DNA of 39,885 nt from Phycisphaerales bacterium (GTDB lineage Bacteria > Planctomycetota > Phycisphaerae > WQYP01), in NCBI GenBank assembly GCA_027313145.1, contig DAHVEJ010000007.1, positions 12,225 through 52,109 on the forward strand. Direction: 5' to 3'. Positions 1 to 39,885 of this stretch are shown here, piece after piece (the stretch's first letter is position 1; every line of letters begins with the position of its first letter). The notes beneath the pieces are model-generated. The model searched no databases. It was given only the letters and a program-made list of their open reading frames with translations, and was not told the origin of the DNA. Made by a program: the position numbers and the translations under genes.

Positions 1-1
1 T

Positions 2-1408
2 CAAGAGATAATTTCCCTGGCCAAACGCCTTCGCGCTGAGAAAATGCCCTGTAATATCTGGGGGCTGGAAGCCGGCTGGCAGAGCCGGGTATATTCCAGT
101 TCCTTTGTCTGGGACAAGACACGCTTTCCAGATCCGGACGGCTTTATAAAAAGTATCAAGGCGATGAACTTCCATCTTAATGTCTGGGAGCACGCGTTTA
201 CCAATCCGGTCTCACCGATGTTCAAGGCGCTTAGGCCCTGGTCGGGTAATTATCTTGTATGGGGCGGGCTGACGCCGGATTTCGCCACGCCGCAGGCCCG
301 GAAAATTTGGGCCGCGCATCATGATAAAATTATGTTTTCCAAGGGGATTGACGGCGTTAAGCTCGATGAGTGTGACAACCAGCCGTACCGAGCGCATCCG
401 TGGTCTTTTCCGGAGGCCAGCGTTTTTCCATCCGGCATGGATGGCGAATTGATGCATACGCTCTTTGGAGAATTGTATCAGAAGGCCATGCTCCAGCCGT
501 TGACGCAACGCAATATCCGCACATGGTCGCTGGCGCGCAACACCTTCGCATTGGCATCGCCTTTACCGTTTACCGTTTATAGCGACAGTTACGATTTCAA
601 GTGTTATCTCCGCGGAGTTTGCAAACAGGCCTTCTCCGGGGTCATGTGGGTGCCGGAGGTGCGCAATGCTCAAAGCGTGGAGGAACTCTACCGCCGCGTG
701 CAGTTGGTGATTTTTGCGCCTATGGCACTGGTGAATTGTTGGTACATGAAGTTGCCGCCCTGGCTGCAAATCGACCGCACGCTTAGCAATCAGGGACAGG
801 TAATGTCTGATCATCAGACCGTTACGCGCGTCGTAAAAACGCTGTTTGAACTTCGCATGCGCCTGATTCCGTATCTGTACGCGGCATTTCAGCAATATCG
901 GCTTTGCGGGATGCCGCCGATTCGTCCCATGGTTATGGATTGGCCCGCGGATAAGCATACCCACAGCATTGACGACCAATTCATGTTCGGGCCGGCGATT
1001 CTTGTGGCACCGCTTGAACCGGGACACACGGAGCGCAAAATATATCTCCCGAAAGGCCGATGGTACGATTTTGCCACCCATGAACAATTCCCGGGCGGCC
1101 AGTGGATCACAGTCCATAAACCGCCGGAGCAGGTGCCGATGTTTGTAAAGTCGGGAACACTGCTGCCCCTGGCTGAATCCGTGGAATATGTCACGCCGGA
1201 AACTTCCTTTGAAATAACCATCCATGTCTTTGGGAATACCGCAGAGCCGGTCTGGCTGTATGAAGATGACGGCATTTCACTGGATTATCTGAAGGGGCGG
1301 CAGAATCAGTGGGAAATAACCTGGTCCAAGGGACACGGTGCGGTCAAAAAAACCGGTGAATATTCAGGGCCGGCCCGTTATAAAATCAAGGCGTTCAACA
1401 AAATATGA
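2..1408 (+). CDS. Glycoside hydrolase family 31 (alpha-xylosidase/alpha-glucosidase-like), 5'-truncated by window edge
   Basis: Open frame continues to base 2 upstream of the listed ATG (QEIISLAKRLRAEKMPCNIWGLEAGW). GH31-like GIDGVKLDECDNQ, RNTFA and DQFMFGPAILVAPL / LPKGRWYDFATHE segments. Confidence 0.88.
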   Translation, partial: QEIISLAKRLRAEKMPCNIWGLEAGWQSRVYSSSFVWDKTRFPDPDGFIKSIKAMNFHLNVWEHAFTNPVSPMFKALRPWSGNYLVWGGLTPDFATPQARKIWAAHHDKIMFSKGIDGVKLDECDNQPYRAHPWSFPEASVFPSGMDGELMHTLFGELYQKAMLQPLTQRNIRTWSLARNTFALASPLPFTVYSDSYDFKCYLRGVCKQAFSGVMWVPEVRNAQSVEELYRRVQLVIFAPMALVNCWYMKLPPWLQIDRTLSNQGQVMSDHQTVTRVVKTLFELRMRLIPYLYAAFQQYRLCGMPPIRPMVMDWPADKHTHSIDDQFMFGPAILVAPLEPGHTERKIYLPKGRWYDFATHEQFPGGQWITVHKPPEQVPMFVKSGTLLPLAESVEYVTPETSFEITIHVFGNTAEPVWLYEDDGISLDYLKGRQNQWEITWSKGHGAVKKTGEYSGPARYKIKAFNKI

Positions 1409-1409
1409 A

Positions 1410-2612
1410 TCAGCTTGTACGCAACTCCCACAGGTGCTTTCGGCGAAAGGCTCCCGGCGTGGTGCCCAGCACCTGCTGAAATGTCCGCGTCATATTCGGC
1501 ACCGCACTAAACCCGCAAATGTCCGCAACGTGCGGAATGCTCTCTTCCGGATGTTGCAGCAGTTGCTGGGCGGTGGTCACGCGCACGCGAATAATTTCAT
1601 CATGCGGTGTTCGCCCCAGCGTTTCTAACATATGCCGCTCCAGCCAGCGCCGTCCCACCGGCACATGGCGGAGCACATCGCGCACCGTACACGGATCACA
1701 AGCATGGTTGCGGATGTAGCGTATGGCGTCCGCGAGAAATGGATCCGTCACCGCCAGAACGTCCGTGCTCTGTCGCCGCACAACGCCCTTGGGCGGCACA
1801 CGCACCATGCGGGCGCTTTTGGGAATTTTCTCACCGGTTATCAGTTTTTCCAGCATTTGCCCCGCCAGAAAGCCCACGCGGACAAAATCCACTTCCACGC
1901 TGGACAGCGGCGGCCACGCGCTGTCGCACAACAGATCATCATTGTTCACTCCCAGGATCGCCACCCGATCCGGTACGCCGATGTTCGCCTGAAAGCACGC
2001 GGCCGCTAGATCATGCGCAGCCATATCATCCCATGCGAAAATCCCCACCGGTTTTGGTAGATCCCGCAGCCATTTCTGCAAGGCCGGCCAGTGCGTCTTT
2101 TTTATCCATTCGTATACCTCCGGCCATTGGACCGGTGAAACGCTGCACGTTAAATCCCTCTGCTTGAGGACCTCGGCAAAGCCGGCGTGCCGCCCGGCGG
2201 ATACCGGCTCATACATGCGGCCGTAAAAGCCAAAATGTTCCAGATTGCAATCCAGTAAATGCTCTGCCGCCATTGCTCCAACGGCGTAATCATCCGCGCA
2301 TACCACCGGCGTTTTTGACGCATCCGCATTGCCGCTGCAAGCGACCACATGCCTGCTGCGCTCATAAATCTCGGCGGTCAGCGCCTGATTCCCACCCGCA
2401 TGAATGGCACCATCGCATTTCGGCCACGGCACGCCCTCTGGAAATACCGCCCGCAACTCCTCATGCAGCAGCCAGCGCCGTCGAGCGTTGGCAAAACGCA
2501 TTACCCCGCGCATCAATGCTCGGCCATGCCCCATGGCTCCATCCACTGAAATCCCTACCAACGGACGCTCCTGCATCTTTCGCGCCGCACGCCCTGTTTT
2601 TCTCCGTGTCAT
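1410..2612 (-). CDS. XylR-like transcriptional regulator (periplasmic-binding-protein-like sensor + C-terminal AraC HTH)
   Basis: N-terminal sugar-sensor fold residues (GFYGRMYEPVSAGRHAGF, AILGVNNDDLLCD) and AraC-type C-terminus (IPHVADICGFSAVPNMTRTFQQVLGTTPGAFRR). Convergent with the GH31 gene. Confidence 0.85.
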   Translation of the reverse strand: MTRRKTGRAARKMQERPLVGISVDGAMGHGRALMRGVMRFANARRRWLLHEELRAVFPEGVPWPKCDGAIHAGGNQALTAEIYERSRHVVACSGNADASKTPVVCADDYAVGAMAAEHLLDCNLEHFGFYGRMYEPVSAGRHAGFAEVLKQRDLTCSVSPVQWPEVYEWIKKTHWPALQKWLRDLPKPVGIFAWDDMAAHDLAAACFQANIGVPDRVAILGVNNDDLLCDSAWPPLSSVEVDFVRVGFLAGQMLEKLITGEKIPKSARMVRVPPKGVVRRQSTDVLAVTDPFLADAIRYIRNHACDPCTVRDVLRHVPVGRRWLERHMLETLGRTPHDEIIRVRVTTAQQLLQHPEESIPHVADICGFSAVPNMTRTFQQVLGTTPGAFRRKHLWELRTS

Positions 2613-2718
2613 TCCACCATCATAACCGATACCGCCTTCCGAAATCTCAAATTTGAAATTTCAGAAAGGATATTTGCGATACGAAAACTCAAGTCTGAAA
2701 TCCAAGCTTATTGATTAC

Positions 2719-3765
2719 TCATTGGAGTGAAGCGCCTGCCGGCCGATGGATGCTGTGTTTTGCCATTTCTGCGGTGATTTCATATTGCAATGGTTCACCG
2801 GCCGAATAGCGCCGCAATTCATCCAGCATCAGTCGGCCCATCCGCTGACATTCTCTACCCATTGAGCCGGCGATATGCGGCGTGGTGATCACATTGGGTA
2901 AATCAAATATCCGGGAACCCGCAACCGGTGGTTCCGGGTCGGTAACGTCCAGAACAAATTGCAAATCAGATCGTTGCGCAGCCACTACCAGCATCTCGGT
3001 TTCTTGAATCACCGCGCCGCGGGAGGTGTTGATCAGCGTGGCACCCTGTTTCATAGATGAAATCAGTTCACCGGTAATAAGTCCCCGCGTTTCCGGCAAC
3101 AGTGGCGTATGAATGGAAATCGCATCCGAATTGCTGAACAGATCCCGCAACGTTACAAGTTCAACTCCCAGTCGCTGTGCCTTCTCCGCAGGGACGAATG
3201 GATCATACGCAATAACCTGTAAATCAAATGATTTAAGCTTTTCAATGAGGATCCGCGCGATCATGCCCAACGACGCCACGCCCACGACACTGCGATAAGC
3301 CCCCGGAGCGGCATAATGACCTGTCCACCCCTTGTGCGCCTTAGAAAACCCGGCGTGGTGCCACACATGCTTAAGCCCCAACAGTATCGCCGCCAGGGCA
3401 TACTCCGCCACCGGTATGGAATTACTGTAAGCGGCACTGCAAAATCGCACGCCGCGCTCCCATGCAAAATAGGTCGCCACCGGGGAAAGCGAGCCTGCCC
3501 CGTACAGCACCAGCTTCAGGGCGGGCGCATGCTTGAGAAACTCATCATCAATCCGCGGTCCCCCCCAGCCCGAAAATATAACGTCAATGTCCGCCAGTGC
3601 CTCGGGATTGGCCCGCAGATAATCGCGCGTCACCAGCGGGGCCGCCAACGCGGTCATTTTTGCTATCTCCCGCCTTTCATCCGGACCGTAAATTAAGTCA
3701 AATTCCCGCTGCTCCAGACAGAACGCAGCGCGCAAAGTTAATTCGGTTATCTGCGAAATCATCAC
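2719..3765 (-). CDS. D-isomer-specific 2-hydroxyacid dehydrogenase (phosphoglycerate dehydrogenase-like)
   Basis: Motifs AYDPFVPAEKAQRLGVELVTLRDLFSNSDAISIHTPLLPETRGLI, GATLINTSRGAVI, LPNVITTPHIAGS. Confidence 0.88.
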   Translation of the reverse strand: MMISQITELTLRAAFCLEQREFDLIYGPDERREIAKMTALAAPLVTRDYLRANPEALADIDVIFSGWGGPRIDDEFLKHAPALKLVLYGAGSLSPVATYFAWERGVRFCSAAYSNSIPVAEYALAAILLGLKHVWHHAGFSKAHKGWTGHYAAPGAYRSVVGVASLGMIARILIEKLKSFDLQVIAYDPFVPAEKAQRLGVELVTLRDLFSNSDAISIHTPLLPETRGLITGELISSMKQGATLINTSRGAVIQETEMLVVAAQRSDLQFVLDVTDPEPPVAGSRIFDLPNVITTPHIAGSMGRECQRMGRLMLDELRRYSAGEPLQYEITAEMAKHSIHRPAGASLQ

Positions 3766-4051
3766 AACCAGATACCTTTTTTACCTTTCCACACATCAGC
3801 ACAACCAGCCGCAATGCCGGTACCGTTTCTCCCGGCATCGCAGATGATTATTATCGCATGGAAGTGCCGTTTTCGCGAGGTCGCGGCGCAACTTTGTACG
3901 CGGTACACAGAAATATCACCGGTATTTTTCCCCCGAGGTTCCAGCCTCGAGTTGCCGGTCTCGCTTGGCGGATCCGGCTAACTGGTTTATCCTTCCGCTG
4001 GCGCAAATGATTCGTGCAGCCAAAATATACGACTTGTCCGTGAGGATTCCC

Positions 4052-7000
4052 ATGCGAGCTATGCTCAAAGATTCCGTTCGTACCGGTGTGGTGCCAACAG
4101 TATTTCTTGTTATCGCACTGATTCTTTCGTGCAACGCCGTGCCCACCACTGTTTCCGCGGCACCGGCTACACTGGGGCAACAGTTTCAATCGCCACCGGC
4201 ACGGCATCGTTTGTACGTGTGGTGGCATTGGATGGGCCTTACCATTAGCCGGTACGGCATTAAGCGCGATCTTACCGCCATGAAAGCCGCCGGTGTCGCG
4301 GGGGCAACGATTTGTCCGATTGGCTCGCAGGCGGGTGTCGCGGCGGATATCAGCAACAGCGGTACGCGTAAGCCTGTAAAATATTGGAGTCCTCGATTTT
4401 GGCACATGGTTCAATATGCCGTGCATACCGCCAAGCGGCTGGGGTTGAAACTCGGCATGGAAAACTGCCCGGGTTGGGATGCCAGCGGCGGCCCCTGGAT
4501 CACGCCTGCCCGATCCATGAAAATGGTGGTATGGAAGATCACCATCGTCAAGGGGCCGGGTGTGGTGCGCGTCAAACTCAAGCAGCCGCCGACGCGGTTG
4601 GGCTTTTACCGCGCCATTGAAGTATTGGCTCTGCCGGACACAGCGGTGGTGCAACCCGGAGAAATTAAAAATATTACTCCCGATATGAAACCCGACGGGC
4701 AGCTTGTGTGGCAGGCACCCGCGGGGCGGTGGCGCATCTATCGCATTGGATATACCTCCACCGCCATGACCGACCACCCCGTGCCCGACAGCCTGGTAGG
4801 CCCGCATGGAACCGTCCATTCACTGGAGGCCGACAAGCTTAGTGCCAAGGCTGCGGCCTTCCATATTGAACATGTGATTCACGCCTTGCAGAAGCACCTT
4901 GGGGCGGCGGTGGGGCATACCTTTAATCATCTCCTGTTTGACAGCTATGAGGCCGGTGGGCAGAACTGGACGAAACATTTTCGTCGCGACTTTATAAAAA
5001 TGCGTCATTACGATCCGCTGCCGTGGTTACCGGTATTAAGCGGAGCCGTTATTGGCAGCCCGGAGCTTTCACAGCGATTCCGCTATGACATGGCGCGAAC
5101 GGTTTCCCAGTTGTTTGTCAAAAATGACTTTGATGTGTACCGCAAACTCATTGATGCCGCCGACATGAAAATGTGTCTGGAGCCATACACGGGACCCTTT
5201 AACACCGTCGCCGCGGCGGCATCGTGTGATGTCACCATGGGCGAATTCTGGAACGCCAGCCGCAGCGGCATTGCCGGGAATGTGGCCGGTGCGGCCCGGG
5301 CGGATGGTCGCACGCTGGTCGGCGCGGAAACGCTAACGGGCGGCCCCGCCTCCAGCCGCATGACAGAAACACCCGCCTTTTTGAAGCCCGCCCTCGATGG
5401 AGGTTTTCTCAGTGGTGTCAATAAGTGTTATCTTCACGATTGGACCCTCGAATCGCTGAACAAAAAATACAAGCCCGGTATCCTCATGGGTTGGTGGGGG
5501 ACGCACTTTGGAGAAAACCAAACATGGTTCAAGCCCGGCATTACTTTTTTCACGTATATCAACCGCTGCCAGACGCTGCTGCAGCAAGGCTCCCAGGTGT
5601 GCGATATCTGCACGCTTAATGGCGACCCCAAGGCGCTTTCCGAAGATGCGTTAAGCCTGTCCCTGTTTGAACAGGCGACAGTGCATAACGGCAAAATCAC
5701 GCTTCCGGATGGCCGCGCTTATGCGGTACTGCTGTTGCCGAATTCGTCGCAAATGCTGCCCGCCGTCGCACAAAAACTCCGGCAACTGGTTGCGGCAGGT
5801 GCCACGATCGATGGCCCGCGGCCAACCGAGTCGCCCAGCCTCACGGATTACCCGAAGTGTGACCGCCAAGTCGCGGAAATCGGTCGCGCGGTATGGGGCA
5901 ATTGCGACGGCGTTCACGTGACGGCGCACCGCTTCGGCAAAGGGCAGGTCGTATGGAATAAGCCATTGCCCCAAGTGCTTGCCGCATTGGGAATTCAGCC
6001 GGATTTTTCGGTGATCACCGCGAATAAAGGACCGCTGGTTATCCAATCAGCCATCTATGCGGCCCCAGGTGCAGGACGACAGGTAAATGTTACAGCCATG
6101 CTGCGAAACCGCGTTCGGCAAAATGACGGCACCCTTGCGATGCGCGTGGATAACCAGGCGTTCGGAGGTGATCCGGCATTTGGGCATGTCAAATACCTTA
6201 CCGTCAAATATACGCTCGGTGGAAAGCCCGCGACCGCACGCATTCAGGAAAACAGCATGTTAGCGATTCCGTTTGTGCCGCTGGCCGCCATCCATCGGCA
6301 TTCGCGGGCGATGGACATTTATTTTGTGGTCAATCGATCCGACCGGGCGGTCCATGCGGTGGCATCCTTCCGGATTTCCGGAAAGATCCCTGAATTGTGG
6401 CTGCCGGAATCCGGAAAGCGCCTGACCGATGGGGAATTCCGTGACACCCACGGCCGCACCAACGTGCCGCTGAATCTGGGGCCGCAGGCGTCCGTATTTG
6501 TCGTGTTTCGGCAATCTTCGGCGGGTGTGGATCCGGTGGTAGCAGTCAGGCGTGATAACCGGCTGACGGATAGCGCCGCCATTGCAATCCTCCGCGACGG
6601 CCAGATGGAACTGCGGACAGCAAAGCCGGGAAGCTATGAACTTCAATTCGCTTCCGGGCGCAGGCAGGTGGTGGATGTATCGCCTTTGTCCGCATCGGAA
6701 GTGCTTGCCGGGCCGTGGAAGGCCAGCTTTACTCCCGGTTGGGGTGCTCCGGGGCATGTGCTGTTTCAGAACTTAACATCGTGGACCGCCTCCGGGAATT
6801 CCGGCATCAAGTATTTTTCCGGGACAGGTGTGTACACGCAAACGGTGTCGGTCCCGGCGAGTTTTATTGGCGCGGGCAAACGGGTGATTTTGCATCTGGG
6901 AACGCTTCATAGTCTGGCTCAGGTCTGGGTAAATGGGCATAATCTGGGCGTGCTGTGGCACGCGCCATTTAAGGTGGATGTCACGTCGGCCATCCGCGCC

Positions 7001-7291
7001 GGACGTAACCGCATTCGCATTGCGGTTACCAATACCTGGGCCAATCGCCTCATTGGCGACCTGCAGCATTCTTCGGGCCTGCATTGGGGTGCCGCCACAT
7101 CTGTGGGAAGGCCACTGGTTCGGTTCCCCAACTGGGTGGTAAACGGCACGGCCCGCCCATCAAAGGATTGTTATACGTTTGAGACTTGGAATTACTATAA
7201 ACAGAGTTCGCGGTTGCGGAGGTCGGGATTGCTGGGGCCAGTGAGGTTCACCGCCGCGGCCAGTGTCCTGGTGCCAGCGGCGCGAAAATAA
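4052..7291 (+). CDS. Secreted GH106-like (alpha-L-rhamnosidase-type) glycoside hydrolase
   Basis: Long ORF with N-terminal signal peptide if started at ATG 4052 (MRAMLKDSVRTGVVPTVFLVIALILSCNAVPTTVSA); GMENCPGWDASGGPWI and C-terminal jelly-roll-like LHLGTLHSLAQVWVNGHNLGVLWHAPFKVDVT. Confidence 0.78.
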   Translation: MRAMLKDSVRTGVVPTVFLVIALILSCNAVPTTVSAAPATLGQQFQSPPARHRLYVWWHWMGLTISRYGIKRDLTAMKAAGVAGATICPIGSQAGVAADISNSGTRKPVKYWSPRFWHMVQYAVHTAKRLGLKLGMENCPGWDASGGPWITPARSMKMVVWKITIVKGPGVVRVKLKQPPTRLGFYRAIEVLALPDTAVVQPGEIKNITPDMKPDGQLVWQAPAGRWRIYRIGYTSTAMTDHPVPDSLVGPHGTVHSLEADKLSAKAAAFHIEHVIHALQKHLGAAVGHTFNHLLFDSYEAGGQNWTKHFRRDFIKMRHYDPLPWLPVLSGAVIGSPELSQRFRYDMARTVSQLFVKNDFDVYRKLIDAADMKMCLEPYTGPFNTVAAAASCDVTMGEFWNASRSGIAGNVAGAARADGRTLVGAETLTGGPASSRMTETPAFLKPALDGGFLSGVNKCYLHDWTLESLNKKYKPGILMGWWGTHFGENQTWFKPGITFFTYINRCQTLLQQGSQVCDICTLNGDPKALSEDALSLSLFEQATVHNGKITLPDGRAYAVLLLPNSSQMLPAVAQKLRQLVAAGATIDGPRPTESPSLTDYPKCDRQVAEIGRAVWGNCDGVHVTAHRFGKGQVVWNKPLPQVLAALGIQPDFSVITANKGPLVIQSAIYAAPGAGRQVNVTAMLRNRVRQNDGTLAMRVDNQAFGGDPAFGHVKYLTVKYTLGGKPATARIQENSMLAIPFVPLAAIHRHSRAMDIYFVVNRSDRAVHAVASFRISGKIPELWLPESGKRLTDGEFRDTHGRTNVPLNLGPQASVFVVFRQSSAGVDPVVAVRRDNRLTDSAAIAILRDGQMELRTAKPGSYELQFASGRRQVVDVSPLSASEVLAGPWKASFTPGWGAPGHVLFQNLTSWTASGNSGIKYFSGTGVYTQTVSVPASFIGAGKRVILHLGTLHSLAQVWVNGHNLGVLWHAPFKVDVTSAIRAGRNRIRIAVTNTWANRLIGDLQHSSGLHWGAATSVGRPLVRFPNWVVNGTARPSKDCYTFETWNYYKQSSRLRRSGLLGPVRFTAAASVLVPAARK

Positions 7292-7627
7292 AGTGCGGGG
7301 CACCGGTAGCGGGACGGATCACAAGACCGGAGACGGTCGGTCACGCGGTAACAAAACCTAATAGGCGCATTGGCCGAGAGGGCTGTTTATTACACGGGAT
7401 TATTGATACCGTAGAAAAATTCCGGCGGATAGGGCTGATCCAATAGAAGGATTTATGAATGAAAAGGCCGGCCTTCCGGCGGCAAGCGGAGGCGGCAGGG
7501 GGGCATTTTTTCCTTGTGCGCTTGCCAGTTTGGCTGTTCCGTGCTATCTAAAGCAGCGGTCCGGGACTCGCTATCCACCGGCAAAAGCCGGGGCGGCCTG
7601 GGTGGATCCTTTGGAAGGAGCCTTTCC

Positions 7628-8086
7628 GTGCGAAAAACTTCTACGTTGTCGGCTGGTTTGGGAACTGTGGCAGCACTGGTGCTGGCGATTGGTTTAGGCG
7701 GGTGCGCTAAAAATCAGACCCAGATGAACGGGCCTTCGCTGTATGAACAGTTGGGCGGCCAATCGGGAATTACCACTGTGGTGCACGCCTTTCTGATTAA
7801 TGTCGGAAAGGACCATCGAATTAACGCGGCCTTTGCCCATGCCAATCTGGCGCACTTGCAGGCGCAGATGGTGGCTTATATTGGCGAAAAGTCCGGCGGC
7901 CCGCAAATTTACACCGGCCCGGATATGTATCAGGCTCATAAAGGCATGCACATAACCGATGCACAGTGGAACGCCTTTGTCCAGGATCTCGGCGCGACAT
8001 TAAAGCAAGAAAAAGTCCCGGAACTGGCGCAATCCGAGTTGTTGGGAATTCTTATGCCGAAGAAATCGGAAATTGTCGGCCACTGA
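7628..8086 (+). CDS. Group I truncated hemoglobin, predicted lipoprotein
   Basis: GTG start 7628 after a GGAAGGAG-like RBS; lipobox LGGC; trHb motifs LYEQLGGQSGITTVV, GGPQIYTGPDMYQAHKGMHIT with proximal His. Confidence 0.85.
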   Translation: MRKTSTLSAGLGTVAALVLAIGLGGCAKNQTQMNGPSLYEQLGGQSGITTVVHAFLINVGKDHRINAAFAHANLAHLQAQMVAYIGEKSGGPQIYTGPDMYQAHKGMHITDAQWNAFVQDLGATLKQEKVPELAQSELLGILMPKKSEIVGH

Positions 8087-8118
8087 ATCGTGTAGAGCCG
8101 GAACAATCAGACTCATTC

Positions 8119-8147
8119 AAGGCCGGCCAGCTCCGGCCTTTTTTTTT
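8119..8147 (+). terminator. Rho-independent terminator downstream of truncated hemoglobin
   Basis: Perfect stem AAGGCCGG-CCAGCT-CCGGCCTT followed by a T tract. Confidence 0.88.
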
Positions 8148-8268
8148 AGATGGATTGCTCGCTACGAAGTTTTTCCGGGGATTTTTTTGGCAGATGATAG
8201 ATTGCCGGGGCTAGAATTGGCTGTTACCGTTGTGGTTGAAATCAGGAAGCAGCGCAACTGAGACCATC

Positions 8269-9354
8269 ATGTTCATGGGGAAAATGTCATTGCAATCGCG
8301 GAACGTGCCTGGGGGGCTGTATTTCGGCCCACCGGCCTGGGACGCGCCGGTCTGGCCCGCACGGGACATCGTTGAGAGTTCCCCGCCAACGCTGTTGCCG
8401 GAAACTCCCGCAGCTCTGCGGGAGGTGCTGCAGCGCTTGAAGATAGGGAACCAGGACATCTGGGCACCGGCTCTTCTCGACCAGCTTAATGGCGGGGCGG
8501 TAAGTGAGGTGGTGCTTAATCTAGTGGCCCCGCAGCCGGAATCGATTCTTCCGCGGGTGTTAAGTGAATTTGAATTGCCGCAACTGATAACGGGTTTGAA
8601 TCTGGTGCGGCGGTGTGTATCGGCACCCCGGGCCATTCTGGCGATTCCACGGGATGAATCGGAAATCCGGTATCAATGGGGGGCTGTGGCAAAAGCGCAC
8701 GCTTTTGCTGTTCGCCCCCTGGTTAATCGATATCCGCTGGGGCACCCCAGTATTTTGTTGCGAGCTTTGCTGGGCGTGAAAATTCAACCCTACGCATCGC
8801 CGGCGGATGCCGGTATTATTCTTTTAGACCCCATGACGTGCTGGATATTGGGCTGCTGGATTGAATTCGGCGGAGTGCCGCACTGGCGTCCGGTGGAGCT
8901 ATTCACCCACAACGCCATGCCCCGGCTCATTGCGGCAAATTTGGGACAACCACTGTCGCAGATATTTTCGGATGCCGGGATCATTTACAAAGAGCGGCAA
9001 TGTATCATCAACGGCATGATGGCCGGGGAACTGGTGAATCCGGAACAGACCGTTTTAGAGCCGTGGATTCGGACTATTTCGCTGCGGCCGCCACCGTTAA
9101 TTGAACAAAGCGTTGATTGTATCCGTTGTGGTTGGTGCGTGAGCGCGTGCCCCGCAGGCTTGAACCCGGCCGGTCTGATGGCTCAGGTTCGCATGATTGA
9201 CAGTTTGCCGGCAATTTCCGCGCAGGAGGCTTCGGCCTGCATTGATTGCGGCCTGTGCAGTTATGTGTGTCCGTCGCGGCTGGCTTTGGCCGTGACGATT
9301 CATTCATTGAAGACCGCGAAAGCGCAGTCGGGCACACCGGGAGAGACGACATGA
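8269..9354 (+). CDS. Divergent RnfC-like electron transport protein with two 4Fe-4S motifs
   Basis: RnfC-type N-terminus (NVPGGLYFGPP), YPLGHPSILLRALLG, and two intact clusters CIRCGWCVSACP / CIDCGLCSYVCP. Overlaps the next gene by ATGA. Confidence 0.78.
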   Translation: MFMGKMSLQSRNVPGGLYFGPPAWDAPVWPARDIVESSPPTLLPETPAALREVLQRLKIGNQDIWAPALLDQLNGGAVSEVVLNLVAPQPESILPRVLSEFELPQLITGLNLVRRCVSAPRAILAIPRDESEIRYQWGAVAKAHAFAVRPLVNRYPLGHPSILLRALLGVKIQPYASPADAGIILLDPMTCWILGCWIEFGGVPHWRPVELFTHNAMPRLIAANLGQPLSQIFSDAGIIYKERQCIINGMMAGELVNPEQTVLEPWIRTISLRPPPLIEQSVDCIRCGWCVSACPAGLNPAGLMAQVRMIDSLPAISAQEASACIDCGLCSYVCPSRLALAVTIHSLKTAKAQSGTPGETT

Positions 9355-10541
9355 CTGCCAAGGACACGCCTATCGGCGAATTACCAGGGCCGGCGGCGCA
9401 CCTGATGGCGCAGCATCATGCCGGGGGGGAAAGGCCTTTTCTTTCGTGGCCCGTGGCGCGGAAGGAATTTTATCAAACGATCAGTGTGTCGATGCTCCTG
9501 CCCCTGTTGTGGGGGGTTGCGGTATTTGGATTCCGCGCTGCGGTACTTATTTTGGCCACCCTGGCGGCGGCAGTTATCACGCACTATTTATTAGCGCGGT
9601 TTACCATGCGCGGCAAACTGCTAACGTGGAATCATACGCTGGCGTATGCGATGGTTGCCTCGGGCCTGACCGCGCCACTGCTGCCCTGGTATTGGGCACC
9701 GGTGATGGGGGCAAGCATGGTGCTGCTCATTTGGATTGCCGGCTTGCCGGGGAAACAACGCTTTCATATTGCTTTGTTGGCACCTCTGGCTCTAACCGCG
9801 ATACTGCTGCCCGCCGGACGCTGGCCGGTGCTGGTGTTAGATCATCTGACGATCGGCGATATTGATAAGTCCATACCGACACAAATATATCGCTGGCCAA
9901 AGCGATCACCGGGCCGAGGCGTCGATGCGGTACTGTTGCCGCGGCCCGAACAGGTTATTCAACACGCATTAGGGAAAATTGCCGGTAATCCGGCGGGGTT
10001 TCAAGCCCACATTGCGTTACAAAATATGTTCGCCATGAATTTGCCATCGCCACCGACGCTGCTGTTGGGTGGCGTTCCGGGGCGCATTGGGACGGTGGGC
10101 ATTTTCGCCATTATAATTGCTGGATTGTATTTGTCGTATCGGCACATTATGCCGCCGGATGAGTCGGCATTATTTTTAATTGCCGTGTTGATCGGGTTAA
10201 TTTTTGGGCCGCTGTCACCGCGCGTGCTGCACCATGAATTTTGGCAAAGTATCGGCGGGTTGTGGTATCTTCCACCGGAAAGATCCATCGCCTTATTATT
10301 TTATGAAGTGTGCAGTTCGGATTTTATCTTTGCGTCGGTATTCATTTTGGCGCTGCCCGGCACATTGCCCATCGAACCGCTGGCTCGGAAAGTGTTTTTA
10401 GTGCTGGCGGGATTGGCCGCCGCATTGTTGCATCGGATTGCCATACCGCTGCCGCCGGCGACCGTTGCGTTGCTGCTGTTACAGCCGATCTCCCCGGCCT
10501 TGGATATGCTGCTGCACCGCCGATCTTGGCTGCTTAATTGA
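9351..10541 (+). CDS. Divergent RnfD/NqrB-like membrane protein
   Basis: Multiple TM segments, translationally coupled to the RnfC-like gene; GGVPGRIGTVGIFAIIIAGLYLSYRHI matches RnfD-type GSTPGSIGETS...LLGGLYLLYR pattern. Confidence 0.75.
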   Translation: MTAKDTPIGELPGPAAHLMAQHHAGGERPFLSWPVARKEFYQTISVSMLLPLLWGVAVFGFRAAVLILATLAAAVITHYLLARFTMRGKLLTWNHTLAYAMVASGLTAPLLPWYWAPVMGASMVLLIWIAGLPGKQRFHIALLAPLALTAILLPAGRWPVLVLDHLTIGDIDKSIPTQIYRWPKRSPGRGVDAVLLPRPEQVIQHALGKIAGNPAGFQAHIALQNMFAMNLPSPPTLLLGGVPGRIGTVGIFAIIIAGLYLSYRHIMPPDESALFLIAVLIGLIFGPLSPRVLHHEFWQSIGGLWYLPPERSIALLFYEVCSSDFIFASVFILALPGTLPIEPLARKVFLVLAGLAAALLHRIAIPLPPATVALLLLQPISPALDMLLHRRSWLLN

Positions 10542-10619
10542 ACAAAAGCCTTAAAAGGGAGCAAGTTTTCATTTCCAGATACTTCATAAATACGAATATT
10601 CTAAAAAGTGATAAAAAAA

Positions 10620-10649
10620 GTTATCGGAAACAATTATTGATCCGATAAC
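10620..10649. repeat. 9-bp perfect inverted repeat (GTTATCGGA-N12-TCCGATAAC)
   Basis: Seen directly between the rnfD-like gene and the LOV/GGDEF/EAL gene; A7 on its left side gives a minus-strand terminator-like T tract. Confidence 0.75.
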
Positions 10650-10979
10650 AAAAATGACGGCTAGAATGGGAGTAGTTGATTCGTGCCGAGCGGCATATAT
10701 TGCAAGTCGTAAGAAACCTGCCGTCGTTCGGGACAATCAGATGCGGCGTGCGGAGGATACAATTGGAAATATCTCGTTTTGAAGTTTGCGCGCGTTTTTG
10801 CGGCGAAAGTTAAATGAAAACGGGATGGAATTCCCGAACAAGACGCCGGCTAATCGCCGAAAAGTAGAAGACGTGTCGGATTTTGTAATCCCGGAAGTTG
10901 GCTGGCGGCATGATTTTTCCACCTTGCGGCAGATACAGGCCACATGTTTTTGTTGCGAGGTACCGCTTGAGGACAAGGC

Positions 10980-13088
10980 ATGGGAATAATCAATGATCTG
11001 CAGGACCGGGCCGCCGGCGAGAGTGATATATTCCTGCAAATATTTAATCAAAGTCCGGCCATCGAGTATCTTTTGGACCCCGAGAACGGTCGTATCGTTG
11101 ACGCTAATAATGCCGCGTGCACCTTTTGGGGTTGGTCGCGCGAGCAATTGCGCACGATGCACATCTGGGATATAAACATTGCGGGTCAGAAGACCTTGGA
11201 GCGGCAGTTCACTGACACGAAATCCGGTGTCACGAAGTTTTTTATCAATCAGCATCGCATTGCATCCGGGCAGATTCGGGATGTAGAAGTTTATGCCCAT
11301 CCGATTATCCTTAAAGGCCATCAGGTTAATCTGATTATTGCCCATGACGTCACGGATCGCCGACGGGCGGAAGAATCGCTTCGCTTGGCGCAACGGGCTT
11401 TGGACGCCGCAACCATCGGCATATTAATTGCCGATGCGCAACAGCCGGACATGCCGATTACCTATGTCAACCCGACGTTTGAAAAGACGACGGGGTACTG
11501 TCAGGCGGAAGTACTTGGCCGTAATTGTCGCTTTCTACAAGGCCCACAACGGGATCAACCGGGACTTGATGAATTAAGATCAGCTTTAAAAGAAGGGCGC
11601 AGTTGCGAAGTGATTCTCCAGAACTATAAGAAAGACGGTACTATGTTCTGGAATCAACTGCACATTGCACCACTGCGTAATGAAGCCGGGGTGGTCACTC
11701 ATTTCGTCGGTGCGCAAAAGGACGTTTCAGATCAAATAGCGGCCAACGCCCGCATTGAGCAACTGGCTTATTATGATCCGTTAACTGAATTGCCCAATCG
11801 ACGGTTATTTCTGGATCGGTTGGCGGCCTGTGTAGCCGTATCGCAAAGAAGTAACGTATTTGGCGCGGTGGTATGTATTGATCTGGATAACTTTAAGAAT
11901 CTTAACGATGCTGCGAGCCATGAGGTCGGCGATGATCTTTTGCGTGAAATGGGCCAGCGACTCAAGCTATCCCTGCGGCAGCAGGACACGATCAGTCGGC
12001 AAGGCGGAGATGAATTTGTCCTGCTGCTTCCGGCATTATCCGACAATTCTGAAATTTCCGCCAATATGGTACAAGGCGCGATCACGCGAATCCAAAAAGC
12101 GATTTCCGAGCCTGTGGTGCTGGGAAATTTTCAGCATCACATTACGGCGAGCATCGGTGTGGCGCTGTTTCCCAAGGGAGTGGAATCCGCATCGGATTTA
12201 CTCAAGCAGGCGGATACGGCCATGTACCGGGCTAAAGCCACCGGACGTAACAGCGTGTGTTACTTTGAACCCGCCATGCAGGCCGCGGTTAGCGCGCGGC
12301 TTACGCTTGAGCAGGATTTGCGCCAAGCCATGGAACGCGAGGATTTTCGCATGTTCCTGCAAGGGCAGGTCAATGCGTCAGGGAAAATTATTGGTGCTGA
12401 GGCGTTAATCCGGTGGCACAATAAAGAAGGGGGGCTGATTTCTCCCATGGCGTTTATTCCTGTGGCGGAAGATACGGGATTGATTATTCCCATGGGAACA
12501 TGGATGCTTAGACAAGCGTGCCGGACAATTAAAAAATTAGAGCAGGCGGGCAGGCCCATTCGTATCTCCGTCAATGTCAGCCCGCGGCAATTTCGCGGGC
12601 CGGATTTTCGAGATTGCGTGGCGATGGTTCTGCAGGAAACCGGCGCTAATCCCAATTTGTTAACGCTGGAGATTACGGAGGCGGTCGTTTTTGATAATCT
12701 TAATGAAGCAATTGCAAAAATGCAGCAGCTTAAGGCGCTGGGCGTGCACTTTTCAATCGATGATTTCGGCACAGGTTATTCATCGCTGGCGTATTTGAAG
12801 AAATTGCCGCTTACTGAATTGAAAATTGATAAAAGTTTTATCCAGGACGCCCCGACGGATATGAATGATGCGTCACTGGTTGAAGCGATTCTGGCGGTCG
12901 CCACCCATCATGGGCTGCAAGTCGTCGCCGAAGGCGTGGAAACCCTCGAGCATGTTGATTTCCTCAAAGAACGCGGCTGCCCGCTGTTTCAAGGGTATTA
13001 TTTTGGCCGCCCCATTTCGGGCGAGGAATTTGTGCAGAAGGTATTAAGTCAGCCAACTGAGAATGTCTACACGGCTCCAAAAATGTGA
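10980..13088 (+). CDS. PAS-LOV-GGDEF-EAL sensory c-di-GMP cyclase/phosphodiesterase
   Basis: LOV motif GRNCRFLQG with KKDGTMFWNQLHIAP and FVGAQKDVS; GGDEF (SRQGGDEFVLLLP); EAL (GAEALIRWHN, DDFGTGYSSLAYLKKLP). Confidence 0.93.
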   Translation: MGIINDLQDRAAGESDIFLQIFNQSPAIEYLLDPENGRIVDANNAACTFWGWSREQLRTMHIWDINIAGQKTLERQFTDTKSGVTKFFINQHRIASGQIRDVEVYAHPIILKGHQVNLIIAHDVTDRRRAEESLRLAQRALDAATIGILIADAQQPDMPITYVNPTFEKTTGYCQAEVLGRNCRFLQGPQRDQPGLDELRSALKEGRSCEVILQNYKKDGTMFWNQLHIAPLRNEAGVVTHFVGAQKDVSDQIAANARIEQLAYYDPLTELPNRRLFLDRLAACVAVSQRSNVFGAVVCIDLDNFKNLNDAASHEVGDDLLREMGQRLKLSLRQQDTISRQGGDEFVLLLPALSDNSEISANMVQGAITRIQKAISEPVVLGNFQHHITASIGVALFPKGVESASDLLKQADTAMYRAKATGRNSVCYFEPAMQAAVSARLTLEQDLRQAMEREDFRMFLQGQVNASGKIIGAEALIRWHNKEGGLISPMAFIPVAEDTGLIIPMGTWMLRQACRTIKKLEQAGRPIRISVNVSPRQFRGPDFRDCVAMVLQETGANPNLLTLEITEAVVFDNLNEAIAKMQQLKALGVHFSIDDFGTGYSSLAYLKKLPLTELKIDKSFIQDAPTDMNDASLVEAILAVATHHGLQVVAEGVETLEHVDFLKERGCPLFQGYYFGRPISGEEFVQKVLSQPTENVYTAPKM

Positions 13089-13245
13089 GCATCCGCCGGA
13101 AATCAACTGCTTGGCGCGGCATGATCGAAGCCCCCCCCATCATATTAACACTTTTGCGAATATCATAAATTCAAATACGCTTTTAACTTCGTCAGAATTG
13201 GCATAGAATATCGTGTTGGATAACCAGCATAAGGTTGGTTGCGCA

Positions 13246-14310
13246 ATGAAAGGGACCGCTGGAATGACCGGCTCACCGGAAGTATTTGATTTGACGATTA
13301 TCGGCGGCGGTCCGGTGGGGCTGTATGCCGCGTATTATGCGGGTTTGCGACAGATGAAAACCAAAATCATCGATTCGCTGGATCAATTGGGCGGCCAATT
13401 GGCCACGCTATACCCGGAAAAATATATTTATGATGTTGCCGGATTTCCCAGGGTTATTGCCCGCGATCTGGTCAAAAACCTCATGGAACAGGGATTGCAA
13501 TATCATCCTTCCGTGCATCTATCAGAAACGGTAAAAACGCTCAAACGCCATGAATCCATGGATTGCTACATTGTCGGCTCAGAGCATGCGGAACATTATA
13601 CCAAAACCCTGCTGATCTGTGCGGGAGCGGGCGCTTTTCAGCCCCGTAAAGTCACGCTTCCCAATGCCGCAGAATGGGAAAATAGAGGCATTTATTATGC
13701 GGTTTCTTCAAAACAGGCCTTTGCCGGCAAGCGACTGTTGATCATCGGCGGCGGGGATTCAGCCTTGGATTGGGCGATGAATCTGCATGGGACGGCATCG
13801 CATATTTCCATTATTCACCGTCGCAATCAGTTTCGGGCGCATGAAGACAGTGTTTCCAAGGTTTTGGCGTTGGGCGTGCCAATATTAACATTTTGGGAAT
13901 TAAAAGAGCTGGTAATAGCCGATAATGTTTTAAAGGGTGCCGTTCTGGTCAATAACCAGAGTCAGGAAGAGCGGACAATATCTGTTGACGCCATACTTCC
14001 GCAACTCGGTTTTATCAGTTCACTGGGCGCTATTAAAAATTGGCCTATCAAGCAGGAAGGCCAATCCATTCTGGTCAACCAGCAGATGGAGACCAATATG
14101 AAAGGGATTTTTGCAGCCGGGGATGTTGCTGGATTTTCCGGCAAGCTCAAGCTGATCGCCACAGGATTTGGCGAGGCGGCTACCGCCGTAAATTACGCGA
14201 AAATTCAACTTGACCCGAAAGCCAAGGCATTCCCGGGGCACAGCAGTGAAATGGGCCCCCAAGCCATGACTACCATTGCTGATCCGCAGCAATCTGTAAC
14301 TGTGCAATGA
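13246..14310 (+). CDS. Thioredoxin-reductase-like ferredoxin-NADP(+) reductase
   Basis: FDLTIIGGGPVGLYAAYYAGLR, LLIIGGGDSALDWAMNL, GIFAAGDVAGFSGKLKLIATGFGEAATAVN; no CxxC redox pair as in TrxB, consistent with the YumC-type FNR. Confidence 0.85.
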   Translation: MKGTAGMTGSPEVFDLTIIGGGPVGLYAAYYAGLRQMKTKIIDSLDQLGGQLATLYPEKYIYDVAGFPRVIARDLVKNLMEQGLQYHPSVHLSETVKTLKRHESMDCYIVGSEHAEHYTKTLLICAGAGAFQPRKVTLPNAAEWENRGIYYAVSSKQAFAGKRLLIIGGGDSALDWAMNLHGTASHISIIHRRNQFRAHEDSVSKVLALGVPILTFWELKELVIADNVLKGAVLVNNQSQEERTISVDAILPQLGFISSLGAIKNWPIKQEGQSILVNQQMETNMKGIFAAGDVAGFSGKLKLIATGFGEAATAVNYAKIQLDPKAKAFPGHSSEMGPQAMTTIADPQQSVTVQ

Positions 14311-14355
14311 GTTGGTCGTTTGGTATAACGGTCAGCAAGCTCAGGATGAGCGACA

Positions 14356-15243
14356 ATGAAGAAAAGGACAGCACAAAAATTGAACTTCAAAGGCCTTACA
14401 ACCTTTAAATTGCTGGGCGTGGTACTGCTTGCCGGGTCCTTGCTGTCGGTCTGGCCGGGATGCAAGGACGGATCAACCGGTTCCGCATCAGCGCCCAACC
14501 GTGACGGCAGGGTGCGGCCCGTAGCATTGGAAGCCCTGCCGCTGAAAGCTTCGCGACATGCCATGACCAATCCGTTGGCGGCAGAGGTCTGGAAAGATGC
14601 GCAATGGTTCAGATTGGCCAAGGAGCGATCATCCCGGATCGCCGGCGCGCACACCAAAATTGCGGCGGTATTCACGCCTGCGGATCTATATATCGCAATC
14701 GTCGCAACCGGACCCTATCAGGCGGTAGGCAAAGTGCCGACGGATCAGCTCTGGAAGCAAGACTGTTCAGAAATATGGCTCGATACGTCACGGAAACAGA
14801 ACGGCACGAATTTCTTTGAGTTGGTCGTATCTCCAACAGGCCGCACCCACGGCGTGTGGCATCGGTCTTCCACCGCACCGACGCCCACATCGTCGGGTGC
14901 ACCGGATTTGAATCATCCGTATGGCCTGATTCCATGGAATATTCAAGGCCTTCGCGTGAAAATTGGGACAGGCTCCTGGCGCGGCCGCAACGCGGCAACG
15001 GCCGTAGTAAAAATCCCGATTGCCGGACTTCCCAAGCCCTTGCGGTTTATCAGTAAATCCGGCGGCCGATTCCGCGTGAATGTGTTACGGTATATTTGGA
15101 GCGCCAGTCCTGGCGGCCGACGGCGGCTGGTCCAATACAGCTTGTTCCCCGTGCCGCCTGAGGCACAGGCTTTTGCCCCCTACCTCATGGGGCGCTTGGC
15201 CTTGATTTCTTCGAGCGACGCAAATTTGGCGATGCGGCGGTAA
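14356..15243 (+). CDS. Lipoprotein with CBM9-like carbohydrate-binding domain
   Basis: Lipobox-like SVWPGC; IAAVFTPADLYIAIVATG and DQLWKQDCSEIWLD resemble the CBM9-like fold. Confidence 0.6.
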   Translation: MKKRTAQKLNFKGLTTFKLLGVVLLAGSLLSVWPGCKDGSTGSASAPNRDGRVRPVALEALPLKASRHAMTNPLAAEVWKDAQWFRLAKERSSRIAGAHTKIAAVFTPADLYIAIVATGPYQAVGKVPTDQLWKQDCSEIWLDTSRKQNGTNFFELVVSPTGRTHGVWHRSSTAPTPTSSGAPDLNHPYGLIPWNIQGLRVKIGTGSWRGRNAATAVVKIPIAGLPKPLRFISKSGGRFRVNVLRYIWSASPGGRRRLVQYSLFPVPPEAQAFAPYLMGRLALISSSDANLAMRR

Positions 15244-15381
15244 TTTCGGACGCAATTGTGCCGGACAGCCGTAATTTCTTGCGGTGATTTAGTACCGAGC
15301 TTTTTTAACTTCTCAAAGTATTATTCCATCCACTATGATATTGCCGGCCCGGTAAGAAGAATTGATATCTGGAGTTCTCCT

Positions 15382-16350
15382 ATGCCCGTCATTGACATGC
15401 CCATGGAAAAACTGGCAACCTATAGCGGACGCAATCCGCGCCCGACTGATTTTGATGCCTACTGGAGTCAGGCGCTGGGGGAAATGAAAGCGGTAAAACC
15501 CGACGTGGAATTACGCCCGGCGGAATTTCATGCACCGCACGTGGACTGCTTTGATATGTACTTCACCGGTGTTGGGGGGGCGCGTATACATGTTAAGTTT
15601 CTTCAACCAAAACACCGGACCATCGATACCAAACTGCCTGCCATCTGCATGTTTCACGGCTATTCCGGTCATGCCGGTGACTGGACTGAGAAACTTGCCT
15701 GGGCGGGAGCGGGTTACATTGTGGCGGCCATGGATTGCCGGGGCCAGGGGGGATATTCCGAAGATATTACCCCGGTGCGCGGCACGACGCATCGTGGGCA
15801 TATTGTTCGCGGATTAAGTGACCCGGACCCGCAGAAATTACTGTTTCGATCTATTTATCTTGATACTGCCGAGCTTGCCGGAATTTTGCTGGCGATGCCG
15901 CAGGTGGATGCGACGCGGGTCTACGCCATGGGCGGGTCACAAGGCGGCGGTCTGACGCTGGCGTGCGCGGCGTTGGAGCCGCGTATTGCCAAAGCGGCCC
16001 CGCAGTATCCATTTTTGTGCGATTATCAGAGAGTATGGGAAATGGATCTGGCCAAAGACGCCTACGTAGAACTCCAGACCTTTTTCCGCCAGCATGATCC
16101 CCGGCATCTGCGCGAACAGGAGATATTTTGCCGATTAGGCTATATCGACTGTCAGCATCTGGCACCGCGGATCAAAGCCAGAACACTCATGGCCATCGGT
16201 TTAATGGACACAATATGCCCGCCATCCACGCAATTCGCCGCCTACAACAAAATGACCTGTGAAAAGCGAACCGCCATTTACCCCGATTTCGCCCATGAGG
16301 TGCTCCCGGGTTGGTATGATCTGGTGTTCGATTTTTTCACCAACCAGTAG
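15382..16350 (+). CDS. CE7-family acetyl xylan esterase / cephalosporin-C deacetylase-like
   Basis: MPMEKLATYSGRNPRPTDFDAYW, RGQGGYSEDI, GGSQGGG nucleophile elbow, GLMDTICPPSTQFAAYN, and FAHE catalytic His. Confidence 0.9.
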   Translation: MPVIDMPMEKLATYSGRNPRPTDFDAYWSQALGEMKAVKPDVELRPAEFHAPHVDCFDMYFTGVGGARIHVKFLQPKHRTIDTKLPAICMFHGYSGHAGDWTEKLAWAGAGYIVAAMDCRGQGGYSEDITPVRGTTHRGHIVRGLSDPDPQKLLFRSIYLDTAELAGILLAMPQVDATRVYAMGGSQGGGLTLACAALEPRIAKAAPQYPFLCDYQRVWEMDLAKDAYVELQTFFRQHDPRHLREQEIFCRLGYIDCQHLAPRIKARTLMAIGLMDTICPPSTQFAAYNKMTCEKRTAIYPDFAHEVLPGWYDLVFDFFTNQ

Positions 16351-16700
16351 CGCATTGGAAGTTTGAAATCTGGAATGTGAGATTCCATGGGCTGGGCCGT
16401 GCGGCGCGATTTTTTCCACCTTCCTGAATTGCGTGCTGTAGCTCATGCTCTTGATAAGATCGTCCATCCCTCACCCCGCCGAATCCGCCCCGTTCGCCCC
16501 TGCAGAACTCGCGTGCCATATCACGACGAGCGTCGGTGCGCTGTGCCATGCGGGAATCGGCGGCGGTGCCCGGCCACGGCAGCCGTCACCTTGGCGTATC
16601 ATTCGTCACGGCTGGGCGTGGCAATTTTTCCGGGCAAGGGCAGAAATTTGCTAATGGAGGCCTAAATTCAGGGCTGAGTCTTGGTCTCCACAAAGCAAAG

Positions 16701-16718
16701 GCGGGTGAGGACACCCGC
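16701..16718. repeat. REP-like palindrome GCGGGTG-AGGA-CACCCGC
   Basis: Perfect 7-bp stem with 4-nt loop in non-coding DNA. Confidence 0.6.
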
Positions 16719-16863
16719 GGTCCCAGGGATGCCCGGAAAAATTACCACACCCTCACGGCTGCCAAAATTGTCACATGCTTGTATTTTTGCCCTGTTCTGT
16801 TAAGCTATGGAGCTGTGTATTTGCCGGAAAATCCGGTTGGCGCTTGGCACGGAGTGTGCGGTT

Positions 16864-17148
16864 ATGTCATTAGATCGAAGCCTTAAAGGTAAAAGCACGT
16901 TGGAACGTCATCGTAATGTTCTAAAGAGAGCAGAGCGCATTGACATGCTTGAAGATAACGATAAATGGAGTGAGGCCAAGTCCAGCGTGTACAACCTGCC
17001 CAAGGTTGCCCATCGCAAGGCTGTAGCCGCTAAGAAGCCTCCCAAGGCTGAAGCCGCCGGCGCAACCGCTACTGCACCAGGCGCCGCACCGGCCGCTGCG
17101 GCCGCTGCCACCACTGCGGCGGCGACTACTGCAAAAGGCAAGAAATAG
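16864..17148 (+). CDS. PVC 'small basic protein' (TIGR04137-like) with Ala/Pro/Thr-rich C-terminal extension
   Basis: MSLDRSLKGKSTLERHRNVLKRAERIDMLEDNDKWSEAKSSVYNLPKV matches the remembered SLK-RHRNVLKRAERI-KW-LPKV family signature; tail AATAPGAAPAAAAAATTAAATTAKGKK. Confidence 0.85.
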   Translation: MSLDRSLKGKSTLERHRNVLKRAERIDMLEDNDKWSEAKSSVYNLPKVAHRKAVAAKKPPKAEAAGATATAPGAAPAAAAAATTAAATTAKGKK

Positions 17149-17286
17149 TCTGGCGCGAAGTCTGCCGTTGCGGTGGAATATTCCCTTTCAAGGCTACGGA
17201 CTGCCCGCGATTTAACCCAAGGGCCTTGGTTCTATCCGTCAGCACTACGGGCCCCCCAACGCAGGACATGGAAGGGGCGGCTGTTT

Positions 17287-17946
17287 ATGGCTCGCAGGTC
17301 CACGTCAACAAGCAATGCCTTTCAGCCGGGAACGCTGATATTTGCCGCCCTTTGCCTGCTGGCGGGTATCTGGCTGGGCCATTTGCGAAATCATACGCCG
17401 TCCAGTCATCCGCAAGCCGATAGTTCTCTAAAGGTTTTCTTCTCTCCGGATGGCGGTGCCACGCGTGAGCTGGTGCATCTGATTGATACCGCCGGAAAAA
17501 GTGTGGAAGTTCAAGCCTACAGCTTTACCAGCAAGCCCATTATCAAAGCCCTGATTCGCGCCAAGCAACGCGGGGTAGATGTTGAAATCATCCTGGATCG
17601 CTCCAATGTGGAGCGGAAAAATTATCGTACCCATACCTATCGCCGCCTCATCAGCCCAGGCCTTGACGCCGTATATACCGCGGGAATTCCCACGTATATT
17701 GACGACCGTTATCTGATCGCACATAACAAAGTCATGATCATTGATGACCGCATGATCATCACGGGAAGTTTCAACTTCAGCTATGCCGCCGCCCATTTCA
17801 ACGCGGAGAATATGCTGGTAATAAAAAATATTCCCGCCTTGGTCAGTCGTTATCAGAAAAATTTTGAATTTCATGAAAAAACCAGCCAACGCTATAAACC
17901 GGGACTGGTTCTGGAGCACCAGTTCCATTTTCCGCGCTACAATTGA
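17287..17946 (+). CDS. Single-HKD phospholipase D-like nuclease, membrane-anchored or exported
   Basis: HNKVMIIDDRMIITGSFNFS (HxKx4D motif); N-terminal hydrophobic segment LIFAALCLLAGIWLGH; RBS-like GGAAGGGG. Confidence 0.85.
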   Translation: MARRSTSTSNAFQPGTLIFAALCLLAGIWLGHLRNHTPSSHPQADSSLKVFFSPDGGATRELVHLIDTAGKSVEVQAYSFTSKPIIKALIRAKQRGVDVEIILDRSNVERKNYRTHTYRRLISPGLDAVYTAGIPTYIDDRYLIAHNKVMIIDDRMIITGSFNFSYAAAHFNAENMLVIKNIPALVSRYQKNFEFHEKTSQRYKPGLVLEHQFHFPRYN

Positions 17947-18035
17947 ACAACCGTTTGGAAACCCGCCATCAGGTGGGGTAAAATAACGGGCTTGCTTATG
18001 GAGCGAAATTCAGCTCTGGCAGGCCGGAGAAATCC

Positions 18036-20870
18036 ATGGAAAAGAAAAGTATTCGGATTCGCGGCGCACGCGAGCACAATCTTAAAGATGTCAGTCTCGA
18101 AATACCGCGCGATCAGTTGGTGGTTATCACCGGCCTGTCCGGATCGGGCAAAAGCTCTCTGGCCTTTGATACGATTTTTGCCGAGGGACAGCGCAAATAC
18201 GTGGAGTCCCTTTCCGCGTACGCCCGGCAATTTTTGCAGCAGATGCAAAAGCCCGATTGCGACGAAATTGAGGGATTGCCCCCGACAATCGCAATTGAAC
18301 AACGCGGCGGCGGCAGCAATCCACGTTCGACCGTGGCCACCACAACGGAAATATATGATTACATGCGAGTGCTTTTCGCGCGCACCGGTAAGCCGCATTG
18401 CTGGATATGCGGAGAACCTATTGCCGCACAATCCCCATCCCAGATTGTGCAAAATCTCATGCAATGGCCGGAAAATCAGCGGCTGATGGTTATTTCCCCG
18501 CTCGTGCGCGGACAGAAAGGTGCCCAGGTGGAGGCGCTGGAAGCCATGACACGGCAGGGGTTTGTCCGCGCTCGCGTGGATGGGCAGGTGATGGAGATTA
18601 AATCTGTTCCGGCTCTGGAAAAAAAGATTAAGCATACCGTGGAAGCGGTCGTGGATCGTCTGACCATTAAACCCGAGATACGCACCCGTCTGGCGGATTC
18701 TATCGAACTGGCGTTAAAACTTTCCGACGGGCTGGTGGTTATTGCACGGGAAGAATCTGGAAAATGGGTGGATCATACTTTTTCTTCCCGTTATGCCTGC
18801 CCGAATCATCCGGAAAGTTCACTGGAAGAACTGTCTCCCCGGCTGTTTTCCTTTAACAGCCCCTATGGCGCGTGCAGTCAGTGCGACGGGCTGGGAACGA
18901 TTCTCGAATTTGACGAGGAATTGATTGTTCCCGATAGAACCGTCCCCCTGCTTGATGGTGCCATTGAGCCGTTCAGCCGCAACGGCAAGCGGATGAACAT
19001 TTATTACAACCGACTGCTGCGGAAATTCTGCGAATCCTTCGGCCTCGACGGCCACACCGCCTTTGAGGATATCCCCGTAAAAATTCGGCAGATTCTTATT
19101 CATGGCACCACCGCCAAGGATGAAAAAGCCTTCGGCACGGAATTTGAAGGTGTGCTGCCCAACCTGCAGCGCCGCTGGGAAAACACGGATAGTGAATTTG
19201 TCAAAGCCCGCCTGCATGAATATTTAAGTGAGCAGGCCTGCGAAAAGTGTCATGGAGATCGTCTTAAGCCGCAGGCATTGGCGGTAAGAATCGGGAAATA
19301 TAACATCCGTGAGATTACCGCCTTGACCATCAGTGGCGCAATTGAACTTTTTGACAGCCTGAAGTTTTCCGGCGAGCAGGACCTGATCGCGGCTCCGATG
19401 TTGAAAGAAATTCGCGCCCGCCTGGGATTTATGAATAATGTGGGGCTGGGATACCTGACACTGGATCGGCAAACCGGTACGCTTTCCGGTGGCGAAGCCC
19501 AGCGCATTCGTCTGGCCACGCAGGTGGGTTCCGGCCTGGTGGGTGTGTGTTATGTCCTTGACGAACCCACCATTGGATTGCATCAGAGAGATAATGACCG
19601 CCTCATCCGAACGCTGCGGCACCTTACAGATATCGGTAATACCACCATTGTCGTGGAGCATGATGAAGATACAATTCGGGCCGCTGATTGGCTTATTGAT
19701 GTCGGTCCCGGTGCCGGATCCCATGGCGGGCGGATTATTGCCCAGGGCACGGTTCCGGAGGTGATGGCCTCACGCGAAAGCATTACCGCGAAATATCTTT
19801 CCGGTGAATATCAGATTCCCGTGCCAACCCAGCGGCGCAAGGCTGATTTTAAGCGGGTGCTGGAAATAACCGGGGCGGCGGAAAATAATCTGCGCGGCAT
19901 CGACGTAACATTTCCGCTGGGTGTTATGACGTGCGTGACCGGAGTTTCCGGATCGGGCAAGTCATCGCTGGTTAATCATATTTTATTGAAGGGACTCAAG
20001 CGGCAGTTGTACGGTTCCAAGGACCATCCCGGCCGGCACAAAAAAATTCTGGGCGTGGCGAACATAGATAAAGTTATTGAAATTGATCAATCGCCGATCG
20101 GCCGCACCCCGCGCAGCAACCCCGCCACGTATACCGGGGTCTTTGACTTGATTCGACAGTTATATGCCAAAACGCGTGAGGCCCGCATGCGCGGTTATCA
20201 GATCGGGCGGTTCAGTTTTAACGTGAAAGGCGGGCGGTGTGAAAGCTGCCAGGGGCAGGGCACCAAACGCATTGAAATGCACTTTCTGCCGGATGTATTT
20301 GTAACCTGCGAAGAGTGCCGCGGCACGCGTTACAACCGGGAAACACTGGAAATAAAATATCGCGGGAAATCCATTGCCGATGTGCTGGAAATGCGGATTG
20401 AAGAAGCCTTGCAGTTTTTTGACAGCTTTTCGCATATTCGCGGGTTCCTGCAGGCGCTAAATGATGTCGGATTGTCGTATGTGAAATTGGGGCAATCCAG
20501 CAACACGCTCTCCGGCGGCGAAGCGCAGCGGGTTAAACTTGCCACTGAACTGGCCAAAGCGGCCACGGGGCATACGTTGTACGTACTGGATGAACCTACC
20601 ACCGGTCTGCATTTTGCGGATATTCATAATTTGCTTCATGTGTTGAATCGCCTTGCGGATGCCGGTAATTCCGTGGTAATTATTGAACACAATCTCGATG
20701 TGATCAAATGCGCCGATTGGCTTATTGACATGGGGCCTGAGGGCGGCAGCGGCGGCGGGCAGGTGGTGGCCACCGGCACGCCAGAAGATGTCGCCCGTCA
20801 TCCCACCAGCCACACGGGCCGGTATCTGCAGCATAAGCTTCAGGCCCCGGTATTTGCCGCGGCGGGCTAA
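18036..20870 (+). CDS. uvrA: Excinuclease ABC subunit A
   Basis: IRGAREHNLKDVSLEIPRDQLVVITGLSGSGKSSLAFDTIFAEGQRKYVESLSAYARQFL; two Walker A, two LSGGEAQR signatures, Zn-finger CxxC pairs. Confidence 0.98.
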   Translation: MEKKSIRIRGAREHNLKDVSLEIPRDQLVVITGLSGSGKSSLAFDTIFAEGQRKYVESLSAYARQFLQQMQKPDCDEIEGLPPTIAIEQRGGGSNPRSTVATTTEIYDYMRVLFARTGKPHCWICGEPIAAQSPSQIVQNLMQWPENQRLMVISPLVRGQKGAQVEALEAMTRQGFVRARVDGQVMEIKSVPALEKKIKHTVEAVVDRLTIKPEIRTRLADSIELALKLSDGLVVIAREESGKWVDHTFSSRYACPNHPESSLEELSPRLFSFNSPYGACSQCDGLGTILEFDEELIVPDRTVPLLDGAIEPFSRNGKRMNIYYNRLLRKFCESFGLDGHTAFEDIPVKIRQILIHGTTAKDEKAFGTEFEGVLPNLQRRWENTDSEFVKARLHEYLSEQACEKCHGDRLKPQALAVRIGKYNIREITALTISGAIELFDSLKFSGEQDLIAAPMLKEIRARLGFMNNVGLGYLTLDRQTGTLSGGEAQRIRLATQVGSGLVGVCYVLDEPTIGLHQRDNDRLIRTLRHLTDIGNTTIVVEHDEDTIRAADWLIDVGPGAGSHGGRIIAQGTVPEVMASRESITAKYLSGEYQIPVPTQRRKADFKRVLEITGAAENNLRGIDVTFPLGVMTCVTGVSGSGKSSLVNHILLKGLKRQLYGSKDHPGRHKKILGVANIDKVIEIDQSPIGRTPRSNPATYTGVFDLIRQLYAKTREARMRGYQIGRFSFNVKGGRCESCQGQGTKRIEMHFLPDVFVTCEECRGTRYNRETLEIKYRGKSIADVLEMRIEEALQFFDSFSHIRGFLQALNDVGLSYVKLGQSSNTLSGGEAQRVKLATELAKAATGHTLYVLDEPTTGLHFADIHNLLHVLNRLADAGNSVVIIEHNLDVIKCADWLIDMGPEGGSGGGQVVATGTPEDVARHPTSHTGRYLQHKLQAPVFAAAG

Positions 20871-20899
20871 CGTATTGCCTGAGTTGGTTAGCGGCTTAT

Positions 20900-22126
20900 T
20901 CACCTGGACCAACGCTTGCCAACCTTAAGCGGCATTCCCAGTGATTGTGGAATCGCCTGCGCCCAGCGGGGCCACGCTGGGCGTTCCACGGCCTGAAAAA
21001 TCCCATTGCCCGAGATTGCCCGTGCATCGCGCAGGCTCCATACCGCGCCATCTTCGTGGAAAACCCCATTGAGCGTACCTTTGCCGCGCTGTGCCAGAAG
21101 CCACGCGGGCTTGAGCATCAGACTCCAAAAAAAACTTCCCACGGGCTTAGCGCGAATCATCGGTGCCATTGAGGCATAATCCGGCTCCCATTGATTTCCG
21201 GTCAGGCCTTTGCTGCCCCACCCTGACCCGCCCGTACGAATGCGCTGCCACTCCGTTACCCAAACCGGTTTCTTCAATGATCTCTCTGCCATGATTGTCT
21301 CATGCAAAGTACGCCGCACAGCCTCCACCGATGTCGGGAAGTCCGGATGCGTTTGCAGAACATCCGCGCCGGCATCAATAAACGCCATGCTCTGTTTCAA
21401 ATTGGCACCGCCGATGGATAACGCCGCCGTCCCACGATGTTTTGCGGCATGACGCATCATCGCTTCGGCAAACCGGTGCCGCGCCGCGCCCCACGGTTCG
21501 TTTTGCACTTCTATCGCCAGCAGGCGATGGTCATTGCGGTAATGATCCATGAACCAGTCCAGATATTTCACGGGACCATGCCAGAGCCGATGGTTCATGA
21601 CAATAGGCGAAGCCGGTGACAGCAGATCGGATGCGGTCAACGGATGACTATCCGCTATATGAGCCGCGGTGGGTTCCACGCCATCTCCTTCAAAGAGTAC
21701 TGGAAGGACTTTAATTCCAACTTCGTGACAAGAATTAAGAAAATGCGCAAATCGTTGCCGGAGGGCCGCCGGATCCTTCAACCAGAATTCATAACTCAGC
21801 CAGACCCGCAACGCGTTGAGCCTCAGGCTGCGGGCAAATCGCAGATCGCGCTTGGTAATGTCACTATCGTAATGCTGCCACATCTGATAAGCATTCCACG
21901 CTCGAGCCGGTATATAGATCGCCCCATACGGAAGCGCCCGCGTTGCCGCGGAGTCTCCGCTGCCACGCAGCGCAGTCGTGTATTTTTCCTCCGTGTTAGC
22001 CGCGACAGTTGCAGTAACCGAAACGAGGGCCGCAATGCCGGCGGCCGCGCCCCGTAGAAATTTCCGCCGATCAACCGTGGCACGGTCCGTGTCACCAGGT
22101 AAATTAGACATCTCGCGATTGCTCAT
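20900..22126 (-). CDS. Tat-exported GH5-like (cellulase-type) glycoside hydrolase
   Basis: Tat signal DRRKFLRGAAAGIAAL; TIM-barrel acid/base EVQNEPWG and WVTEWQ segments. Confidence 0.75.
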   Translation of the reverse strand: MSNREMSNLPGDTDRATVDRRKFLRGAAAGIAALVSVTATVAANTEEKYTTALRGSGDSAATRALPYGAIYIPARAWNAYQMWQHYDSDITKRDLRFARSLRLNALRVWLSYEFWLKDPAALRQRFAHFLNSCHEVGIKVLPVLFEGDGVEPTAAHIADSHPLTASDLLSPASPIVMNHRLWHGPVKYLDWFMDHYRNDHRLLAIEVQNEPWGAARHRFAEAMMRHAAKHRGTAALSIGGANLKQSMAFIDAGADVLQTHPDFPTSVEAVRRTLHETIMAERSLKKPVWVTEWQRIRTGGSGWGSKGLTGNQWEPDYASMAPMIRAKPVGSFFWSLMLKPAWLLAQRGKGTLNGVFHEDGAVWSLRDARAISGNGIFQAVERPAWPRWAQAIPQSLGMPLKVGKRWSR

Positions 22127-22335
22127 AATGTAATTTCCTCAAGATTGCCGCTTGTGATCGTAAACAGCAATTGTACGCTAATATAACGTCCGACCGTTCT
22201 CATGGCTGCAATTTAGATATAACACCCCCTACATTGAAATGAATTTCGCCGCCGAAATGTTGCCCCTTTAGCCCGCGCGGCTAAGATGGGGCGGACGAAT
22301 ATGCTTTGCCGACATGTTTTGTTTGATAGAAAGTT

Positions 22336-23049
22336 ATGATCATGCCACATCCTGAAATTTCTGATCGCCCGATGTTATGGTTCTCACGCGAGCAGTTGAT
22401 GGAAGTGGATCGACGGGCGGTGAAGGAATTTGGCATTTCGGTGTTGATGTTGATGGAAAATGCCGGTCGGGAGGTTGCCCAGGTCACACGCTCTTACATG
22501 ATGGAAAGTTCATCGGTGTTGATTCTGGCTGGGGCGGGAAATAATGGCGGCGACGGTCTGGTTGCCGCGCGGCATTTGGCCAATCATGGGCACCGGGTGA
22601 CGATTCTGCTGACGGTTGACGAACATAAGTATACTGGCGCGGCCTTAACGCAGCTCCAGATCACCCAAAAAATGCGGATTCCCCTGGCCATTCTTCCGCG
22701 GCAAAAAGATGCATTCCAACATTGGTTGGAAAATAGTGACGTCGGTGACGCCGTGGTGGATGCCATTTTCGGTACTGGGTTGAATCGCCCCTTGGATGGA
22801 TCAATCCAGGAGTTGATAGCCCAGGTAAATCAATCCAACCGCCGGGTCATAAGCGTGGACATACCCTCGGGCTTGGACTGTGATACCGGCCGGCCCTTGG
22901 GCATCGCGGTGCAGGCGGTCCACACAATAAGCTTTTGCGGTATGAAAATCGGATTTGAATCGGCGGAGGCCATCAGCTATCTGGGGCAGATATCCATTGG
23001 CGACATAGGTGCTCCGCAAGCCCTGCTGCAAGCCTGCTCGCAAATTTGA
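22336..23049 (+). CDS. nnrE: NAD(P)H-hydrate epimerase (YjeF N-terminal domain, stand-alone)
   Basis: LMLMENAGREVAQ, GAGNNGGDGLVAARHL, DAIFGTGLNRPLDG, VDIPSGLDCDTG. Confidence 0.92.
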   Translation: MIMPHPEISDRPMLWFSREQLMEVDRRAVKEFGISVLMLMENAGREVAQVTRSYMMESSSVLILAGAGNNGGDGLVAARHLANHGHRVTILLTVDEHKYTGAALTQLQITQKMRIPLAILPRQKDAFQHWLENSDVGDAVVDAIFGTGLNRPLDGSIQELIAQVNQSNRRVISVDIPSGLDCDTGRPLGIAVQAVHTISFCGMKIGFESAEAISYLGQISIGDIGAPQALLQACSQI

Positions 23050-23116
23050 CTTTGCCCCTCGGCAAAGCGTATTGTTCATGAAGCGAAGGCTCTTGGCGGC
23101 ACAGAGGAATAATTTT

Positions 23117-24775
23117 ATGCAGTGTTTTGCAAAACAGTCGGTATATTTTGGATGCGGATTAGTCCTTTCTATTTCTCCGTATGTTTGCCACAGCGCCGGC
23201 GCGGCCACGACCACGACTCTTGCGATTCAAAATGTCGCCCAGGATGTCGCTTATTCTCCGCAAATTCATGCCATTCTAAAAGACCCCTCAACGGGTGCCG
23301 TTTTGCAGGGTAATGGCGCGTACGGTGGCTACGGCAGTTACAGCTCATCGCTAAGTGGGTCCGGGCCGTATTACGACATTCAAGGTTATTTAGACACCGG
23401 AACCAGCGGAATATTACTTAGCCAGGGAGCACAGCAGGGGCTTGGCGTAAAACTCGCCACTTATAACGGAACGCCGGTTACCTATACCGATACCGGCTTG
23501 GGCGGGGCGGCATCGTACAATGTTTCAACGCCGTATGATCTGTCAACGGCGCAAATGAGTTCCGGTAATTATGACCAACAGCCTCCCCTCACCGGCTACA
23601 CCAATGACATCGGCGCTGTCAGAATGGAAACCTCAACCAGCGGCGGATATAACATTCTTGGAATGCCCGTCATGCAGGGAAAGGTGACTGTCTTCCACCC
23701 CGGAAACTTCAACGACTTAACTAACCCCATACCCACAACCAGCTATATATACAATCCGGGAACGCCCTATAATCCGGGTTCTCTTAACAGCGATCCCGGT
23801 ATTGTGCCAACGCCCTATAAGGTGCAGTTGAGTTTCGCGTCGTTTTCCAATTCCTCATTAATTCAGCCCACCGGCGCACCTGGACCGGTAGAATATGCCA
23901 ATCCTTTTATTGGTCCCAATCCACTTGATCCACAGGGTTCCACCGCAGGTATTCCGCCAGTGCAACTCGCACTCACCGAGCCTTCAGCCAGCGGGGGAAT
24001 CACACGTACCAGCACGGGGAGTTTTTTATTCGATACCGGCGCACAGGTGTCATTTATTTCCACAGCAGAGGCGGCAAATCTTGGAATCTCAGAGAATGTC
24101 AGCGCGGGCACCACAACCTTGGTTTATACGGATACCGGCAAGGCCGTGCCCAATCAGTTTTCTCCTCCCATTGCCGGTGCTGGCGGAAGCTCGGCCAGCC
24201 CCGCCGGATTCTATCTGGATTCATTGACCCTGCAGACCACCGGCGGCCAGGTCATTAAATTTGTCAATGCTCCGGTTGCGGTGTTGAATGTTACTGTAAC
24301 AAATCCCACTACCGGCCAACCCATCACCCTCGCCGGTGACCTGGGCATGAACTTTTTTGAAAGCGGCGGATTAACCAACAATTTTAATAGCGGCTTTCAA
24401 TGGTTTACCCTGGATCAACCCAATGGCCTTCTGGGTATTTCCCCGGCATTACCACTTCTCGGAGATGCCAACGGCGACGGCGTGGTAAATAATCTTGATC
24501 TTGCCACGGTGTTGGCCCACCTGAATCAACCGTCCGGTGGATTGTGGAGCAATGGGGACTTTACCGGCAGTGGAATGGTTACCAACGCGGATTTGGCGAT
24601 TGTTCTCAATAACCTCAACACCGGCAGCTCGACAACCACCGCAGCGCTGCTTGCCAACAGTGCCGCATCCGTGCCTGCCCCGACATCTCTGGCTCTGCTT
24701 GCTCTGGGTATTTCGGCGGCGCTTGGCCTCAAGAAGAGCAAGCCGGCAAATCATAAACAGGCATTGAGGCAATGA
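23117..24775 (+). CDS. Secreted aspartic-protease-like protein with dockerin-like repeats and PEP-CTERM-like anchor
   Basis: AGAGGA RBS, signal peptide; two DTG motifs (LDTGTSGILLS, FDTGAQVSFIS), two psi-psi-G motifs (NILGMPVM, GDLGMNFF), GDANGDGVVNNLDLATVL / GDFTGSGMVTNADLAIVL, C-terminal VPAPTSLALLALGISAALGLKKSK. Confidence 0.75.
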   Translation: MQCFAKQSVYFGCGLVLSISPYVCHSAGAATTTTLAIQNVAQDVAYSPQIHAILKDPSTGAVLQGNGAYGGYGSYSSSLSGSGPYYDIQGYLDTGTSGILLSQGAQQGLGVKLATYNGTPVTYTDTGLGGAASYNVSTPYDLSTAQMSSGNYDQQPPLTGYTNDIGAVRMETSTSGGYNILGMPVMQGKVTVFHPGNFNDLTNPIPTTSYIYNPGTPYNPGSLNSDPGIVPTPYKVQLSFASFSNSSLIQPTGAPGPVEYANPFIGPNPLDPQGSTAGIPPVQLALTEPSASGGITRTSTGSFLFDTGAQVSFISTAEAANLGISENVSAGTTTLVYTDTGKAVPNQFSPPIAGAGGSSASPAGFYLDSLTLQTTGGQVIKFVNAPVAVLNVTVTNPTTGQPITLAGDLGMNFFESGGLTNNFNSGFQWFTLDQPNGLLGISPALPLLGDANGDGVVNNLDLATVLAHLNQPSGGLWSNGDFTGSGMVTNADLAIVLNNLNTGSSTTTAALLANSAASVPAPTSLALLALGISAALGLKKSKPANHKQALRQ

Positions 24776-25159
24776 AGCCGTGGCAATTTTCCCCCGCACC
24801 GCCCTGCATTAAAACTTCACATAACCGCTGGCTTTGCCGGCGATGTTCATTGGGAGTGCCGCGCAAAGCGGCCATTACTCGGACAGGCTCCCAGGTATTG
24901 TTCGTGAAGTATTGGGATGCGACAAGTTGGATGATATCCACCAATGCATTTGGCATCCTGCGGCCCAAGGAAGGTCTCTCTGCCAAATATCGTGCGGAGG
25001 TACCGAGTCACCCACCGGAACCTTTTGGATATCATTTGGGCATCATGGCACTAAAAACCATGCCCTAAAAACCATGCCCGCTGGCCAGCAACCCATTGTC
25101 GGCCTTACAATCATGCACTTGGATTTGTGTTTACTTGGACTTCATAACAGGAAATTCAA

Positions 25160-26497
25160 ATGGCTGATATTCAACCCCTTGCGGCGATTCGCTATCCGCA
25201 GAGCGAACAAACCGCTCTTATTTCTCCCCCTTACGATGTGCTATCCAGTTCGGATAAGCAACATCTGCTGGAAAAAAATCCCCACAACATTGTCGCTGTG
25301 GATTTGCCCCATGTGCCCCCCAAAAACGCCGGCCCCGCCCAGGCGTATGAACAGGCCGCAAAAACCATGACAGCGTGGATCCAGCAGGGCGTGCTGCAGC
25401 GTGACTCGGTGCCGGCACTGTATCCCTATGAACAAACTTATACCTATGATGGCAAAACCTATCATCGCCGCGGATTATTCTGCCGCGTGCGGCTGGAAGA
25501 ATTCGGCCCGGAAGGGACGATTCATCCCCATGAACAGACGTTCAGCGGCCCCAAGGAAGATCGTCTGATGCTCATGCGGGCTACACACGCCAATTTGTCT
25601 CCCGTATTTGGCCTCTATGATGACGCCGCCAATGTTGTGACGGGCAAGTTGTTTGCCGCCACCACCGGGCGCTCGCCCGTGGCAACCGCCAAACTCCCAT
25701 CCCAGGATGGCCAATCACAGGTAACCTCGGAACTTTGGCAAGTGACCGACCCGCAGGTGATCGCGTCAGTGCAGAGCCTGCTGCGTGAAAAACATTTGTA
25801 CATCGCTGATGGGCATCATCGTTACGGTACATGCCTGAATTATCGGGCGGAAGTGGCCGCTAAAAATGGGGCGGCGTTGCCCAGGGATCACAACGCTAAT
25901 TTTGCATTATTTGTGCTCATTGCCATGCAAGATCCCGGTCTGATTGTTCTGCCTACGCACCGTGTTGCGGCTAATCTCTCCGGATTTTCCATTGAGGCAT
26001 TTCTGCGTGCCGCCTCGGGTCAGCTTCAGCGCGTGTCGGAAGAGTTTGCCGGTGATGGTATGGATGCTCTTGAAAAGTGCCTGCCGGAGTATGGTCTTCA
26101 TGCCATGGGCATTTATGACCCCAAAACGGATCGTGTCGTTGTAGTGCGGCCGATGGAAAGGGACCCGTTGGGAAAAATCAGTAACGACCCGGCGCTGGCT
26201 GGTAAATCCGAACCGTGGCGGCAACTGGATGTGGCCATATTGCAGCATCTGATATTTGACCGCGTTGTGGCTCCGACGTTTGCTCCGGGCCAGACTATGC
26301 AATGGGCCTTTCCGCATGTAGCGCATGAGGTGCGGGAAATGTGCCAATCCGGACATTATCAGGCCGGCTTTGTTTTGCAGCCCACCGCCTTGGAATCGGT
26401 GCGGCAGCTCTGCAATGCCAATGAACTTATGCCGCAGAAGAGTACCTTTTTCTACCCCAAACTGGCCACGGGGATGGTCATAAATGCTCTGACATGA
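25160..26497 (+). CDS. DUF1015 family protein (SerK-like kinase superfamily)
   Basis: ISPPYDVLSSSDKQHLLEKNPHNIVAVDLP, HPHEQTFSGPKEDRLMLMRATHANLSPVFGLYDD, YIADGHHRYGTCLNYR. Confidence 0.9.
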   Translation: MADIQPLAAIRYPQSEQTALISPPYDVLSSSDKQHLLEKNPHNIVAVDLPHVPPKNAGPAQAYEQAAKTMTAWIQQGVLQRDSVPALYPYEQTYTYDGKTYHRRGLFCRVRLEEFGPEGTIHPHEQTFSGPKEDRLMLMRATHANLSPVFGLYDDAANVVTGKLFAATTGRSPVATAKLPSQDGQSQVTSELWQVTDPQVIASVQSLLREKHLYIADGHHRYGTCLNYRAEVAAKNGAALPRDHNANFALFVLIAMQDPGLIVLPTHRVAANLSGFSIEAFLRAASGQLQRVSEEFAGDGMDALEKCLPEYGLHAMGIYDPKTDRVVVVRPMERDPLGKISNDPALAGKSEPWRQLDVAILQHLIFDRVVAPTFAPGQTMQWAFPHVAHEVREMCQSGHYQAGFVLQPTALESVRQLCNANELMPQKSTFFYPKLATGMVINALT

Positions 26498-26666
26498 TTC
26501 CCCTGTTTGCTTTCCGTAATTTTGCGGGAAAGGGCGGGCGCTGTCATGGACCGGGACAACAAACTGGTGGAAGGTGCGTTAGGCCTATGGAAGACTCTGG
26601 GCGGCGAGAAAAAAAGGCGTAGCCAACAATGGAAGGGTGCCTTTAGTCCTTGTACGGGTTGACGAA

Positions 26667-29114
26667 ATGCCGGTAATTGCCACGGTAGCGCTGCACTTTT
26701 CGGGCCAGCAGGGTTTTGCCTGGTGGGGCGTGGTGGTGTTGGCGGCGGGGATAGCTCTGGGGGTGTACAGTTGGCTAAATCTGCGGCAAACAACGCCCGA
26801 TTACCCAACGACCGAACCCATGCCCTGGACGGCGATGATCGCCGCCGCCGCAGCCATTATTTACGGCCTGATCGTGTTAATTTTTCCCGCCACGCGCGAA
26901 ATAATTATCGCGGCGCTGTTTACCTTTGCCATCGCCGGCCTGGCGGTCTGGTTGTTTTACAAACGTGTTTATCAGGTGTTGGGCAAGCGGAGAATCCTGT
27001 CGCTTTTTTCCCTGCGCCTTGCGGGCATGGCGTTTATTTTACTGCTGATGTTCCAACCCGTGCTGGCCTGGATCACCGTTCCGCATAACATGCCCTCCCT
27101 GGGCATTATGATAGACGCATCCGGCTCCATGAGCGTCAATGATCAGCCCAACGAACCGAGTCGTTATCTGCTAAGTGTCCAGGCGGCACACATGCTGATA
27201 CATACTCTTAAAGGGCATTTTGCCGTCAAGTGCTTTGCCTATGACGGCATTCATAATGCCCCGTTGACAAGTCCCGCCCAATGGACCGCCATCGCCCCGG
27301 ACGGTAAACAGACCGACCTGCCTGCCGCGATTAAACTGGCGGTGAATTCCGGGGTTCATCAGTTGGTGCTTTTCAGCGACGGTATTCAAAACGGTCCAAC
27401 TAAACTGCGTACTCTGGCCCACCTGCCAATAAGAGTTTATCCCGTGCGTGTAGGTTCAACGTCCACCCATGCTCGCGGAGTGCCGCAAATTGAAATTGTT
27501 CGGGTCAACGGCCCGCAGACCGCACCGGTTGATACACAGGTAACACTGACGGCCCTGGTTCGCTCAAGTGCCTTTAATGACCGTACTATTCATGTGTACC
27601 TCATGCAGGGAAAGAAATCGCTCGCTGAACATCGGCTGGTGTTGCATTCCGGGCCGGTGCCGCAAACTGTGCAATTCAAATTTACCCCGCAAAAAGTGGG
27701 CCGATTGGTTTTAACCGCCCGCATTCCCGTGGACCCCGCCGAGCGCACCACTGCGGGTAATAAACAGCAGTTTCCCATGTTGATAACCAATCCTAAAATT
27801 GCGGTGCTGTATCTGGAGGGACGTATTCGGCCGGAAGTTGGTCCGTTGGAGCAGGACTTATCGACGGATCCCAATGTGGATCTGGTAAGCCTGATTCAGA
27901 CCCGTCCCGGCTATTTTATGGTGCGCGGTGCCAACAAACATCTTACCGCGCTGCCGGACACTTTGGCCCAATGGGAGCAATTTAAGGTCATTATCCTGGG
28001 TGATGTGCGTTCAAGTTTCTTAACCCGTGGTCAGCAGGATCAGCTTAAAGAGGTTATCCGCAATGGGGCCGGATTCATCATGATCGGCGGCCAACAGAAT
28101 TTTGCCAGTGGCGATTGGGGCCAATCCGATTTAGCCTCTGCATTTCCCGTCAATCTCCAACCCGTGCAACCGCCGCAGTTGGATTCATCGTTTGTTCCCC
28201 AACTGACCGCATTCGGTGCGCAAAGCCCGATTTTCCAAGGCATTGCGACGTGGTTTAACACGCCCGCCGGCGCACCGGCTAAAAATCAACTTCCCAAACT
28301 GGCCGGCTGTGTCGCGTTCGCGGGATCTAAACCCGGGGCCACCGTTTTATTGACTGATCCTGAAGCACAGGTCGGCGGCCGTCCGGCGATTGTTCTGGCG
28401 GTGCAGCATTATGGCAAAGGCCGCGCCGCGGCGTTTGCCGCCGACACAACCTATCGTTGGCAACTGGCGCTAAGAACCATGGGGTTGCGCTCGCCGTACC
28501 ATCGCTTCTGGGGGCAACTGATTCGCTGGCTGGCCGGCGAAAGTAAAATTAAAACATCCAAAGGCTCCTCCGTTACCGCCATGATCCGCCGTGAACGCTA
28601 CGATACGGGCCACATGGTGCACCTGCGTGTGGAAGTGACCGACGCCCGCGGGCAATTATCGCGCTACGCCTACGTTACCGCCGCCCTGACCGGCCCCGGC
28701 GGCAAAGCCCGCACACTTGCCCTGCACGCCAGATACAGCAATATAGGTATGTATACTAGAAACTTCATGCCCCCGGCACCCGGCCATTATCACCTGGTAT
28801 TTACCGCCCTGCGCCACGGCAAAACCCTCGGCACGGACAGCACGGATTTTTATGTCATTGCCGCGGTCGGAGAAATGGACAAACTCGCCGCCGAGCCGCA
28901 AACCCTCCAGCGCATTGCATCCATAACCCGCGGTTCCTGCAGTGAATTAAGCGGTATTAACGCCCTGGCCCGCCGGTTAAAGGCTTCCATAAGCCATGAG
29001 AATCAGGTGCAAAGAACATCTTTTCCCCTGTATAACAATAAACTGTTTTTCGTATTATTTATCGCATCTCTCACCCTCGAATGGTTCCTGCGCCGCAAGT
29101 GGCAACTGCAGTGA
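26667..29114 (+). CDS. Membrane protein with VWA domain and glutamine-amidotransferase-like region
   Basis: MIDAS-like MIDASGSMSVNDQ; multiple N-terminal TMs; FIMIGGQQNFASGDWGQS; C-terminal TM. Confidence 0.75.
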   Translation: MPVIATVALHFSGQQGFAWWGVVVLAAGIALGVYSWLNLRQTTPDYPTTEPMPWTAMIAAAAAIIYGLIVLIFPATREIIIAALFTFAIAGLAVWLFYKRVYQVLGKRRILSLFSLRLAGMAFILLLMFQPVLAWITVPHNMPSLGIMIDASGSMSVNDQPNEPSRYLLSVQAAHMLIHTLKGHFAVKCFAYDGIHNAPLTSPAQWTAIAPDGKQTDLPAAIKLAVNSGVHQLVLFSDGIQNGPTKLRTLAHLPIRVYPVRVGSTSTHARGVPQIEIVRVNGPQTAPVDTQVTLTALVRSSAFNDRTIHVYLMQGKKSLAEHRLVLHSGPVPQTVQFKFTPQKVGRLVLTARIPVDPAERTTAGNKQQFPMLITNPKIAVLYLEGRIRPEVGPLEQDLSTDPNVDLVSLIQTRPGYFMVRGANKHLTALPDTLAQWEQFKVIILGDVRSSFLTRGQQDQLKEVIRNGAGFIMIGGQQNFASGDWGQSDLASAFPVNLQPVQPPQLDSSFVPQLTAFGAQSPIFQGIATWFNTPAGAPAKNQLPKLAGCVAFAGSKPGATVLLTDPEAQVGGRPAIVLAVQHYGKGRAAAFAADTTYRWQLALRTMGLRSPYHRFWGQLIRWLAGESKIKTSKGSSVTAMIRRERYDTGHMVHLRVEVTDARGQLSRYAYVTAALTGPGGKARTLALHARYSNIGMYTRNFMPPAPGHYHLVFTALRHGKTLGTDSTDFYVIAAVGEMDKLAAEPQTLQRIASITRGSCSELSGINALARRLKASISHENQVQRTSFPLYNNKLFFVLFIASLTLEWFLRRKWQLQ

Positions 29115-29169
29115 GCCGCACCGGGACAAAGGCCCGTAACATAAGCATGAACTTCAATGCCTTCGCGGA

Positions 29170-29931
29170 TTATGGTTTCGGCTGACTGTTGTCATTGTGG
29201 CTCGGGGGTGTTGATTCCGCGATCATTTCTCCCGCTGCATCAAGTGCGCCCAGCGATATAAGCGCCAGTCTCGCGGCTTCCTGTTCGGCTTCCTTTTTGG
29301 TTCGGCCTTGCGTGCCTTCGTAAAATTGCCCCTCCATGTTGACCCGTATGCGGAATGTTTTTTTGTGGTCCGGGCCTTCTTCCGCAAGAACTTCATACGT
29401 CGGGGTGCAGCCATATTCTCTTTGCGCGTATTGTTGAAGCATGGACTTGAAATTCAACTGATGCTCGCCATCGGCGTAATGGTCTACCCACGGCTGCATG
29501 TGCCGGAGAATAAATTTACCGGCGGCTTCAAAACCGCCATCCAGATAAATCGCCCCGACCACTGATTCAAATACGCCGGCTGCCAGGCTGCCGGGTAATC
29601 GCCCGGACTTGTGCATGCCGGGACCGACGCGAATTAAGTCGGTCAGACCAAGGCGGTTGCTGACTTCGGCACAGGTTTTGCGGCTCACAACCGAAGATTT
29701 GAGAATCGTGAGTTGCCCTTCCAGCCACTGGGGAAATTGTTCATAGCCTCTCTGGCAGATAATCAACCCCAGCACCGCATCCCCCAGAAATTCCAGACGT
29801 TCATTGGAACTGCGCCGATTGGGTGATGATGAGGCATGGGTGAGCGCTTCATCCAGCAGTTGCAGATTCTTAAAGCGATAATCAATGATTTGCTGACACT
29901 GTTCCAATACTTCCGGCGCTACCATGTACAA
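29170..29931 (-). CDS. rnc: Ribonuclease III
   Basis: NERLEFLGDAVLGLIICQRGYEQFPQ; C-terminal dsRBD TKKEAEQEAARLAL. Confidence 0.96.
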   Translation of the reverse strand: MYMVAPEVLEQCQQIIDYRFKNLQLLDEALTHASSSPNRRSSNERLEFLGDAVLGLIICQRGYEQFPQWLEGQLTILKSSVVSRKTCAEVSNRLGLTDLIRVGPGMHKSGRLPGSLAAGVFESVVGAIYLDGGFEAAGKFILRHMQPWVDHYADGEHQLNFKSMLQQYAQREYGCTPTYEVLAEEGPDHKKTFRIRVNMEGQFYEGTQGRTKKEAEQEAARLALISLGALDAAGEMIAESTPPSHNDNSQPKP

Positions 29932-30076
29932 AAACTCCGGCTACGCACCAACATTCCAGATGTGTCGCTCCCATACAGGAAAATCCGGTGCATGATGCAA
30001 TTCAAAATATCTGACTCACGCGAATCGCCCGAACCGCCGAATTCGGCAGGACGGGCGGTTAGCGTTACTGCGCTAT

Positions 30077-31114
30077 TCATCGGTCATATTGCCGCAAGAG
30101 CGTCAAAAATTCGGCAATGTCCGCCGGCACGGGCGCTTCCAAAGCCATACGATTGAACTTACTGGGGTGCACAAACTGGAGTTTCCAGGCATGCAGGGCC
30201 TGCCGGGAAATCATGGCGTCCCCTGAATCCGCGGCCTTGGCGGTAATATCCCGGCGTGATACCACGCGACCTCCATACATGACATCGCCCACGATGGGAA
30301 ATCCGACATGGCTTAAGTGCACGCGCAACTGGTGTGTACGGCCCGTTTTGGGAAATAATTCCAGCAGTGTAAAGCGCTTGAAACGTTCCTTGACCTGATA
30401 AACCGTCTGGGCGGTGCGGCCAATATCTTCGCGCACGGTATATTTTTCCCGCATGACCGGATGCACGCCCAGCGGCGCATCAATAAGATCACTATCCAGC
30501 GGCGGCGAACCATGGATAACCGCCAGGTAAGTTTTGCGAATTGATCGACGCTCAAATTGCCCGGCCAGCCGCCAATGCGCCTCATCCGTTTTGGCTACAA
30601 GAATCAGGCCGGTGGTGTTCCGATCCAGGCGGTGAATAATTCCCGGCCGCCATGGGTCACTGCCCACGGAAAGTGTTCCTGCGGTTTGCTGGGCATGGTA
30701 GACCAAGGCGTTGGTCATCGTGCCGGTCCAATGGCCGCGCGCCGGATGCACCAGCAAATTCGTCGGTTTATTAATGGCGATGAAGTGATCATCTTCATAC
30801 AAAATGTCCAGCGGGATATTTTCCGGCAATATTTCCCGTCGGACCGTCGGCGGAACCTGCAATTCCACACGATCACCGCTGCGCAAAAGGGTGCTGACTT
30901 TGGCGGGGCGGCCATTGACCAAAACCGTGCCGGACTTAATTAATTTTTGCAGCATGGCGCGGGAATGCGTGGAAAGCCGATCACGCAGATAAATATCCAG
31001 CCGCTTCTGCAAATCATGGCGTATGTTAAAGGTCACCGCTTCCATGCCCTCATCGGAATCCGGCAATGCCAACGGTTGGGCAAGTTCCAAGTCATCGGGT
31101 TGGGCTTCATCCAT
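30077..31114 (-). CDS. rluD: RluA/RluD-family pseudouridine synthase with S4 domain
   Basis: HRLDRNTTGLILVAKTD catalytic motif; RLDIYLRDRLSTHSRAMLQKLIKSGTVLVNGRPAK S4 domain; GRTHQLRVHLSHVGFPIVGD. Confidence 0.92.
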   Translation of the reverse strand: MDEAQPDDLELAQPLALPDSDEGMEAVTFNIRHDLQKRLDIYLRDRLSTHSRAMLQKLIKSGTVLVNGRPAKVSTLLRSGDRVELQVPPTVRREILPENIPLDILYEDDHFIAINKPTNLLVHPARGHWTGTMTNALVYHAQQTAGTLSVGSDPWRPGIIHRLDRNTTGLILVAKTDEAHWRLAGQFERRSIRKTYLAVIHGSPPLDSDLIDAPLGVHPVMREKYTVREDIGRTAQTVYQVKERFKRFTLLELFPKTGRTHQLRVHLSHVGFPIVGDVMYGGRVVSRRDITAKAADSGDAMISRQALHAWKLQFVHPSKFNRMALEAPVPADIAEFLTLLRQYDR

Positions 31115-31300
31115 ACGGGATATTGTAGCGACTAATTACGTTAAATCTCTGCGGCGCGGTATAACTTGAATTTGCGGAACAAGGGGCGTATTATTAATTG
31201 CACACTTAACCGGTAGGTGTTATGTGTAATTAGTGGTTCGCCGCTTTTTTTGCAGATTTGCTGCGTAAAACCGTATTGAGCTTGTTGGATTTATATCGCG

Positions 31301-31930
31301 ATGGCTGAAATAAAAGCGACTAACATAACCTGGCATCCTTCCAAGGTAACTGCGGCGGATCGGGCGGCGGCTACGCATAATCGCCCCTGCATTCTCTGGC
31401 TGACCGGTCTTTCAGGCTGCGGCAAATCTACGATTGCCGGGGCTTTGGAACATGCGTTAATTTCCTCCGGTCACCCGGCGTATGTGCTTGATGGGGATAA
31501 TTTAAGGCACGGCCTCAATAGCGATCTGGGATTTTCCCCGCAGGACCGAGCGGAGAATATTCGCCGTGCCGGAGAATTGGCCCGCATTCTGGCGGATGCG
31601 GGGCTGATTGTGATTGCCAGCTTTATCAGTCCGTATGCTGCGGATCGCCTGCGGGTGCGGCAGCTTGTCGGGCCGGATGAATTTGTGGAAGTGTTTGTCG
31701 ATGCGCCCGTGGAAGTTTGTGAAGCTCGTGATCCAAAGGGGCTGTATAAAAAAGCTCGTGCCGCTGTCGCGGCGGGCAAACCACTGGGCTTTACCGGTAT
31801 TGATGCACCGTATGAAACACCGAGCAATCCGGAGATTCATCTAAAAAGCCATGAACAATCCGTGTCGCAGGCGGTGGAAATAATTTTCAATTATCTTCGC
31901 CGACATGGGCGATTGGTACAACAGGGGTAA
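31301..31930 (+). CDS. cysC: Adenylylsulfate kinase
   Basis: ILWLTGLSGCGKSTIAGALE, VLDGDNLRHGLNSDLGFSPQDRAENIRR, GFTGIDAPYETP. Confidence 0.96.
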   Translation: MAEIKATNITWHPSKVTAADRAAATHNRPCILWLTGLSGCGKSTIAGALEHALISSGHPAYVLDGDNLRHGLNSDLGFSPQDRAENIRRAGELARILADAGLIVIASFISPYAADRLRVRQLVGPDEFVEVFVDAPVEVCEARDPKGLYKKARAAVAAGKPLGFTGIDAPYETPSNPEIHLKSHEQSVSQAVEIIFNYLRRHGRLVQQG

Positions 31931-31938
31931 GCGGTAGC

Positions 31939-32850
31939 ATGGTCACGCAATACGTTGATTTACATACGCACAGCACCGCCAGCGACGGTACCTTAACGCC
32001 CACACAACTGGTCAATCGCGCCCAGGCGGCGGGACTTGTGGGCCTGGCATTGACAGATCATGACAGCGGCAACGGATTGTTGGAGGCCCGGACACAAGCG
32101 GAAAAAATTGGTTTGCGTTTTGTACCGGGAATTGAAATCTCAGCGGAATATCCGCATCCGGGAACCATGCACATCCTGGGGTATTACATTGATCCGCTTT
32201 CACCGGGTCTTAAGCGTATGAGCGATATTCTGCTGGAAGGGCGGAACAATCGCAATCCGCGGATTATTGCCCGGCTCAACGAATTAGGTTGTCGCATCAC
32301 GCTCGAGCAGGTCCAGGCCATCGCCCGGCGTGGATCAGTTGACGAGCGAAAAATTGTTTTGGGGCGGCCGCACATCGCTCAGGCGATGGTGGATGCGGGC
32401 TGTGTGAGCAGCGTCAAGCAGGCGTTTGATGTTTACCTGGGAACTACCGGGGCGGCCTATTTTGATAAAGAGCGTCTGACCCCGCGGCAGGCGCTGGAAT
32501 GTATTCATGCCGCCGGTGGTTTGGCGGTGCTGGCCCATCCTACCCAGCTGCGCACGGAAAATCCGGCGCAACTCCAACATGTGGTAGCCAATCTGGTGGA
32601 GGCGGGACTCGATGGCATTGAAGCCTGGCATAGTGATCACCGCCCGCAGGACAGTCAACTAATTCTGGAATTAGCCCGCCGTTATAACCTGATCACCACC
32701 GGTGGATCAGATTTTCATGGCACGCCCAAGCCGGATATTGCCCTGGGACTCGGACGGGACAATGTGCGTGTGCCCGTGGAATATCTGGATCGATTGGAAC
32801 AGGCGTGGAACGCCCGGCGTGCCCGGCAAACGACGGAGTTGCCAACATGA
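31939..32850 (+). CDS. PHP-domain phosphatase (YciV/RNase AM, 3',5'-nucleoside bisphosphate phosphatase-like)
   Basis: DLHTHSTASDGTLTPTQLV, ALTDHDS, GRPHIAQAMV, LAVLAHPTQL, TTGGSDFHG. Confidence 0.88.
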   Translation: MVTQYVDLHTHSTASDGTLTPTQLVNRAQAAGLVGLALTDHDSGNGLLEARTQAEKIGLRFVPGIEISAEYPHPGTMHILGYYIDPLSPGLKRMSDILLEGRNNRNPRIIARLNELGCRITLEQVQAIARRGSVDERKIVLGRPHIAQAMVDAGCVSSVKQAFDVYLGTTGAAYFDKERLTPRQALECIHAAGGLAVLAHPTQLRTENPAQLQHVVANLVEAGLDGIEAWHSDHRPQDSQLILELARRYNLITTGGSDFHGTPKPDIALGLGRDNVRVPVEYLDRLEQAWNARRARQTTELPT

Positions 32851-33584
32851 ATACATCTGTTGTGTCTTCAGCATTTGATGTTGAAAAAATCAATGCGGAT
32901 TTTCAGAAGCGTGACCCCGCGGAGCTTGTGCAGTGGGCCGCCCAGACCTTTGGAACTGGTCTGATCATGACCAGCAGCTTCGGTGCCGAAAGCATGTGCC
33001 TGATTCATCTTGCGGTTTCGGTTTGTCCGGATATCCCCATTGTGCTGGTGAACACGGGGTATCTGTTCCCGCAGACGCTGACGTTTATGGAGGCCATGCG
33101 GCAACGTTTTCATTTGAATGTGCGCGAATATCACAGCCGCCACGATCCGGTCGTCTGGTTGACCGTCAACGGCGAGCCTGATCCGCGCGTGCGCCGGAAC
33201 GTTGAGGCCTGTTGCGCAGCTAATAAAAATGAAGTCTTTGACCGCGCCATGCGGGAATTAGCCCCGGCGGCGTGGCTGCGGGGAGTGCGAGCGCACCAAT
33301 CCGATCATCGCGCATCCATGCAAAATGTGCAGTGGAATAAGCGCGTCAACTGCTGGGCTATTTCACCCCTGCTGGCATGGAATAATCGGGATATCCATCA
33401 TTATATGAAGAAACATGAGCTTCCATACCATCCGCTGTGGGAACTGGGATACAATTCCATCGGCTGCAATCCGGAAACCTGCACCCGCCCGGTCGGGGCG
33501 GATGAAGACCAGCGCAGCGGCCGCTGGGCGGGGTTGGAAAAAAAGGAATGTGGCATCCATCTGGATCAAGGCGCGGGAATTTAG
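32847..33584 (+). CDS. cysH: Phosphoadenylyl-sulfate / adenylyl-sulfate reductase
   Basis: ATGA overlap with PHP gene; TSSFGAESMCLIHLA, NTGYLFPQTLTF, EACCAANK, RSGRWAGLEKKECGIH. Confidence 0.92.
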   Translation: MNTSVVSSAFDVEKINADFQKRDPAELVQWAAQTFGTGLIMTSSFGAESMCLIHLAVSVCPDIPIVLVNTGYLFPQTLTFMEAMRQRFHLNVREYHSRHDPVVWLTVNGEPDPRVRRNVEACCAANKNEVFDRAMRELAPAAWLRGVRAHQSDHRASMQNVQWNKRVNCWAISPLLAWNNRDIHHYMKKHELPYHPLWELGYNSIGCNPETCTRPVGADEDQRSGRWAGLEKKECGIHLDQGAGI

Positions 33585-33593
33585 TTGGGAAAG

Positions 33594-33621
33594 AAGTTAG
33601 GAGTTAGGAGTTAGGAGTTAG
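33594..33621. repeat. Heptanucleotide tandem repeat, (GAGTTAG)n-type
   Basis: AAGTTAG GAGTTAG GAGTTAG GAGTTAG read directly. Confidence 0.85.
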
Positions 33622-33816
33622 AAGGTTTTGAAGCGCTGGGCTGCCATTTTGCTTCTGCTGTAACCTGTCCCCTGTACTCCGTAACCTCGCGCGTTCGGGT
33701 CCCAAAACAATCTAAAATGCTTACGTTATATGACGTTGCGCGGCAATTTCTTGATTCTCGCTTAAGTCCGGCGTTGCGCTACCCGATAACTATGAGTTGA
33801 ACAGGAGACTCTGGAC

Positions 33817-34767
33817 ATGCGGTACAAACATGGGCGACTGCGGGCATTTACGCTTATAGAATTGCTGGTGGTCATTTCCATTATCGCTTTATTAATAGCG
33901 ATCCTTCTGCCCAGCCTGGCGCGGGCGAAAGAACTGGCGAACCGTGCGGTATGCGCAGCCAATGTGCGGGGTATTGTGCAATCCATGTTTATCTATGCGC
34001 AAAGCAATCAGAGCCAATTTCCCAGCGTGTTGCCTCCCGCCAGCACCACTTACCAGAATGGTCCCGGCGCAGCGGCTACCGATTCCGCGGGGAACATTGG
34101 CACAATTTTGGAAAGCATGTACGGCAGCAATGCCTGGCAGGAAGGTTCGCCGATGGCGTGTATGTGGCTGATGGTGCTAAGCGGGCAAATTACGCCCAAA
34201 AGCTTTATATGCCCATCCGATCTTCTGGCGACGGCACCTTCGGATGAATACAGCACCAGCAGTACCTATTATTCCAATTTCGGAGTGGTCCGGGGAACAG
34301 TTTCCAATACCGGTCAGGGCGAAAGCTATTCCATTTCATTTCCCTGGAATTACATGAACGATGCCTTTATCGTCGGCAGTTGGTGGAATACCAATGCGGC
34401 CAGCGCCGAGCTGCCTATGGTTTCCGATATGGCTCCGGCAGCCGATACGTCCGCCGCCGGTAATGCCAAACGGGACCCCACGCAGCCAATGGCCAATACC
34501 TACGGCAACTTTATTTTCAACTCCGGGAATCATAATGGTGATGGACAGAACGTCGGCTTTGGCGATGCTCACGTGGCTTGGTGCGTGACACCCTATGTAG
34601 GTGAAAACCGTGATAACATATTCACTTACGCTTCCAGCGGCGGCGTGGGCGGCGGTGGAACGGCCCTGACACCCACAGGCACCGCTCCCAGTTCCGTTTT
34701 ACCCACCATTGCCCCATTTGATACGGTTATGACGCCGGTGCGTGATGTGGCTACAGGTGCGTGGTAA
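33817..34767 (+). CDS. Type II secretion / prepilin-like protein (planctomycete H-X9-DG-like)
   Basis: N-methylation signal RAFTLIELLVVISIIALLIAILLPSLARAKELA; C-terminal GFGDAHVAWC. Confidence 0.9.
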   Translation: MRYKHGRLRAFTLIELLVVISIIALLIAILLPSLARAKELANRAVCAANVRGIVQSMFIYAQSNQSQFPSVLPPASTTYQNGPGAAATDSAGNIGTILESMYGSNAWQEGSPMACMWLMVLSGQITPKSFICPSDLLATAPSDEYSTSSTYYSNFGVVRGTVSNTGQGESYSISFPWNYMNDAFIVGSWWNTNAASAELPMVSDMAPAADTSAAGNAKRDPTQPMANTYGNFIFNSGNHNGDGQNVGFGDAHVAWCVTPYVGENRDNIFTYASSGGVGGGGTALTPTGTAPSSVLPTIAPFDTVMTPVRDVATGAW

Positions 34768-34790
34768 GTCGGATGGTAAAATTCCATCGC

Positions 34791-34973
34791 TTATGCCGCT
34801 TTGCCCCGCGCCAGAAAAAAATAAAGAATAGATCCCAGCACGTTTAGAAACAGCATCAGGATCACCCAAAGAATTTTAGTTCCCACAGCGTGCCGGCTGA
34901 TCAGCAGATCAATGAGCATCCAAAGCCAAAATATAAAGCAGGCCAGAGAAATAAGACCGAAAATGACACCCAT
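34791..34973 (-). CDS. Small PLDc_N-type membrane protein
   Basis: 60 aa with two TMs: FWLWMLIDLLISRHAVGTKILWVILMLFLNVLGSILYFFLARG. Confidence 0.8.
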   Translation of the reverse strand: MGVIFGLISLACFIFWLWMLIDLLISRHAVGTKILWVILMLFLNVLGSILYFFLARGKAA

Positions 34974-35068
34974 ATTTTTTACTCCAACATCATGAACATA
35001 CCCAAAAGCCCGTCCGGCCCCGCTGTCCCCCGTAACCTGTAACCTACCTCCCGGTCACCTACGCCCCG

Positions 35069-35557
35069 CTACCGCAGATCATTTTCGTCCAGCAGCACAA
35101 AATGCTCTTCCGAAAGTACCATGCTGGCCAACGCCGGATTATCTACATGAATCACCACTGCCGCCGCCCGATGCGGATCTGTGATCAAGCCATAGACATA
35201 ATGGATATCCACTTCCGCGCTTAATAGCGCCTTGCCGATACGAGCCAATCCTTCGCCGGAGGCTGTAGATGGCATCTCCACCGCGACAAGTTCACAGACG
35301 GAAAAACGGTAATCGTTCTGACGCAGGACATCCGCGGCCATATCGGAATCGCTGAAAACGAATCGTACAATGGCGCAGTCCACCCCCTGCATGACCGTCA
35401 GGGCCAGCGTGCGCACCTCGGAGTGTTCGAAAATACCCATCAGCGAGGCCAACGCCCCGACACGATTTTCAACAAATACCGATAACTGACGCACGCAGGG
35501 GGTATCCCGTCCGCGTTTGGTGATTGGTTTTTCGCGTGTATTCGCCATGGCGAACAT
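35069..35557 (-). CDS. ACT-domain protein (regulatory)
   Basis: LSVFVENRVGALASLMGIFEHSEVRTLALTV, duplicated ACT-like GLARIGKALLSAEVDIHYVYGLI; start may be the internal Met (about 35548). Confidence 0.75.
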   Translation of the reverse strand: MFAMANTREKPITKRGRDTPCVRQLSVFVENRVGALASLMGIFEHSEVRTLALTVMQGVDCAIVRFVFSDSDMAADVLRQNDYRFSVCELVAVEMPSTASGEGLARIGKALLSAEVDIHYVYGLITDPHRAAAVVIHVDNPALASMVLSEEHFVLLDENDLR

Positions 35558-35585
35558 CTTAACATGAGTTGCGCTGCGATGTAAG

Positions 35586-35612
35586 AAAAATCCCCCGGAA
35601 TTTCCCCGGGAG
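35586..35612 (-). terminator. Rho-independent terminator after the CBS gene
   Basis: Minus strand CTCCCGG-GGAAATT-CCGGGGG followed by ATTTTTC. Confidence 0.65.
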
Positions 35613-35619
35613 AGTTAAT

Positions 35620-36057
35620 TTACACCCGGCCATATAGATATTCATTCAAATGTGTGATAGTAACCTCTTGGTCACTGGCCTGTCGGGCATTCAGATCGCC
35701 GATGGAAATCAACCCCAGCAGGCGGCCTTCGGCATCGCAGACCGGCAGATGCCGCACGCGGCGTGACTGCATAATGCTGCTGGCGTCTTCGATGGTGGTG
35801 TCCGGCCTTACCACGACCACGTCGGAAGTCATGGCATCAGCAACTTTCACCTGCCGCGGATTTTTCTCTTCCGCCACAACGCGGGTGAGAATATCGCGCT
35901 CACTTAAAATTCCGATGACGCGATCCCCCTCGGTGACCATCAATGAACCAATGCGGTGACGGTTCATTTTTTGTGTGGCTTCCAGAACTGTGGCATCGAG
36001 GCTGATACTGTAGACGTGACTGGACTTGCCCGCCAGAAGGCATGCAACGGTGGCCAT
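35620..36057 (-). CDS. Tandem CBS-domain protein
   Basis: HRIGSLMVTEGDRVIGILSERDILTRV and RRVRHLPVCDAEGRLLGLISIGDL. Confidence 0.93.
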   Translation of the reverse strand: MATVACLLAGKSSHVYSISLDATVLEATQKMNRHRIGSLMVTEGDRVIGILSERDILTRVVAEEKNPRQVKVADAMTSDVVVVRPDTTIEDASSIMQSRRVRHLPVCDAEGRLLGLISIGDLNARQASDQEVTITHLNEYLYGRV

Positions 36058-36191
36058 AAGTGACCTCCTAAAAAGGAACCAACCGATAAGCTGTCACCCA
36101 TCAAGGTGCAGCCGGAAATGCAGTCGATTACACATAACTATATCCTGATCCGATTGCAACGCAACTTTGTGAATAAGATAACAATGTCTGC

Positions 36192-36197
36192 TATAAT
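36192..36197 (+). promoter_or_regulatory. -10 element (TATAAT) 6 nt upstream of the MFS start codon
   Basis: GTCTGCTATAATTTCCCCATG; TTGTGA at about 36167 is a possible but widely spaced -35. Confidence 0.5.
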
Positions 36198-36203
36198 TTC
36201 CCC

Positions 36204-37391
36204 ATGACAACAGCCCCAACGGATTTATCCCCACCAGCCAGTGACTCTACCGCCCGCTCCCGAGCCGCGAGTTTAGTCTGTATGACTTGGACCCATTTTC
36301 TTAATGACGGTGCGGCGTTTTACCTGCCCGGTATTCTTCCCGCAGTGCTTACCGCCTTGCATCAGCCCTTGGCGATGGTGGGTATTATCATGGCAGCAAC
36401 GTACATGGGGCAGGCATTGCAGCCGGTAGCGGGCATTCTGGCGGATAAAGTGGGGGGGAAAATGTTTATCATCGGCGGACTATTTGGCTGTTGCGTGGCG
36501 GGGGCGCTGGTGGGCTTGTCTCCGAATGTGGGAGTCCTGCTGGTGCTGTTACTGATTTCCGGGTTGGGCAGCACCATTTTTCATCCGCAGGCTCTGGCGG
36601 CGGTGCGTAGTTTAACGGAACGCCGACACGGGGCGGGGTTATCGCTGTTTTTAATCGGCGGCGAATTGGGCCGGGGAGCGTGGCCTTTGTTAACCAGCGT
36701 GATTGTCGCATATCTGGGGTTGCATAACCTGTGGATTATCGCGTTGCCTATGCTGGTGACCTTGCCGTTTATGATCAAACTCATTCCCAGTTTACCGGCC
36801 CGGAGCCAAAGCGCACCCAAGCTTCATTGGCGTGAGCACCGTAAGCCGTTTCTGGTGTTGGTGAGCTTTTCCGCATTTCGCGGCTTGGCCGTTTTTGGAA
36901 CCATTGTGTTTATTCCTTTGATGTGGAAGCTGCGGGGCGGAGCGCTGGTTTCAGGTGCCTCCATTATCAGCACGCTTTTAATCACCGGGGTGATCGGGCA
37001 GGCCACAGGGGGAACGGTTTCGGATCGCTTCGGGCGGCGGCCGGTGTTGGTAGGTAGCAGTATTGTCATGCTGCTTTTATTGCCGCTGGTAGTCATTGTC
37101 CATGGGCCGTGGTTATGGATCGTAGCGGCTATTTTGGGCATCGCGATGTTCAGCACGTTCTCACCGACGTTGTTAATCGGGCAGGACATGTTCCCGGAGA
37201 ATCGGGCCTTGGGTTCGGGCATTGCACTGGGGCTTTCCAACGCTTTAGGGGCGGCGGGACTGCTGCCGTTGGGGTGGGTGTTGCATCAATTCGGAATTAA
37301 CGTGGTATTCGGAATTCTTACCGGCAGCGCCGCACTGATGTTTATCATGTCGCTGAGATTTACCCCAAGGGTTCACCCGTCCATGCACTAA
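36204..37391 (+). CDS. MFS transporter, fosmidomycin-resistance (Fsr)-like
   Basis: TWTHFLNDGAAFYLPGILPAVLTAL, multiple TMs, DRFGRRPVLVGS. Confidence 0.85.
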   Translation: MTTAPTDLSPPASDSTARSRAASLVCMTWTHFLNDGAAFYLPGILPAVLTALHQPLAMVGIIMAATYMGQALQPVAGILADKVGGKMFIIGGLFGCCVAGALVGLSPNVGVLLVLLLISGLGSTIFHPQALAAVRSLTERRHGAGLSLFLIGGELGRGAWPLLTSVIVAYLGLHNLWIIALPMLVTLPFMIKLIPSLPARSQSAPKLHWREHRKPFLVLVSFSAFRGLAVFGTIVFIPLMWKLRGGALVSGASIISTLLITGVIGQATGGTVSDRFGRRPVLVGSSIVMLLLLPLVVIVHGPWLWIVAAILGIAMFSTFSPTLLIGQDMFPENRALGSGIALGLSNALGAAGLLPLGWVLHQFGINVVFGILTGSAALMFIMSLRFTPRVHPSMH

Positions 37392-37539
37392 TGAACTATT
37401 TCACAAAACGACTACATTTTGGCAGATATTATCCTTGCCGGATTTGGCCCACTGTTTTATAGTCAGTCGAAGTCCGGTATTTTATCGGGAATGGATTGGT
37501 GTAACCGTTTTAACGGCGGCGTATTTCTGGAGACCACAT

Positions 37540-38943
37540 ATGGCGCAACGTTTGGGGTTGGTATTGCTGTTATGCCTTGGATTGCTGGGTATAGCGCGGG
37601 CGTCGGCTGCACCGGAGCCATCGCACTTTTTTTTGAAAAAGGGAGATCGCGTCTGTTTTTACGGTGACAGCATCACTGATCAGCGGTTCTATTGCGCCGA
37701 AATTGAAACCTATGTGCATACCCGATTTCCAAAGCTGCGCGTGCGCTTTATTGATTCCGGGGTGGGCGGTGATACCGTCCGTGGCGGCTGGGCCGGCCCC
37801 ATCGACTTGCGGCTCAAGCGTGATGTATTTACGTTCAAGCCCAATGTGGTAACCATTATGCTGGGAATGAACGATGCCGCGTATAAGCCATTTAACAAGA
37901 ACATTTTCAATATTTATAGAACCGGATACCAGCACATTATCCGCGAACTCAAGCGGCACTTGCCGGGCGTGCGAATTGTTCTGCTGGGAACCACGCCCTA
38001 CGACGATATTACCCATAAACCGAAATTTCCTGGTGGATATAACGCGGTGCTGGTGCGATATTGCCGATTCGTGAAACATCTGGCGCAACGGAACCATTTA
38101 ATGTATGTCGATTTCAATGCCCCGATGGTCAAGGTGCTGCAAGAGGCGGAAAAAATAAATCCAGCTTTGGCAAAGCAATTTTTCCCGGGCCGCATTCATC
38201 CCAGTGCCGCCGGTCAAATGATGATGGCCTTGGCGCTGCTGAAGGCCTGGGGCGCACCGGCAACGGTGACAAGGGTGGATATTAACGCCGCCACTTCGCA
38301 TGTCACGCAGGCGGTCAATACCAGTATCAGCGATCTAAAAGCAACCGCTTCCGGCATCACTTGGACACAACGGGACGGTTCTTTGCCCGAGCCAGTACTC
38401 GGATTACATGAAAACTGGCCGCAATTTCCGTCGTGGGAATTATTCCGTACGCCGCAACCCAATCCCAAATACACCAATCCGGCAGCGGCTCTGATTAACA
38501 AGCTATCGGGGTTCACCCGAAAATTGGACCAGGAAACACTTTCGGTTAAAGGGCTGGCGGAGCCGCGATACAATCTGAAAATCGATAACCGCAAAATTGG
38601 AACCTTTTCATCAGCGCAATTGGCAAAGGGAATTAATTTGGCCGATTACTTCACACCCATGCTGCGGCAGGCGTATCACGTCAGCAACATCGTCTGGGAA
38701 GAAATTCAGGCGCATTGCGTGGGGCGCTATGAAGTGCAAACCATGATGGAAAATTTTGATCCATGGTGGACCAAGCCCCACCCGCCCAATTTGCCGGTAA
38801 CCACGGAAAATGACCCCGCCGCCGGCCCGGCAGTCAGCGCGATTATTAAGGCGATCTATCACCTTGAAACGGTTATCGTCAAACGGGAATATTCCGCCAG
38901 CCGCCCGCAGGTGCATACCTACACACTAACAGTTGCCCGGTAA
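37540..38943 (+). CDS. Secreted SGNH/GDSL hydrolase
   Basis: Signal peptide MAQRLGLVLLLCLGLLGIARASA; GDSITDQ, GVGGDTV, MLGMNDA, HPSAAGQMMMA blocks. Confidence 0.9.
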   Translation: MAQRLGLVLLLCLGLLGIARASAAPEPSHFFLKKGDRVCFYGDSITDQRFYCAEIETYVHTRFPKLRVRFIDSGVGGDTVRGGWAGPIDLRLKRDVFTFKPNVVTIMLGMNDAAYKPFNKNIFNIYRTGYQHIIRELKRHLPGVRIVLLGTTPYDDITHKPKFPGGYNAVLVRYCRFVKHLAQRNHLMYVDFNAPMVKVLQEAEKINPALAKQFFPGRIHPSAAGQMMMALALLKAWGAPATVTRVDINAATSHVTQAVNTSISDLKATASGITWTQRDGSLPEPVLGLHENWPQFPSWELFRTPQPNPKYTNPAAALINKLSGFTRKLDQETLSVKGLAEPRYNLKIDNRKIGTFSSAQLAKGINLADYFTPMLRQAYHVSNIVWEEIQAHCVGRYEVQTMMENFDPWWTKPHPPNLPVTTENDPAAGPAVSAIIKAIYHLETVIVKREYSASRPQVHTYTLTVAR

Positions 38944-39025
38944 TGCGGAAAGCGGGCGGCAGCGAAATGGAATTCCGGCCGTCGCACACCGGCGAGCGGT
39001 GGGCCGAATCGAGAGGAGTTGTGTG

Positions 39026-39280
39026 ATGGATACCGAAAAACTTCGTGTGGCAACATCCAGCCGGTTAATCTGCGCCGCCGTAGGCGCGGCCGCAGCGCTG
39101 GCGATTGCCGATGTCAGGCCGGTCGTCGGCCAGCCATTTCTCGGGACGACCTGGCAGGGAGTCGCATATCCTTCCTTCGGCGGATTTTTTACACAGCTTA
39201 CGCCAGAAAATGACGGCAAATGGGGTAGCGTGGAACCCACTCCCGGCACGTTTAACTGGTCGAATCTTAGGGGCCGTTAA
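39026..39280 (+). pseudogene. N-terminal fragment of a secreted GH10 endo-xylanase, truncated by an IS element
   Basis: RBS-like GAGAGGAG, signal peptide, TWQGVAYPSFGGFFTQLTPENDGKWGSVEPTPGTFNWSNL then stop, with a transposase immediately beyond. Confidence 0.78.
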
Positions 39281-39885
39281 AAAATAACATTTACATTTGT
39301 ACGGCAGTTGCCCTTGGCTTCAGGGTGTAATTCCACTCCCCGTGGAATGTGTCCCGCTCCAAATTCAATGTGGCCATCTCCTGCTTTGTGACTTTGATCT
39401 TCGGCGGATATTTATTGAGATCGGCTTGTGCCCGCACCTTCAGGCCGGTCCGGGTGGTGGTGCTGGCAATCAATTCGATCACAGCCTGATGGCTGGCCAG
39501 CGGCTTGCCGCGCCAGTTCTGGCTGATGAAGGAGAAGAGCCGGTGTTCGATTTTATTCCATTTGCTGGTCCCCGGCGGATAGTGGCATACAGAGACAGTA
39601 AGGTTTAATTCGTCGCTCAATTGCTGCAGTTCCCTCTTCCACAAGCGAACACGCGAGCCGTTGCTTCCCCCGCCGTCAGCACAGATCAGCAACCTCTGAG
39701 CGTGCGGGTAGACCGTCTGCCCCATTGCATACCACCATCGCCGAATGCTCTCGACGGCAAAAACCGCCGTATCATGATCCCGACCCACATTAACCCAGCC
39801 CTGGTTGAGCCCCAAGTCATAAACCCCGTAAGGAACCGCCTTGCCTAAAGACTCGTCAATAAAATCATGCACTTTAACCTTTTCT
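39270..39885 (-). mobile_element. ISAzo13-family insertion sequence (partial, runs off window)
   Basis: Transposase plus terminal segment beginning near GGGGCCGTTAAAAAATAACATTTAC; left boundary inferred from loss of GH10 homology. Confidence 0.7.
39291..39885 (-). CDS. ISAzo13 / Rhodopirellula-type DDE transposase, C-terminal part
   Basis: KVKVHDFIDESLGKAVPYGVYDLGLNQGWVNVGRDHDTAVFAVESIRRWW, CADGGGSNGSR, CHYPPGTSKWNKIEHRLFSFISQNWRGKPL. The frame stays open to the window edge. Confidence 0.92.
   Translation of the reverse strand, partial: EKVKVHDFIDESLGKAVPYGVYDLGLNQGWVNVGRDHDTAVFAVESIRRWWYAMGQTVYPHAQRLLICADGGGSNGSRVRLWKRELQQLSDELNLTVSVCHYPPGTSKWNKIEHRLFSFISQNWRGKPLASHQAVIELIASTTTRTGLKVRAQADLNKYPPKIKVTKQEMATLNLERDTFHGEWNYTLKPRATAVQM

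Follow-up and report, generated by a model that had tools for sequence, protein, structure and literature searches.

RnfC and RnfD have usually been studied within six-subunit flavin pumps, and it is contested if RnfD is a conduit for ions or for electrons alone. Within Rnf, a ferredoxin:NAD+ oxidoreductase, riboflavin in RnfD hands electrons to the clusters of RnfC, from which they pass to FMN and NAD+ (PMC9588780, PMC12174285), and the redox-coupled Na+ step has been assigned to RnfA/E (PMC11889175). The RnfD fold is shared with ammonium and urea transporters (PMC12174285). Reduced relatives have been described as NQR/RNF-like systems (Meheust 2021, PMC8238504; Huang 2024, PMC11334425), in which a PF00175 NAD-binding domain is fused to the membrane part and accompanied by a flavinylated NqrC/RnfG-like partner; these systems are thought to work outward (PMC8238504). 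In Na+-NQR, the RnfC relative NqrA has lost its FMN and NAD sites along with its Fe-S clusters and works with NqrB-F (PMC4014512). Here, an RnfC-like and an RnfD-like gene were analyzed in a 39,885-nucleotide stretch of a Phycisphaerales bacterium genome (GCA_027313145.1, contig DAHVEJ010000007.1, positions 12,225 to 52,109 of the forward strand), hereafter the window.

Homology and altered cofactor motifs

The pair consists of the RnfC-like subunit C (P0001, 361 aa; 8269..9354, forward strand) and the RnfD-like integral membrane subunit D (P0002, 396 aa; 9351..10541, forward strand), whose stop and start codons overlap as ATGA at 9351-9354, in agreement with the coupling and coordinates given in a preliminary description of this DNA. 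C combines a NuoF/RnfC-type domain with a C-terminal di-[4Fe-4S] domain. Its match to the rnfC model (101.5 bits) covers model positions 179-430 only and lies below the model's own cut-off of 246, and Pfam recognizes in it a weak NuoF-type FMN-binding (51K) domain at 32.6 bits against a cut-off of 31.2. D matches PF03116 (NqrB/RnfD) with 62.2 bits, well over the cut-off of 27.7, which is its only Pfam match above cut-off. Profiles built from relatives of C and of D led to the solved RnfC 8ahx_C (E 1.8e-61) and the solved RnfD 7zc6_D (E 2.4e-45), with NqrB clearly behind the latter. Given these model, Pfam, and profile matches, C and D are true but divergent homologs of RnfC and RnfD, and the profile search proposed earlier as a check on that identity placed the homology far above chance. 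AlphaFold2 models were too poor for placing residues in D modeled alone (pLDDT 47) and too poor to use for C modeled with four close homologs (pLDDT 34).

C was aligned as one of 55 reduced C proteins with 17 canonical RnfC proteins from the same class, from elsewhere in the phylum, and from E. coli (Rsx). Both [4Fe-4S] motifs of the form CxxCxxCxxxCP are retained on the forward strand, CIRCGWCVSACP at 9118..9153 and CIDCGLCSYVCP at 9238..9273, as the preliminary description had noted. All eight cluster cysteines are invariant in the 55 reduced and the 17 canonical proteins, and a tryptophan precedes the third cysteine (CxxCGWC) in 53 of the 55 reduced ones. When aligned with canonical RnfC from its own class, P0001 has residues 57-91 (KIGNQDIWAPALLDQLN...NLVAPQPE; 8437..8541, forward strand) where GxGGAGFPT and NGAECEP would stand, so the replacement reported earlier for this segment is upheld, and the GGAGFPT FMN/NADH loop proved to be missing from all 55 reduced C proteins. 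In canonical RnfC, the GxGGAGFPT and ExNK columns are invariant or almost invariant; the reduced proteins have lost both. The window's C also lacks the N-terminal barrel-sandwich domain of RnfC, by alignment and by the lack of a PF13375 match; other reduced C proteins, such as that of the relative L052, retain it (PF13375).

A corresponding alignment of 53 reduced D proteins and 27 canonical ones, drawn from the same groups, localized the changes in D. The canonical flavinylation motif in this phylum, D[AG]x[ST]xATP, aligns exactly on VDAVLLPRP, with T replaced by R in the window. The segment VDAVLLPRPEQ (P0002 residues 191-201; 9921..9953, forward strand) therefore occupies the place of the FMN motif with Arg198 in the threonine column, and the earlier claim that it lacks the SGAT threonine stands. 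This column holds T in 26 of the 27 canonical proteins and R (21), P (14), H (7), or T (2) among the 53 reduced ones; the threonine is lost in 51 of these, and one of the two exceptions, L038, reads RTP. A relocated SGAT or GGAGFPT was ruled out: pattern searches and alignment of the reduced C and D proteins revealed neither at the FMN position, and the isolated matches (SGLT in the window's D, SGAT at residue 329 of the L045 D, and SGAT in the L133 C) fall outside it.

The riboflavin site of D is altered as well. In the RnfD proteins of C. tetanomorphum and A. woodii, riboflavin is contacted by Asn124/123 and Asp248/249 (PMC9588780, PMC11889175). Both contact residues are changed in the window's D, with His139 (codon 9765..9767, forward strand) in the Asn124 column and Leu335 (10353..10355, forward strand) in the Asp248 column, and His95 (9633..9635, forward strand) falls in the column of RnfD Ser79. 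Across the alignment, the Ser79 column is His in 48 of 53 reduced proteins and Ser in 27/27 canonical ones, and the Asn124 column is His or Gln in 50 of 53 and Asn in 27/27. The Asp248 column is more variable: it is acidic in 31 of the 53 reduced proteins and Leu in 10 of the 13 members of the window's family, and families f3 and f10 keep it as Asp or Glu while replacing Asn124 with Gln. Reduced D proteins have also gained near-invariant Leu161, Gly169, and Trp182 residues in the linker that holds the FMN motif of RnfD, and they retain the ten-helix core although both flavin sites are altered. Taken together, the motif changes in D look like remodeling rather than erosion.

Missing partners, distribution, and selection

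The window's genome (4.43 Mb, 93% complete) encodes a single PF03116 protein, namely D. Neither an RnfA/E or NqrD/E protein (PF02508) nor an ApbE flavin transferase was found in it, and RnfG/NqrC (FMN_bind, PF04205) was not found above cut-off, one FMN_bind match remaining below it (E 0.79). The preliminary description had remarked on the lack of rnfA, E, and G nearby; these genes are absent genome-wide, as is ApbE. It had likewise seen no rnfB nearby, and across the genome only Fe-S matches below the rnfB cut-off were obtained, the best reaching 50.8 of 68.7 bits. A search for a full rnf operon elsewhere in the window's genome found none.

To what extent the pair is shared was assessed at the family and class levels. 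Both genes are present in 19 of 20 genomes of the window's family, each at least 85% complete, and reduced pairs also occur, in more divergent form, in many other families of the class. Among 248 class genomes, 158 carry a PF03116 protein, and 85, all of them within the 158, carry RnfA/E. The remaining 73 have D without RnfA/E; 60 of these also carry C, and in 13 a divergent D is found without detectable C. ApbE occurs in 83 of the 85 genomes with RnfA/E versus 15 of the 73 with D but no A/E. Since RnfA/E is missing from 73 of the 158 genomes that encode a member of the RnfD family, an annotation as RnfC or RnfD is by itself no evidence for Rnf energy conservation. For the survey proposed earlier, of RnfCD loci lacking the cofactor motifs, the outcome within the class is that close homologs are not always encoded with full rnf sets. 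The description of the pair as an orphan needs qualification: it holds in that the window's genome has no full operon, yet the pair belongs to a lineage, and several f10 genomes encode a reduced pair and a complete Rnf elsewhere in the genome. In one genome of the window's family (G015, L154:5101-6324), an intact C with both clusters was observed, and D was undetected at the locus and genome-wide. A single scan of genome contigs matched only close relatives; the plasmid matches listed were 24-28% identical and, where the gene was annotated, rsxC.

In a tree of 72 D proteins, a 100/100 branch (length 0.89) divides all those of Rnf, NQR, and the C-D-G trios of other Planctomycetota classes from all reduced D proteins. 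This split is compatible with a single origin of the reduced lineage, but the tree is unrooted. Both genes are under selection, with dN/dS between the window and four congeners of 0.11-0.19 for C and 0.10-0.18 for D. These values of 0.10-0.19 and the recurrence of the pair across family and class indicate that it is not a product of decay. That a lost rnf operon left the pair behind as a decaying relic, as the missing subunits and cofactor motifs might suggest, is accordingly hardly credible; the lineage-specific near-invariant residues argue in the same direction, and this explanation was rejected on dN/dS and conservation.

Gene neighborhood and candidate functions

No neighboring gene common to all lineages was found, nor was a conserved ferredoxin or quinone gene beside the pair. 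Instead, the neighbors are lineage-specific: a globin in f1, an LpxA-like acyltransferase in f3, a TIM-barrel isomerase-like gene in f6, and, in f10, a PpiC-type isomerase upstream with QueE/QueD downstream. In the window, a truncated-hemoglobin lipoprotein (PF01152, 51.2 bits; 7514..8086, forward strand) lies directly upstream of C and is probably exported, judging from its lipoprotein-type signal. It holds this position in genera g1, g2, g4, and g8, though the other neighbors differ (relatives at L037:308-775, L041:2351-2821, L042:10323-10919(-), L053:6376-7017, and L039:5850-6332), and it is a possible partner of C-D. It is not at the locus in g5, g6, g7, or g11, nor in any of the other families looked at, and a terminator-like hairpin with a T tract (8119..8149, forward strand) suggests that the globin gene and C are transcribed separately. 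About 2.7 kb downstream of the pair lies a thioredoxin-reductase-like ferredoxin-NADP reductase (13213-14310; best PDB match 6gas, E 1e-100), for which NCBIfam gave only sub-cut-off matches to thioredoxin reductase and related models; its linkage to the pair was seen only within the window's genus. A PAS-PAS-GGDEF-EAL protein (10980-13088) is encoded between D and this reductase. In f10, queE (radical SAM) and queD follow the pair, 16-25 nt downstream in some genomes (L127:4116-5133(-); L129, L132, L130, L045, L052, and L125). In one f12 genome only, a PreA-like dihydropyrimidine dehydrogenase subunit (L144:486-1607) directly precedes a reduced C-D; its match stops at model position 333 of 422, so it may lack the Fe-S part usually found at the C-terminus.

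The pair probably performs a membrane electron-transfer job that is so far undescribed. With about even confidence, we favor a C-D complex derived from Rnf in which electrons would run from a soluble carrier through the clusters of C and the remodeled pocket of D to a quinone or a non-covalent cofactor. C would be docked to D from the cytosolic side, in the manner of RnfC and RnfD, and would accept electrons from a soluble low-potential carrier, either ferredoxin or a flavoprotein feeding the clusters. The electrons would then cross the two clusters into the D pocket, which would correspond to the place of riboflavin in RnfD and be lined by the near-invariant His (Ser79 to His) and the His or Gln replacing Asn124; there, a quinone or a non-covalently held cofactor would receive them. 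Once FMN in C, the NAD site, FMN in D, G, A, E, and ApbE are subtracted, the contact of the C clusters with the D pocket is all that is left, and a reductase is favored on this ground. Without A and E, the complex could not carry out the redox-coupled Na+ step, so it would be a plain reductase and not a pump. The argument about the pocket is based on alignment columns, and we infer every step beyond the two clusters and the placement of C on D. The downstream ferredoxin-NADP reductase counts in favor of this mechanism. Against it stand the C without D in G015, the divergent D without C in 13 class genomes, and the failure to find a conserved ferredoxin or quinone gene neighbor. Since most members of the window's family have Leu in the Asp248 column, the site may even bind nothing redox-active. 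The preliminary description had proposed a two-subunit Rnf derivative operating off the standard route; this was borne out in part, through the family-wide motif losses and the absence of the transferase and other subunits.

Other explanations share part of this evidence. Electrons could leave C across D toward a periplasmic acceptor, perhaps the globin lipoprotein in the window's family, and serve O2, NO, or peroxide removal. The persistence of the globin directly upstream in four genera despite differing other neighbors would fit such an outward conduit, as would the outward look of the C-D-G trios and the direction assumed for the published NQR/RNF-like systems (PMC8238504). Nevertheless, the pair has lost both subunit G and the covalent FMN close to the outer face, the locus has no globin in the other genera and families named above, and the hairpin splits the globin gene from C, leaving this route unlikely. 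It is somewhat more doubtful still that D is mainly a transporter or channel, with C, the Fe-S protein, sensing or driving its gating and no electrons passing through D. The kinship of the RnfD fold with ammonium and urea transporters (PMC12174285) and a ten-helix core that outlasted both flavin sites speak for this, but every C carries two complete clusters, which suits electron transfer, and no transporter-type signature was identified.

A cryptic FMN or riboflavin site, through which the pair would still act as an NADH/flavin enzyme, is improbable. The weak 51K domain in C lies just above its cut-off, and f3 and f10 keep an acidic residue in the Asp248 column beside Gln for Asn124; against this, the FMN/NADH-binding loop is missing from all 55 C proteins, and the window's D has neither the two riboflavin contacts nor the threonine. 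The coexistence of reduced pairs with full Rnf in several f10 genomes would allow C and D to be spare subunits joining a complete Rnf encoded elsewhere, which we regard as very improbable, since 73 class genomes, the window's included, have D but no RnfA/E. For the window's genome itself, this explanation is contradicted, as only the unassembled ~6% could hide the rest.

Comparison with described systems

The window's pair resembles Rnf (RnfABCDGE/RsxABCDGE) in the homology and gene order of C and D, in the two [4Fe-4S] motifs of C, and in a D that passes PF03116. It differs in lacking A, E, G, and ApbE, with no B above cut-off; in lacking the FMN/NADH loop of C and the FMN threonine of D, with changed riboflavin contacts; and in lacking the N-terminal barrel-sandwich domain of C. 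Because several defining features were tested and are not present, classing the pair as Rnf would be wrong. From Na+-NQR it is separated by the absence of PF02508 and, above cut-off, of PF04205 from the window's genome, and by a D nearer to RnfD than to NqrB. With NqrA it shares the loss of the FMN and NAD sites in an RnfC relative; however, its clusters are invariant and the other NQR subunits are absent. The NQR/RNF-like systems are likewise two-gene reductions whose NqrB/RnfD-like membrane domain has no flavinylation threonine, whereas the D studied here is paired with a separate Fe-S protein of RnfC type, with no PF00175 fusion and no FMN_bind protein above cut-off.

RnfC-D-G trios were observed in other Planctomycetota classes (L201:2434-5623, L205:3839-6963, and L202:3378-6842). 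They share the C-D order and have no A, B, or E alongside, but C keeps GGA[GTA]FP, D keeps the threonine motif, and G is flavinylatable. RnfA/E-type (PF02508) genes occur elsewhere in the same genomes, and each trio may be a half Rnf that leads from NADH to the periplasm and accompanies a full Rnf. The gene upstream of the trio in L201 and L205, an LL-diaminopimelate-type aminotransferase or a PpiC-type isomerase, has a counterpart upstream of reduced pairs such as L052, L127, and L129. It is reasonable, and no more than that, to read these loci as steps by which full Rnf was reduced first to C-D-G and then to C-D.

Among open-access papers, with subscription papers and preprints mostly outside the scope, no report was found of a lone RnfCD pair or of RnfC/RnfD with a truncated hemoglobin. 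Within these papers, the pair appears undescribed, in keeping with the earlier suggestion of an undescribed Rnf/Nqr derivative, and the nearest published counterparts are the NQR/RNF-like two-gene system and NqrA. On the same literature, the pair is a new variant built from Rnf parts. A selected lineage that has C and D only and dispenses with flavin chemistry offers a natural means of testing how the work of Rnf is divided among its parts. The lineage also points to an undescribed route of electron entry or exit in largely uncultured Planctomycetota. Tentatively, at slightly less than even confidence, we propose that, next to Rnf and Nqr, it forms a third branch: a membrane oxidoreductase of two subunits, RnfC and RnfD, spread across one large Planctomycetota class, which would dispense with the NADH, C-bound FMN, and covalent-FMN sites and pass electrons from a cytosolic Fe-S carrier to a new cofactor or quinone site within the RnfD fold.
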